A DNA stretch of 64,000 nt from Tridacna crocea (taxonomy: Eukaryota; Mollusca; Bivalvia; Cardiida; Cardiidae), in contig OX031061.1 in the NCBI GenBank assembly GCA_943736015.1, positions 65,230,192-65,294,191 of the forward strand, given 5' to 3'. Of this stretch, positions 1 through 64,000 are shown piece after piece (the first letter of the stretch is position 1; each line of letters opens with the position of its first letter). The notes beneath the pieces were generated by a model, which worked only from the letters and a program-made list of their open reading frames with translations, did not search any database and was not told where the DNA came from. The position numbers and the translations under genes were made by a program.

Positions 1-260
1 TCAGCCACGCCATCAGTGTACAGGACAATAGGCCAAGCCTTAGAAATACGGTGCTTACGCACAGAGTGTATGGACTCAGGGCTGGCGAGTTCGAAGTCTA
101 GCTTGACCAAAAATCTGAAAGTGAATGAATTGAAAGACAGGGGTCCTGCGAGGCCAACTGGTATAACCAGGGACTTGTAAACCTGGTTGGAGACGCACTG
201 AGTGTAAGCAATCACTTGTTGAGTCAGTTGCTTGTTCAAGCTGGAGGTTTCTACAGCCAT
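1..260 (-). CDS. Partial open frame at the window edge, unknown protein
   Basis: Read on the minus strand, the frame from an ATG at 260 stays open to the window edge (86 codons). It also has no stop for a few codons upstream of that ATG. The peptide starts MAVETSSLNKQLTQQVIAYT and later reads SKAWPIVLYTDGVA at the edge. The stretch is richer in G and C than most of the window, and no other copy is visible here. I do not recognise the family. The LYTDG strand could be the first acidic strand of an RNase H-like fold, as in transposases, but that is speculation. No signal peptide, clear splice acceptor or promoter is visible. It could be a gene 3' exon, part of a mobile element, or a chance frame. 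The next evidence lies outside the window. Confidence 0.35.
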   Translation of the reverse strand, partial: MAVETSSLNKQLTQQVIAYTQCVSNQVYKSLVIPVGLAGPLSFNSFTFRFLVKLDFELASPESIHSVRKHRISKAWPIVLYTDGVA

Positions 261-394
261 TAAATAGGTGCCTTCAGTTGAAATCTTTGGTCATGATTTC
301 ACGAAAATATAGACGGGTTCATTGAATAGAGATTAAATCAGAGATTGCTGAAGCACCGAAAATATACAATGGAAAAACTACCTCAGTCCTCTAT
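261..394. other. Unassigned spacer left of the old LTR
   Basis: A short AT-richer stretch between the edge open frame and the LTR fragment. No repeat or signal is recognised. Confidence 0.3.
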
Positions 395-1290
395 CTTATA
401 AACAAAGTTCGTGTCAAAGAAACAATGAACAAACGCATGGCAGAAATACAGGGACCGGTTAGGATTCGCACCTCAGGCTGCCCGGATGAAAGGCCAATAC
501 CTTAACCGTTGAGATAAAAAGATATCTCCCTAAGACCGGCCCTCCACTAAGACCCCGAAAGGTTCCCAATCATAAAAATGACAGGAACTGGATGCTTCGG
601 CACATCTTCGCAATGATCGGGAACCGTTCTTGGTGTTTCTTATAGCCATCTGGAAACATTCTTGGTGTGTCGGGGCGGATTCGGGATCAAAAAAGCTTCG
701 GGATCCAAATTTTAAAAGTTTTAAAACTTGTACGCCGATCGTTGAGTTCGGGGAAGCGTCGGGATCGTCGGCATCCTTTCGCGGAACCTTCGGCGATCAT
801 TCCGGACGTTCTGAAACACATCGCGCATAATCCAGCAGCATTCGGCAAGGTTTCTTATTCACTGTGTCACGCTGAGCGGTTCAGGAAAGATAGCTCGCCT
901 ATATATACACCTTGGTACTCACATCGCCAACACGTCGGCATTGATTCTTAAACGCTTCTGTATGTTCTGCAAGTGAACTGCAGCCATTCTGCGTGATCGG
1001 GAAACACTCGGTCAACAATTCTGGACCGATCACCATTTTTCTGTACGGGATCCGCATACTTCGGTAAGATTTCGGCAACCTTTCGCATACTGTTCCACGT
1101 ATCACTGCCAAACGAGCCCTGTTTGCCAAGCTCCGCCCATTTTCATCCCGAAAGCTCCCCGAAATTAGCCATTTTTCATCTGCAACCCTTTGAGAAGCAA
1201 TCGGGGTTGTAGTGGAGGGCAGGCCTAACGCAATTGTTAGGTATTGTATTTAAATCGGGACGAAGCCATGCATGAAGAAGTGGTCACACA
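395..1290 (-). mobile_element. Old solo LTR of the TRIM family, split by a DNA transposon
   Basis: The two outer parts (395-533 and 1224-1290) match, in reverse, the LTR of the young TRIM at 9876-10402. They show the same order: the GATATCT block, the tRNA-like block with a B-box-like GTGCGAATCC, CTGCCATGC, and TTTAAAT near the start. With the inserted 690 bp and one copy of CCTAA removed, the LTR is again about 205 bp. It is clearly more diverged than the young copy, so it is an older insertion. Confidence 0.75.
534..1223. mobile_element. Non-autonomous DNA transposon of ~690 bp inside the old LTR
   Basis: The ends are inverted: GGCCCTCCACTAAGACCCCGA on the left and the complement of a right end reading TCGGGGTTGTAGTGGAGGGC. 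A 5-bp direct repeat CCTAA lies at 529-533 and 1224-1228. Removing the element and one CCTAA aligns the host LTR base for base in length with the copy at 17747-17965. The interior is GC-richer than its surroundings. Short open frames on both strands (66, 94 and 76 codons) do not resemble a transposase. The superfamily is unassigned. Confidence 0.75.
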
Positions 1291-1445
1291 ATCCTGTAAA
1301 CTAGACAGTTTTTGAAAACATTGTTGGTAACCAGTATTCTCTTCTTTGCCCACAATGTTTTCTACCAAATCAAATACTACTTCCATCAGTTGTCGCCTGC
1401 AGGAGCTCTCAATTTGGTCCAATTTGAATTCCATTAAAAGCATAA
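1291..1445 (-). repeat. MITE A, partial, decayed
   Basis: Carries GAAAACATTGTTGGTAACCAG, then CCCACAATGTTTTCTACC, then CAATTTGGTCCAATTTG, the right-hand order of a reversed MITE A. The left arm of the hairpin has lost its A-rich part. The old LTR abuts the CACACAATCC block of the MITE end. Confidence 0.6.
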
Positions 1446-1720
1446 GAAGCCTTCTTTTTTTATCGCCGTATTCCGTTTTTTATGGCGGTTATGCGTCCTG
1501 TACTTCCGGTTAAACAGAGTGAAAATAACAACTGAAGCCTCTTTGAAGAGTATGTCCGATATTCTTTACTCAAAAATCACAGGACAATATTTCAGGCTGC
1601 TCCAAGTTTTTGCTGACGGCGAATTGAACATAACTGGCGTCATGGAAATCGCCTTGGAATGTTCAGAAAACATTGTGGGATAGAAAGAGAATTTTGGTCA
1701 ACAGCGTTTTCTCCTTTTTT
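1446..1720. repeat. Mostly unassigned, with a scrap of MITE A
   Basis: 1446-1660 is not recognised. 1665-1715 holds CAGAAAACATTGTGGGA and CGTTTTCTCCTTTTTT, a decayed MITE A hairpin. Confidence 0.4.
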
Positions 1721-1892
1721 CGCTGTTCATTGTTTCGACGATGACTCTGTGGGAAAGCAGCCAGTGGCTTGGAAAGAAAAATTGTGCGGAGTACTGGTAA
1801 AAGAGACTCAAGGAAAGCGTGGATAGGTGCACTTGCCGCAGTAATATAACTGAAGTATTGTTGAAAATGGCGTTAAACACCATACAACCTTT
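1721..1892 (+). mobile_element. SINE L, 3' part only
   Basis: Contains GTGGGAAAGCAGCCAGTGGCTTGG, GGAGTACTGGTAAAAGAGACTC, GCGTGGATAGGTGCACT and the tail GGCGTTAAACACCATAC. This is the body and tail of the SINE at 7908-8215, with the tRNA-like head missing. Confidence 0.75.
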
Positions 1893-1939
1893 TTTCCCCA
1901 AATTTAAATCACGAGCCTTACAACTCCGCAAAAAGAATG

Positions 1940-2100
1940 TTTTCTGGGGTATACTGGAATCGGCCCTTCTTTCCGTGTATCCGTCCGTGTGTCCGTCCGT
2001 TTGTCCATCCGTGTGTCTGTCTTTTTACAAATAATTGCCTGTTTCTGTCAAAGCGCTGGCGGGGTTTTTAAGTCACATTCAGTGACAGCTCTAGTTTCTC
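1940..2100 (+). repeat. Repeat H, short form
   Basis: Starts GGGGTATACTGGAATCGGC, then a (T)CCGTCCGTGTG-type simple run, then GTCAAAGCGCTGGCGGGG and TTCAGTGACAGCTCTAGTTT. The middle of the family, as seen at 3990-4300, is missing. Open frames crossing it only reflect the simple run. Confidence 0.7.
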
Positions 2101-2341
2101 ACGTGAATTCATGGTTGTTTGGTAATAGCTTAAACTATTGCGTAGGGTTTAAAACTATTCAAAATGCAGGAAAAAGCACTGCCTATGTAGTTTTTTTACG
2201 GATGTCACCCGGTGTTTTACCGGAAGTTGATAAAAAGATGCATAATTTGCAAAGGTCATTTAAGATCATTGCGAAATATGGACAAATATGATCAAGAAAA
2301 CATGATACAGGAATAGCGTCACAATATCAACTCTTTTCCGG

Positions 2342-2529
2342 TTAAATATCTTAGAAATGAAATTTTCCATTCGATTGTTAAAACCCAAATATTGCTGTAA
2401 CGTTATGATTTAGGGGAATATATCTTTATCGGACAATGTAGATCAAAGATCAGACTTCACGTTCTGTGCAGTCTGATCTTGGATCTACACTGTCCGCAAG
2501 AGGTCAGTGTGTTGTAGCCTAAGGGTTAA
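2342..2529 (+). repeat. MITE B, TTAA at both ends
   Basis: TTAA lies at both ends. The core hairpin pairs TGTAGATCAAAGATCAGAC with GTCTGATCTTGGATCTACA around CACGTTCTGTG, followed by CTGTCCGCAAGAGGTCAGTG. 188 bp. Non-coding. Confidence 0.8.
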
Positions 2530-2829
2530 TCACGGATTAGTATCCATGATGTCATAATCCTTAGTCTTAGTCTTTTTATTAAAATGGGGAAGGGAAATGG
2601 AAGGGTAATATAATCAGGTGTGTTTTGAGGCCTTTTCCTGTGGAATTACAAAAGAAAAAGATATTTTCAATGAAAGAAAAACTTATTTATTGCAATTTTT
2701 AAGACAAAATTCGCAAGAATATCTCGGTCTAAATCAGACATTACTAATCTAAGATTAGATTGTGCTTTATGTCAATGTCTGATCTTGATCGACGCAATGG
2801 CGCTTAAATTGCGCCTTAGATCAGAAGGA

Positions 2830-3050
2830 TTAAATCATTAATCAAACGACGAAATTTTAGGTTTTTCAAAATCGAAAACATTTGTGGACAACAAAATAAA
2901 AGTGACTGAAAATTTGAAATTTGTTTTTTTAAAGGTAGAAAAAGTTGTGGGAAAAGGATAAATTGGTAACCATTCTCCTTTCCCCACAATGTTTTCTGAA
3001 GGCTTTTTACTCAGGGTCGTCAAAAGTAGGGATTGTGTGGTAATGGGTGA
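2830..3050 (+). repeat. MITE A, near full length
   Basis: Left end TTAA then ATCATTAATCAAACGACG. Right end CGTCAAAAGTAGGGATTGTG and TAATGGGT. The hairpin centre is shortened to GGTAACC with a damaged loop side. Confidence 0.8.
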
Positions 3051-3054
3051 ACAC

Positions 3055-3261
3055 TTAACTTATTGAATAAGTGATTGGAAACATTGTAGCCAATAGAAAA
3101 AAACTCAAATGACGCTATTTCAAACTTATTTTTGGGCAACAATGACTCATTGCAGGACAGTGTAGATCCAAGATCAGACTGCACATTCTGTGCAGTCTGA
3201 TCTTGATATGCACTGTCCACAAGAAAGGTCATTGAACTGCGCTGAGCAGCGTATGGGTTAA
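3055..3261 (+). repeat. MITE B, TTAA at both ends
   Basis: 207 bp. The hairpin is AGATCCAAGATCAGACTGCA / TGCAGTCTGATCTTGATAT around CATTCTG. It ends GCGTATGGGTTAA. It lies 4 bp from the preceding MITE A. Confidence 0.8.
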
Positions 3262-3404
3262 TTAATCTGTGAGAACTACAGTTTTACGGTCGAGCTCTCT
3301 CGGTGGCATTGTTAAACAACGAAATCATTCCGTCTGCGGCGAAACATACTAAAACGAGCCTCGTTCTGTCTCCTGGCGCGTGAAATGTTGACAATATTGC
3401 ACTT

Positions 3405-3830
3405 TTAACCCTTAGGACAGCGAATTAAACCCATCAGACGATTTCAGTCCAAGACAAAATACCCCAAAAAGTTCAGTGTTTGCTCTTGCCCCTGAATCTG
3501 TAGGGTATAGATCCGTGATCAGACTATAGTTTTGTGCTGCCTGATCTTGATCTACCAATGTTGCAAAGGTAGCAACAGCAGTGAAATATTCATTAAGTGA
3601 CGCAGTCTGTAAAGCTGAATAGAACTAGCAGACCTTTACAGATTAGAAATAAGTTCCCAATAATTTTAATTCCATGGTTGTTCTTGTCAATGAATGTCTC
3701 AACGAAAATGTAGAGTGTAGATCAGTGATCAGACAGCACGAAAAACGAACAGTCTGATTTTGATCTAGACCTACCACAAACGCAATAAAGGATAAGAAAA
3801 AAGCATTAGAGGTTAAGGCTCTCGGACCCT
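3405..3830 (+). repeat. Two decayed MITE B copies
   Basis: The first (3405-about 3590) starts TTAACCCTTAGGACAG and has a GATCAGACTATAG / GCCTGATCTTGATCTAC hairpin. The second (about 3660-3820) has GTAGATCAGTGATCAGAC and CAGTCTGATTTTGATCTAG. Ends of the second copy are unclear. Confidence 0.6.
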
Positions 3831-3989
3831 TTTGTGGTCGAACCTCATTGAGTGTTTTCGTGCGTAAAATCCTGACGATGTATTACTTGCGAGTTGCAAT
3901 GTTCCCCGTTACTTCATTGTTTGCCGAGATATTCACGCTTCGTTGCTTGGTTTTACCAGCTGAGGAAATCGTTCCATTGTCGTCTTATT

Positions 3990-4305
3990 ATACCCCCGCA
4001 AAACGAATGTTTGGAATCAGCCTGTCTGTCCGTGTGTCCATCTATGTGTCCGTCCGTGCGGGTGTCCGTCCGTGTACAAAATACTAGTAACTTTGTGTCG
4101 CAAACTCCTCCCTTAGTTTTCCTTCAATTGCATTGAAACTTTTAACATATATTGAACATATTATATTGAAGATTTGCAAGACGGAATTTTCAAGTGTCAA
4201 CTCTTCCTGGTTGAGGAATTATCTTCTCTTGAACTTAACATTTTTTCAAGTCTGTCAAAGCTGGCTGGGGTATTAAGTCACATCACTGAAAGCTCTAGTA
4301 GTCGT
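3990..4305 (+). repeat. Repeat H, near full length
   Basis: Starts TATACCCCCGCAAAACGAATG, then the CCGTGTGTCC-type simple run, ACAAAATACTAGTAAC, TTTTCCTTCAATTGCATTG, and ends at AAAGCTCTAGTA. Overlapping open frames of 79 and 80 codons are by-products of the simple run. Confidence 0.75.
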
Positions 4306-4350
4306 TGTTGTTGTTTTTGCATTTCATGTAACTGCAGTTGCCATAACTCT

Positions 4351-4564
4351 TACCTCATTACCAAACGACCAAATTTTGGACTAGTCCAAATTGAAAGCGT
4401 CTGCAGACGACAGAATAAATATAAATTAAAGATTTAAATTCGATATGGAAAGGGTAGAAAACATTGTGGGAAAAGGAGAAAATGCTGGTTACCCTAACCC
4501 AATGTTTTCAAAGGCTTTCTTTCTCAAGGGTGTTAAAAGTAGGGATTGTATGGTAATGAGTTAA
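4351..4564 (+). repeat. MITE A, hairpin damaged
   Basis: Starts CTCATTACCAAACGACC and ends GGTAATGAGTTAA. The left hairpin arm GGGAAAAGGAGAAAATGC is intact, but the right arm is reduced to CCCAATGTTTTCAAAGGC. Confidence 0.8.
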
Positions 4565-4752
4565 GCTCATAAATGAGTAAAACGAAACCTTCCAGTCAAT
4601 AATAAAAAAAAATCCCAAATATTGCATTTTCAAAGTGATTTTTCTTTGAGGAAATAATTTTCTTGCCAGACATTGTAGATCCAAGATCAGACTGCACAGA
4701 ACGTGTAGTCTGATCTTGATCTACAATGGCCACAAAGACATTGAGTTATCCA
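4561..4752 (+). repeat. MITE B abutting MITE A at a shared TTAA
   Basis: Its left TTAA is the right TTAA of the preceding MITE A. The hairpin is AGATCCAAGATCAGACTGCA around CAGAACG. Shared TTAA suggests one inserted at the other's edge. Confidence 0.7.
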
Positions 4753-5049
4753 ACAGGTAAATCTAACTCGTTTCAAATAAAATCTCTGAAGAAGAATTGG
4801 ATGTTTTGGGTATAAAAATTGACATTTAGGAATATGTTAGCGATTATATCTATGAATGCTTCAATGTTTATAATCAGCGGAGATGCCAAACATTACATAA
4901 TACAATGTCATTAGCGGTCATCGTGGATAAAGACCAGGCCGCACGCAAGTTAGCATGTGGTATTAGCTTTTATTATATACGCGGAAGTTTTCCGGAGGAA
5001 ATAAATGCGTCCCACGCTGATGAAATATCACATAGGGCAGATAAAAAAA
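4753..5049. other. No feature recognised
   Basis: AT-rich spacer. A 65-codon open frame here runs into the next repeat and is not supported. Confidence 0.3.
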
Positions 5050-5550
5050 AAAACGGTATCTCGTTGTCAGCGCATGTTATATTCTTCGAAGATTCGACCT
5101 GATTGCTATGGCGCATCACTTCCCCGAATTTTGGGGGGACTGTAGTAATACGCGCTAATAAAGTAGCTATTGAGAAAATCGCTTTTATCAAGACGTTCGA
5201 GGAGAAAACAGGCTTCTTTTAGCTCCAGATTTCTCTAAACTGCTGATCATAACTGAATGAATTGCCCCTGGTAGCGTTTTATTGAGCAAATGTTTATTTT
5301 AGTGTGAAATTCAAAGTGACGGTTGTCGCGTAGAAAAGTAGTCCGGTTCTGTACCCAGGATGCCCAAATTAAATAGATGTGTATTTGTAGAATGCCATCA
5401 AGCTGGAGATAATGAGGGTAGAAAAAAGTAAGTATGAATCTCGTTGTCAGCGCATATCATATTCTTCGAAGATTCGACCTGCCTGCAATGATCCCATATG
5501 CAATGAAAAAGTAGGGCTTACACCGAGGCTATTATCCAAGCCTGTAGGGG
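5050..5550 (+). repeat. Repeat E, one full copy plus a second start
   Basis: 5050-5425 runs from CGTTGTCAGCGCATGT and TTCTTCGAAGATTCGACCTG through GCTGATCATAACTGAATGAA to AGAATGCCATCAAGCTGGAG. At 5438 the start repeats: CTCGTTGTCAGCGCAT, TTCTTCGAAGATTCGACC, then AAGCCTGTAGGGG. Non-coding. Confidence 0.7.
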
Positions 5551-6085
5551 CTGTTTTTTTTTTTTCTGTTTACTGTCGATAAACTTAGGTATTCAAGCCT
5601 AGAATGGAGACAATTCAAGTGAATGAAAGTTTTGTTTCGAAGCATCGAAATATCACGTGGTGTTTTCGTCAATGCGGAGATTTACGAGGAAAAGTCGGCC
5701 AATCGTCGGCGATAATTGATGTAAACAAACTGATAAAGCGACATAGTAGGATCTGTTCTAGTTTCAAGATTCTTTTTTCTGCCATTCAATGGAACTTTTA
5801 CGAACTGCACCCTTATATATATCGTTAAAGTCATAACAATGGCCACATTTTTACATTGTAAAAATGAAATTTGTCTTATAAACAGGCCTTTTTACATGTG
5901 GACTTAACTGTGACTTTAACAACTAAAATGACGCCATTGACAAAAATGTACTGATTTGAAATTCGTAAAAAAGCGTGTAATGTAACGAAGATTGAGTGAA
6001 ATTATCACACACAAAAAAAAAAACGTACATATTTTATTTACATGTATATTATACTTATATCTCTTCATCTGAAATCTAAAACCTT
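5551..6085. other. No feature recognised
   Basis: AT-rich with a T run near 5552. A 74-codon open frame at 5604-5828 has no recognisable domain, no supporting context and no second copy. Confidence 0.3.
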
Positions 6086-6087
6086 AT

Positions 6088-6760
6088 ACGCCCGCAAAAC
6101 GAATTTTTTCGGGGGAATGCTTGAATCAGCGTGTGTGTTCTTGTGTCGTCCGTCCGTCCGTGTGTCTGTCCGTGAACAAAATACTAGTAATTTTGTGTAA
6201 CAAACCCCTCCTACAGTTTTCCATCAATTGTATTGAAACTTTGCACATATAGATAGGATCTTACATGAGTTGGCTTGTGAGATAAAAATTTATTAAACGA
6301 GTCAAGGGGAATGTTACTAAGCGAGCTCTTGGCGAGCATAATAACATTTTCCTTGACGAGTTTTATAAAATCTTATCTCAAACGCCCACAAAATTAATGT
6401 TAGATTCGATTAATCACCGAAAGATTTTTCACAAAATATAGGTCGGATGATGCAATAACATTCATAAATGCACCCGCGGTATTTTCCATGAGACCGATTC
6501 ACTTGTATGAAATGTGTACAAAATGACTTATAAAAATGACGTCACACAAACGTGATATCAAACGTGTGTAGGATAAGAAAATTTGCAATGGGTATATTAC
6601 ACTGAAAGCAAGGGGTTCATGTGGGAAATATGAAGATATGCAAAAGCAAGTGTCATCTCTTCCTTGTTGAGGAATTATCTCCCCTTGAACTTGACACTTT
6701 TTTTTCTGTCAGAGCGCTGGTGGGCGTATTAAGTCACATTTAGTGACAGCTCTAGTTATA
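6088..6760 (+). repeat. Repeat H split by repeat I
   Basis: The H start (TACGCCCGCAAAACGAATT) and end (AGCGCTGGTGGGCGTATTAAG, GACAGCTCTAGTT) flank about 395 bp of repeat I at roughly 6256-6650. The H halves rejoin at the position where the uninterrupted copy at 3990 has CATATATTGAAC. Confidence 0.7.
6256..6650 (+). repeat. Repeat I (foldback type) inside H
   Basis: The start folds on itself: TTATTAAACGAGTCAAGG ... CCTTGACGAGTTTTATAAAA, with GATAAAA and TTATCTC outside. It continues through CACCCGCGGTATT and ATGACGTCACACAAACG to GCAATGGGTATATTACACTG. Confidence 0.7.
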
Positions 6761-6970
6761 AGTGTACGTAAGTGTAACTATACTTTTCTGACACCCTGTA
6801 GTATGTAAAGGTGCAAAAAAAGAAAGGACCAACAACCAGAGATACTGTAATTAATACGTAAGAAAACTCAAATTACGGGCTTACGTAATAAGAAATTGAT
6901 TAAACTAGTACTAAAGTCAGATTCGTGCAATCGTCTATGCAAGTAAATTTTGTAACTACTTATTAAATCC

Positions 6971-7165
6971 GTTACTATACCATCATGAAGAAGGAAGAAT
7001 TTTGAAAACATTGTGGGAAAAGGAGAAAATGCTGGTAACCAGCATTTTCTCCTTTTTCCACAATGTTTTCTACCATTTTACAGTTGAATTCAATACTTTT
7101 AGTCGCATTGAATTTGTCATCTGCGGCTGCTTTCAATTTGGATCAGGGTAAAATTTTGTCTGATA
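6971..7165 (-). repeat. MITE A, most of it
   Basis: The hairpin is intact: GAAAACATTGTGGGAAAAGG left and its complement right, around GGTAACC. Then CTTTCAATTTGGATCAGGG and AAAATTTTGTC. The ends are altered. A 64-codon open frame crosses it by chance. Confidence 0.75.
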
Positions 7166-7182
7166 AAGATCTGATAAACATC

Positions 7183-7560
7183 CGACAACAAGAGAAATTA
7201 GAGATTTACTACGGCCCAGGTCGACACCGACGGGAAACACGGTCTATTTTTACATGAGCAACTCGCTCATTTACATACCGGAAATACACGGAAGAAGCTT
7301 CAAACATAGCGTCTGAAGAAAATATTATGGAAAATAAATACATGTTTGTTATAGAATGAAATTTAAGCGTCATTAGTCACGTGCCAGTCACTTGACATTC
7401 CCACAATGTTCTTTTTTTTTTTGTAGGAAATCTAAAAATACCTTAAGAGGCTACGTAGGTAACGCCATCAAAAAAAGAAATTGTAATTTTATGATTCTTA
7501 ATTATTGATAATTTGTATTGTTTCATATAAATTTCAGTGATATAATTTTTTTTTTTTTCA
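7183..7560 (+). pseudogene. Diverged copy of the 3' coding end seen at 39436-39777
   Basis: From 7183 a frame corresponds to PTTREIRDLLRP and then YFYMSNSLIYIPEIHGRSFK. It is similar over about 51 residues to the minus-strand frame at 39436-39777, which reads PTTREITDLLRP and YYYVSKSLIYIPEIHRRSFK. Both reach GGAAAATAA at the same place. This copy has an internal TGA near its end, so it looks inactive. The likeness continues past the stop (GCGTCATTAGTCACGTG, ATTCCCACAATGTTC, TTATGATTCTTAATTATTGAT). Family unknown: a dispersed gene or a transposon end. Confidence 0.45.
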
Positions 7561-7907
7561 TTTTGTGAAATGTGAAAAATCTATATACCTACTTCTAAGA
7601 TACGCTTTGTATTTTTTTCGTCTGTAAACACTTTCAATAAGGACGGTTCGAGATTCTGTGTCAAAAAACGAGCTAATGATAGACTGTGTGCTTACTCTTC
7701 TGACGTAGATTACTTTTTATACAAGCCAGGGGGCGTATGTGAACATTTTCCTGTACTTCGCAAAAATTAGCCCTTAAGATACGAAAGGCGACTCGCTGAC
7801 CTTTTGCGGACAACGTAGATCAAGATCCACGCTGTCCGATAGGTTTATAGTACTCCCCTCCCCCCAAAAAATTTTTGAAATAACAAAATTAGGGGTTTAA
7901 GTGTCAG
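7561..7907. other. Mostly unassigned, with a MITE B scrap
   Basis: 7798-7850 holds TTTTGCGGACAACGTAGATC and ATCCACGCTGTCCGATAGG, a decayed piece of MITE B. The rest is not recognised. Confidence 0.35.
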
Positions 7908-8215
7908 GCCGAGCCCCGGTAGCTCATTCGGTAGCGTACATGACCTGAGAACATGGGGTCGTGTATTAGATCCCCGGTTCGGCCAATTTCTTTCCGAGGA
8001 TTGATGATAGTCATTGCGGCAGGATTCATTCCTTTCCAATAGCTGACCATTGTCTCCATGTTGGTTATGTGAGAAAGCAGCCATTAGCTTTGAAAGTAAA
8101 TCGTTCGGAGTACTGGTAAAAGAGACTCCGGGAAAGCATAGATAGGTGCACTGGCCGCCGCGATATAACTGAAATAAACAGTGAAAACGGCGTTAAACAC
8201 CATACTATCAAACAG
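7908..8215 (+). mobile_element. SINE L, full length
   Basis: A tRNA-like head (GCCGAGCCCCGGTAGCTCA; A-box-like TAGCTCATTCGG at 7920) is followed by ATCCCCGGTTCGGCC. The body has GGATTGATGATAGTCATTGC and GGAGTACTGGTAAAAGAGAC. The tail is GGCGTTAAACACCATAC then short ATC repeats. SINEs of this layout are copied by LINE machinery. A minus-strand open frame at 7845-8084 is a shadow. Confidence 0.85.
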
Positions 8216-8640
8216 TTCAAATATCGGTTTGAATGTATCACATACCTTCTAACATGTTAATGGTAAATGTACGACGACTGAATAACACTTTTAAAGGTTC
8301 CGTTTTTGCTGTTTTGCATACAGGGAATGATAAAATCAGAAACTGCACTATGCATGCTTTCTGATTTTAGTTCAACCTCATTATGTTAGGAACTCCAATC
8401 CTTTTCGACAGCCTATTCAAGATACATTGATCAAATTTCAGGAAGTATGTGCATTTTCTGAGAAAAAAAAAATGAAGTCGTTTTACCATTTTAAAAGCTC
8501 TAAAGTAAATGCATCCAAGCAACGATATTTTTGTACCGTTAAACTGCTTCAGGAATGCAATGTGAACTTCCAGGAAATAGTAAAATACCCTCAATTTGAT
8601 TTTATATAACTCTTTTCACTAAAATCTCATCCGTATAGAA
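8216..8640. other. No feature recognised
   Basis: AT-rich. Open frames of 75 and 60 codons overlap each other on opposite strands and match nothing. 8312-8370 has a weak inverted pattern around CAGAAACTGCACTATGC. Confidence 0.3.
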
Positions 8641-8705
8641 TGCGCGTTATTGGCAGTCCGATCTTGGGTAAAACTTGTCCGCAAAAGCGTTTTGAGTAGT
8701 ACCAA
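8641..8705 (+). repeat. MITE B scrap used as SINE target
   Basis: GCAGTCCGATCTTGGG and CTTGTCCGCAAAAGCG match the right part of MITE B. The following SINE is inserted at its right edge. Confidence 0.5.
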
Positions 8706-8869
8706 TTGATTGAATTTGCGTTTATTTATCGTCGCTACCGGTTGCCCATCTGAGCGACGTCCCCAGAAGACGGTTAGTTGTTACGGGGAATAGTGCAAGG
8801 ATACAGGTCGAAACTACTGAGAGCTTCGCCTGGTTCTTTAATGTGCTCGGCGTATAGCACCGCTACACG

Positions 8870-8900
<31 letters not shown>

Positions 8901-9009
8901 TATTAGTAATTTTAGTTGGCCAGCCGGGGATTCGAACCCACAACCTGTAGTGACCCGAAACATTGTGTTCACGAGTCCTACGCTCTACCTACTGAGCTAT
9001 ATCGGCTGG
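8706..9009 (-). mobile_element. tRNA-derived SINE with 13-bp target duplication
   Basis: On the minus strand it begins ACCAGCCGATATAGCTCAG, with an A box TAGCTCAGTAGG and a B box GGTTCGAATCC. The tRNA-like domain ends CCCCGGCTGG. The body has GAGACAATAAACCGAGGTCC and GCACATTAAAGAACC. The tail ends ATTCAATCAA. TGAGTAGTACCAA flanks it exactly at 8693-8705 and 9010-9022. The clean duplication suggests modest age. It differs from SINE L in head, body and tail. Confidence 0.88.
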
Positions 9010-9044
9010 TGAGTAGTACCAAGCAGATTATGACCGGTATCTAT

Positions 9045-9102
9045 TGTTACGGGACACCACTCCTTCATGCATGGCTTCGTCCCGGTTAAAATACAATATC
9101 TT
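9045..9102 (+). mobile_element. Truncated LTR start of the TRIM family
   Basis: TGTTACGGGACACCACTCC, then CATGCATGGCTTCGTCCCGG and AAAATACAATAT match the first ~57 bp of the LTR at 9876. The tRNA-like part is absent. Confidence 0.65.
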
Positions 9103-9285
9103 GCTCCTGGTCAACGTTACTGCCCCTGTCAATTTTACGTACCCGCTCGAGTAAAAAACATGGCTGCGCCCACAATATTACACAAGGTAAGTACAAAAAC
9201 ATATTTTTTTTAACATGTTATTGAATAGATATGCAGTTGCAGGTTGTCGCACGGAATGTCTGGGATGTCAGTGCACGTTAATCTT
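9085..9285 (+). repeat. Dispersed segment with ATG and splice-donor-like site
   Basis: Contains CTTGCTCCTGGTCAACG, then ATGGCTGCGCCCACAATA, CACAAG and GTAAGTAC, then GCACGGAATGTCTGGGATGTCAGTGCAC. A reversed relative lies at 14700-14872, with the donor-like GTAAG kept but the ATG not. The left edge overlaps the LTR scrap. Confidence 0.45.
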
Positions 9286-9796
9286 TAGTTCTTTTGGTGC
9301 TTAATCGTTTGTTGAAGACGTTTAATCCAGCAAAGTCTCGTCGACGACTACGATTTCTGGAAAAACACTACTTGGAATCTCCAAAAACCTTTGTAAAACA
9401 TATACACTCGATATTCTGAAGTGTGTGCCGTGTCAAATGACCAATACAGTGATCATCCTCAGAACTATAAACGAATAAAAAATCAAATTGCAGCTATTTA
9501 AGGATATTTTGCAATTTTTACATCACAACGTAAGATGCTCCTAAATTCAATACAACGATTCAGCTTCTGAGCTGAAAATACGGTAAGCGTATGGGTTTGT
9601 GTTACAGTGAAGAATTTTGTTATTTTGGTCAAGATTCTATATTAAATATCGTAGTCACAGTCATAGTGTAGTTAAATAGATACTTGAATGGAAGTACAAT
9701 TCTAAAACACGTTGAACTCTTTTCTATCAATAGGCCTAATATTACTGGGCATGTATTCAGGCGATCTCAGGTTCTCTGTTTCTATGCCCAATTTTA
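9286..9796. other. No feature recognised
   Basis: AT-rich spacer with no repeat match inside the window. Confidence 0.3.
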
Positions 9797-9875
9797 TTAA
9801 CTCATTACCAAACGACAATATTTTAGACTGGTCCAAATTGAAAGCATTTGCAGACGACAAAATAATAGTGACTGA

Positions 9876-10080
9876 TGTTATGGGTGACCACTCCTTCCTG
9901 CATGGCATACTCCCGATTTAAATACAATACCTGGCTACTGCGTCAGAGAGATATCTCTTTGGCTCAGTGGTTAGGGTATTGGCTTTGCGTCCGGGAGTTC
10001 GGAGTTCGAATCCCGCTCCGATCCTTATTTCTGCCATGCATTTATTCATTTGTTTCTTTGTTACGGACTTTGTTCGTAAG
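9876..10080 (+). repeat. Left LTR of the TRIM
   Basis: Starts TGTTATGGG and ends TTCGTAAG. It has a TTTAAATA box at 9917-9924 and the tRNA-like block described separately. Open frames over it and its twin are shadows that repeat because the LTRs are identical. Confidence 0.9.
9944..10024 (+). promoter_or_regulatory. tRNA-like Pol III promoter inside the LTR
   Basis: An A box TGGCTCAGTGG at 9960-9970 and a B box GTTCGAATCCC at 10004-10014 are 33 bp apart, as in tRNA genes. Both fit the consensus for internal Pol III promoters. The block recurs in the second LTR (A box 10282, B box 10326) and, diverged, in solo LTRs at 395-1290 and 17747-17965. Flanking bases do not fold into a clean acceptor stem, so I do not call a tRNA gene. 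Confidence 0.7.
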
Positions 10081-10081
10081 A

Positions 10082-10099
10082 TGGGGGCTCGTCCGGGAT
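10082..10099 (+). promoter_or_regulatory. Primer-binding site, tRNA-Pro type
   Basis: TGGGGGCTCGTCCGGGAT is complementary to the 3' end of tRNA-Pro and is the sequence used by murine leukaemia virus. It sits one base from the left LTR, as expected. Confidence 0.88.
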
Positions 10100-10197
10100 T
10101 GGCCATTGAGCCATTAATCCCATTTGTTGTCCAAAATTGGACTTCCTGCCTAATAAGGCTTTGAGTCATCAATAAATGATGACTTTAAGAGGGGGTG

Positions 10198-10402
10198 TGT
10201 TATGGGTGACCACTCCTTCCTGCATGGCATACTCCCGATTTAAATACAATACCTGGCTACTGCGTCAGAGAGATATCTCTTTGGCTCAGTGGTTAGGGTA
10301 TTGGCTTTGCGTCCGGGAGTTCGGAGTTCGAATCCCGCTCCGATCCTTATTTCTGCCATGCATTTATTCATTTGTTTCTTTGTTACGGACTTTGTTCGTA
10401 AG
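10198..10402 (+). repeat. Right LTR of the TRIM
   Basis: Identical to the left LTR over 205 bp by direct reading. It is preceded by the purine run and followed by the ACTGA duplication. Confidence 0.9.
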
Positions 10403-10583
10403 ACTGAAAATTTTAAATTTGTTTTGTGAAGGGTAGAAAACATTGTGAGAAAAGGAGAAAATGCTGGTTACCAGCATTTTCTCCTTTTCCCACAATGTTT
10501 TCTAAAGGCTTCTTTCTCAGGGGCGTCAAAAGTAGGGATTGTGTGGTAATGGGTTAAGCTGGCAGAATCATACACCCATCGTG

Positions 10584-10608
10584 AAAGAGAGAGAGAGAGA
10601 GAGAGAGG
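10584..10608. repeat. (GA)n microsatellite
   Basis: About 12 GA units, directly left of a D element. Confidence 0.85.
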
Positions 10609-10612
10609 TATC

Positions 10613-10752
10613 CTTAGGTAGACTGGTCCTTGAATATAGAGAAAATTGACTTAAAGCGAAAAGTCTCGGTCCACTTCCGCCTGCGCGGAATGCACGAGCT
10701 GACCTGGGCAGATTCTTTTCGCAGATGCTTTAAGCCCTTTCTCACAGAGTAT
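10613..10752 (+). repeat. MITE D
   Basis: Contains AAAATTGACTTAAAGCG, a core CCGCCTGCGCGGAATGCACG with GCTGACCTGGGCAG, and GCTTTAAGCCCTTTCTCACAGAG. Related copies are at 29990 and 57955. Confidence 0.6.
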
Positions 10753-11751
10753 CGCTGATCAATATTTAAAGCACAGTATTAGATATTACATGTACTAGTT
10801 ACTTTTAGGTGTGCCGCTTACAAGTCATACGAATGGTTGTTCGTTGATGATCATTATTTTTAAATCATATTCACGAAAACGAGTCTCTTGATGACGATAT
10901 CGAAGATGGTATTTATAATAGTTATGGATCTTCTGCACGATAGTTATGATAGATATCCTTTGCATGATACTGTCTGTCATCAAGCTCTTCATCTATATCA
11001 CAGGAATTTGTTCAAAATCCTAGAAATGCGCCCAACTGTCTCATAGGAATACGGAAGTCGCGCCTATGTTTTTTGCAAATCTTCTAAAACAAAAGAAAAG
11101 TGAAGTTAGGTATTCTCGTATTTTGTGAATATTATTATTGATTGTATGCGTTAGAATCTAATTTTAACATCGGTATTCGCGAATGTTACTCGACAATACA
11201 TTGATAAAGTGCGACTTTATTTCCGAGATATTGTAATTGAATCATCGGGAATGAGCCATAAATTAAATTGCTCATTGCAGGAAGTCCTTATAGCTATCAC
11301 ATAGTGGCATCCCGATGATCGACTATAGTCGAAAGTCATTTGGTTTTGGCTTCCGATTCCGATAATCGATTGAGAAAACCCGGAATCGATTGTAGTCGGT
11401 TCTTGAACTCGCTTAGTGCCTAAACTTGAATTCTTGGTTTTGTGACTATTATTAATTACAATCTTCGATTGAACAGTGGATAACAAAATCGGAAAAATGA
11501 GAAAGAATTTTTTGTCCATGGATTATTTGACAAAATTTGACAACTCGGCACTCTTCTCATTTGATCCCTGAGCCCGGGTTTTGAGACTTGGAAATTTGAA
11601 ATGATCTGTCTTTGACAATGGAAAATATCTGACGCATGAAATTATCGTCTAGAGCTTCATAAAATCTAGCTTGCGCGCATCCGGCAGAAAATTGGGCTAA
11701 ACACGATCAGTATAAAATGCGAAGGACACGCAGATAATAATGAGGCGGTCG
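10753..11751. other. No repeat or gene recognised
   Basis: A minus-strand frame at 11217-11519 (100 codons) starts MDKKFFLIFPILLSTVQS, which looks like a signal peptide. It lacks any known domain, exon context or second copy, so I do not call it a gene. The segment 11300-11400 has repeated CGATT/AATCG words. Confidence 0.3.
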
Positions 11752-12489
11752 AGTCATTTATGACAGAGTAATAAAGGTGTTATTCCTCGTATCTAGTGTA
11801 AAGTGACAGATTTTTTTAAATTTATTTGCTATTTAAACTGACTGGATGATGTCAAATCATGTAGCAATACTTCTCCAAAAATTAATTGTCACGAAATAAT
11901 AGATCGCCAAAAAAGCGTGAAAACCCATGACAATACAATGAGCGGCTTGGCATCGTCCGATCAGGGGGACTTCAAACTATCTTCTCATCTATAATAATGA
12001 ACTTATACAGTGAATTTACACAAATCTCTGAATAAAGCAATAATCGAAAGCTAAATTCCGTTCATGAGTGAAAAAAAATGTTATTTTATGAAATGAAAAT
12101 ATAGATCTATAGCAGAAGGGTGATAAGTCATTTATGACAGAGTAACAAAGGTGTTTTTCCTCTTATCTAGTGTGAAGTGACAAATTTTTAAGTTACTTGC
12201 TATTTAAACTGACACCTTGATGTCAAATCATGTAGAAATACTTCTCCAAAAATTAATTGTCACTAAAAAGTAGATCGCCAAAAAAGCGTAAAAACCCATG
12301 ACACTACAATGAGCAGAATGGCATCGTCCGATCATGGGGACTTCAAACTATCTTCTCATCTTTGATAATGAATTTAAACAATGAATTTACACAAATCCCT
12401 GAGTAAAACATAATTGGAAGCTAAATTTTCATAAGTGAAAAAATGTTGTTTTATGAAATAGAAATATAGATCTATAGCAGACAGGTGGG
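11752..12489 (+). repeat. Tandem duplication, 374-bp unit
   Basis: AGTCATTTATGACAGAGTAA occurs at 11752 and 12126. The two units match through GATGTCAAATCATGTAG, TTCTCCAAAAATTAATTGTC, AGATCGCCAAAAAAGCGT and GGACTTCAAACTATC to TATAGATCTATAGCAGA. Differences are scattered substitutions and small gaps. Non-coding. Confidence 0.88.
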
Positions 12490-12775
12490 GGGTGAAGTCG
12501 TCGTCTGCAAATGCTTTAAATATGTCTGATTGTGTGGTTTTTTTTTTTTTTTTTGTTTTTAACTCGTTTGGAAATTAAAATATATGGAAAAATGACCAGT
12601 ATTGATTATTCATGTGTTAAAACAATAAAACGGAATAAAGTGTTTTACTTGAAATCTTTATAACGTCTCATCTGAAGATAAAAAACGTCTCATTACTTTT
12701 GAAAATGTCTCATTGGTTTTCAAAAACAGGAGACATTGTCTCATTGAAATAAATTCTTTACCGACCACTGTTAGC

Positions 12776-13233
12776 CTAGCGATAGACAACACAAAAATGT
12801 ACCTGCGACATTCGGCGATTCCTCAGTAGACACCTTTAAACCGGAAATATCCGTCATGTTTTACATTTTTTTGACAATTTCTATCCATCGAGGAGGCCGT
12901 TCGCTTACGTCACGGGATTCCGAGGAAGGGCCAGGAAGTGTATTTTCGGATTTCGTATCAGAGGCAAATATCTTTTCTTTAAAAGAGAACACGGTCTAAT
13001 ACTTCTGTTAGTTACTTCTAGAAAAATCTTAAGTATCATGTGATGTCCATAAATATATCTTAAAAACGAAAAAAATAATAGAAAAACGTAATCCGAAAAT
13101 ATGCTTCCTGGCTCTTCCCGTGACGTCAGCGAATGGCCTCCCCGATGAATAGAAATTGTCTCCGGTTAAAAGGTGTCTACTGAGGAATCGCCGAATGTCG
13201 CAGGTACATTTTTGTGTTGTCTATTTCTACGCT
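12776..13233. repeat. Foldback element with ~170-bp arms
   Basis: The left arm (12776-12960) reads AGACAACACAAAAATGTACC, GGCGATTCCTCAGTAGACAC, then CGTTCGCTTACGTCACGGG. The right arm (13079-13233) carries the same in reverse. About 120 bp separates them. Some short gaps differ between arms. Confidence 0.82.
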
Positions 13234-13829
13234 AAAGGAAATTATAATCAATGTTTGTTTCGTGGGTGATTTTGGGTGGGAAAGGCTGTCTTGTGTTGGC
13301 GCTTGCAATCGAGACGTTGCATTCCTTGTGTTTATATTATATAGGGGAGATTTTTTTCCATATTTTATCATTTCATTTTGGTTATAGAATGTCAAATTCC
13401 TGTGTCTATATCATGACATTTCATTTCAAAAGCATCAAAAGGACAATAAACTTGACGGAAAGAAAAACCGAAAGATGGACAAGTAGACAGATATACATGT
13501 ATACAGATTAAAAAAAAGGGGAAAATCATTGAACTCGTATACAATCACATTATGATATCGTTCTCTGTTTCAATTCAGGAACTGGATCGTTTTATTGTGT
13601 TCTGGAGCGTGGAGCGTTGCCTACAAAAAATAACAGAAAAGTTCTTTTTAATGGATGTCGTATAGTTTTTGTTTTCAACTGTGGGGAATAAAGCATATGT
13701 GATTCACTTGACACAACACAAAATTCAGATTATTGTGTTTGTATGTTTCAAAAAGTTTTTTGCCGTGTGTTGATTATTCAGAAATCTCAGTCGCTGACGG
13801 AAGTTTGTTGGATTAAACGTCTTTATAGG
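13234..13829. other. No feature recognised
   Basis: AT-rich. The frame at 13251-13511 (86 codons) is low complexity and unsupported. Confidence 0.3.
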
Positions 13830-13968
13830 GTTAATTCACGTTTTTGAGGTCGTTAACATTCGCAGAGGCCCGAAAAATGCTTTAACGCCCGAGTGCGAAG
13901 CACGAGGGTGTTTAAGTATTTTGAGGGCCTCTGCGAATGTTAACGACCGAAAAAAACGTGAATTAACG
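13830..13968. repeat. Palindrome with ~43-bp arms
   Basis: GTTAATTCACGTTTTTGAGG and TCGTTAACATTCGCAGAGGC at the left return in reverse at 13925-13968. The 52-bp loop contains a smaller inverted pair around CGAGTGCGAAGCACGAGGG. Confidence 0.85.
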
Positions 13969-14705
13969 CTATTATTGCATAAAGTAAAGGTATTCTAACA
14001 ATAATTTGCACAGATAGTGAAAATATTTCCATAGAAATGCAAATAAGCGAATTTCAAATGTACTGTACGCAAATGGGTCAAAACCGGAAGTCGGCGAAGA
14101 AGTTTTTGTTACGATTAGGAAAGGGCCGTTAGTCCTGTATGCCAGTTTTGATTCTCTCGCTGTAAATACACTTTTTATTGATTTTTAATACACACTGGAC
14201 TTATGTGGAATAAACTTGCACACATTTGGACGATTACAACTAGGATGTATGCGTGGATATAAATTTCTGTAACTGAAGGCGACAGAGGGTTCGATATACA
14301 TCAAGCGAGGCGGACCGATCACGTTAAAAAGTGGGTGGGATGTAGCTGCTTTAGAGTACATTTCACGGGTGAATTTTTGTTCAGATCTCGATTAAACTGA
14401 GATTCTGTGCAAAGGTTTGTTTGTGGTGTACTAATATCATCAAAGACATGCCATGAAAAGGATCGAATATGGTACGAATTCCTACAGTTTGATGGTCGGA
14501 GTCTAGGGAAAATCTGACAAGGACAAACGTTGTTTACAAGGTAGGCCCGAATCGAGGATATTGATAGTACAAACCCGGGCGTTAACGGCGCGTGAATTTA
14601 CTGATTAATACACGTTTTCTCCCGTTAACCGCCCGGTTTTTACCCGTTAATACATGCTTATAACGGCCCGAAAAGGCACGTTTTATGCAATAATAACAAA
14701 TAACA
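13966..14705. mobile_element. Possible non-autonomous element, ~740 bp
   Basis: The left end CTATTATTGCATAAAGT is inverted at the right end, ACGTTTTATGCAATAATAAC. Near the right end are several CCCGTTAA words. No coding region. It may form one unit with the preceding palindrome. Boundaries are inferred from the inverted ends only. Confidence 0.45.
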
Positions 14706-14872
14706 AACCACCATAGGAACAATACAGAAATATGCACTGACATCCCAGACATTCCGTGCAACAACCATCTACAGCACACCCACTCATCTGGTTGTTATAG
14801 AAGTATGTTTTTCTGCTTACCTTGTGAAATCTTGTGGGCGCAGTTGACCAGGAGCAAGTTCGTAAGGTCTCT
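14700..14872 (-). repeat. Reversed relative of 9085-9285
   Basis: In reverse: CTTGCTCCTGGTCAACTGCG, CAAGGTAAGCAG, CACGGAATGTCTGGGATGTC, matching the 9085 segment in order. Confidence 0.55.
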
Positions 14873-14889
14873 CCAGTGTGACAACTGCT

Positions 14890-14996
14890 TTAAGGTAGTA
14901 GACCCGTAACACTTCTAGTGCAAAATGGTATTTATCAACTATCAAGAATTTTTATCCCATGTTGCACTAGAAGTGTTAGAGGGTCTACTACCTTAA
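14890..14996 (+). repeat. MITE M, short hairpin form
   Basis: TTAA at both ends. GGTAGTAGACCCGTAACACT and AGTGTTAGAGGGTCTACTACC form the arms, with CTAGTGCA/TGCACTAG inside. 107 bp, against 371 bp for the long form at 20868. Confidence 0.85.
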
Positions 14997-15165
14997 CCAC
15001 TACCCTCCTTAATAAATCGACTAAAATTTTCAAGCCGACCGTAAAACCCCAAATAACGCTTTTTCAAACTTTTTTTATTTCTTTCAGAAAAAATATCTCT
15101 TTATCAGACAGTTCTACGCTGTTTGCAGAAGGTCAGTGAGTTGCGCTTTGCAGATTAAGGATTAA
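14993..15165 (+). repeat. MITE B lacking its hairpin
   Basis: Shares its left TTAA with MITE M. It keeps CCCAAATAACGCTTTTTC, ATATCTCTTTATCAGACAG and GCAGAAGGTCAGTGAG, but the GATCAGACTGCA hairpin is gone. Ends GGATTAA. Confidence 0.7.
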
Positions 15166-15552
15166 AAGTATGAAATTCGAGGGGTTGTTTTTTAGATATC
15201 GTGTCAAAATTGGCATTAAAATAGCAAAAACAGTGTCTTTTACACTATTGGCCAGTGCTTATTATATTTCAATCAATCGATATTTTATTAGCATTACATA
15301 TTTTATAATGTTTCTATTACATCGCGAAAAATTGTACAATACATTTACAAAGTTTATTATATATGCTAATATATAGTTTCAGTATGTAGCTTTAACGTGC
15401 AGCTGAGGACAAAAAAAAGTACGAGAAAAGTACAATATGGGTTCAAACCCAAACAATTTAGTTATTTCAAAGATTTCTATCCTATTTATTTGTTACTCTG
15501 ACAATTATCATTTTCCAGGCATATATATTTACTTAAGTTATTTGTAGTTTTT
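15166..15552. other. No feature recognised
   Basis: AT-rich. A 68-codon frame at 15170-15376 is low complexity. Confidence 0.3.
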
Positions 15553-16927
15553 TTATCCCCCGCCGTAGGCTGAGGGATATAGTTTTAGCGTTGTCCGTCC
15601 GTCCGTCCGTCCGTCCGTGTGTCCATCCCGGCAAATATCTCCAATACCATTGGACGGAATTTCGTGAAAATTTATACATATGTACAATGACCCATTCTCC
15701 CGAGACACTTTTTTTGTTTTTTTTTTTTTTGATTCGATGCAAAATGGCCGACTGAGAGCGATTTTAAGTTTCACTTAAGTTACACTTAAGTACACTTTTA
15801 ATGTTTGGGGTCTTCTCTTCAAAACTATACAAAGTTTTTACATGGAACTTGTCACATCTGCCAACCTCCATTAGGAAATGCAGGAAAAAAAGTTTCACCT
15901 ACATTGACCATGCAACACCACAGTTATTTGCCCTTGTTTTTGTAATAAGGTGTCATGGAAAAAGGGGGTTTCATGTTATATTTCATTCCATTTCTTTTGA
16001 AGGCAACTCATTCCACATTTCTTGACGGAATTGAATAGAATTTTGACAGAATATTTCTTGTCATGTCACCTATTGCATATTGTCAACATTTTGCGACTTG
16101 TACCTGCGTCATGAAAAAAGGGGGCTTCATGTTTTATCTCATTTTATTTCTTGTGAATGCAACTCGTCCCATATTTCTTGACAGAATTCAATGGAATTTT
16201 CACAGAATGTTTCTTATCATCTGAGCTATCGCTTATTCTCAAGGTTTTGCAATTTGTGGCTGCGTCATGAAAAAAGGGGGGCTTCATGTTTTATTTCATT
16301 CTATTTCTTGTGAAGGCAACTCCTCCCACATTTCTTGGTAGATTTGAATGGAATTTTTACATTATCATGTGACCTAACACAACACCTCCCACATTTCTTG
16401 GCAGATTTGGATGGAATTTTCACATGATCATGTGACCTACGCCATATTGTCAAGGTTTTCGGATTTGTAGCTGCATCATGGAATAAGGGGGTTTTATGTT
16501 ATAATTTCATTTTTCACCTGTATCTCTTTAATTACTCGACATATCTCAACAGATTTGGACGAAATTTTCACAGATCATGCGACCTAGCACATGTTGTCAG
16601 GGTTTTGCAATTTATCACTGTATCATGGAAAAAGGGGACTTTATGTCAAATTTAATTTTTTGTCAGTGTATCTCCAACTTTTATGAAATGCCAAATTCTG
16701 CCAAAAGGAAACTTAATGTATAATCCTGTTATGGACCTCTTTTATATTTTTTTATGTAATGAAATCCTGTGCCATGGAACAAGGGAGCTTAATGTCTAAT
16801 TTCATCATGGACAAATAACAAAAAGGCCACATGTACATGCAAAACAGAATACCTCCTATACGTTTGTATCAAAAAAGGTCTTTTTCGGCGGGGGATATCA
16901 TTTCAACGAAATTGCTTGTTTTTATCA
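15553..16927 (+). repeat. Repeat G, long interspersed non-coding repeat
   Basis: Opens TATCCCCCGCCGTAGGCTG and closes TTTCGGCGGGGGATATCAT, an inverted pair of ends. After a (CCGT)n run at 15593-15620 and GGACGGAATTTCGTGAAAAT it holds about five imperfect ~160-bp units. Each has GGAAAAAGGGGG-TTTCATG, CACATTTCTTG and TTTTGCGATTTGT-like words. No long frame is open. Confidence 0.75.
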
Positions 16928-17322
16928 TATTTTATCAACAAAATAAATGTACATAGATAGTTGAGTGTAATAAAACTTGGGTATTAACTGACTTCTAATT
17001 TGTTGATAAAGAGGACATATTAGAACAAAGTGAAATTCGTCCTCTATTTCATTCAGATTACATTATTTACAGATTCTATTCTCTCTTGGTGTGCTATTGA
17101 TAAACGGTGTAATAAAACCAAAATGGTAACTGTTTTTTTGCTGACATCATTCTGAAGACGATGACATTCTGTAATGTTGTATAATAGATACAGATTGCTA
17201 TGGTGGCATTTATTTTATATATATCATTTAGGGAATAAATCTAAAATGACTGCAACCCGCCATCTGTGTTCATCTTATAGCCAGTCGTTAAATAGATCAA
17301 GAACGAAATATATATAAACAAG
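16928..17322. other. No feature recognised
   Basis: AT-rich spacer with short TA-rich runs. Confidence 0.3.
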
Positions 17323-17440
17323 CCAAGCTATGTGAAAAGGTGGCTCTATGTATCTGCGCAAAACATCGACCCAGGTCATTCTGCGCAGTCCGCGCAGACT
17401 GACCTGAACCGATGCTTTTCGCGCTAGGTCATTTTTTTTT
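17323..17440 (+). repeat. MITE D
   Basis: GACCCAGGTCATTCTGCGCA and TGCGCAGACTGACCTGAACC form a hairpin. Flanks include GTGAAAAGGTGGCTC and GATGCTTTTCGC. Confidence 0.6.
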
Positions 17441-17479
17441 AATATCCATGGACCAATGTACCTCGTGATTGAGTCGTGT

Positions 17480-17708
17480 TTAACTCATAACCACACGACA
17501 AGATTTTAGGCTTGTCCTAATCGAAAGCATTTGCAGACGATGAAATAAAAGTGACTGAAAATTTGAAATTTGTTTTATGAAAGGTAGAAAACATTGTGAG
17601 AATAGGAGAGAATGCTGGTTACCAGCATTTTCTCCGTTTCCCACAATGTTTTCTAAAGGCTTCTTTCTCAAGGGTGTCAAAAGTAGGGATTGTGCTGTAA
17701 TGGGTTAA
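17480..17708 (+). repeat. MITE A, full length (229 bp)
   Basis: TTAA at both ends. Left end CTCATAACCACACGACAAG, right end GTGCTGTAATGGG. The hairpin is nearly perfect around GGTTACC. Confidence 0.92.
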
Positions 17709-17746
17709 AAAAGTCGCTATGGATCCAGAAGATGTATTACTAGTAT

Positions 17747-17965
17747 CTTACGAACCTGAAAGTTCGTAACAAATACATAGCCGAAATACAAACTGCATCT
17801 GGCAGGATTAGAACCTATGTAGACAAGATCTACGTTGTTTTTTCGAGGTTTAAAAGACCATATACCATAACCACGGAGCTAAAGAGATACCTCTCCAATG
17901 CAGTTGTTAGGTATTGTATTTAAACCGGGGCGAAGCCATGCATGAAGGAATGGTCTCCCGTAACA
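17747..17965 (-). mobile_element. Solo LTR of the TRIM family
   Basis: On the minus strand it starts TGTTACGGGAGACCATTCC and ends CAGGTTCGTAAG. A-box-like TAGCTCCGTGG and B-box-like GGTTCTAATCC keep their places, with 14 bp more than in the young LTR. No clear target duplication remains, so it is old. The internal part and second LTR are absent. Confidence 0.8.
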
Positions 17966-18594
17966 ATTAAGCCTTTTTTGCCAGAGTATGTCTCAAATAT
18001 AAGTAGTAGAATAGGAGTTTTATTAGTGCTATTTCCTGCGCCTGCACCAATGTACTCGATGACACCCCCCCACCCATTTGGGTATAGGTGTAGAAGAGTC
18101 GACATTAGATAAAGTTTTCTGCAGACAGTTTGTCACTAGGTCTTGATAAAAGGTAGACCATTTGGTTTTTAGGTGGAAATATATCGAAGAAAAATTGCAC
18201 TATCTGAACTTCATTGAAATTGTCTCTGTAAATGCTCTCATTTTGGACAAAGCTAAGATTCTAAGATTTTTGTCGTTTGGTAAAAGGTTTTGTGCATACT
18301 TTGAGAATTCGTCAGGAAAAAAAGTTATATAAGATGGACGTAATTACAAGCTTTAATCTCCATGGCATATTTGTCAAAACGTAGAAGATTGCGGAGTGTG
18401 AAAAAAACTGACAGTTTTCAGAATGATGTGTTATTTTTTGGGGAAAAAATGTAAACCTCGTGAGACATGTAATGGTATGATAATGGAAGCCAAAAGAAAC
18501 CGAAGAAAGACCAAAGTTCAAGTACAAAGTGAATTTTGTGCGTATGCCATGCTTGTTTAAGTGAGGTTTTCCGCAGAACTATTTTCGGAGAAAA
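17966..18594. other. No feature recognised
   Basis: Overlapping frames of 71 and 64 codons at 18312-18612 show no domain and no second copy. Confidence 0.3.
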
Positions 18595-19190
18595 TGTCCA
18601 TTGTCTGCGCATGTCATAATCTTTGAAGATTCCATCTGTCTGCTTTGACGCATCAACATCTCCTGCACAGGAGAAGATAAATGCGCTGCTAATAAAAAAG
18701 TACCAGAGAAAATGGCAATAAACAATAGATGATTGGAAAAATGTAGTCTGTTTTTGCTGCGAATTTCATAGCAAATTTATTATTTCAAGTGGAAAATTTT
18801 GTTTTTACAAATATTCTTGTTTGAAAGGTGTTTTACGCCGCTTTCAGCATTATCTTAGTCATATCATGGCTACAGCTCACATATTCATGTTTTCCTGGAT
18901 TTCATCAGTACTAGGCTAGGCTCTGAAGTGTCTTGCCCAAGTTGACGTCCGCTCCCAAGCTATTAAGGCTAGAACCCATGACCTCCAGGTCTCGTGTCCT
19001 ACACTTTACCACAGACTCAACAGGACCCATACTATTGTTTGATTGCACATATTGGAATACATCATCTTAATAAGGACGTTATTTCGAAATTAAAAGTAAC
19101 GGTTGTCGTTTTGAAAAGTTGTCCGTTTCTGTACCTAGAATGCCAAAATCATATAGATGTATATCTGAAAAATGTAGTCCTGTCGGAATC
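18595..19190. repeat. Pieces of repeat E around a tRNA-like scrap
   Basis: 18595-18640 has TTGTCTGCGCATGTCATAAT and CTTTGAAGATTCC. 19060-19185 has AAGTAACGGTTGTCGTTTTG and CTGTACCTAGAATGCC. Between them, 18850-19020 reads in reverse as a tRNA-SINE-like stretch with CATGGGTTCTAGCC (B-box-like). The E copy may have been split by it. Confidence 0.45.
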
Positions 19191-19234
19191 AGCCCGCATA
19201 GCGCAGTTATCGTGTGCAAATGTTTCCAGGAAAG

Positions 19235-19310
19235 GAAAATTTAAGATATTGTGATCTTGGGTCTACACCATCCGATGAAGAGATAATCAAACCCCCCCCC
19301 CCCCCCCCCG
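19235..19310 (+). repeat. MITE B scrap and C18 run
   Basis: GTGATCTTGGGTCTACACC and ATCCGATGAAGAGA are a MITE B scrap. It is followed by 18 C at 19292-19309. Confidence 0.55.
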
Positions 19311-19879
19311 GAAAATATGATGACATTAAAAATCAAAACTATTGTAGCATCTTAACCGAGCCACTTGTGGAAGTTTTGCCTTCGTAGAATTATCATTTTA
19401 AATTTCAAAATCACTATATACTCGATTCAAAGGGAAATTATTATTACCTCCCCTTACGAAAAAGTAATAGAGGTATGAACAAAAGCTTTTTAGATAGACA
19501 TTTGTAGAAATTCTGGGTGGTTATAAGTGTTTAGATTTATTGAATCACTATAAATTCTCAATAATCTAATAACAATAAAAGTTGCGCCATGTTGACCAGA
19601 AGCTTCAGGGGATGAAAGCCTTAAATGCATGTCATGGCAAATAAATAAAAAAAGTTTATATAATCAATCGATCACGAAGCCCAGACGTATATGCAACAGA
19701 GATTAGACATAATTGATGGGAAAAAATAACAATTATTAATCTTTCATCTTTAGATTTATTGTCTACGAGATATGATGACGATTTGTGACGGAAATCTAGA
19801 CAAGTTTCTCCCCTGGGTACAGTAACAGATACAACAACGATATTTTCTCCGTTTACCGCTATTTCTTCCGGGGAATACT
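19311..19879. other. No feature recognised
   Basis: AT-rich. AGAAGCTTCAGGG and GTTGCGCCATGTTGACC at about 19580-19615 recur at 31000-31040, so an unnamed dispersed repeat is present. Confidence 0.35.
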
Positions 19880-20585
19880 CTTTACTAAACAACAAAACGT
19901 TTTAGAATTGTCCAAATTTAAAACTTTTCAGAAAACAGAATAGATGTGAATCAAATGATAGAACTAGTGAACTTTGAACAGGTAAAAATCCTTCGGTGAA
20001 AGTGAGAAACCAGCCTTTTCTCCTTTTCTTACAGTGTTTTGAACAGCCTTTTTTTTCTTTTTTTACTTTTTAGATTATTTGAAATATAGAAATTTCTTGT
20101 AAAGTGTTATACTAAATCTTTATCAAAGCACTTAAAGTTCTGTATCCGCTATTTTACTCTCTGTTTTTAAAACCTGTTATTTTTTAAAAGAAATTTTTCG
20201 CAACCAGCATGCTCTCCTTTTGCACAGTGTTTTCAAAAGCCGTTTTCCTTGGAAAAATTTAGGATTTGTGGAAAAGAATGTCCCATGTCCGCTATTTTAC
20301 TTTTTTGATTAAACACATACAGTAAAGCTGTTTGTAATGTTTGCCAAGATAAATTAGCAGGAGTATTTAAACCGATATTTCTTAAAACTTGTCCAGATTT
20401 AAAATCTGTGCTGTAAACGAAGCGATAGAACTAGTTTTGAAAGGTTAGAAAACTTTGTTTGAAAAGAAGAAAATGCTGGTTACGAACAATTTCTCCTTTT
20501 CACGCAATTTTTCCAAAATCCTTTTCTTTAGGTCGTTGAAACATGCAATTTCGTTTTATAGTGTTAGGCCTAAGGAATAGAAATC
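19880..20585 (+). repeat. Three decayed relatives of MITE A
   Basis: About 19880-20060, 20165-20300 and 20380-20585. Each keeps CCAGATTTAAAA-like words, then CTCCTTTT and a GTGTTTT- or CAATTTTTCC-like arm. The hairpins are broken. They look older than the 229-bp copies. Confidence 0.5.
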
Positions 20586-20702
20586 AAAGCATTTAACTTT
20601 CATGTTTACTACTCCACTTTCTTTCTTTTTTTAAACCCTGTTTGTGAATTTTGCGAAAACTAACTTAGTATAAACAAGATTGTCTTCAAACGATAATTTA
20701 TG

Positions 20703-20867
20703 AAATAATGTACTTATGACCAAGATCCAACACATGCGTCTGCGAGGCGTGTCGACTCATGTCAGCCTGCACAGTCCTCGCATACTGACATGGGTCGAAA
20801 GTCTTTGCTACCTTTAACTTTCTGTGGACTCCGCATACTGATATAAGTCAATACATTTTACACAGTT
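20703..20867 (+). repeat. MITE D, decayed
   Basis: GACTCATGTCAGCCTGCAC and CATACTGACATGGGTCG make the hairpin. The right end, CTTTAACTTTCTGTGGACTCC, leads into MITE M. Confidence 0.5.
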
Positions 20868-21238
20868 TTAAGGTAGTATACCCATAACACTTCTAGTGCA
20901 GCATGGAATAAATTTCTTTTGGATAGTTGATAAATACGGATTTATACAGATGTAATACTGTTGCACATTTTTGATCGACCAGAAATTCCTTTGATGTCTC
21001 TCTTGAAATTATTTGTTGATACTTTTGTCAGTTTTCAGAAAAGAAAGGTAATTATTATCTCCATTTGTAATGAGAATATCATGGTTTTAGATTTATAAAT
21101 GATAATTCTAGGAAGGACAAAAAGGAAAAGGTGGCTCGATGAAAGTAGAACATAATACTCATTTTCAATAATAGCAAATTTTATAGGATAATGTTATTGT
21201 GGAAAAAGCTGTTTCCTATTACAAGTTCACTACCTTAA
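20868..21238 (+). repeat. MITE M, long form (371 bp)
   Basis: TTAA at both ends. Starts GGTAGTATACCCATAACACT and ends GTTCACTACC. The interior has GACCAGAAATTCCTTTGATG and ATTATCTCCATTTGTAATG, shared with 34918-35469. Confidence 0.85.
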
Positions 21239-21608
21239 GCCACTTTTCCACAGAGCATCATATTTAAGCGTTGACAACACATTAATACTCGGCTTTCTTG
21301 ACAGTGGTATACAGAGTACAGACGAAAAATAAAGTAAAAAAAAAATTGAAAAAACATGCGAAGTTGATATTTTGAATAAAAACAAACAAAGCGAATGTCC
21401 CCTTTCTAAGGTTTACAGACAAACAAACCAGCACACTATTTGTCCCATCAGTTTCGTCAATACTTTTTCCCCCCTCACTAATTTCGTGCCCATGCTTTTT
21501 CGTGAATAGGTTATTAAACAAGAAAAAACCTCACCACTCCTGAAGGTTTCTCAATAATTACTGGGAAGAAGTATTCCCACGCGAAATATGATTTAAAGAA
21601 CGATATAG
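21239..21608. other. No feature recognised
   Basis: The 79-codon minus frame at 21282-21521 is rich in F and K and unsupported. Confidence 0.3.
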
Positions 21609-21740
21609 TTAACCCTTAACACACTTATACAAACTTTTAATTACCGGTGCGGTCAGTGTAGATCAAGATCAGACTGCACAGAACGTGCACAAAACGTGCA
21701 GTCTGATCTTGGATCTACATTGTCCGAGGTTTTTTTTTTT
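21609..21740 (+). repeat. MITE B, hairpin part
   Basis: Starts TTAACCCTTAACACAC. The hairpin AGATCAAGATCAGACTGCA / TGCAGTCTGATCTTGGATCT has a loop CAGAACGTGCACAAAACG longer than in other copies. Confidence 0.7.
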
Positions 21741-22487
21741 AATCGGGTTTCTGTGAAAAAAGAAATGATACAAACATTGCAACAAAACGGGGACGATATT
21801 GATTAATGAAAATTCCTTTCCTTTATTTGACACCTTTAGGGAAGTAAGGGTTTTTTTTTTCCAGTTATTCTTTTTTTATTTCTATATTTTATTTTATGTC
21901 GGTATTTCTTTTCGTATCTTTTACGTCTTTGAAATAAATGTACGGATTTATTTATACTGCATACATAATCTTCTTTTCAGGGAATCTCTAAGATTTTATT
22001 ATCAAACTAAACAAATGTCTTATCATTCGATGATATATGGCCGCAACTTTCAAATCTTCAACCAAGCATAAAAAAGTGTAAGAAAACAAACCAAGAAACC
22101 AGTGGTATGTTCTAAATGGGATATGAACAGTTCAGCTTTGTAACTTTCGGGGCAAGCTTTGACGATCTATCTCGTACATATGTCAGTGAGTTTTACAGAT
22201 GCTTATTCAGCTTTGTAAAACAGACTGTTACAACATACGAGAGACTTTTGTTTTCACATTAATCATGTATACATGATAGAGATATGAAATAAAGGGCTTT
22301 TGGTGCAATTTTAGCCACGCAGTACTACAGGGGTGTAGTGTACCTAAATTCTGTACTTTGACTCAATTGTGGGTGTGAGTGAATGTGTGGGTGTTTTTTT
22401 GTTTTTTTTTCCTCATATTGATATACATGAATGTAGTTTAATCTCCCATGAGGAGGATAAATAAATAAATAAATAAATAAATAACCC
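21741..22487. other. Unassigned AT-rich stretch with (AAAT)n
   Basis: No repeat match until an (AAAT)n microsatellite at 22455-22484. The 90-codon frame at 21799-22071 is F/Y-rich low complexity. Confidence 0.35.
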
Positions 22488-22800
22488 CTCTGCCGAGCCT
22501 TGGTAGCTCAATCGGTAGCGTGTAGGACTTGAGAACAGGGGGTGGGTCATAGGTGCAATCCCCGGCACAGCCAGTTTCTTTCCAAGGATTGATGATAGTC
22601 ATTACGACAGGATTTATTCCTTTTTCCAGCGCTGACCATTGCCCCGACGATGGTTTTGTGGAGGAACAGCCTTGGAAAGAAAATGGTGCGGAGTACTGGC
22701 AAAAGAGACCCCAGGAAAGCATGGATAGGTGCGACTTGCCTCCGCGATATAACTGAAATAATGTTGAAAAAAAGGAGTTAAACAACATAAAGTCAATTAA
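22488..22800 (+). mobile_element. SINE L, full length
   Basis: Head CCGAGCCTTGGTAGCTCAA (A-box-like TAGCTCAATCGG) and GCAATCCCCGG. Body GGATTGATGATAGTCATTAC and GGAGTACTGGCAAAAGAGAC. Tail AGTTAAACAACATAAAGTC. Open frames of 116, 67 and 60 codons across it are shadows. Confidence 0.83.
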
Positions 22801-22944
22801 GAGAAATCCCTTATCTTCAGGGTCATGAAATCATGGGTTTTTAGTTACAGCTTTGGCCTTGAACCTTGTCGGTAATTGCTTCACGTTTTGTGTGAGGAAG
22901 AGATTATGTCTGTGCCTACATAACAGGAAATCAGGACTTCTATT

Positions 22945-23010
22945 AAGGTAGTGGATCCATAATAGAAAACAGCTATTTCCACGATGATATTTTCATACGA
23001 AATTTGCTAA
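22945..23010 (-). repeat. MITE M end, cut by repeat F
   Basis: TTAAGGTAGTGGATCC then GAAAACAGCTATTTCCACG matches the reversed right end of the long M at 20868. It stops at the start of F. Confidence 0.7.
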
Positions 23011-23773
23011 TTTTAGCTCACCAGAGCGGTGCTCTGGTTGAGCTATTACGATCGGTCATCGTCCGTCTTCCGTCCGCCCATCCATCTGTCCGTTCGTCCG
23101 TTAACAATTTCTTTAAAAATCTTCTACTCCAAAACCAGATGGCCAATTTTGATAAAACTTGGCAGGAATGTTCCTTGGATGAAGCTCTACAAAAAGTGTT
23201 AAAAGAATTTAAATCCATTAATAACTCTGGTCAACAAAATAGCTGATAATGGAAAAAATCTTTAAAAATCTTCTTGTGACAAACCATAAGGCCAAGAGCA
23301 TTCATATTTTGTTTGAAGCATCATTGGGTGATCCCTTACTAAAAGTGTTCAAATTATACCGCTTGGGGTCATATTTGGGCTTTGCCCGGGCGCAACCTAT
23401 TTTACAAAGAAACAAAGAAGGACATCTTTAAAAATCTTCTTCTGACAAACCATAGTGGCTAGAGCATTAATATTTGGTATGTAGCATTTACTGATGATCC
23501 TCCACCAAAATTGTTAAAATTATCCCTCTGCGGTCATTTTTGGGCTCTGCCCGGGCGTACCCTATATTAAAATCTTAAAAAATCTACTTGTGACAAACCA
23601 TAAGGGCTAGAGCATTCATATTTTGCATGTAGCATCATCTAGTAACCTTTTATAAAAATTGTTAAAATTATCCCCCTGGGGTCATATTTGGGCTTTGCAC
23701 GGGAGCACCCTATTTTAAAATCTTTAAAAATCTTTTTGTGACAAACCATAAGGCCGAGAGCATTCATTTTTTG

Positions 23774-25260
23774 TTAGCTCACCTGAGCACAACGTGCTCA
23801 AGGGGAGCTTTTAGGATCACCTGGGTGTCCGTCGTCCGTCGTGCGTCGTCCGTCGTGCGTCGTCAACAATTCTTTAAACATCAACTCCTCCTAAACCGCT
23901 GGGCCAATTTAGACCAAACTTGGCAGTAATGTTCCTTGGGAGGTCCTCTTAAAAAATTGTTCACAGAATTTGATTCCGTCAAAAACTCTGGTTGCCATGG
24001 CAACCAAATGGAATTTTTTAGCAAATTCTTTAAAAATGTTCTCCTCTGAAACTGCTGGTCGGATTTTGAAATTATTTCACAGATATGTTCCTTGGCTGAC
24101 CCTTTTCAAAAATTGTTCGTGAAATTTTGATCGGTCAAAAATTGTGGCTCTGGTGAATGCGGGCTACTTGCACTATACAGAAATCAAGGAATTCTTTAAA
24201 AATCTTCTCCTCTGAAACCGCTGATCGGATTTTGAAATAATTTCACAGATATGTTCCTTTGGTGACTCTTTTCAAAAATTGTTCGTGAAATTTTGATCCG
24301 TCAAAAAATGTGGCTCTGGTGAATGGGGGCTACTTGCACTATACAGAAATGAAGGAATTCTTAAAAAATCTTCTCTGAAACAGCTGGTCAGATTTTGAAA
24401 TAATTTCACAGATGTGTTCCTTGGGTGACCCTTTTCAAAAATTGTTCGCGAAATTTTGATTGGTCAAGAAACATGGCTCTGTTGAATGGGGGCTACTTGC
24501 ACTATAGGGAAATGAGGAAATTCTTAAAAAATGTTCTTCTCTGAAACCGCTGGTCAGATTTTGAAATAATTTCTCAGGGATGTTCCTTGGGTGACCCTTT
24601 TCAAAAAGTGTTTGCGAAATTTTGATTGGTCAAGAAACATGGCTCTGGTGAATGGGGGCTACTTGCACTATAGGGAAATGAAGAAATTTTTAAAAATTCT
24701 TCTTCTCTGAAACGGCTGGACAGATCTTGAAATGATCTTGAAATGATTTCACAGAGATGATCCTTGTGTGACCCTTTTCAAAAATTGTTCACAAAATTTG
24801 ATCCGTCAAGAAACATGGCTCTGGTGAATGGGGGCTACTTGCACTATATGGAAATGAAGAAATTCTTGAAAATTCTTCTTCTCTGAAACCCCTAGTCAGA
24901 TTTTAAAATAATTTGACAGAGATGTTCCTTGGTGATCCTTGCTCTTGTGAATGGGGGCTACTTGCACTATTTGGACATGATGAAATTCTTGAAAGTTCTC
25001 TTTCTCTGAAACCCCTGGTCAGATTTTAAAAGAAATTTTCCGAAATGTTCCTTGGGTGACCCTTTTCAAAACTTGTTCCTAAATTTTGATCCATCAAGAA
25101 ACATGGCTCTCGTGGATTGGGGATACTTGCTCTTATACAGAAATGAAGAATTCTTAAAAATTCTTCTTTTTGAAACTGATGGTCAGCTTTCGAAATTAAT
25201 TTTACACGTGACCTTTTGAAAATTGCTTAGCAAAATTATAAATTTGGTTCCAATGTTTCA
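23774..25260 (+). repeat. Repeat F copy with ~150-bp tandem units
   Basis: Starts TTAGCTCACCTGAGCACAA and a GTCCGTCGTGC run. From 24000, at least seven units each carry CTCTGAAACCGCTGGTC, TTTTGAAATAATTTCACAG, ATGTTCCTTGGGTGACC, GTCAAGAAACATGGCTC and GGGGGCTACTTGCACTAT. Later units decay towards 25250. Confidence 0.8.
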
Positions 25261-25794
25261 ATACCTCAAAAAAAAAAAAAAGGGCTATGGTCATCTAAAA
25301 AATTTTTTTTTTGACAAACCATAATGGCTGGAGCATTTATATTTGGTATGTAGCATTACCTAGTGACCTTTATAAGAATTGTTCCTCTGCCAAAATTGTT
25401 AAAATTATCCCTCTGTGGTCATATTTGGGCTCTGCCCGGTCGCACCCTATTTTACATAGAAACAAAGAAGGAAATCTTTTAAAATATACTTGTGACAAAC
25501 CATAAGGGCTAGAGCATTCATATTTTGCATGTAGCATCATCTAGTGACCCTTTATAAGAATTGTTAAATTTATCCCCTTGGGGTCATATTTGGGCTCTGC
25601 CCGGGCGCACACTTTTTTACATAGAATCATAGAAGGAAATCTTTTGAAATCTTTTAAAATCAATTCCATCTAAAACTCTGCTTGCCATGGCAACAAAATG
25701 GCTGAAAAAGGAAAAAGAAAAACTTTAAAAATCTTCTTGTGGCAAACCATAAGGCCGAGAGTGCAACATTTAGTGACCTACCTTCTAGGTCAAA

Positions 25795-25915
25795 GTCACA
25801 GTATGTTGTGGTTGTACTGATGTGAGAAACAACAGGGAGCCATAATAAGGTGCACCAGCCACAGCGATATAAATGAAATACTGTTGAAAGTGGTCTTAAA
25901 ACCCCATACAAACAA
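25795..25915 (+). mobile_element. SINE L tail fragment
   Basis: GGTGCACCAGCCACAGCGAT, ATGAAATACTGTTGAAAG and TAAAACCCCATACAAAC match the 3' end of SINE L. Confidence 0.6.
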
Positions 25916-26154
25916 ACAAAGTGAAATATAACACTATGTACAGATGGGATCTAACCAGTGTCTTCCATGTGTTGATTTCTTGGCTTCTAATTTGTTTATA
26001 TGGAACAAGGCCAGTTGTAGGGGATTTCGCTGTGTACAACAGAATCTTATCAGGATAACGATGAGATGGAATCGACTTCATGTGTCACGTTAAGTCTAGA
26101 AACCATAATTATCATGACCATTCATTAAAATACAATAAGGTAAAGAATACCATA

Positions 26155-26230
26155 TTAATTCATTGACAAACCACAGAATTTTAGACTGGTCAAAATTGAA
26201 AGATATTGAAGACGACAAATTTAATGTTAC
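26155..26230 (+). repeat. Half of a MITE A
   Basis: Starts TTAATTCATTGACAAACC, then TTTTAGACTGGTCAAAATTG. It stops where the next, reversed MITE A begins. The other half is not seen. Confidence 0.65.
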
Positions 26231-26464
26231 TTAACCCATTACCACAAAATGCCACATTTTGACGCACTAACGATATATAGCTCTGAAAAACATTGTGAGA
26301 AAAGGAGAAATTGCTTGTAACAAGCAATTTCTCCTTTTCTCACAATGTTTTCTACCCTATATGGCACTTACTAGTATTTTTCATTTTAAATGCACTTTAA
26401 AATGTCGTCTGCAATTGTTTCAATTTGGACCAGTCTAAAATTTTGTCGTCTGATAATGGGTTAA
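26231..26464 (-). repeat. MITE A, variant hairpin
   Basis: TTAA at both ends. The hairpin centre is GAGAAATTGCTTGTAACAAG and its complement, not the common AAAATGCTGG, yet it is still perfectly paired. Confidence 0.9.
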
Positions 26465-26689
26465 TCCACAAGTGAAAAAGGAAACAACACTGTGAAGAGA
26501 AAAATTGATGATAAGCAGCAGTTTTTAGCTCAACTGGCCAAAGACAAAGAAGAAAATCTGTAAACACCTTCTTGTGACAAACCCCAAATAGCCTGCCCTT
26601 GATAAACCATATAAGCTACAAATATACTCAGGTGAGCGATATAGGACCATCATGGTCCTCTTATTAAAAATAAATATTATTGTACTACT

Positions 26690-26945
26690 TTAACCGAGCC
26701 ACTCAGAAGGTATGTTATTTTCAAATTTAGAAAATTCTGGAGACTGAGACAAAGAACGTTCTGAAGAACAGATGGTGAGCACGGGCCCAGGATCTGTATC
26801 CAACCATTCTTGAGAATATTCTTAGTTTTATTCTCCAAGATTTTTCTAAATTTGTAAGTGACACAACTTCTGATTGGCTAAACCATGCGGTTTAGCCAGT
26901 CAGAAATTGTGTTACTTTCAAATATACGAGCTCTGTTCTTTTAAT
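26690..26945 (-). repeat. MITE K, rearranged
   Basis: Two parts: GAGACAAAGAACGTTCTG-AAG with AGCACGGGCCC, then CATTCTTGAGAATATTC, GATTGGCTAAACCATGCG and CAGTCAGAAATTGTG. The order differs from the intact copy at 61238. Confidence 0.55.
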
Positions 26946-27185
26946 CCTGTACCATATGGCCCAGAGCTTATAGATCTAATATCATGCTGTTGAAAACATC
27001 ACGGTAAAAGAAGAACACTTTATTAAATAATCCCAAGGAAGAGTTTTTTGTCAAAAATATATTGTATAAAAAAGTGGAAATGCTGGTATCCCGCATTTAT
27101 TCCTTTTCCCAAGAGAGGAAAGAAAAACCGACTGAGTTTTGACTCGTTCCTTTCACCCTCTAAATGAACATTCCCATCTTTTGAG

Positions 27186-27290
27186 TTAACCTTTTACCGC
27201 ACAATGCCAACCTTTAACGACTCTAGAAATGGAGTCTTTAGAAAACATGGGAAAAGGAGATAATGCTGTAATCGTTTAAGGTCGTATTAC
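27186..27290 (-). repeat. MITE A, left part only
   Basis: Starts TTAACCTTTTACCGCACAA, then GAAAACATGGGAAAAGGAG, and ends soon after the left hairpin arm. Confidence 0.6.
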
Positions 27291-27775
27291 CAATGTTTCA
27301 TGGCCGTCAGTTCCCAGTGACGTCAGTTTTCATTGAATTGAGGAACTCAGAAGGGAAATTCTACTTCGTCAGCGTACTCAATTTTTTAAACAAACAAAAA
27401 ACAGGTAAAATTCGTTTAACAAACGTTGGAATGGTAAGACTTTGCAGTTTAACGAATTCTGTGTTCGGTCAGGTGGCAGGGAACTTAGAAACTTGTTCAC
27501 TGGCGTGGTGATTCATGTCACCCCGAGCCTCCTGACCATACAAATAATGATGTCAAAAAACATGTTCATACAAGAAGAGAACGTCATTAATTATTACTGA
27601 AATGGCGCCGAAGTCAAATTGAAATATGTATTAGAGTGGCAAATGTAGTGAAAACTTAATGAAGTTATCACACAAAAAAATCGTACATAATTATAGTTTC
27701 ATATAAATGTACGTATATTTTCTACTCTTAATTTGAAAATCAGACTTATTACAAATGTACAAAAGTGTTATCTTA
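27291..27775. other. No feature recognised
   Basis: The 72-codon frame at 27293-27511 is unsupported. Confidence 0.3.
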
Positions 27776-28150
27776 CTTTGGGGACATCCTGCGTTGTCTG
27801 CACATGTCATATTCTTCGAAGATTCGTCCTGTCTGATATGACACATCACTCTCGCCAAAATTGGGGGATTATAGTAATACGCGCTATAAACTAGCAATGG
27901 AGAAAATGACTTTTATCAATACGTTTGAGTAGAAATCTGGCCTGTTTTAGCTCCAGATTTCTCTTAACTGCTGATCATAGCTGAATGAATGGCACCTGGT
28001 AGAGTTTTATTGAGTAAACGTTATTTTATTTTGAAATTCAGAGTAACACATGTCGCATAGAAAAGTAGTCCGGTTCTGTAGCCGGAATGCCCAAATTAGA
28101 AATTACTGTATTTGTAGAATGCCATCTAGCGGGAGATAGTGGGACATCCT
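27776..28150 (+). repeat. Repeat E
   Basis: Runs from TTGTCTGCACATGTCATATT and TTCGAAGATTCGTCCTG through GCTGATCATAGCTGAATG to AGAATGCCATCTAGCGGGAG. Confidence 0.75.
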
Positions 28151-28544
28151 GTACGAACATTTATTGGTCAAATGCCTCTGACCTTGGGGGTTTCAATTTT
28201 CGTCCCCTCTAAAATTCGTGACTGCAGTTTTATATTACACTACAAAGTGCGGATTTTGAATTGAAATGACTTTGGTTTCTCTAAATCGTAAAATCAATGA
28301 AGAGCAGGAATAAGGTGTGACGATTATGTATTGTGTGTATTTTTACCACTTTGTAGTAATATCTCGTACATTTTAGGGAAGAAACGACACGGGTAAAAAT
28401 CGATTTTACAACCGTAAAGTATTTGTTTTTTATTCTTTGGGAATGGTTTGGTAAATAATACCACCCTAGGGACGCGAAGAATTCTGATAAAAAGCCATTA
28501 CATGGTTTAGAATTTTACTCTGTATACATACAAGGCGACAACAG
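28151..28544. other. No feature recognised
   Basis: AT-rich spacer. No match inside the window. Confidence 0.3.
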
Positions 28545-28745
28545 TTTTTAAAACTCGTCCATCTTGAACGCGTTTGAAAAAGACTAAGACACGTAAATCA
28601 CTCGATAGGATTTGTTTTTGAAAAGGGTTGAAAATATCACGGAAAAAGGAGAAAATGCTGGTAACTAGCATTTTCTCCTTTTACCGTGATGTTTTCAACA
28701 CTCTTGTGCAATATGGTAATAAAACTCAAGAGAATTCTGGGAAAT
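28545..28745 (-). repeat. MITE A, variant outer arms
   Basis: The hairpin outer arm is ATCACGGAAAAAGGAG paired with CTCCTTTTACCGTGAT, unlike the usual ATTGTGGG/CCCACAAT. The ends are poorly kept. Confidence 0.65.
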
Positions 28746-28859
28746 GGTTAATACTTTGTTCAAGTACCATTAAGATGAAAATTTTAAAACATCGTTTAAG
28801 AACTTAAATATTAGGACTTTTTTGGCAAAGATACGTAATAAAATATCCAACATATTAAA

Positions 28860-28955
28860 TAAAAGATCAGGCTTCATTTTTTGCGCTTTCTAATCTTGAT
28901 CTTCGCTGTCATCCTCGGTACCTTAAGTCGCTTCACCGTGCAAAGAGTTAATTTT
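28860..28955 (+). repeat. MITE B scrap
   Basis: AAAGATCAGGCTTCA, TAATCTTGATCTTCGCTG and GCAAAGAGTTAA. Confidence 0.45.
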
Positions 28956-29216
28956 TTTCGTTGTCACCAAAATGAGTGAAACATTATTATGTTACGAAAG
29001 TTTTTTTTCCCCTCCTTGATTAATGGGGAGAAAAATGTATTAGATTCTTGGAAAGAAAAAAAAAACATGATAGCAATTTTGACTCCTGTGTACTGAGTAA
29101 ATTAGACCGTTTTACTTTCTCATCGTGATAAATAAATTTGAGCCATGCCCTGGCAAAAGGGGGCTTAATGCTCTTTTCTAAGCAAACCATCATATCATGG
29201 ATCCGTAATTGTCACA

Positions 29217-29983
29217 TTTTTAGCTCACCTGAGCACAACTTGCTCAAGGGGAACTTTTAGGATCACGCCGTGTCCGTCTAACGTCTTTAAACATCTTCTC
29301 CTCCTAAACCGATGGGCCGATTTGGACCAAACTTGGCTGGAATGTTCCTTGGGTGGTTCTCTTTAAAAAAAAATGTTCACGAAATTTGATTCCATCAAAA
29401 ACTCTGGTTGCCATGGCTTCTAAGTATAATTTTCTAATTTTTTTTTTTTTTTTAAATAATCTCATCTGAAACCGTAGGTCAAATTTTGATATAATTTCAT
29501 AGAAATGTTCCTTGGGTGACCCTTTTCAAACGCTGTTCGCAAAATTTTGATCCATCGAGAAACATGGTTCTGGTTACTAGGGGCTACTTGCACTATACGG
29601 ATATGAACAAATTCTTAAAAACTCTTCTCTGAAACGGCTGGTCAAATTTTAGAATTATGTAACAGAGATATTCTTTTGGTGGCCTTTTCAAAAAATGTTC
29701 GTGAAATTTTGATGTCAAGAAACATGGCTCTGGTGGTGGGGACTATTTGCACTATAGGAACATGAGGAATTTCTGAATTCTTCTTCTCTGGAACGGCTCG
29801 TCAGATTTGGAAATAATTTCACAGATATGTACCTAGCGTGACCTTTGTACAGGTGACCTTTTTCAAAATTGCTTGGAAAAAATAATTATTATGTTTCCAA
29901 AGTTTCGATACCTTAAAGAAAATGGCTATGGTCCTCTCAGAAATTCAAGTGAGCGTCCCAGGGCCATCTTGGCCCTCTTGTTT
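29217..29983 (+). repeat. Repeat F, compact near-complete copy
   Basis: Opens TTTTAGCTCACCTGAGCAC and closes AAGTGAGCGTCCCAGGGCC-ATCTTGGCCCTCTTG. It holds about three ~150-bp units. This is the best single copy for defining the ends. Confidence 0.8.
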
Positions 29984-29989
29984 AATAAC

Positions 29990-30145
29990 AGATTTAATGA
30001 TGAAGTAGATTGTTCGTTTGACATACAGAAAATTGACCAATAGCGAAAAGTTTCGGTCAAGGTCAGCCTGCGCAGACTGTGCAGACTGACCTGGGTCGAT
30101 ACTTTTCGCTAATGCTTTAAGCCCCCTTTTTCAGAGACCATGACT
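29990..30145 (+). repeat. MITE D
   Basis: AAAATTGACCAATAGCG, then the hairpin GGTCAGCCTGCGCAGACTG / CAGACTGACCTGGG, then GCTTTAAGCCCCCTTTTTC. Confidence 0.7.
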
Positions 30146-30389
30146 TATATATTATATTTTGTTTCTTCCTTCAACATTGGTGAGGGTATTTTTTCATTAG
30201 ACAAATTACGAGCAGAATTTTCAACCGTGGATCAGAAAAAAAGGGAGATTGGGTCACACATTCTCATTTCCCAATTGTAGTGTTATATTACTGTGATAAA
30301 CTATTCTCTTTTAGGGTCATTGAAGCTGTGCGACATGAGGCTCCGATTGAGAAAAAAATCTAGATGAAAGTTGATAGTTGATAGCTATG
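30146..30389. other. No feature recognised
   Basis: Spacer between D and I. Confidence 0.3.
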
Positions 30390-30770
30390 ATCACATAACC
30401 TCCCTTGTTTTCAGTGTAATATACCCACTACGAATTTTCTTATCTCATACACGTTTACTATCACTATTGTATGACGTCATTTTTTATACGTATTTCATAC
30501 AAGTGAATGGGTCTTGTGGATAATACCGCGGATGCATCTATGAATGTTTTTGCATCATCTGATCTAAATTATGTGAAATATCGTTATGTGTAAAAAAAAT
30601 TTGACGTTCGTTGGCGTTTGAGGTAAAAATTTATTAAACTTGTCAAGGGAAATGTTATTAAGCTCGCCAAAGGCTCGCTTAATAACATTTCCCTAGACTC
30701 GTTTAATGAAATCTTATCTCAAAAGCCCACTCATGTCAGATCCTATATTTCTCTCCTCAATTTATTGAAA
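30390..30770 (-). repeat. Repeat I
   Basis: Reversed relative to 6256: TAATATACCCACTACGAATT, CCGCGGATGCATCTATG, and the foldback AAACTTGTCAAGGGAAATG / CATTTCCCTAGACTCGTTT. Confidence 0.75.
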
Positions 30771-31187
30771 ATATCATATGATGTTATTGAGTGAAAATAT
30801 CATTTTTTTATATTCTGACTCATCAATTGAAGGCGAAAATAGTCGTTCCCGCGCGCTACTTACCTAGGTAAAATGCATGTGCCTCACAAATTTTATAAGA
30901 ACACAAAAAATTTAGATAGACATTTCACGGCATTCTGCAATGTTAAAACTGTTAAGAATTTTTGAATAACTGTAATTTCTAAATAATCTTACAACAACAA
31001 AAATGATGCCATGTTGACCAGAAGCTTCAGGGAAGATTTGCTTTAAGTAGGTCGTTATAGCAAAAACAAAGTAATTATCATCGATTTCTCTCCGATCGTA
31101 ATTTTTTCTATCCCGGAAGGAAGTGCTATTAGGATGTCGTAATTTGTTACCGGGGACAAAGTTTATAAGTCAAGTCAGCAAGTGATT
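30771..31187. other. Unassigned, shares a word block with 19580-19660
   Basis: GATGCCATGTTGACCAGAAG and CTTCAGGG recur from 19590. The rest is unrecognised. Confidence 0.35.
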
Positions 31188-31984
31188 AAAGATTACGACC
31201 CCTATCTCATCGGTAGATGTCGTGTAACACCGACGTTTTCGTAAAGACTAATCGGCCAATCTCGGCAGCTTCCGTCTTTTAATATTAGGGTAAAGCATTA
31301 TCTTCCGCTAGATTGCAGTCTAATTTAGGCATACTGGGTACAGAACCTTCGCGACAACCGCCACTTTGAATTTCGAACTGAAATAAATGTTTACTCAATA
31401 AATCTGTACCTAGTGCGATTCATTCAGATATGATCAGCAGTTTAGAGAAATCTGGAGCTAAAACAGGCCTGATTTCTCCTCGAACGTATTTGTAAAAGCC
31501 ATTTTCTCCATTGCTGCTTTATATAGCGCGTATTACTACAATCCCAGCCCCCCCTCCCACCCCCCCCCCCAAAAAAAAAAAAAAAATTGGGGGAGTGATG
31601 CGTCATAGCAGACAGGTCAAATCTTCGAAGAATATGACATGCGCAGACAAGAGAGGGTTAGGGACCGTATAGACTCACTACCTCATCGGTAAATGTCGAC
31701 TAACATCGACGTTTTCATAAAGTCTAATCGGCCTATCTCGGCAGTTTCCGTCTTTTTTGATATGACAGGAAGGGGCGGTAGACTCACTAACTCATCGGTT
31801 AATATCGTGAGACATCGACGTTGTAAAGGCTAATCGGCCAATCAGGGCAGCTTCCGTCTTTCAATATGAGAGTAAAAGGGACCGTAGAGCCACTAACTCA
31901 TCGTTTAAAATCGTGTAGCCGAGACGTTTTCGTAAAGGCTACCTATTCGGCCAACCTCGGCAGCTTTCGTCTTTTATTATGAGA
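31188..31984 (+). repeat. Tandem array of ~105-bp units, split by repeat E
   Basis: About four units, each with TCACTAACTCATCGGT-like, CATCGACGTTTTCGTAAAG, CTAATCGGCCAATCTCGGC and GCTTCCGTCTTTTAATATG words. Repeat E lies at 31297-31650 between units one and two. A matching array runs in reverse at 34415-34730. Confidence 0.8.
31297..31650 (-). repeat. Repeat E inside the tandem array
   Basis: Reversed E: CTTCCGCTAGATTGCAG, TTAGGCATACTGGGTACAG, GATCAGCAGTTTAGAGAAA, TCTTCGAAGAATATGACATG. Confidence 0.75.
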
Positions 31985-32214
31985 TTAACCCATTACCACA
32001 CAATCCCTACTTTTGACGAACTTGAGAAAGAAGCCTCCTAGAAAACTTTTTAGGAAAAGGAGAAAATGCTGGTAACCAGCATTTTCTCCTTTTCCAACAA
32101 TGTTTTCTACCCTTCACAAAACAAATTTCAAATTTTCAGTCATTTTTATTTTGTCGTATGCAAATGCTTTCGATTTGGACGAACCTTAAATGTGTCGTTT
32201 GGTAATAAGATAAG
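31985..32214 (-). repeat. MITE A, full length
   Basis: Starts TTAACCCATTACCACACAA and ends TGTCGTTTGGTAATAAGATAAG. Perfect GGTAACC-centred hairpin inner arms. An 80-codon frame over its right half is chance. Confidence 0.88.
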
Positions 32215-32518
32215 TCCCCCATTTCACAGAGAAAGGTTCAGATGCTTTTGCCGGTGTAGACTAAGTAAATTAGTACGAATAAATGTGGACCTTCCTCAAG
32301 GCCCCTGATTAGCTCAGCGTTTATTACTTCTGTATGTAAATGACGGTATCGTTAACCCATTACTGTATGGATTATTTTCAGGTCCATCACTAACTAGTGC
32401 AGCTTACTCAATGATAGAAAAAACTTTAGGAAAGACGTATATTTGTTTTTAGTTTCTATAATTAATTGGAATTGTCCTATCGAAAATGTTCAATTACTTG
32501 TAAATAGCATCCAAGTTC
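32215..32518. other. No feature recognised
   Basis: A spacer leading to a T run. Confidence 0.3.
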
Positions 32519-32845
32519 TTTTTTTTTTTTTTTTTTTTTTTTATACCCCCTACATCGAAGTGGAGGGGGTATACTGGAATCGCCATGGCTGTCCGTCCGT
32601 CTGTCTGTCCGAGGACACAAATATGTCCGGAGCAATACTCCTACAGTTTTTCACGAACTGAACTGGAATTTAATCACAGGCTTCCTGTATATATTAAGTT
32701 GTGCTTGTGCAATTTTCATGACCCTGCTAAGATTTGTTATGGAATTATCTCCCCTTGAACTTTTTTCAACTCTTAATTTTGTACTAAAACATACTGCATT
32801 CTATGTTAGGGGGTACAATCACGTTTTGAATTGTGCTATCGAAAA
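32519..32845 (+). repeat. T run and repeat H, second subtype
   Basis: About 24 T, then TATACCCCCTACATCGAAG, GGGGGTATACTGGAATCGCC, (TCCGTCCGTCTG), GAATTATCTCCCCTTGAAC and TAGGGGGTACAATCACGTTTT. The 128-codon frame at 32718-33104 runs through this repeat and beyond and is not supported. Confidence 0.7.
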
Positions 32846-33014
32846 CGTTCAATTCCTTGTAACTATAGCATTCTTCTTCTTCTTCTTCTCTTTTCCCACA
32901 ATATCTTATCTCGTAGAATATAAAAGCACAACTTTAGTTCATGTTGTAGATACTTTGAATAAAGATCTGATGGTGATTCTGTTGAAAATGTACAAGATCG
33001 AATTATATACACAG

Positions 33015-33390
33015 AGCATGCAGGCTGATATAGGATCTATACAGTCCGATATTTTTATAAAAAGGAACATCTACCAAAAAATGGCAATGTTCGAGTCGGT
33101 TTAAGTTAGTTTTCCGTAGTGAGCAAGTCAATCCAAGTAGGCCGCAACAGGTATATGCTGATTGAAATAATGTTGAAAGCGTAAAGCACTATTCAATCAA
33201 TAAATCGACAGGCCTATTCACTTCAGCGTCGATACATGTAGATGGCTTCAAAAAACTAGCCACTGAAATTCAGAAGGTTTCTTAACTTGTAGATTTGACT
33301 AAAAGCGCGGACTGTATAGATCCAAGATCAGACTGCACGTTCTGTACAGTCTGATCTTGGTCTATACAGTTAGCAAATGTCTTTGTTTTC
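33015..33390. repeat. MITE B scraps and a SINE L tail
   Basis: 33020-33060 and 33295-33385 carry MITE B hairpins (AGATCCAAGATCAGACTGCA). 33140-33205 has GATTGAAATAATGTTGAAAG and TAAAGCACTATTCAATC, a SINE L tail. Confidence 0.5.
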
Positions 33391-33573
33391 ATCTATGCCG
33401 CTAATGTAGGAAAAGGATTCAATGGTTGTCCAATTCAGAAGAATTCTTATCTTAGAATATTGGGTTTACATAATAATGCGGAGACAGGCTTGATCTTATT
33501 TGTTGTTCCTTGTGGTGTGGTTATCGTGTCATGCAAAAACACCCCATGATCTCCCGCTAGATGGCATTCCAGA

Positions 33574-34238
33574 ATTACACCGTTGTCTGTGCATGTCATA
33601 TTCTTCGAAGATTCGACCTGTCTTATATGACGCGTCACCCATTCCCCAATACTTGGAAAAAGTAGAGCTTATTCCGGAACTAAACCCAAGCCTGTAGGGC
33701 TTGCCTTAATAAATGGCCGATGCATAGGTTACTGGCTAGCTGATCATAACTGAATGAATCGCACCAGGTAGCGTTTTACTGAGTAAACGTTTATTTTATT
33801 TTGAAATTCATAGTAACGGTTGTCGTTTTGAAAAATCAGTCCGCTTATGTATCCAGAATGCCCATATCAGATAGATGCGTATGTGTAGAATGCCATCTAG
33901 CGGGAGATAATCAGGAATACACATCTATCTAATTTGGGCATTTTGGGTATAGAACCGGACTACTTTTCTACGCGACAACCGTTACTTTGAATTTCAGACT
34001 AAAATAAACGTTTACTCAATAAAACGCTTCCTGGTGCGATTCATTCATCTATGATCAGCAGTTTAGAGAAATCTGGAGCCAAAACGGGCCTGATTTCTCC
34101 TCGAACATATTGATAAAAGCCAATTTCTCCATTACTACTTGATACCGCGTATTACTACGATTTCCCCCAATTTTGGGGAGAGTGAGTCGTCATATCAGAC
34201 AGGTCGAAAAAGTTGATATGCGCAGACAACGAAAAATA
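33574..34238. repeat. Two repeat E copies head to head
   Basis: 33574-33912 is E forward, ending AATGCCATCTAGCGGGAG. 33913-34238 is E reversed, starting CACATCTATCTAATTTGGGC. Together they form a ~660-bp inverted repeat. The left copy has a variant middle (AGCCTGTAGGGCTTGCC), so the arms are not simply duplicated. Confidence 0.78.
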
Positions 34239-34307
34239 CCATCGATATAAATACGGACTTGTTGACTTGAGGTACCAGTGGTAACATTTCTGTCCTTACA
34301 CAAATGG

Positions 34308-34390
34308 TCGGTTTACTTCAAAAACTTCATAACTACAGCTTGTTTCAGGCTATAGTCACGAGGTTTTGAAAGTAAACCGACGAAGTTTTT
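34308..34390. repeat. Hairpin repeat R
   Basis: GTCGGTTTACTTCAAAAACTTC / GTTTTGAAAGTAAACCGACG around CTACAGCTTG-TTTCAGGCTATAG. Relatives are at 40888-40972 and 53583-53655. Confidence 0.7.
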
Positions 34391-34414
34391 TTTTTGTGAA
34401 GGTCTACCGGCCCC

Positions 34415-34730
34415 TGCTCTCATATTAAAAGACAAAAATTGCAGAGATTGGCCTTACAGCCTTTTTGAAAGTATCGATGTTCACGATATTTACCGATGGG
34501 TTAGTGAGTCAACGAATCCGAACTCTCATATTAAAAGACCGAAGCTGTCAAGATTGGCCGAAAAGTCTTTACAAAAACTTAACACGATATTATACATTAT
34601 ATTTTGTGAGTCTCCGGCCCCTAACTCTCATCTTAAAAGACGGAAGCTGCCGAGATTGGCCGAAATCCCTTTACGAAAACGTCCATGTTACACGACAAAT
34701 ATCGATGAGTAAGGGATCGTAATCCGTAGA
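34415..34730 (-). repeat. Reversed tandem array, ~105-bp units
   Basis: Three units with TCATATTAAAAGAC, GAAGCTG-C-AAGATTGGCCG and GTATCGATGTTCACG-like words. They are the complement of the 31188 array. An 85-codon frame crosses it because of the unit repeat. Confidence 0.75.
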
Positions 34731-34917
34731 TGTCGTTGTTAACATTATTCTAGTTATATAGCGGCGTCCAGGGCACCTGAATTGCTTTTGGGTGTACTTT
34801 TTTAAAGACAACATTTCTTTTGAACCACTGACTTCTTCTGTCCACGTCAACATCCTCAAAAATATAATTAGTGGTTCGAGCGGAATAAGACCTGTCCTAA
34901 AGTCTATCATCAGTCCA

Positions 34918-35469
34918 CTTACAGCAGTAGACCCGTAACACTTCTATTGCAACATGGAATAAAATTTCTTGTTTCTTGATAGCTAATAAAAATTAATACA
35001 GATTTATACAGATATAATACTTTGGCACACTTCTTGCCGACCAGAAATTCCTTTGACATTTATCTTGAAATTATTTGTTGATACTTTTGTTAGTTTCCAG
35101 AAAAGAGAGGTAATTATTATCTCCCTTTGGAATGAAAATATAGTGGTTTAACTCATTACCAAACGACAAAATTTTAGATTAAATTTTGTCCAATTCGAAC
35201 GCATTTGCAGACGACAAAATGAAAGTAACTGAAAATTTGAAATTTTTCATTGTGGGAAAAGGAGAAAATGCTGGTTACCCACAATGTTTTGAAAAATCTT
35301 CTTTTGCAGGAGCGTCAAAAGTAGGGATTGTGTGGTAATGGGTTAAGATTTATAAATGATAATTCTAAGAAGGAAGAAAAGGAAAAAGTGGCTTGGTAAT
35401 CAAAGCAAATTTTGTAGGATAATATTTTAGTTGAAATAGCTGTTTTCTATTGCGGGTCCATTACCTTAA
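34918..35469 (+). repeat. MITE M, long form, split by MITE A
   Basis: CAGTAGACCCGTAACACTTC starts it and GGTCCATTACCTTAA ends it. Removing MITE A (35148-35346) restores the order of the copy at 20868 (GAATGAGAATAT, then GATTTATAAATGATAATTC). Confidence 0.85.
35148..35346 (+). repeat. MITE A inside MITE M
   Basis: TTAA at both ends. It is shortened: the right hairpin arm is mostly lost (GGTTACCCACAATG). Confidence 0.88.
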
Positions 35470-35690
35470 AGAATTCGGCAAAGAATTGCATCGAGCCGAT
35501 GGCTCCAGGGTTTCAAGTCCAGTGCTCTTCCGGCTGGGCGACTGGGCTCGGCTTTTACACAGATTGACTAGTTTAACTCTCAGGCAGACGAGCTTGACTC
35601 AGTGACCCCAAGCGGACAGTGTAGATCAAGATCAGACTGCACAGAACGTACAGTCTTTGATCTACACTGTCCGATAAGGAGATATTATTC
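35470..35690. repeat. tRNA-like scrap and MITE B hairpin
   Basis: 35475-35560 has AGGGTTTCAAGTCCAGTGC and GGCTGGGCGACTGGGC, weakly tRNA-like. 35610-35680 is a MITE B hairpin (GTAGATCAAGATCAGACTGC). Confidence 0.4.
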
Positions 35691-36482
35691 CCGCAAACAT
35701 AGTTCTTGGAAAGCAATAATTAGTTTTTACTATCGAATTGAAAATTTCATTTTAGTTATGTTGCAGGATAGAAGTTATAATTGCTTAGTCCTTTTGACAG
35801 TTAAGTAACAATTAATTCGGTTCGCCCACTACAAAAACAATAACATTAGGACGAAACAGAATGGTATGAAACCGCCTACTTAATGACAATGGTGTATCGA
35901 TATTGACTGTAATAAACGCGTATGAATACATTAACAATGTCCCACTGTAATATCATGTAAACAAACATTGACATTGAAAACTTGACAAAACAGGCTCTTG
36001 TTTCTGGGTTTTTTGTAAACGAAAAACATGTAGAAAACGAATTTACTCGTAATCAGTAGTTTCTGTCACATTGTTTTTAGACTGTTTTCGAATGGTTTGT
36101 ACCATGAACAGAAAAAGAAGTAAACGAGAAAATACTGATGTATAACATCGATGGCGCTACATAGCAGTTGTTTCTGAAATAGGTCACATTACAACGAGAG
36201 GACATCACTTGGACAAACTTCGTAGAAGTCCACTTGGTGATAATGCAGAACAAATATTTAAAGTCTAGGCCATCTGGGATGCGATCTGGTTTTTATTGAT
36301 CTGGCAATGAAAGTTCGGTATTTTACATGTTAAAAGACACAAAAAATCAGTCCAAATAAAAAACAAAGTTTGCACGGGCTCAGTCTAGTAATGAAAGCAC
36401 CGTATACTTTTACTTGTATGTGTAAAAAAATTTACTGAACCAGTCCATATTGTAAACAATATGGCTAAGTCCACAGGCACTT
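35691..36482. other. No feature recognised
   Basis: AT-rich, no long frame, no repeat match inside the window. Confidence 0.35.
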
Positions 36483-36691
36483 TTAACCCTTTACTCCATA
36501 GATACTCATTTCTAGGCATTGCTTGTAGGAGCCTTTGGAAAACATTGTGGCAAAAGGTGAAATTGCTCGTGACGAGCAATTTCACCTTTTGTCACAATGT
36601 TTTCTATGCTTTCAAAAGGTCTCATATATACATAAGAAACGGCTTCATCCTTGTCAATTAGAGACACCATAGAAATACCCTAAAGGGTTAA
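36483..36691 (-). repeat. MITE A relative, distinct subfamily
   Basis: TTAACCCTTTACTCCATAG at the left and CCCTAAAGGGTTAA at the right. The hairpin centre is GGTGAAATTGCTCGTGACG and complement. Between ends and hairpin it shares little with other A copies, so TIRs and hairpin are the conserved parts. Confidence 0.88.
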
Positions 36692-37132
36692 AAAGCAAAT
36701 AAAGATATAGTGTCGCCGCTCACGTGACCCTACAATAAAAAAATGACTGTTCATTCATTTCTTTCCATTTCTGTTCATGCTAAAACATTCTAGGTCTCTA
36801 GATAGAATGATCATCACCGCCGCTCTGTTGGAACTTTTAATTTCTTTATTAATAATAATTCTTTGGAAATGAGAATCACAATAAAGCAAGACAAGACAAC
36901 CTGTTCCTGCCGAAGCCGTTATGGATTATTTTCTCAATTAGAGCACCGTTACTATGTGGCATGAAATACGGCCGACCTTAACTGTAATTATTTGTTTACG
37001 ACCGAGTCCGCTGTTAAAATGACACTTAAAACTTTGTGGCGAGGACAAACCAATTTTGAGCCATGTTTTTTGTCTTAATTGTGGTTATTGTTGTTGGTGG
37101 TGTTGTCTCCGCCAATGTTTGTGTAAAGCCAC
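36692..37132. other. No feature recognised
   Basis: Spacer. No match inside the window. Confidence 0.3.
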
Positions 37133-38045
37133 CGTCACACCATACTAGATTTTAGAACGTCTTACCCCGTCCTAACATGATCAGAAAACGGGGTGAGGTC
37201 GGGACAGAACGTGTAATTTTGGCCTGATAATGCCTGAAGCCCGTGTCTCACCAAACCCGTTCTTAAAAAGTCTTACCTCGGTCAACAAAATCGTAAAATG
37301 GGCTGCGGTCAGGATACGACGTGAACTTTCGTCGGTAATATGGAAACGCAGTGTCAATTGATGCCTGACTGAACCCATCTTCGCATGCCAAGGCTGACGA
37401 TTCACTACGCTACTCTATCCTTGGCGGATCGAGCTTGATTTTAACATTCCCCAAATACGTTTTTTCATTGGATGCAGCCGGCTCTAACTGCAACGAATGA
37501 ACTCGCTCGTAGCATTTCATCTTTGATAAAAATAGAACAAGGTCGCTACCTTTCGAATAGAAGGTAAAAATGGAAACCCACGTGGATGTCTTCATATCGC
37601 TTCATGTGCATTTGTAAGCAGTTTGTAAAGCGACATTTCATTGGCTTCTAGAAATATGATGTAAAGGGGGGTAATAACCAGTATCCAATAGAGGGTGCAT
37701 CGCAGGAATCTTGAAATCGGGCTCAATATGCCAAAGTAAGATCCACGTAGTGGATGGACTGCACCGCGTCTTTATTAGGATCGAAGCACGGCAGTTTTGT
37801 TTATAGTTCGTCCATGTCGTTTTACGTTCGTTGTCACTCCGTCTAATTACAGGAAAGGGTGGACGGCAAGAGATTTGGAGCAGACTCAAAGGTCTAGGGA
37901 ACCTTCCCGTCTTACCCGGCCATTAAGTTCGTAAACAGATCGTAAAAGGTTGCTAATACGTCCACTCCGTCTGAACACAGTTTAAGTCCATTCGCCAAAA
38001 ATTTTCGGAACGGAATGAGAACGAGTTTGATGTGACGGGGGTATA
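37133..38045. mobile_element. Possible DNA transposon of ~910 bp
   Basis: The left end CCGTCACACCATACTAG is similar to the complement of the right end (CCGTCACATCAAACTCG). The first 200 bp hold two ~110-bp direct units (AACGTCTTACCCCGTCC and AAAGTCTTACCTCGGTC). The stretch is GC-richer than its flanks and has no long frame. No target duplication was found. Confidence 0.4.
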
Positions 38046-38296
38046 ATGTTTGCCATTTAAAGATGATACGAAAAAACAAAGCCTCAATACGAGCGACGTG
38101 AACGATTTGTGGCACGATGACGACCTATATTCTAGATCTTGAAATCAAAGGGTTTTGTATTCGAATTTCGGCTTTGCCAAATCTAATTTTGAGTTTTGTC
38201 AAAGTAGAAAGCCTGCTTCTTTCGTAGATGTATAACTGTGAAATAAGGGGAACGGTCCCGGATTGCCTTAACAAAATTAAGCCATGTCCTCAGCAC

Positions 38297-38450
38297 TTTA
38301 ATCATATAGTGAAAGATTTGCAAGACGCAATTTTTAAGTATCAAACCTTCCTGGTTGAGAAATTATCTCCCCTTGAACTTGACATTTTTTTTTTTTTGTC
38401 AAAGCGCTGGCGGGGGTATTAATTCACATTCAGTGACAGCTCTAGTTTTT
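38297..38450 (+). repeat. Repeat H, right part
   Basis: AAGATTTGCAAGACGCAATTT, GAATTATCTCCCCTTGAAC-like, AGCGCTGGCGGGGGTATTAA, GTGACAGCTCTAGTTT. Confidence 0.7.
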
Positions 38451-38687
38451 CTTTTCTTTTTCTCTCTCAGATGCAATAGACCCCCTTTTCACAGAGCATG
38501 GCTCATATTTATATGGTCTAAATTTCATTTTATGATGCGAAGAACCTGTACTATCAACTGTAAATGGACACTTCCAATACATAATTAATGGGATTTCACA
38601 TGGATGAATTCCTAATTGAAAGATATTCTATTTCATGCGATACGATACAAGCCAGTTTCGACCATCGCCAGTGACAGTAAAAATGTC

Positions 38688-38840
38688 TTAACCCTTTACC
38701 ACACAATCCCGACTTTTGACGACCCTGAGAAGGAAGCCTTTAGAAAAGATTGTGGGAATAGGAGAAAATGCTGGTTACCAGCATTTTCTCCTTTTCCCAC
38801 AATATTTTCAGAAGGCTTAAACAACCTTAGGGTCGTTAAA
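38688..38840 (-). repeat. MITE A, hairpin-dominated derivative
   Basis: TTAACCCTTTACCACACAA at the left. After the hairpin it returns the left arm again (CAGAAGGCTTAA ... AGGGTCGTTAA), so the copy is close to one long palindrome. The 131-codon frame at 38616-39011 crosses it by chance. Confidence 0.75.
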
Positions 38841-39215
38841 TTCGAGGTTATATTGAGAAAAGGCAACATAAGAAATATTGAGTTCGATAGTTACGTTGTT
38901 AGATGCACCGTTTGCATTCGGCATACCTCGGGTGATGGGACCCATCATATCAGATGTAGATACGGAATCGGCCGATTTGCGACGTTTGTAATCCGAAGTT
39001 TACGATTTTGAGTCCCAGCTTTGCCAAAGTTTTCCCGTGGATCGCCATTGCGCCTATCCTTGCTTCCTTTTGGTTTCTTTTACTTGTTGTTCGAAATTAA
39101 TGACAACCATCAAACCTCGAAAAGATATTGAATATCTGAGAAATGAACCTGATATCTTTAAGTTTAAAAATGGGTATTTAAATTTTTAACATCTCACCAA
39201 ATTAAAATATCTATA
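38841..39215. other. No feature recognised
   Basis: Spacer. No match inside the window. Confidence 0.3.
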
Positions 39216-39435
39216 TAAATCACAGAAATTTATATGGAAGAAAAACGATACAAATCATCAATAATTAAGAATCATAAAATTACACACAAAAAATGATGGC
39301 GTTCCCTTAAAAAGCCATATAGCCTCTTAAGGTACTTTTAGATTTCGAGCCAGAAAAAAAAAAGCACCGTGGGAATGTCAATTGGCTAGCACGTGACTAA
39401 TGACGCTTAAATTCCATAACATAATAACTATACAA
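39216..39435 (-). repeat. 3' flank of the repeated coding end
   Basis: In reverse it matches 7330-7560, including GTCACGTGC, ATTCCCACGGTGC-like, CTAAAAGTACCTTAAGAGGC and TTATGATTCTTAATTATTG. Together with the coding end this shows a repeat longer than the frame. Confidence 0.6.
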
Positions 39436-39777
39436 TTATTTTCCGTAATGTCTTCTTCGGACGCTTTGTTTAAAGCTTCGTCTGTGTATTTCCGGTATGT
39501 AAATGAGCGACTTGCTCACGTAATAGTAGGTCGTGTCTGCCGTCCGTGTCAAATTGGGACGTAGTAAATCTGTAATTTCTCTTGTTGTCGGATAGTTTTC
39601 GACTACTGGGGTGTTATGAATGAAAATTAAAAGGCTTTGGGAGTGTGAGGATGATTTTTTTTTGTATTTTTGTAAAGTTTTCTTCCCAAAATCTGAAGGG
39701 CCACCTTTATGATAGCCCTGTATGATACCGGAAGTGCTACCTGGCTCGGCTGTTGTCTTCGTAAGGCAATCGATCAA
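39436..39777 (-). CDS. 113-codon frame, multi-copy coding end of unknown family
   Basis: The frame ends SLIYIPEIHRRSFKQSVRRR-HYGK and a TAA at the same place as the diverged copy at 7183. The C-terminal half is conserved in reading frame between copies, with several third-position changes, which hints at past coding selection. The N-terminal half (MIDCLTKTTAEPGSTSG...) has no match in the window, and its KKKSSSHSQS stretch is low complexity. No known domain. It might be the last exon of a dispersed gene or a transposon's end. Confidence 0.4.
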   Translation of the reverse strand: MIDCLTKTTAEPGSTSGIIQGYHKGGPSDFGKKTLQKYKKKSSSHSQSLLIFIHNTPVVENYPTTREITDLLRPNLTRTADTTYYYVSKSLIYIPEIHRRSFKQSVRRRHYGK

Positions 39778-39929
39778 GACTACACTACATAGATCTACAT
39801 AGATCTAACCAAGGCATTTCAGACGTATTCAAAGTAGTTCAGAAATTTTGTGTTACATTTGTAAAAGCGAAAGATTTTTAGGGTTTTCTTCCCTCATTTC
39901 TTCCCCTTTTCTTGAAATGGTAACTTATG

Positions 39930-40480
39930 TTTCATTTTTGTACAAACATAAAGGATATAGGATATATTTGGGGGGGGGGGTTCTATAAAAGATCGAAACT
40001 TATTTCATCGAGTGTTCGTCTGTAATATTTTACCAATTATGTTCACGAGATGAAATAAATGTCGATTTTTCTCCAAAAAAAAAAATCTATATGTTTCAAA
40101 TTTCTAATCCTTGGTTTTTTTGTTTTTTTTTTTTTGAAGGGGGGGGGGGGTTGCATTAAAATCCAATACAGTTCTTTTCGGTAATTGCCCGTAACGTACC
40201 CCTGTCGCATAACAACGCATTACAATATTACTAAAATCAAGAGAAATATAGGGTAAATTACGTCATATTTCCATCTTGTTGAGTTGCCCGCGCATTTTAC
40301 CTATGTAACTAGTGCGCAGGAACTGGTACTGTTTCCGCCTGTAAAAAGAGTTCAAAAATAAAAGTGGTATTTATCACTTGTCGAGCAATGAAATATCTAA
40401 AAATATTCCACCGTTATTTCTCGAGAACCTACCGGAAAGCATGAAATAAAGGGAATTATGCCACAGACTAGAATTACGAG
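39930..40480 (-). repeat. Repeat J, decayed
   Basis: Includes GATCGAAACTTATTTCATCG, ACAGTTCTTTTCGGTAATTG, CGTAACGTACCCCTGTCGC, ATTACGTCATATTTCC and TTATTTCTCGAGAACCTACC. G runs at 39971-39980 and 40139-40150. Confidence 0.65.
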
Positions 40481-40536
40481 TAGTAATTTGACAGTTTATG
40501 ATAGCCCCATGGGAGATCCTTAATTGAAAATGTCGG

Positions 40537-40765
40537 TTAACTCTTTACTACACGATCCCGACTTTGAACGACCCTTTGAAAGAGGCCTTTTGAAAACATT
40601 GTGGGAAAAGGCGAAAATGCTGGTAACCAGCATTTTCTCCTTTTACCACAATGTTTTCTACCCATTGAAAAAAAGAAATCAGCATTTTAACAACATTTAG
40701 TTTGTCGTCAGCAAATGCTTTCAATTTAGACCAGTATAAAATTTTGCCGTTTGGTAATAAGTTCT
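40537..40765 (-). repeat. MITE A, full length
   Basis: Starts TTAACTCTTTACTACACGA and ends TGCCGTTTGGTAATAAG. The hairpin is well kept around GGTAACC. Confidence 0.88.
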
Positions 40766-40794
40766 CTTTTAAACCTGAACGGGGGCGTTTTAAA

Positions 40795-40972
40795 ATGGAA
40801 TAGACCAAAGATCAGACTGTACAAAAAATGAAGAGTGAGCAGTTTGATCTATACCGTCTCCTTGCGTAGCCAAGCCCATAAGATATTAATCGTCGGTTCA
40901 CTTCAAAAATTTCGTAGCTACAGCTTCTTTCAAGCTGTAGTTACGAGTTTTTTGAAGCAAATCGACGAAATT
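40795..40972. repeat. MITE B scrap and hairpin R
   Basis: 40800-40860 has CCAAAGATCAGACTGTAC and GATCTATACCGTC. 40888-40972 is hairpin R (CGTCGGTTCACTTCAAAAAT and complement). Confidence 0.6.
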
Positions 40973-41035
40973 TTTTTTTTGGCAATTTTAGTGAATTATA
41001 TTTTCAACTATCTAAAAGAGGGAGAGATTATAATT

Positions 41036-41268
41036 GGCCTGCAACATGTGAAAAGGGGCTTTCGGACTTTTGCGTAAAGTGTCGTCTTGGATCAGCCTGC
41101 GCAGTTCGCGCAGGCTAATTCGAGACGGCACTTTACAACTACATTACATTTTGTGCTACAGTAGACTTGCGTACAGTAGAGAATGACATAAAAACGGAAA
41201 GTTTCAAGCTGATCTGAGACGACACTTTACGCAAATACCCGAATGCCCCTTTTCGCGTGTTTCAGTCC
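41036..41268 (+). repeat. MITE C
   Basis: Ends GCAACATGTGAAAAGGGGC and GCCCCTTTTCGCGTGTTTC are inverted. Two internal hairpins: CCTGCGCAGTTCGCGCAGG, and a second half with CTGATCTGAGACGACACTTT. Confidence 0.8.
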
Positions 41269-41287
41269 ATATTTGATGCTTTAAAAG

Positions 41288-41497
41288 TTAACCTTTTCCC
41301 ACCTAAATTCAATTGAAACTTACCAGCTGATAGTAAAAAGCCGAACAATGCTACTTCAAACGTATTTTTTTCGAGAAAAAGATCTTTTCATCGGACGGTT
41401 TAGATCAAAGATTAGACTGCACGCGTTATGCAGTCTGATCGTAATCTACACTATCCGCCAAAGGTCAGCGCCTCGCGCTTTGCAGCATAAGGGTCAA
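41288..41497 (+). repeat. MITE B, near full length
   Basis: Starts TTAACCTTTTCCCACC. Hairpin TTTAGATCAAAGATTAGACTG / CAGTCTGATCGTAATCTAC. Ends GCATAAGGGTCAA. Confidence 0.8.
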
Positions 41498-42120
41498 TAT
41501 TGCTCCGGTTAGATTCATTTAGGGTGAGATCGGGATTATTATTACATGCTATAAAATTAGTATATGCATATTAATGGGGGCCATTATTGTCTGTTAAATT
41601 ATCTCCCTGGCTAGATAAAGACTGAATGTAACCAAATAACACAGTGGTCCTTTCACCTGTATTCCTTTGTTTTTATCCTTGGTTCCCTTGGGGATGTTGC
41701 GATAATTATAACAATGGTTTATGATGTATGTTTAAGGTCCACATGTAATTCAAATCAAACTCTTTTCTAAATCACCAGGAACTCCGTATATATCGACTTA
41801 CTTGAAATATTGTCTCGGGAAAATAGCTGTTCAGTGCAAGAAAATCAAGGATAAAATCCAAGTTATTTCCATATCAGGACCAATATGTTACTGGAGAAGA
41901 ATCACGGGAAATAACTGAAGAATGACCCTAATTGACTCAGAATATTGGCGGGAACAACTTAGACTTTTGAAAACAGCGTCGCAGAGGTTCTGATTGCTTA
42001 TGCTAGCAATTAGCACTACGACTGGTTTTTTTTTTTCACCTGAGAAAAATAGATATCATGTATGCTAGCTTACAGAAGGTTTTTTTTTCTGAATATCTAT
42101 ATGATTGTATCATTACCTTA
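41498..42120. other. No feature recognised
   Basis: AT-rich, no repeat match inside the window. Confidence 0.3.
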
Positions 42121-42340
42121 GTTTAAACATATTCATTTTACATCGATTGAGAAACAAGTTACTACAACTTTAACTAATCTCTCTCGATTCTGCTGCCTGG
42201 GAACTTCACCAGTACTCGCGCCGAGTTTGTGGACCAATGAAAAATCCCAAAAGTGGATACCCGCTCGAACTCAGGATCTTTTGGTTACGAGGCCGACGCT
42301 CTCCCTCACAACCACGGACACCACATCATGTATCAAACTT
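42121..42340 (-). mobile_element. Possible tRNA-SINE head
   Basis: In reverse: GTGGTGTCCGTGGTTGTGAG, GAGAGCGTCGGCCTCG, and a B-box-like GAGTTCGAGCGGG. The body (GGCGCGAGTACTGGTGAAG) recurs in reverse at about 50680-50780 (GGCGCGAGTCCTGGTTAAGG). No tail or target duplication found. Confidence 0.45.
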
Positions 42341-42514
42341 CAGAAATGGTGTTGTCACTGAATTTCGAATGTCAAGTCTAGAAAACGCCAGTGTATCAGT
42401 AGCCTTTAAGCATATTTACAGATTTCGAGCCAGAATTTTGAAATAATGTAAACAGGTACCAGATCAAGTGACGTCAAATCTGACCTAATGAAGACAGGCA
42501 GAGTTCTCGATCGC

Positions 42515-42725
42515 TTAACTCTTTACCAAACAATCCCTGGTTGTTTACAATCCTACGATAGAAGCCTTTTGAAAACATATGTGCAACAAACATTTTCTCC
42601 ATTTTCCGCAATGTTTTCTAACCTGCTGGGAACAAATTTCAAACTTCTAGTCACGTTTATTTGATCGTTTGCAGGTGCTTTCAATTTGGATCTGTCTAAC
42701 ACTTTGTCGTTTGGTAAAGAGTTAA
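42515..42725 (-). repeat. MITE A, hairpin decayed
   Basis: TTAA at both ends: TTAACTCTTTACCAAACAA and TTTGGTAAAGAGTTAA are a matched pair. The hairpin left arm is reduced to GAAAACATATGTGC. Confidence 0.85.
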
Positions 42726-43245
42726 ATACCCTCATTAAGTTTCAACACGGGGAATTGCCGAAAAGGGCTGTACTGGATTATGATACAGGCCCCTCTCAAT
42801 AAAAAAGAGTAAGAAGCATGATAAAAATAGAATATTTGGGTTTGTGTTTGTGCGTGGGTTTTTTTTTTTCGGAGAATATCGAGTGCTTAACTGGTGAAAA
42901 TATTAACAATGAAGTTCACTCGATGAAATTTCTTTCTTGCACCGAAAAAAAAATATCCTCTATACAATACCATATGTTGCACCAATACGCAGACATTATA
43001 TTTATTCCAGAAATTACGTCAGATCTATATTTCCCTCTCATTAACATATCTAACTCATGGTGATGCTCCTTCACTTCCGGTTGATTGGCGCAATAATTTC
43101 AGACTAAAACGTTTCTCACAAAAGGATAACCTAGCTAATCAAGTAGATCCATCGGTCTCCACTTCTTATTTATTACCATAGTTACATAAAAGTGATGTGA
43201 CATAATCACGTTTTCCAAATCGGGTCACAACATGTGGGTGTAACT
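42726..43245 (-). repeat. Repeat J, decayed
   Basis: AAGAGGGGCTGTACTGGATT-like, TGATACAGGCCCCTCTC, CGGAGAATATCGAGTGC, and GAAGTTCACTCGATGAAATT. 43100-43240 keeps CACAAAAGG and TGACATAATCACG. The 81-codon frame at 42818 is a by-product. Confidence 0.5.
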
Positions 43246-43249
43246 GACA

Positions 43250-43525
43250 TAAACTCTTTACCAGACAACAAAATTTTAGACATATCCAAATTGAAACCAT
43301 TTGCAGACGACAAAGTAAACATGACTCAAATACCTAAAGTTGTCCTTTTGCAGACGACAAAGTAAAGGTGACTGAAAAATAGAAATTTGTTCTGGGAAGG
43401 GTAGAAAACACTGTGGGAAAAGGAGAAAATGCTGGTTACCAGCATTTTCTCCTTTTCCCACAGTGTTTTCAAAAGGCTTCTTTCTCAGTGGCGTCAAAAG
43501 TAGGCATTGTGTAGTAATGGGTTAA
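43250..43525 (+). repeat. MITE A with an internal duplication
   Basis: 47 bp longer than the 229-bp form because the block TTTGCAGACGACAAAGTAAA occurs twice (about 43300 and 43348). The hairpin outer arm carries ACTGTGGG paired with CCCACAGT. Confidence 0.88.
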
Positions 43526-43650
43526 AGAAGAAAAGTTGGCGGGAGAAAATGCCTGTAACTTGCATTTCTGCTTTTCCCACATTATTTTCAAAAGCTTTCC
43601 CCCAAAGGCCTTTAAAGCTGGGAATTTTCTGGTGAAGGGTTGAGTCGATG
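43526..43650 (-). repeat. Decayed MITE A scrap
   Basis: GCGGGAGAAAATGCC, TTGCATTTCTGCTTTTCCC and ATTATTTTCAAAAGC. Confidence 0.5.
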
Positions 43651-43885
43651 GACTCCGAATCAAATTTACAACTGTCACTTTTAAAAGCATCTCCGTGAAA
43701 TATTGATGATTAACATGTATTGAAGATTAATACATGTGAGAACCTGGAGCATAATGTGAAGAACTATTCAAAGTAAGAGATAACGCCGCATTAGTTGACG
43801 GAAATACTTCAAGTTTTGAAAGTTAAATAGTCTTCCTTAACGATTCAGGCATTTCTAGGATTAGACTCCAAGACACCATTGTACA

Positions 43886-44140
43886 ATGGAGTGCAACACG
43901 CGAAAAGGTGCATTCGGACATTTGCGTAAAGTGTCGTCCGGATTAGCCTGCGCAGGCTAATCCGAGACGGCACTTTACGACTACATTAGATTTTGTGTTG
44001 CAGTAGACATGCGTAAAACAGAAAATCACATAAAATCGGAAAGTGTCGTTTCGGATTAGCCTGTGCGGACTGCACACGCTGATCCGAGACGACACTTTAC
44101 GCAAATGTCCGAATGCCCCTTTTCGCGTGTTGCAAACCAC
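43886..44140 (+). repeat. MITE C, best copy
   Basis: Ends GTGCAACACGCGAAAAGG and CCTTTTCGCGTGTTGCA are perfectly inverted. Halves contain ATTAGCCTGCGCAGGCTAAT and CGGATTAGCCTGTGCGGAC. CATGCGTAAAA sits between the halves. Confidence 0.88.
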
Positions 44141-44655
44141 AATAGGTTCGTTACATTGAACACATATATAGGTTTACCACATTGAAATACAGATCATTAT
44201 ATACAAATGTACGGGATCAGAATTTTACTATCAGATATAACTTTAGAGCTCTAGAATATCTTTATCAACAGCAAGTAAAATCAATTTAAAGGCACAGACA
44301 CAGTTAACATTACAGACTTATTTTAAAGGCCTGTACCATTTTTCTCCCATTTTGAGTTTTAATGAATCTGTTTTGCTATGAACTCCCACTTTGCATAGCA
44401 AAAAATTGGCACGTAAAGCCATTATGATTGCACACGTACACGTATGTCACATACCATAATAGTTAACATTAAAAGTATAAGTATGTAAAAGACTCAAATA
44501 GTTAACATTAAAAGATGACTACCCTGTCTTTTACACGTATTGATCATTATATGTACAAGGATTTTTTTTCCAGCAATTTTTAGTTTATTTGTATAAAGGT
44601 GCAGCTTTGTTCTAACTTGTCAAGCGCTAAAAATAAATATAACTTGGACCTCTTT
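44141..44655. other. No feature recognised
   Basis: Contains a short direct repeat of AATAGTTAACATTAAAAG at 44457 and 44498. Confidence 0.35.
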
Positions 44656-45055
44656 CGAAGGCTGAAATATAGGATTTGACATGAGTTTGTGTTTCAGATA
44701 AAATCTTATAGAACGAGTCAAGGAAAATGTTATTGCTTGAGCCTTATGCGAACTTAATAACATCTTGCCTTTACGAGTTTAATAAAATTTGATCTCAAAC
44801 GCCAATGAATGTCAGGTTCTTTTTATCACATACTTCACAGATGATAAATCAAATGATGCATAACATCAAAAACATCGCACCCGCGGTAATATCCATAAAA
44901 TTATTCTCTCCTGTATTACGCACCCAATGACGTCACAAACTTTTGATATCAGACGTGTATAAGACATGTATACGAGAAAAAAATCGTAATAGATATATTT
45001 GACTAAAAACAAGGGAGATTATGTGGTAGAATACAATCTACAGAAACCCCGAAAG
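44656..45055 (+). repeat. Repeat I
   Basis: ATAGGATTTGACATGAG, the foldback AACGAGTCAAGGAAAATG / CATCTTGCCTTTACGAGTT, CACCCGCGGTAATATCC, ATGACGTCACAAAC and GAAAAAAATCGTAATAG. Confidence 0.78.
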
Positions 45056-46014
45056 ATGTCGGACAAAATCCAACAAATGTAATAATTTTCCTATACGTAT
45101 CACTCTAATAAGTGTCGACTTACATAATGGTATTAGCCTAGATTTTTTTAATCAAATGCTTGTTTAATATAGCTTGCAATGTAGTAAATGACGCTCAGAC
45201 TTCAATATTAAGAAAGCTGGTTTATCCTTTGCACGCTTGGTCGAACGTAGTAATAAATCTTAGAGGATTTGTAGCACTAAATCCGCTTACTGCTGTCGAT
45301 CTGACCAGACTGAAAAAAAAAACTCCATAGATGTGCAAGTCTTCTGTTTTGATTTTTGACTAATATTGCTAAAATTCCGGAAAGATAGTAATCAAAGAAA
45401 ACACTTCCTGGTGAATACTGGTACATCATGGTCTGAAATAAAGAAAGAACCTACTCATACACATCGAGAGATGAAAAAGGTATAATTTAGGTACGAGCGT
45501 ACTTGCTACTTTTGTAGATCACGTTGAAGCAATACTGAGAACAAATCGAAAGGTGAGTCCAACACTATTCTAAGTACCTGTACAATGTACAGGCACTTAG
45601 AATAGTGTTGCACTCACCTATCGAAATGAGGAAACGAATCCGTTCATTGAGGAAAGGGCAAAATGAAACTGCGCCAAAACCTCTTGCATAAATCTTTTGG
45701 AGCAATCGTTAACTTTCAGAATTATTTGTTTACCGATGGTGTAAAGACACAATTATTTCAATGACATTTGTTAAAAATTTATGAGGTTATTTAGCAATCT
45801 TAGGTTGATCATTGAAGTCTAGTGGATGAGGAATTTATAGAACCAGTTTGTATTTTGGACGTATTAAATGATAACAAGGAATATTTAAGCTATTTCATTA
45901 TGATTACATTTGGGTATTTGCATTTTGACAACTTTCGCCTCCATAACATTCTTAGGTCATGATGTTCAACTGTAGTACACGCCCTTCGCGACCCCTTAAC
46001 ATTTCTCAATTAGG
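45056..46014. other. Mostly unassigned; holds one hairpin
   Basis: No gene or repeat family recognised apart from the hairpin at 45546-45624. Confidence 0.3.
45546..45624. repeat. Near-perfect 79-bp hairpin
   Basis: Arms TCGAAAGGTGAGTCCAACAC... and ...GTGTTGCACTCACCTATCGA pair over almost their whole length, with a tiny loop at TACAATGTA. Only a few single mismatches lie in the stem. No second copy in the window. It may be a MITE remnant. A microRNA precursor would normally have a larger loop. Confidence 0.6.
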
Positions 46015-47280
46015 GCGGAAAAACAAAGAAGGAAAACTTTAAAAATCTTCTTCTCTGAAATTAGGCGTAGACCTTTGATATTTGGTATGTGACATCTCTA
46101 CCAAGTTTGTTCAAATTATGCCCATAGGGTCAAAACTGGCCCCAATCCGGGGGTCACAAGTTTGAGTATAGGAACAAAGAAGGAAAGCTTTAAAATTCTT
46201 CTCATCTGAAACTAGAAAGCGTAGAGCTTTGATATTTGGTATGTGGCATCTCCTAGTGGACCCCTACCAAGTTTGTTCATATGATGTCCTTGGGGTCAAA
46301 ACTGTCCCAGCCCCAGGGGTCATAAATTCGAACACAGGAACAAAGAAGGAAAACTTTAAAAATGTTCTTCTCTGAAACCTGATGGTCTAGAGCTTTGATA
46401 TTTGGTATATTGCATTTCTGGTGGACCTCTACCAAGTTTGTTCATATGATTCCCTTTCGGTCAAAACTGCCCCTGCCCCGGGGGTCACAAGTTCGAACAT
46501 AGGAACAAAGAAGGAAAATTTTAACATTTTTCTTCTCTAAAACTAGAAGGCATAGAGCTATAATAGTTGGCATGTAGCATTTCCCAGTGGACCTCTACCA
46601 AGTTTGTTCATATTATGTCCTTGGGGTCAAAACTGGCCCTTACCCGGGGGTCACAGGTTCGAACATAGCAACAAAGAAGGAAAACTTTCGAAACCTTCTC
46701 TGAAACTTGAGGGTGCAGAGCTTTAATATTTGGTATACAGAATCTTCTAGTGGACCTCTACCAAGTTTGGTCATATGATGTCCCTGGCGTCAAAACTGGC
46801 CCTGCCCCGGAGGTCACAGGTTGGAACATAGGAACAAAGAAGGAAAACTTTAAATTTCTTTTTCTCTTAAACGGGAAGGTATAGAGCTTTGATATTTGGT
46901 ATCATGGTAGCATCTTTGAGTGGACCTCTACCAAGTTTGTTCCAATCATGTTGCTTAGGTCAAAACTGACCCAGCCCCGGGGACCACAAACTTGTTCGAA
47001 CATAGGACAAAGAAGGAAAATTCAAAATTCTTCTTTGAAACTGGAAGGTGTAGAGCTTTGATATTTGATTGCCCTTTGCCCGGCGTCTGGCGTCCAGCGT
47101 CCGTCGTCCGTCAACAATTTCTTTAAACGTCTTCTTCTCCTAAACCACAGGGCCAATCTTGATGAAACTTGGCAATGATGTTCCTTTGGTGAAGCTTTAT
47201 CAAATTTGTTCCAAAGAATTGAATTTCAGTCATAAGCTATAGTCTAAGGTGAGCGTTCCAGGGCCAATGGCCCTCTTGGT
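46015..47280 (+). repeat. Repeat F variant with ~155-bp tandem units
   Basis: About seven units, each with GGAACAAAGAAGGAAAACTTT, TTCTTCTCTGAAAC, AGAGCTTTGATATTTGGTAT, GACCTCTACCAAGTTTG and CCCCGGGGGTCACA-like words. After a GTCCGTCGTCC run (47090) it closes GTGAGCGTTCCAGGGCC-AATGGCCCTCTTG, like F at 29217. Confidence 0.82.
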
Positions 47281-47830
47281 CAAATACACATCTATCTGGT
47301 TTAGTCATTATAGCTACAGAATCAAACTACTTTTCAAAACCGACAACCGCTATATTGAAAATTAGAATAGATTTAGAAATGTTTACTGACTAAATGGCAA
47401 CCTAGTACGATTTATTTAGCGGATGGTCAGCTAGTATGTAGCCTTTGTTACGGTCATTTAAAATTAAAAACAGTCCCTACAGACTTGATTAATAGCTTTG
47501 GTAAAATCCCACAGTTTCTGTTGATATATCTGTGGAAATACCCTGCACGAATCCTAGTTTCCCTAAATTCTATATTTAGAAATTATTGAGAGATGAGCCC
47601 TAAAACAAGAGTATTTGTGAAAACTATTTTTTCCCTATATAAAATGTAAAATTTCCAAAATATTTGGAGCCAAAAAAAGACTACATTTTTCAACTGATGT
47701 ATTGCTTAAAGCAATTTTCTCCATCGCTAGTATGCTTGTGGGCGTATTAATATTTTATACCCTACAGGTTGGGTGTGATACGTCATAGCAGACAGGTCGA
47801 ATCTTCGGAGAATATGACTTTTGTATATAG
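47281..47830 (-). repeat. Repeat E, split or decayed
   Basis: 47281-47440: CACATCTATCTGGTTTAG, CAACCGCTATATTG. 47760-47830: GATACGTCATAGCAGACAGG, ATCTTCGGAGAATATGAC. The middle is unrelated or decayed. Confidence 0.55.
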
Positions 47831-48345
47831 ACAATTACGGCAGTCCCGCAAAGTAGAAGTGTGGTATCTTATGTGAAATTTCCCCAAACTGTTTCTGAAT
47901 CCCTGGTCCAATGTTCTTACAAAACAAGAAAATATTGATACCTAACACCACGGTCCCGCCGCGAACTGCCAGTCCTAGTTTTAGTTTAAACATATTTTAT
48001 TGTCATAATTGATACATAATCATATTTTATTACGAACAACCACAGAAAAACTGCGCAAAGGGGTCTGGCCACAAGTTGTAGTAACTTAGGTTCGGCCATT
48101 CCCTTATAGTTTCTTACAAGGGCTAATACCCTCTTAGATCTTTCAGTAATAAAATACAAATGTTCTGCCTATTTTATGCTTCAACACCCTTTTTTGTTGG
48201 GATTCGTATCAAAATCCAGAACTGTTTTTTCTGTAATTTCCCGTGGTGTATATCCTTGCCGTCTCAAATAACAATGCATTCCAATATTATGCAAAGCCCT
48301 AGAAACGTAGGGTGAGTAAGCGTAAATTGTCATATTTCAGTCAGG
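47831..48345 (-). repeat. Repeat J, partial
   Basis: CAAAATCCAGAACTG, CCCGTGGTGTATATCC, ATAACAATGCATTCCAATA and TGTCATATTTCAGTCAGG follow the J order. It is interrupted by the MITE A at 48346. J continues at 48590 (TACCTAGGTAACTAGCGG). Confidence 0.55.
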
Positions 48346-48574
48346 TTAACTCATTACCAAACGACAAAACTTTAGGTTTGTCCAAATCGAAAGCATTTGC
48401 AGACGACAAAATAAAAGTGACTGAAACTTTGAAATTTGTTTTGTGAAGGGTAGAAAAAATTGTGGAAAAAGGAGAAAATGCTGGTTACCAGCATTTTCTC
48501 CTTTTTCCACAATTTTTTCTACAGGCTTCTTTTCCAGGGGCGTCAAAAGTAGGGATTGAGTGGTAATGGGTTAA
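48346..48574 (+). repeat. MITE A, full length (229 bp), inside J
   Basis: TTAA at both ends. The hairpin outer arm is AAAAATTGTGGAAAAAGG, matched by CCTTTTTCCACAATTTTTT. Confidence 0.93.
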
Positions 48575-48800
48575 ATGGTAAATACTGGTTACCTAGGTAA
48601 CTAGCGGTCGGTCGATATCAAATGAAGAGGTACAGACATATCGACTGTCAGTTTCACTGCTCGAATCCATGAATTATCAGAACTTATAATCCACCTTTAT
48701 TTCTCGATGAATTACCAAAAAGTGTGAAATACATTTTCATTTTGGTAGCGGTATCCTTGTCTATTGCCACGCAACCAGATGTGACGTCATCGTATATTTT
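48575..48800 (-). repeat. Right part of J
   Basis: GGTTACCTAGGTAACTAGCG, CCTTTATTTCTCGATGAATTACC and AAAGTGTGAAAT continue repeat J after the MITE A insertion. Confidence 0.5.
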
Positions 48801-48870
48801 TCAATTCGATCCTAGTTATTCAGCGCTTGTTACTGATTATGAGACGTTCGCACAAGGCTGTGCCAAATGG

Positions 48871-49127
48871 GTTGCAACAAGTGAATGAAGGCATTCGGAC
48901 ATTTACGTACAGTGTCGTCTCGGATCAGCCTGCACAGTCCATGTAGGCTAATCCGAGACGGCAATTTATGAATACGTTAGATTTTATACAACAGCTGACT
49001 TGCATAAAACAGAAAATTACATAAAAAGAGAAAGTGTTGTTTCGGATAAGCCTGCGCGGAGTGCGCAGGCAGATTCGAGACGACATTTTAGGCAAATGTC
49101 CGAATGCCCTTTTTCGCAAGTTGCAGG
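48871..49127 (+). repeat. MITE C
   Basis: GGTTGCAACAAGTGAATG and TTTCGCAAGTTGCAGGCC ends. Internal TCTCGGATCAGCCTGCAC and AGCCTGCGCGGAGTGCGCAGG hairpins. Confidence 0.82.
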
Positions 49128-49527
49128 CCATAAAAGAAAGGCAAATAATAAAAAATAGTTAAATACCTTATAAGATTTCCTTTGATGCAAAAACAAAATA
49201 CAACATCACGAAAATGGAAAAGTGAATTTCCACGTGAATGAAAAAGTGTAATTTATTTTCTCCGTAAAGTTTGGTGTTGTTTGAAGTAACTTTTGTGAAA
49301 TTAAATTAAATATCTCTCCTTTTTCTGATACGTAATAAATGGCTTTAGTTATTGATTTGATATATTACATCTTCCACCATCCAACTGAAAATTAATATTT
49401 CAATGAAAATGACGTTTAGTAATACAAGATTACCGCAAAACGCCATTTTCTATTTCTCATTTTAATAGAAAACTTGATAATTCAAGAGAGATTGAGTTTC
49501 ACAGCACTACACGTGTTGCCAATACAG
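49128..49527. other. No feature recognised
   Basis: AT-rich spacer. Confidence 0.3.
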
Positions 49528-49738
49528 TTAACGCTTTACAAAACAATTCGGGATTTTGAAAACGATGCATGTGAGAGGATGAGAAAATAATGGTGATAGC
49601 ACTTTTACCGTTCTCTACAGTGTTCTTTAACTTTTCAAAGACAAACCCAATGTACTTGCACCACATCAAGTTTGTAGTCTGAAATTGGTTTCAATTTAGA
49701 CGAGTCTTTTTTTTTTGTCGTCAGTTTAAGGGTTTTTT
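49528..49738 (-). repeat. MITE A, old
   Basis: Starts TTAACGCTTTACAAAACAA and ends GTCGTCAGTTTAAGGG. The hairpin is largely gone. Confidence 0.65.
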
Positions 49739-49744
49739 ACTAAA

Positions 49745-50093
49745 CGCCCCCCACAACGTTTATAGTGGAGGAGGGTATACTGGAATCGCCATGGCTGTCT
49801 GTTAGTCTGTCTGTCCGGAGACACAAATTTGTCCGGAGCAATTCTCCAACAGTTTTTCTCGTACTGAACTCAAATTTGCACACACAGTTCCTATATACAC
49901 GTATGTCTGAAGTTGTGCATATGCAATTTTGATGACGCTGCTGCGATTTGTCACAGAATTATCTCCCCTTGAACTTTTTTCAACTCTTACTTTTGTACTA
50001 AACCAATCTGCATTCTGTGACAAAGACCTGTTTTTCTGACAAGGAGCTGGTGGGGGTATAATCACGTTTTAGTGATAGATCTAGTTAGTGGTT
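49745..50093 (+). repeat. Repeat H, second subtype
   Basis: CCCCCCACAACGTTTATAGTGG, GAGGGTATACTGGAATCGCC, GTCCGGAGCAATTCTCC, GAATTATCTCCCCTTGAAC, GAGCTGGTGGGGGTATAATC, GTGATAGATCTAGTTA. Confidence 0.78.
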
Positions 50094-50377
50094 AAAGCCT
50101 GCGTTTGACACAGCGGAATCAATTAAAAAACGAAAACAAATAATTTCAACCTTCCTTTTCTTCTTTCCAGTACGTACAATATCTATACAGCAATAAGACA
50201 TTTACTGCTCGTTCACGGGACTTGTTCCTAAACCACTGCGGAATAGGCAAAAATTGTAGGTTGTGAACCGATTTGTCATAGATGACTCATAGTTTTTGCT
50301 TAATCCAAAAAACATATATTTCTGCCGGCGACTAATTCTAAATCACAAATTGTCATTTACACAGTATTTTCCATCAT

Positions 50378-50605
50378 TTAACTCATTACCAAACGACAAA
50401 ATTTTAGGTCTGTTCAAATCGAAAGCATTTGCAGACAACAAAATTAAAGTGACTGAAAATTTTAAATTTGCTTTGAGAAGGGTAGAAATCATTGTGGAAA
50501 AGGAGAAAATGCTGGTTACCTGCATTTTTTCCTTATCCCACAATGTTTTGTAAAGGCTTCTTTCTCAGAGTCGTGAAGAGTAGGGATTGTGTGGTAATGG
50601 GCTAA
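50378..50605 (+). repeat. MITE A, full length
   Basis: Left TTAA then CTCATTACCAAACGACAA. Right end TAATGGGCTAA, one base from TTAA. The hairpin has small losses on the right arm (CTGCATTTTTTCC). Confidence 0.9.
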
Positions 50606-50955
50606 ATGGTATGAGTTAGCTCTATATATATTTTAACACTTGCATTGATTTTTTGACCGCTAATATATATTTTCAAACATATTTATTTTATGTCGATTTT
50701 GAAACAAGTATTTTAGAACTAATCCCAGTCACTATCAGTTGTTGCTTTCTGAAAACCTTAACCAGGACTCGCGCCATGATGTGAATATTAACAAATGCTT
50801 AGTCCATTCATTACGGGATTCGATTCTGGATCGCTTTATGTGAGAGACAGACCCCCATCCAATCCCCTTTCGCTGCCTGTTTGACATAATTCACTCTTTT
50901 GCCCCTGAATGCCTTTTATAAAATACGAACAGGAAGAGAAACAGATTTTGGTTCA
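50606..50955. other. Mostly unassigned; shares words with 42121-42340
   Basis: 50680-50780 repeats the 42130-42220 word order (TTTTATGTCGATTTTGAAAC, TAACCAGGACTCGCGCC). Confidence 0.35.
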
Positions 50956-51060
50956 TACCTCAACATTTTATCACAAAATCCCCAGTTTTCACGGTCATTG
51001 GGAAAAAGCCATATGTAAATGTTGTGGAAAAATGAGAAAATGCTGGTTTTTTACACTTTC
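50956..51060 (-). repeat. MITE A, left part
   Basis: TTTATCACAAAATCCCCAG, ACGGTCATTGGGAAAAAGCC and GTTGTGGAAAAATGAGAAAATGC-like words, then it stops. Confidence 0.55.
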
Positions 51061-51488
51061 ACAGATAGCTATAATCATTTCAGTTACATATATGACTATG
51101 TTTCAACACGTTATAGACTACAATACTTATTATACAGCTGGGAATTTGACATACTTCACTTACGTGTCACTTGTACTAAGAATTTTTACATACTTCACTA
51201 AAGAGATGTTTTCGCAATAGTTTGTTTATTTGTTCATCTGCTTGTTTGTTTATTTTCATCACACAGAACCGTATCAGATTGCCATTGCCATCTGAAAGCA
51301 TCGTAGGAGAGAAATTACAACCACCCGCGTAAATTTTAGATTCTGTAATTGAACCACTTAATGAGTGCACTCACGCGCGTGCGTTAAATAACAATTTGTC
51401 CCTCCATTACGACTTCATTAACGTTTCGCACGATAAGGTCAACTCGGGGTGTCTTTAATGACAGTATTCTTTAAGATCAACTTGCCCT
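51061..51488. other. No feature recognised
   Basis: A spacer. The 103-codon frame at 50909-51220 starts over the MITE A scrap and is not supported. Confidence 0.3.
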
Positions 51489-51641
51489 GTACGCCCGCAA
51501 AACACATCTTTCCATGGGTATACTGGAATCAGCCTGTCTGTCCACCCGTGTGTCCGTCTGTGTACAAAATACTAGCAATTGCCTGTTTCTATCAAAGCGC
51601 AGGCGGGGGAATCAAGTCACATTCAGTGACAGCTCCAGTTT
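51489..51641 (+). repeat. Repeat H, short form
   Basis: GTACGCCCGCAAAACACATC, GGGTATACTGGAATCAGCC, AAGCGCAGGCGGGGGAATC, CAGTGACAGCTCCAGTTT. Same internal loss as the copy at 1940. Confidence 0.75.
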
Positions 51642-51663
51642 TTACTTTCTCATATTGGGCTAT

Positions 51664-51899
51664 TTCAACCCTTTGCCAAACAATCCGTGGTTTGTTTTTT
51701 CGATCCTGAGGTTGAAGGCTGTTGAAAACATAGTTGGAAAAGGAGAAAATGCTGGTTACCAGCATTTTCTCCTTTTCCAACAATGTTTTCTACCCTTTCA
51801 AGAACGAATTTCATCCTAGTGGCTACCTTTAGTTTTTCGTCTGTAGATGCTTTCAATTTGTACCAGTCTAAAAATTTGTTGTTTGGTAAAAGAGTTTAA
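51664..51899 (-). repeat. MITE A, full length
   Basis: AACCCTTTGCCAAACAATCC and TTGTTTGGTAAAAGAGTTTAA. Hairpin arms carry GTTGGAAAAGG / CCTTTTCCAAC. Confidence 0.88.
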
Positions 51900-52003
51900 G
51901 GGTTTTTCAAGTGGAAATTATTTCGACCCTTTTCAAAATCACATCTAAAAAAGGATTAGTCGAAATTTTTGGATGCATTAGAACAAACGTGGATGCGGGG
52001 AAT

Positions 52004-52018
52004 GGGGGGGGGGGGGGG
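52004..52018. repeat. G run
   Basis: An uninterrupted stretch of about 14 G. Confidence 0.7.
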
Positions 52019-52214
52019 AGGGTTGGAGGTAAAAACCTGGAAAATGCAGTTTTATCATTCTGCTACACTATCGATATTCAGCAATGTCCTTGCCAGAGGA
52101 GCATCAAATAGTATTTTTTAATCGACGGAAAATGTCAATTCAAGATATTCATTAGTCATGGGGAGATATTCATTAACCATTCTTGATAACATTTTTCTCA
52201 AAGTAATTCTCAAG

Positions 52215-52305
52215 AATTTTGCAGTTTTGATATTGAAATGATTTATGGTTAGGCAGACCGCATGTTTTAGTCAATCAGAAATTACACAATCTTTAAAGTC
52301 TAGAA
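52215..52305 (+). repeat. MITE K scrap
   Basis: TTCTCAAGAATTTTGCAG, then ATTTATGGTTAGGCAGACCG and AGTCAATCAGAAATTAC. Only the middle is left. Confidence 0.4.
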
Positions 52306-52331
52306 TAACTTGGGTGGTTGGAGAGTATTTT

Positions 52332-52560
52332 TTAACTCTTTACCACACAAGAAAATTTTAGGCTTGTCCAAATTGAAAGCATTTGCAGACGTCAAAATAA
52401 AAGTGACTGAAAAATTGAAATTTGTTCTGGGAAGGGTAGAAAACACTGTGGGAAAAGGAGAAAATGCTGGTTACCAGCATTTTCTCCTTTTTCCACTGTG
52501 TTTTCAAAAGGCTTCCCTCTCAGGGGCGTCAAAAGTAGGGATTGTGTGATAATGGGTTAA
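52332..52560 (+). repeat. MITE A, full length (229 bp)
   Basis: TTAA at both ends. Outer arms ACACTGTGGGAAAAGG / CCTTTTTCCACTGTGT. Confidence 0.92.
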
Positions 52561-53138
52561 AGAAATTAAACAGATTCACAAAAAGAAATAAAAATTTGTT
52601 TTCTTTGCCAAAAGATTTTTTTTTTAAAAACATATAAAGAATTATGTATACCAGCAAATAGTAGCAAATAGAAAATATAAATTTTCGTTTGTTGATCTAA
52701 AAGGAGAAAACCAAATCCAACACTGAACAGCATCGATGTCTACACTTATTACATTCCAAATGAATCGAAAACGTAAAATAAACACAAACATTGACTTCTA
52801 AACTTACTCAATTTTAGATGAATCGAAAAAGTAAAATAAATTTAAACATTGATATCTAAACCTGTTCAATTTTAAATGGATCAAAAACATAAACTAAACA
52901 CAAAATCGTCATCACTTTTTTCCCCGGCAAAACCTTTTACAAAAGAATGTGACAAATGTAGTAATGGGTAATTTTATTTAAACACATTGTTTTTATATTA
53001 GTTCATGTAAAAAGAAATATCCTTGAATTCTTGTTGACGATCCCTTGTGTGTTATGGTGTAATCAAAGACGCCTGTTTCTTATTTATTTGACGTGATAAT
53101 GAGTTTCTTTGAGATTTTGCTTGAATCATTACGTTCTC
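52561..53138. repeat. Small tandem duplication of ~67 bp
   Basis: From 52700, GAATCGAAAACGTAAAATAAA, CAAACATTGA-TTCTAAACTTA and then related words recur twice more to 52900. The rest is unassigned AT-rich DNA. Confidence 0.55.
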
Positions 53139-53355
53139 TTAACCCTTATCCTACTAAATAACTAAAATGAAAACTTTTATTCGATCGTCAAAAAAAAAAA
53201 CAGCAAATGTTGCTATCAAAAAGTTAGTTGTTGTGGATTTAATATCTCCTTATCGGACAGTGTAGATTCGAGATCAGACTGCACGTTATGTGCAGTCTAA
53301 CCTTTTATCTACACTGTCCGCAAAAGGTCAGTGAGTCGGGTTCCTCAGAAATTAA
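53139..53355 (+). repeat. MITE B, full length
   Basis: TTAACCCTTATCCTACTAA at the left, CAGAAATTAA at the right. Hairpin AGATTCGAGATCAGACTGCA / TGCAGTCTAACCTTTTATCT. Confidence 0.83.
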
Positions 53356-53582
53356 GGACATTTAGCAGTTTTGTTGGCTCTTTTTCAGGTTATGAGAACT
53401 GTGTCTGCGTGGTTACATTTACATTTATTATGAGCTAACCAGCGACAACAGGGCTTATACATGTACATTTTTTCTGACATAATGAGGATTTGAGAGCAGT
53501 TTAATCTATCAGTGCAGGTAAGAATAGTTGTTGTTTTGTTGCATTATATTTTTAGACGTTGAATGATAACAATACGACTTTT

Positions 53583-53682
53583 ACAAGCTGTAGTTACGAG
53601 GTTTTTGAAGTAAACCGACGAATAACAAGGTTTTTGAAGTAAACGGACCAATAACAATTTCTACTCTCTCTCTCTCTCTCTG
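53583..53682. repeat. Hairpin R scrap and (CT)n
   Basis: GCTGTAGTTACGAGGTTTTT, GAAGTAAACCGACGAATAAC and again GAAGTAAACGGACC, then (CT)n at 53661-53682. Confidence 0.65.
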
Positions 53683-53910
53683 TCGAATTATGGAAATTTT
53701 ACTGAAGCAAAGCTTTTTGCTTCAAATTGTATTAAAATATAGTAAAATATCTACCAAACATGTTACGTTATATTTTTCCTACATGTTATGACAACTAATC
53801 GTTCCTACGCTCACTTGTTAACGTATGTGTCCGTAATGCTTGTTTTCTTTTTTCCGTATAAATTGTAAGTGATATGATATAAAGCCAAGCAATAATTAGA
53901 GATACATGAA

Positions 53911-54732
53911 ATGAAAAAGCCTAGAAACCTCGTGTGGATAATATATATAAAAAACCTGGAAAGTTCGTGTGGATTATATATATGAAAAACCTAGAAAGCT
54001 CGTGTTGATTACAACAATAAAAAAGCCTTAAAAGCTCGTGTTGGTTATAACAAAGAAAACGCCTTGAAAGCTCGTGTGGATTATAACTGTAAACTTCTAG
54101 AAAACGTGTTTGGATTAAAACAATGAAAAAGCTTAGAAAGCTCGTGCAGACTATAACAATGGAAAAGCCTGGAAAGCTCGTGTGGATTATAACTATAAAA
54201 GTCTGGAAAACTCGTGTGGATTATAACTATAAAAGTCTGGAAAACTCGTGTGGATTATAACGATGTAAAAGCCTAGAAAAGTCGTTTGGATTATAACGAT
54301 GTAAAAGCCTAGAAAAGTCGTTTGGATTATAACGATGTAAAAGCTTAGAAAGCTCGTGTGGATTAGAACGATGTAAAAGCCCGGAAAGCTCGTGTGGATT
54401 ATAAGAAAGAAAAAGCCTTGAAAGCTCGTGTGGATTATAACAGTGTAAAAGCATAGAAAGCTCGTGTGGATTATAACGATGTAAAAGCCTTGAAAACTCG
54501 TGTGGATTATAAGAAAGAAAAAGCCTTGAAAGCTCGTGTGGATTATAACAGTGTAAAAGCCTAGAAAGCTCGTGTGAATTATAACGATGTAAAAGCCTAG
54601 AAAGCTCGTGTGAATTATAACGATGCAAAAAAGCCTAGAAAGCTCGTGTGGATTATAACGGTGTAAAAGCCTTGAAAGCTCGTGTGGATTATAACGGTGT
54701 AAAAGCCTGGAAAGCTCGTGTGGATTATAATA
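53911..54732. repeat. Minisatellite, 36-bp unit, ~22 copies
   Basis: Unit: AAAGCCTAGAAAGCTCGTG then TGGATTATAACGATGTA. Left units are a little longer and more varied, right units more uniform. A higher-order pattern is visible: units with AAGAAAGAAAAAGCCTTG recur at 54403 and 54511. The unit is a multiple of three, so a minus frame at 54227-54628 stays open (12-residue period NPHELSRLLHRY). I read that as a by-product. Confidence 0.9.
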
Positions 54733-55599
54733 ATAAGATTTGATACCTGTTACGTCATATCACATAATATGCTCAGAGAATTCTGAAAAAAATAATGGCT
54801 AAAAAATTGTAGATCACTTACCTCTGTTGTCATATTAAGACGAGAATATTTCTTGTTTTGGTTGCCCTTTTCTAGAACTCTAATAACATAATTCCCTCTT
54901 TCAGCTCGGCCTGTATATCCAGTTAGAATGTTCCGCGTTAATTCTTCGCTTTGGCTTTTAGATTCTAGTGTTTAAAAAGTCTTACTGGTCGTCTTATATA
55001 GAAATCTTTACTGTTGTATCATAAAGTGATGCGGATTTACCGTTTTAACCGTACCGATGTGGTCACGAAAAATATCAATCACTTTCAACAAATATAACAA
55101 AAAGTTGGCATTCAAAATGAAGCATAGAAATCTATATTTAATTCTATTTAAACTATTCAAAAAGTATTGTTTTAGATTTACTTTAAAAAATTGAAATATT
55201 AGAAATTCACTCTTTCTTCATTAAATAGTGTTTCAAAAAATGAGATAATATGGTTTGATAATTTTATAGCTGTATCGTCTTTTTATATCCTCAATGACAT
55301 GGAAAAGCGTCGGTGACATATGTACAAATTTATGTTCACTACAAACACAATGTTTATTGTCGATATCCGAGAGTCATTAATGCCTGTAACTCGATCGTTG
55401 CATGTTAAAACCCTTCTCACAATGTTTAATCACACACTTGCTCTCTCAAGATGAGCTCCCGCCGAGAAACCTCTGCAGAATACGTGCCAATAGTAGAAAG
55501 TCAGCCGCCCCTCATTGACGAGTTCACCGCTGGAATTACAGTGTAAGGAAAAATCGGTAATACAGGGACAGTTCCTGTATGGTGCTCTCTATGCCCTTG
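54733..55599. other. No feature recognised
   Basis: AT-rich spacer without open frames or repeat matches. Confidence 0.3.
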
Positions 55600-55730
55600 T
55601 AACTTTTTATAACACGAGAAAATTTTAGATTGGTCCAAATTGAAAGCATTTGCAGACGACAGAATAAAAGTGACTGAAAAATTTAAATTTCCCACCAGTG
55701 TTTTCAAAAGGCTTCTTTCTTCTTACTGAG
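55600..55730 (+). repeat. MITE A, hairpin deleted
   Basis: GATTGGTCCAAATTGAAAGC and AGTGACTGAAAAATTTAAATT join directly to CCCACCAGTGTTTTC. The whole hairpin left arm and centre are missing. Confidence 0.75.
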
Positions 55731-55784
55731 CAATATTTCTTTTTTACTCTTCCGAATTATGAGCATCATCAGACGACAATTTCA

Positions 55785-55930
55785 CAACCGGCATGAATTA
55801 GTCACGGATCATTGATAGGTTAGAAAACTTCGAGAGAATAGGAGAAAATAGTGGTGACTAGAATTTTCTCCATTACTCACAGTGTCTTCAAAAGCCTTAC
55901 TTTTTGGGCATTGAAAATGCGACCTCAGTC
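55785..55930 (+). repeat. MITE A, old scrap
   Basis: AGGTTAGAAAACTTCGAG, GAGAAAATAGTGGTGACTAG, TTTTCTCCATTACTCACAG. Confidence 0.55.
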
Positions 55931-56179
55931 AATGTTTAAGATAGATAAATAGATAAACTGGACATTTACAGTTAGTGCTGAAATAAAAAGAAAAAACAAG
56001 TATGTATATAAAGTATTCAATTTCTAGAACATAGTGAGGCAGTTAGTAAAAGTATCGCCGAAATATCTGAAAACTTAAATTTCAAGATAAAGCTGCGCTT
56101 TATCAAATAATCTTCTTACCTTTCAGTATAATATAAGTACTGATTAGGAATTTTATTTATCCCACAAACTTTTGAGATA

Positions 56180-56820
56180 CGGGCTGTGTTACGTCAGTTG
56201 TGACGTCATTTCATGTGGATCTTTTAGGGAAGTGAATCTGGTTTTACCACGTTTGCATGGACATATATTGTTTTTGCTTTTTATATTTGTTTAGTTTGAA
56301 AAATCTTTTTGAGATAATGTCATTAGACTTCTGTACATTTTTTAATAACATTTTTCTAGACTTGTTTTATAAAGTTTTATCTCAAATACCAACTTAAACT
56401 GGGTCTTATTTCATGCATTCCTGTAGTTTATCGAGAAATAACGGTGAAATATTGTTCGACATTTCATGGTTACAATCTGTCTCATGCCCTTGCGCAAAAA
56501 AAGGAGAAAAAAATTTTTTTTCAGTGTAATACATGTATACCCATTGTAAACTTGCTTATCTTACACATGTTTGATGTCACAATTGTGTTACGCCATTTTG
56601 ACGTCATTTTTGAAGAGTAGGGTTTTATGGATCTTACTCCAGGTGCATCTGTAGATGGTTTTGCATCTTCTGATCTATAATTTGTGAAATATCGTCATGT
56701 CATATATAAGATGTGACATGATTGGATTTAAGATGAAATTTATTAAACCGTCAAAAGAAAAAAAGGTTCGCTTAAAAACAGATTCCCCTGGACTCGTTTA
56801 ATGAAATCAACTGAAAATGT
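56180..56820 (-). repeat. Repeat I, two decayed copies
   Basis: 56190-56400 and 56520-56815. The second has ATACATGTATACCCATTG, GACGTCATTTTTG, GGTGCATCTGTAGATGG and CAGATTCCCCTGGACTCG. Confidence 0.55.
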
Positions 56821-57135
56821 GCGTTCCACAAAGTTCAGTTTTCGGCCTTGTATTCTTTCTGAGTTATGTTAATGATATTTTCTAATCTTGCATGGCATAT
56901 CGGGTTTACTTGCCAATGAAACACCATAAACTTTGTCGGCCGGAATAATTAAAGATTATGTGAGAACACTTGACATAGCAGTGACTTTTTAACATTCGTT
57001 TCATTCCCCCACCCCCACCAACCCTTTAGACAATTTAGTCCTTACTTTCATTCTCCAGTAAGCATGTTTCCAACTTTTTATTCCTATTTTTATTCTTTGG
57101 CAATAGCGTAGTGTTATCCTCAAAAAATTCTTGGT
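56821..57135. other. No feature recognised
   Basis: Spacer. No match inside the window. Confidence 0.3.
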
Positions 57136-57336
57136 TTAACTCTTCACCAAACGACAAAATTTTAGACTGGTCCAAATGGAAAGCATTTGCAGACGATAAA
57201 ATGAACGCGACTCAAAAATTGAAATTTGGTTTGGGACGGGTAGAAACAAAATGTGGGAGAAGGAGAAAATGCTGGTTACCAGCATTTCTTCCTTTTCAGG
57301 GTCGTTAAAAGTAGGGATTGTGTGGAAAAGAGATAA
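57136..57336 (+). repeat. MITE A, right arm shortened
   Basis: TTAACTCTTCACCAAACGAC at the left and GTTAAAAGTAGGGATTGTG at the right. The hairpin right arm ends at TTCCTTTTCAGGG. Confidence 0.85.
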
Positions 57337-57396
57337 ACGTTTTACGAATATAAAATGGTGCCAACATATAAAACAAAAGATTGTGTCAGCTTCTAA

Positions 57397-57570
57397 GACC
57401 GTATTCACAAACCATTTTTAACGACGTTCTTAGTCTCATTTCTAAAATTGAATGTAGTGGAACTAACCAAATGGTTTAGCCAATCAGATGTACTGTTGCT
57501 TTCAAATTCAGAAAATTCTGGAGAATACGACAAAAAAGGGCCTTCTTTGGTATGGTTGGTGAATACGGTC
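57397..57570 (+). repeat. MITE K
   Basis: Ends GACCGTATTCACAAACC and GGTTGGTGAATACGGTC are inverted. Inside, AACCAAATGGTTTAGCCAATC and GAGAATACGAC. No exact target duplication remains. Confidence 0.75.
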
Positions 57571-57591
57571 CCTGAGTTTCGATATTTATAA

Positions 57592-57817
57592 CACAACGAA
57601 GTGGAGGGGGCTACAATGGAATCGCCATGGCAGTCTGTCCGTTCGTCCGTCATGTGCAATTTTCTTGACCCTGCTGCAATTTATTGCGGAATTATCTCCC
57701 CTTTAACTGTTTCAACCCTTACTTCTGTGCTAAACCCTACTGCATTCTGTGACAAAGACCTGTTTTTGTGACAAGGAGCTGGTGGGGGGTATAATCACGT
57801 TTAGTGATAACTCTAGT
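57592..57817 (+). repeat. Repeat H, second subtype, internal loss
   Basis: CACAACGAAGTGGAGGGGGC, AATGGAATCGCCATGGCAG, then GTCATGTGCAATTTTCTTG, GAGCTGGTGGGGGGTATAATC. Confidence 0.72.
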
Positions 57818-57949
57818 TATTGAAATGGTGAGCAAGCATTGTGATGCCGCTACGCTCTATAATTATGATATCGTTCTAGTAACAGGGCGGTTAAATGAAT
57901 CTTCTTGATACTTGATGTATACCTTAAGGGTTTGACTAAGTAAGCAGAC

Positions 57950-58092
57950 GATACATGTGATAGTATGGTCCTTTGACATTCAGAAAATTGACCGATAGCA
58001 AAAATTTTCGATCCAGGTCAGCCTGAACGGACTGTTTACGCTTACCTGAATCGATACTTTTCGCATTAAAATCCCACTCTTTTCAGAACATG
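57950..58092 (+). repeat. MITE D
   Basis: AGAAAATTGACCGATAGC, CAGGTCAGCCTGAACGGAC, TTACCTGAATCGATACTTTTC. Confidence 0.65.
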
Positions 58093-58774
58093 GGCAAATT
58101 TTAATGAAACATGTTTGACAATTTTTAAAAGTCAGATTTTACATTATAGATAGCACAGCTTGTCTCAAAACTTCGCCTGTGACGTTGAATCTACCTTCTC
58201 CCATTCTCGCGACAAGGGTTGGAAACGCAAGGCGAACGGCGTGGTTACAAAATATTAGTGAATCTTGTCCATATATCAACTAACAAGTTGTTGAGACCTC
58301 ACCTAACGCTGTTGTTCGGCGAGTAACAATATCCCATGATTTACGTGTTTTCCAAGTAACCATTTCCATCAATCCTCGTATTTTCGTCTAACAACTTGTC
58401 TGATTAGCGTCATTTCCCTCCAATAAACGACCCATTGGGTTCGGTTACAACTTCATTAACATGTTTTCTCCATTGATTCAACAATTGAAATAAGTGTAAT
58501 CTTAAACTATTAACAGGTGTAAACCGTTTGCATTTGTTTACGACTTCTCCTAATTACTTTGATCAATGAACTTTGGGAAGTCCGTGGGATTTCGTAATTG
58601 GATAGTCATGTGATTTACTCTGCCGGATGATTGACGTTTTTTTGAGTTAATCAAAGTACTCTAACAATAGTGCAGAATCTAAGCTTAACTCTGTCAGCGT
58701 CGTGTGTATGAAACTCCGCCTCTATTGACAGCTTAATATGTATTCATCTGAAAGTCTGATTTTTTTTCCAACTA
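58093..58774. other. No feature recognised
   Basis: Unassigned, with no long frame and no repeat match inside the window. Confidence 0.35.
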
Positions 58775-58865
58775 ACCCGGAGGACATCAAAGGGTCAAGA
58801 TCAGACTGCAAGTACTTTGCAGTCTGATCTTGATCTATAACGTCCGCAAAAGTCACTTTTCTCTT
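58775..58865 (+). repeat. MITE B hairpin, matched variant
   Basis: CAAGATCAGACTGCAAGTAC and TTTGCAGTCTGATCTTG pair with A-T where other copies have C-G. Confidence 0.7.
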
Positions 58866-59039
58866 TTCGCCCACGACGCCGGAAGGGTAGTCTGCAGTTT
58901 TATGCTATTTTGGTGGTTGTAGATTTATTTCTGGATATCAGTTTATTTTGATAGCCGAAGTCATTTTGTATATATATATAGATGTTTTACTCATATGCAC
59001 TTGGTTTCCATGACTTCAAGTTTTACAACTTACATATAT

Positions 59040-59225
59040 ATATAGGGGATATTTGTTTTTTCGGTGAAAGATTGAAATTGCGCCACTCGTGAAAATATTA
59101 CCGATGATATTCACTCGATGAAATGAATTTCGATCTTTCACAAAAAAAAACAATTATTCTTTTTATTTCATGCTTTTAATCATGTCTTGGAGGAACTGTA
59201 TATCAAAATCCAGTACAGTTTTTTA
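59040..59225 (+). repeat. Repeat J, cut by F
   Basis: GTTTTTTCGGTGAAAGATTG, GCCACTCGTGAAAATATTACC, ATCAAAATCCAGTACAGTTTT. It stops where F begins. Confidence 0.7.
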
Positions 59226-59860
59226 CCTCACCTGAGCACAACGTGCTCGTGGGGGGGGGGGGGGGGGGGGGGCTTTAGGATCACCCGGTGTCCGTCGTCC
59301 GTCGTGCGTCGTCAACAATTCTTTTAACATCAACTCCTCCTAAACCACTGGGCCAATTTGGGCCAAACTTGACTGGAATGTTCCTTGGGAGGTCCTCTTT
59401 AGTTCACAGAATTTGATTTCGTCAAAAACTCTGGTTGCCATGGTAACCAAATGGAATTTTCTAAGAAATTCTTTAAAAATCCTCTTATCTGAAACCGCTG
59501 ACCAGATTTTAAAATAATTTCACAGAGATGGTCCTTGGGTGAACCTACTCAAAAACTGTTCGCGAAATTTTGATCCGTCAAGAAACATGGCTCTTGGGAA
59601 TGGGGTCTACTTGCACTATGCGGACATGAAGAAATTCTTGAAATTTCCTCTCTGAAACAGCTGGTCAGATTTTAAAATAAATTCACAATAATGTTCCTTG
59701 GCTGACTCTTTTCAAAATGTGTTTCTGAAATTTTGATCGGTCAAGAAACATGGCTCTGGTGAATGGGGGGCTACTTTTACAGTATGGAAATTAAGAAATT
59801 CTTAAAAATTCTACTCTGAAACTGCTGGTAAGATTTTGAAATGACTTTTACGAGTGACTC
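59226..59860 (+). repeat. Repeat F with a G22 run
   Basis: CTCACCTGAGCACAACGTGC, then 22 G at 59251-59272, GTCCGTCGTCC, and about three ~150-bp units. The F right end is missing. Confidence 0.78.
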
Positions 59861-60065
59861 TTATGCTGGCAAATAACTAAAAGAATTTTTTTCTATTCGA
59901 TAGTAAAAACCAAAATACTATATTTCAAAGTTATGTTTTGGATAATAATATCTACTTTTCGGACAGTGCAGATCAAAGATCAGACTGCACGTTCTGTGCA
60001 GTCTGATCTTGATCTGCACTGTCCGCAAAAGGCCAGTGAGTCCCGCTTACCAGCCTAGGGGTTAA
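59861..60065 (+). repeat. MITE B, near full length
   Basis: TTATGCTGGCAAATAACTAA, hairpin GCAGATCAAAGATCAGACTG around CACGTTCTGTG, then AGCCTAGGGGTTAA. Confidence 0.8.
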
Positions 60066-60384
60066 AAAATACTCACAAAAGATTTTGCGTTTTCAGCAGG
60101 TTTTTTGTCGAGGAAATTGAGGAAGCCCTCTAACATTTTCAAAAGTTGAACACCTCGTTATTGCGCCAGTGTCGATAGTGAGGGGAGACTTTTCTCTTAG
60201 TAGGCGAAAGAAAGACGCTTAAAATGTGGATACTTGCTCTCCCGAAAAACTATTCCACGGTCTCTCGGGGACTGAAACAAATTGCACAAAACACCAATTT
60301 GGACCAATCTCTCAGCAGAACTTCTAACCGGCCTCTTTTGTTTCTCATGCCTGTAAATTTGACCAAGTAACGGAGAGAGAGGTA
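60066..60384. other. No feature recognised
   Basis: Spacer. No match inside the window. Confidence 0.3.
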
Positions 60385-60795
60385 AATAAATAGAGGGTAT
60401 ATTTAGTTTTTTTTTTTTTCGGTGAAAGATCGAAATTTATTTCATCGAGTGAGCGCCATCGATAATATTTTCACTGGTGGCTACGCCAAATATTCTATTT
60501 ATTTCATGCTTTTAACCCATTCTTGGAGAAACTTTATCAAAATCCAGTTCAGTTATTTTCAGTTATTCCTCGTGCCGTACCCCTCCGCATAGCAACACAT
60601 TACAATAGTACGTCAAGCTCGAGGTTTGTAAGGTAAATGACGTCATATTTCAATCTGGTTGTAAGTCACGCGCAATTTACCTAGGTAACTAGAATATAAA
60701 AAGCGGTATTTTCATACCGTGAAATATCGAAAGATATTTTTCACCACTATGTCTAGATATCTTACCGGAAAGCATGATATAATTTTTTCCCAGAC
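60385..60795 (-). repeat. Repeat J
   Basis: CGGTGAAAGATCGAAATTTA, TTCATCGAGTGAGCGCC, ATCAAAATCCAGTTCAG, CCGCATAGCAACACATTACA, AATGACGTCATATTTCAATC, TTTACCTAGGTAACTAGAA, TATCTTACCGGAAAGCATG. Confidence 0.8.
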
Positions 60796-61145
60796 ATGAT
60801 ACAAATATTTCCCCATATTAACCATATAAGCTGATGAAATAAATTATATATTATATTTCTTCTGATTATTTTGTCAACGAATGCCACTTTTAAAACTAGT
60901 GATCTTAAGTCAATTATTTGGATAACCGATATTTCGAAAAAAGTAGTTCCAGATTTTCGGCAGGAGGAAAATATCCACTGTGACTTGGAAATAATTCCCC
61001 TAGCTTAAATTGCGACATTTCTTTACTCATAGCATTTCTAAAAATAGACACATGAAATATAAACAACTAGTAACACATGTCTGGACGTTAGACATGGTAT
61101 TGTAATGAAAGATTTTCGATTTTGCCGAGTAAAGACATCTCTTTT
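60796..61145. other. No feature recognised
   Basis: AT-rich spacer. Confidence 0.3.
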
Positions 61146-61520
61146 TCACGACCAATGTTTCGACGATGGTTATGTGGGAAAGCAGCCAGTGGCTTGGATA
61201 GAAAATTGTGCGGAGCACTGGTAAAAGAGACTCCAGGGCCCGTATTCACCAACCGTTCTTGAGAATATTCTTGGTCTTATTCTCCAAAGAATTCTACATT
61301 TGTAAGTAACACAACTTCTGATTGGCTAAACCATTCGGTTTAGACAATCAGAAGTTGTGTTACTTACAAATGCAGAAAATTCTGGAGAATAAGACAAAGA
61401 ACGTTCTAAAGAACGCTTGGTGAATACGGGCCCAGGAAAGCATGGATAGGTGCACTGGCCGTCGCGATATAACTGAAATAATGTTGAAAACGGCGTTAAA
61501 TACCATACAATCAAGCAATT
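61146..61520 (+). mobile_element. SINE L 3' part, split by MITE K
   Basis: CGACGATGGTTATGTGGG, GGAGCACTGGTAAAAGAGAC, then (after K) GGAAAGCATGGATAGGTGC and the tail GGCGTTAAATACCATACAATC. Confidence 0.88.
61238..61431 (+). repeat. MITE K, intact (194 bp)
   Basis: Ends GCCCGTATTCACCAACCGTT and AACGCTTGGTGAATACGGGC are inverted. CCAGG repeats at 61233-61237 and 61432-61436. Removing K and one CCAGG restores CTCCAGGAAAGC of SINE L. The interior folds: TCTGATTGGCTAAACC / GGTTTAGACAATCAGA. Confidence 0.92.
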
Positions 61521-61844
61521 TAACAACACAAAGATTACCGGTACGTGTATAGTCACGTGTTCTTTAACAGCTAATATAGATCCATTGTCATATAAAATAA
61601 CAAATTGTGTTAATTATCGGTATACTACGAAATATGATAAGAATGTAGGCAAGCAGATTCACCCTAATTTATCCTATTTAATGTAAAAAAAGACATTTCA
61701 TTCAGTCTTATTTATAATTTGGCGATATTGACTTGCTTGTATTCCGAAGGATTGTGACAACTAGAAAAAATGTGAACTTTATCGCTCTTAAATGACTGCA
61801 GATGGAAGAAAAACCGCAAGCGCTTTTCACAATTATATAGAATC
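61521..61844. other. No feature recognised
   Basis: Spacer. No match inside the window. Confidence 0.3.
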
Positions 61845-62375
61845 CGACTGAGTTGGCTTTTGAGATAAAAATTTTATGAAACGAGTCCAGGAAATATGTT
61901 ATTAATTCGGCTTTTTGGAGCTTAATTACATTTTATGTGGACGAGTTAAACCCTTTCCCACACAAGCCCTTGTTTTTACCTGTCTGCAGTACAAGTCTTT
62001 TGAAAACAATGTGGGAAAAGGAGAAATTGCTCGTAACGAGCAATTTCTCCTTTTCTCACAGTGTTTTCTACCTGTTCGGATAAGTTTCTGCCATTGTTAT
62101 AAAAGTTAAAATTGTCGTCTGCAAGCTCTTTCAGTTTGGAAGAGTCTAAAATTTGTTGTTTGGGAAAGGGTTGATAAAACTTAAACTCAAAATCCAACTC
62201 ATGTAAAATTCTTTTTTGTCACATAACGATATTTCTCAAATTAGAAATCAGAAGATGCAAAAACGTCTATAGATGTACGCGCAGTAATATTCATAAAACC
62301 CATTCACAACTATGAAATGCGTACAAACTTACGTCAAAAATGACGTCACACAAATATAATATCAAATGCATGTAA
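61845..62375 (+). repeat. Repeat I split by MITE A
   Basis: GAGTTGGCTTTTGAGATAAA before and CAAAATCCAACTCATGTAAA after. I has GAGTTTAATAAAA at the join, so the MITE used that TTAA. Confidence 0.8.
61946..62176 (-). repeat. MITE A inside I, variant hairpin
   Basis: TTAAACCCTTTCCCACACAA and GTTTGGGAAAGGGTTGATAA. The hairpin centre is GAGAAATTGCTCGTAACGAG and complement, perfectly paired. Confidence 0.9.
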
Positions 62376-62495
62376 GATATATAGGATCTGACATGACTGG
62401 CTTTTCAGATAAGATTTTATTAAATGAGTCTCGGGAAATGTTATTAAGTGAGCCTTTGGCGAGCTTAATAACATTTTCCCTTAAGTTTAATAAAA

Positions 62496-62968
62496 TTCTT
62501 TATTTCATGCTTTCCGGTAGGATATCGAGAAATAGCAGTGAAAATATTTTTCGATCTTACACTGGTACCACCAGTGAAAATACCGATTTTCACGTTCTTG
62601 TTACCTAGGTAAATTGCGCATACCTCACAACCAGATGGGAAATATGACGTCATATACCTTAGATTTCTCGCGCTTGACGTAATATTGTAATGCGTTGTTA
62701 TGCGGGAGGGGTACGCCACGGGGAATAAGGGAAAAGAACTGTACTGAATTTTGATAAAGCTCCTCCCAGAAAGGGCTAAAAGCATGAAATAAATAGAAAA
62801 TTTGTTTTTTTCGGTGAAAGATCGAAATTTATTTCATCGAGTGGACACCATCGGTAATATTTCCACGAGTGGCTGTGCCACTCGTGAAAATATTGCCACT
62901 CGTGAAAATATTACCGATGGTGTCCACTCGATGAAATAAATTTCGATCTTTCACCGAAAAAAACAAAT
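62496..62968 (+). repeat. Repeat J, full copy with long palindrome
   Basis: TATTTCATGCTTTCCGGTAGG, TTACCTAGGTAAATTGCGC, AATATGACGTCATATACC, GGGAGGGGTACGCCACGG, then the palindrome at 62802-62968. Confidence 0.83.
62802..62968. repeat. Palindrome with ~67-bp arms
   Basis: TTTCGGTGAAAGATCGAAAT and TTATTTCATCGAGTGGACAC return exactly in reverse, with CCATCGGTAATATT-CCACGAG almost exact. The centre repeats CCACTCGTGAAAATATT twice. Confidence 0.9.
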
Positions 62969-63127
62969 ATCCTCTTTATCTCAAACGCCCACGAATGTCA
63001 GATTCCTTTTATCACATATCGAAATTTCACAAAATATAGATATAGGGTTGACACTTTTCGCTGTTATGATTATTTTCTGTATGAAAAGTGGTCATTCTAC
63101 CTTCTTATACAATCATGTATATAGCGT

Positions 63128-63355
63128 TTAACCGTTTACCACACAGCATGATTTTAGACCAATCCAAATTAAAAGCATTTGCGGAGGATAATTTCATAGT
63201 TGCTCAAATGATGCAATTTCTCTTTGATAGTGTAGAAAAAATTGTGGGAAAAAGAGAAAATGCTGGTTACCAGCATTTTCTCCTTTTCCAACAAAGTTTT
63301 CCAAAAGCCTCTCCCTGAGGGTTGTAAAAAGTCGTCACTGTGTGATAAAGGGTTT
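63128..63355 (+). repeat. MITE A, full length
   Basis: TTAACCGTTTACCACACAGC at the left and GTGTGATAAAGGGTTT at the right. Hairpin with small arm mismatches around GGTTACC. Confidence 0.87.
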
Positions 63356-63472
63356 GGGGCTTAAAGCAGTTGAAATGGGATAAAACCAAAAACCAATACA
63401 GACAGGTTATTAACAAAAAATACTGTCAAAGTGCAGTTCTCTCGTGCCCAGTCGTTGCATCTATTTGTGACT

Positions 63473-63680
63473 TTAACCCAGTGAGGGGGGAATAAATGGG
63501 AAAAAAACAGTAATAAATAACACAGTGTTGCATTTTCATGAGAAGTTAGGTAGACAATAGTTCACGCAAGAGTAGCAGACAGTTTAGAACCAAGATCAAT
63601 CTGCAGTTTCTGTGCAGTCTGATCTTAATCTACACTGTCTGCAATATCAGAGTTCACCTCTCCGGATTCAGAAAGGGGTC
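63473..63680 (+). repeat. MITE B
   Basis: TTAACCCAGTGAGGGGG, AATAACACAGTGTTGCATTT, hairpin ACCAAGATCAATCTGCAG / TGCAGTCTGATCTTAATC, then ACTGTCTGC. Confidence 0.72.
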
Positions 63681-63727
63681 AACAACAATGGGCGATATAT
63701 CGGATTGTTCAGACAGTCTGAGACGGA

Positions 63728-63961
63728 TATTACTCTCCACCAAATAATCTCGTGTTTTTACGACCTTCAGAGAGATATGTATTTGAAAACATCGCGGTAA
63801 AAGGAGAAAATGCTGGTTAAGCAGCATTTTCTCCTTTTACCACGATGTTTTCTATACCTTTCTAAGACCTGTTCCAGTGTTTAAACCATATATGAATTAT
63901 TGTCTACAAATGCTTTTGATTTGATGTGGGCCCAAAAATTGGTAGTTTCGTAAAGGATTGA
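63728..63961 (-). repeat. MITE A, variant outer arms
   Basis: Outer arms ACATCGCGGTAAAAGG / CCTTTTACCACGATGT. The ends are decayed (TCCACCAAATAATCTCG, TTCGTAAAGGATTGAA). Confidence 0.8.
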
Positions 63962-64000
63962 ACTGCTTACAAAGAAATTGAATGAACATTTCCACCCAAT

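Follow-up and report, generated by a model that had tools for sequence, protein, structure and literature searches.

A Helenus-kind TRIM with tRNA-like promoter boxes in its LTRs and its likely mobilisation by a Gypsy retrotransposon in Tridacna crocea

Introduction

TRIMs with an RNA polymerase III (Pol III) promoter are known by sequence, and their mobilisers have been inferred from primer sites (PMC10886601) or, for Cassandra, were called unknown in a 2020 paper (PMC7215508). Helenus and TRIMp3 were defined by Kojima in 2024 (PMC10886601), who describes Helenus as TRIMs with a tRNA-like promoter in the LTR, 311–1263 bp in length, with 51 bivalve families (the bivalves listed there being from Pteriomorphia), tRNA-Pro primer sites matching Gypsy-13_CGi and, in animal families, 4-bp duplications. 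By Kojima's own account, Pol III transcription of Helenus is generally unproven. Plant Cassandra elements, as described, are TRIMs that carry a 5S rRNA promoter and Pol III terminators in the LTR and form tandem arrays (PMC7215508, PMC10853983), and putative TRIM partners are known in plants (Gao 2016, PMC4717578). The bivalve biv-TRIM is described with repeats of ~200 bp, solo and tandem forms, and an interior of 77–80 bp without a clear primer site (Satovic 2019, PMC6934838); the Results and Discussion of that paper do not mention a tRNA promoter in the repeats.

Here we analysed a 64,000-nt stretch of the T. crocea genome (the window) and followed up a TRIM found in it. Judged by its features rather than by a match to a named family, this TRIM is a member of the already published Helenus kind: two short LTRs enclose a short non-coding interior (206 + 116 + 206 bp, within the Helenus range), the LTRs carry A and B boxes, a tRNA-Pro primer site, a purine tract and a 4-bp target-site duplication (TSD) are present, and a Gypsy element is the suspected mobiliser. 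It differs in that the animal Gypsy link described for Helenus consists of primer-site similarity and TSD length, whereas here Gypsy has recombined with the TRIM. An LTR hairpin, a terminator analysis and such recombinants are not mentioned in the Results or Discussion of the Helenus paper (PMC10886601), and we found no report of TRIMp3/partner recombinants in a literature judged mainly from titles and the beginnings of abstracts. The TRIM resembles Cassandra in its LTR promoter and its tandem forms; in contrast to Cassandra it is an animal element without a 5S rRNA promoter, as no Rfam match of any kind was obtained in it. It resembles biv-TRIM in repeat length and in its forms, and differs in its 116-bp interior, its 18-nt primer site and its purine tract. 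New here are the likely mobiliser and the TRIM/Gypsy recombinants, a contrast between substitutions in the boxes before and after insertion, and a hairpin around the A box that is kept in an older family.

Results

Structure of the element in the window

The forward strand of the window contains one complete TRIM, consisting of an LTR, an interior and a second LTR with CTGA on both flanks (9872–9875 and 10404–10407, assigned from the sequence and, for the left copy, from the 4-bp rule of the family). Its 5΄ LTR (9876–10081), delimited from the sequence and from family copies, and its 3΄ LTR (10198–10403) are 206 bp long, and direct comparison confirmed that they are identical, as an earlier, sequence-only reading of the window had stated. 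The 116-bp interior (10082–10197) is too short to code. The primer-binding site TGGGGGCTCGTCCGGGAT (10082–10099) directly adjoins the first LTR, and the polypurine tract AAGAGGGGGTG (10187–10197) lies right before the second, both as noticed earlier. We take the primer to be tRNA-Pro, since the 18-mer is that of the MLV site. Exact copies of this 18-mer number 2790 in the genome, and the reversed control has none.

That reading had given the LTRs 205 bp, the interior 117 bp and the element a 5-bp duplication, all of which had to be corrected. The final A of the LTR had been omitted: the LTR ends in ...CGTAAGA, and an A follows GTAAG in 37 of 37 rows of the family copies examined. The duplication is 4 bp (CTGA) and appeared to be 5 bp because this last A paired with a chance A upstream.

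By consensus match, the 5΄ LTR carries an A box (TGGCTCAGTGG) at 9960–9970 (LTR positions 85–95) and a B box (GTTCGAATCCC) at 10004–10014 (LTR positions 129–139). Their starts are 44 nt apart, and the pair recurs 322 bp downstream in the identical 3΄ LTR (A box 10282–10292, B box 10326–10336), which agrees with the tRNA-like spacing first reported for both LTRs.

Shortly 3΄ of the TRIM lies a near-perfect 35-nt inverted repeat (10434–10504), which is a dispersed short fold-back repeat; resembling copies are found in loci L074 and L078, where they give sub-threshold Rfam matches to microRNA precursors, and in L014 and L046, where they occupy insertion points. On the minus strand at 54193–54759, a frame encodes a short peptide (YNPHELSRLLHR-like) many times over in nearly identical form and corresponds to a tandem DNA repeat.

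Copies of the TRIM in the genome

All copies analysed came from one genome (1.05 Gb, 31 contigs). The exact junction of LTR end, primer site and interior occurs 1550 times in it and never in the reversed control. We compared 94 LTR pairs, about half of the loci having been chosen by similarity to the window copy and the remainder by the primer site alone; 200 of 239 LTR copies were used after exclusion of LTRs below 88% identity or not of full length. Full copies with paired LTRs are thus present in the element's own genome, as anticipated, but their duplications are not of the anticipated 5 bp: an exact 4-bp TSD was found in 81 of 93 testable pairs and an exact 5-bp TSD in one. The two LTRs were identical in 31 of the 94 pairs and differed by at least four variants in 26, with a mean difference of 2.8 variants. 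Because so many pairs are identical or nearly so, amplification was recent; the TRIM is real, young and recently active. Tandem copies of the form LTR-interior-LTR-interior-LTR also occur.

Older relatives of the TRIM

An older related family, with 4423 candidates at first look, has LTR tips resembling those of the young TRIM, boxes, and a longer block between the boxes; among the matches listed, other near-full-length copies were 80–86% alike. By sequence comparison, the window holds a solo LTR of this family on the minus strand (17965–17747), 69% alike to the young LTR, with the longer tRNA-like block, decayed boxes (TAGCTCCGTGG and GGTTCTAATCC) and no primer site after it. Two further minus-strand pieces, a 5΄ part at 1290–1225 (LTR positions 6–71) and a 3΄ part at 531–395 (LTR positions 70–206), are apparently one old LTR split by an insertion of ~0.7 kb (532–1224); its A box is badly decayed and its B box has one mismatch. 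The earlier statement that the block persists in two old solo LTRs stands in that both retain boxes, but these are imperfect or decayed and the second LTR is apparently split. A plus-strand fragment at 9045–9113 covers only LTR positions 1–70 and is followed by unrelated sequence. Among 12 fetched loci of the older family, the first 11 bases of the primer site follow the LTR exactly in two (L071 and L080), with one mismatch in L081 and two in L079.

Conservation of the tRNA-like promoter boxes

Both box consensuses were retained in 102 of 109 full-length LTRs (at least 88% identity); of the remaining seven, six carry point mutations within a box and the seventh has been shortened. Since the older family keeps boxes too, the boxes are a trait of the family, as the sequence-only reading had held, and their retention in the LTRs across the family supports its view of the element as an animal tRNA-promoter counterpart of Cassandra. 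Among the copies examined, LTRs lacking the boxes were found only as truncated or decayed copies and as the recombinant 5΄ LTR of locus L143, described below. We compared 14 old-family copies with the young LTR and obtained identities of 0.84 for the A box and 0.86 for the B box, compared with 0.28 for the spacer at LTR positions 108–128. Other well-kept stretches were the 5΄ tip (0.85) and a TATA-like stretch (0.89).

The block could instead be a separate SINE that was inserted by chance in some LTR copies. Kojima proposes that Helenus arose anciently through the insertion of a SINE (PMC10886601), and a query with the block alone returned no candidates, for which words too common in the genome would account. 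However, the region lies at the same place in all 109 full-length LTRs and in the older family, and the examined copies gave no indication that a SINE is restricted to the LTR of this sublineage. Moreover, box pairs with tRNA-like spacing occur 4448 times in the genome (none in the reversed control), and the 100 listed matches, judged without their surroundings, mostly have either this family's short block or a longer one resembling the block of the older family. We consider a chance SINE insertion very improbable.

The block is called promoter-like only, because neither Rfam nor ARAGORN identified a tRNA: in Rfam, neither young nor old copies matched a tRNA even at an E value of 10, and the nearest match of any kind was a 15-nt tmRNA end in one old copy (L075, E = 0.37), while ARAGORN found no tRNA gene within the window. 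By eye, an anticodon arm resembling that of tRNA-Lys(UUU) can be recognised in the old-family block.

We then compared substitutions found in both LTRs of a pair, which are probably older than the insertion because the two LTRs of a TRIM are copied from one template, with those found in one LTR only, which are later; after insertion, a copy need no longer work. Leaving out variants present in more than half of the LTRs, 1 of 51 pre-insertion and 13 of 98 post-insertion substitutions fell in the boxes (Fisher's exact test, P = 0.035), and the sole earlier one, G to A at LTR position 86, is compatible with the A-box consensus. When CpG sites were excluded, the counts were 1/45 and 10/78 (P = 0.054), and under earlier or narrower definitions of 'after insertion' they were 1/39 and 5/43 (P = 0.20) or 1/55 and 7/66 (P = 0.07). 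Across all possible placements of two 11-mers in the LTR, and with the narrower count, the earlier substitutions were as few in 2.7% and the contrast was at least as large in 12.6%. In exact 11-mer retention, the A box ranked 65th and the B box 18th of 196. A combined P-value of 0.006 for boxes or T4 runs was discarded, since it mixes counts. These results modestly support constraint on the boxes, and, together with the old-family identities, they suggest that the boxes are more than a relic; the polymerase that would use them can only be inferred.

A hairpin around the A box

The A box lies in the 3΄ arm of a 90-nt imperfect inverted repeat that is predicted to fold into an RNA hairpin in the sense strand (LTR positions 34–123; 9909–9998 in the 5΄ LTR and, by fold and LTR identity, 10231–10320 in the 3΄ LTR). 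The fold has 38 pairs and a free energy of –48.8 kcal/mol (z = –8.1), compared with –28.9 for the complementary strand. Its 5΄ arm repeats the half-block of the 3΄ arm in inverted and diverged form; the differences between the arms comprise seven G-U pairs, no A-C oppositions and four other mismatches. The tip, AGAGATATCTCT, is self-complementary.

In the 14 old-family copies, 25 core pairs were kept in 310 of 350 cells (0.886), compared with 0.35–0.53 when the partner was slid by one to three columns, a comparison that favours the hairpin over its slid versions in that the structure was modelled on the young copy. All 38 pairs were kept in 418 of 532 cells. Six core pairs differ between the families in their commonest state, and five of these still pair, one having changed on both sides. 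Single old copies folded with z values from +0.2 to –6.0. Selection on the hairpin within the young family was not supported, the keep/break counts being 5/8 before and 6/9 after insertion in the first 51 pairs. The hairpin is thus an inherited structure. With its self-complementary tip, the modelled hairpin may place the A box within a packaging or dimerisation signal of the RNA.

Head-to-head inverted copies of the tRNA-like block were observed in L041 (1243–1500; C1:415811–416068) and at C1:8529235–8529424, and look as if produced by hairpin-primed fold-back synthesis.

A Gypsy family sharing the primer site

From the 100 primer sites listed on contig C1, among the 2790 in the genome, we fetched 94, of which 72 are copies of this TRIM, 21 are members of a single larger LTR family and one is a recombinant; three TRIMs with an altered LTR end and the recombinant were scripted as 'other' and assigned by eye, and in the larger family seven copies were compared over ~2 kb, whereas the LTR end alone served to place the remaining 14. 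One larger copy (C1:115534–123660) has 562-bp LTRs that are 99.3% alike and the TSD TCAT. Its gag contains a SCAN domain and gives a zinc-knuckle match below the cutoff, and its integrase lies ahead of the reverse transcriptase (RT) and RNase H; SCAN also occurs in a second copy (L054), and one copy was read through to RT. From its SCAN-type gag and the position of integrase before RT, we take the family to be a Gmr1-like Gypsy.

The TRIM and the Gypsy share the primer site (from which point onwards they agree at 41 of 51 aligned positions), the LTR tip TGTTATG and the 4-bp TSD, and their polypurine tracts are similar. Their LTR bodies gave no alignment, and the Gypsy LTR contains TATAAAA at 201, AATAAA at 495 and seven T4 runs. 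These sequence features suggest that the Gmr1-like Gypsy of the same genome is the likely mobiliser of the TRIM.

Recombinants between the TRIM and the Gypsy

A TRIM LTR end and primer site joined to the Gypsy leader was found at 12 sites in the genome and at none in the reversed control. In all of the eight sites fetched, the primer site is preceded by a TRIM LTR, and in seven it is followed by a long match to the Gypsy leader or gag, the match in L149 being only 17 nt; the fetched pieces of L145 and L151 stop short of the 3΄ end, and the far end of L147 and the other four junction sites lie outside this sample. Matching 4-bp TSDs flank five of the six recombinants in which both outer ends are readable.

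Several arrangements were observed. L148 and L150 consist of a TRIM LTR, ~0.75 kb of Gypsy leader and gag, a TRIM interior and a TRIM LTR, with the TSDs ACGT (L148) and ATAG (L150, around a tandem form), and in both the switch lies just after the TRIM primer site. L144 comprises a TRIM LTR, Gypsy leader, part of a Gypsy LTR, a TRIM interior and a TRIM LTR (TSD CTTG). In L146, a TRIM LTR is followed by Gypsy leader, gag and the beginning of pol (TSD ATGG), and with L153 (C3:5764879–5771752) a TRIM LTR is represented by its final 22 nt 6.9 kb downstream; judged from both ends, an autonomous-type Gypsy interior is apparently housed here under tRNA-promoter LTRs. L143 is of another form: its 5΄ LTR joins TRIM positions 1–82 to Gypsy positions 385–562 and so lacks the boxes, and a TRIM interior and a TRIM 3΄ LTR follow (TSD ATCT). 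By eye, the joint between the LTR bodies shares ~2 nt, and a template switch in plus-strand synthesis could explain it. The use of this joint as a marker of the Gypsy start site was dropped, the Gypsy LTR having TATAAAA at 201 and AATAAA at 495.

Such recombinants might also arise by ectopic DNA recombination or gene conversion and would then be uninformative on joint packaging. Tandem LTR arrays are common in this genome, and the complex structure of L149 has no matching TSD at its outer ends, both of which would fit such an origin. However, the matching TSDs in five of six recombinants indicate that those five were each inserted as one molecule, the L143 joint offers little shared sequence, and the switch in L148 and L150 is placed as expected for a reverse transcriptase halted at an annealed primer. 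We therefore regard DNA-level exchange as improbable; insertion as one molecule makes exchange during reverse transcription in a common particle the most likely origin.

Terminators and the polymerase

In the sense strand, the LTR and interior contain 12 TTT runs and no T4. Dinucleotide shuffles had a mean of 3.3 T4 runs (P(0) = 0.005) and mononucleotide shuffles a mean of 2.7 (P(0) = 0.038), for a count that was conceived after the sequence had been seen. TTTT occurred in 5 of the 200 LTR copies, always in one LTR of the pair only, and in 12 of 14 old-family copies. Substitutions making a T4 numbered one before insertion (1.7 expected) and two after it (2.9 expected), counts that are too small.

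L148 and L150 lie on different contigs, have an identical recombinant junction and contain eight and seven runs of at least T4, one of them T5. If both derive from one recombinant, an RNA passed these runs, as could happen with Pol II, with leaky termination by Pol III or with transcription reading in from outside; this apparently copied lineage argues against strict use of Pol III.

These runs bear on the possibility that the element is a Helenus-like TRIM transcribed by Pol II, its boxes being relics of the founding tRNA-SINE insertion that are kept because the DNA serves another need, for example in the hairpin or as the R region. It would agree with this that TTTAAATA lies upstream, that the interior contains AATAAA (10171–10176), and that LTR positions 61–84, just upstream of the A box, where a Pol III start would fall, appear at least as constrained as the boxes (one substitution before and 17 after insertion, in a window picked after looking). 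However, the B box lies outside the hairpin and shows no substitution before and eight after insertion, the spacer at 108–128 has diverged between old and young LTRs while the boxes stay, and neither AATAAA in the LTR nor T4 in the LTR or interior was found. We judge Pol II use to be unlikely, though less so than the SINE and DNA-exchange explanations. Pol III transcription of the TRIM, which we prefer, is inferred from these sequence features.

Discussion

We consider it probable that the TRIM, a non-autonomous LTR retrotransposon belonging to the Helenus kind, is transcribed by Pol III and mobilised by a Gypsy. Its RNA would most likely be started by Pol III from the A/B-box promoter of the 5΄ LTR, at a point expected ~10 nt before the A box, and the polymerase would read through the short element, which has no T4 run in the sense strand. 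The RNA would then enter particles of the co-resident Gmr1-like Gypsy, where tRNA-Pro would prime it and copying would proceed with the usual two strand transfers. The Gypsy integrase would finally insert the copy with a 4-bp duplication. Joint packaging, the polymerase and the start site enter this scheme as its presumed steps, as would any role of the hairpin.

More tentatively, a Pol III RNA may be packaged by a Gypsy element as the genome of a parasite, exchange may have re-housed the Gypsy coding body within tRNA-promoter LTRs (L146, read at both ends), and the hairpin may serve as a signal; we regard this combination as possible but rather doubtful.

Recombinants with intact TSDs are physical evidence, from one genome, of the partnership between a TRIM and a Gypsy, and comparing changes before and after insertion provides a way to test a promoter from sequence alone. 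Together they make it a testable question whether a Pol III transcript can serve as the genome of an LTR retrotransposon.
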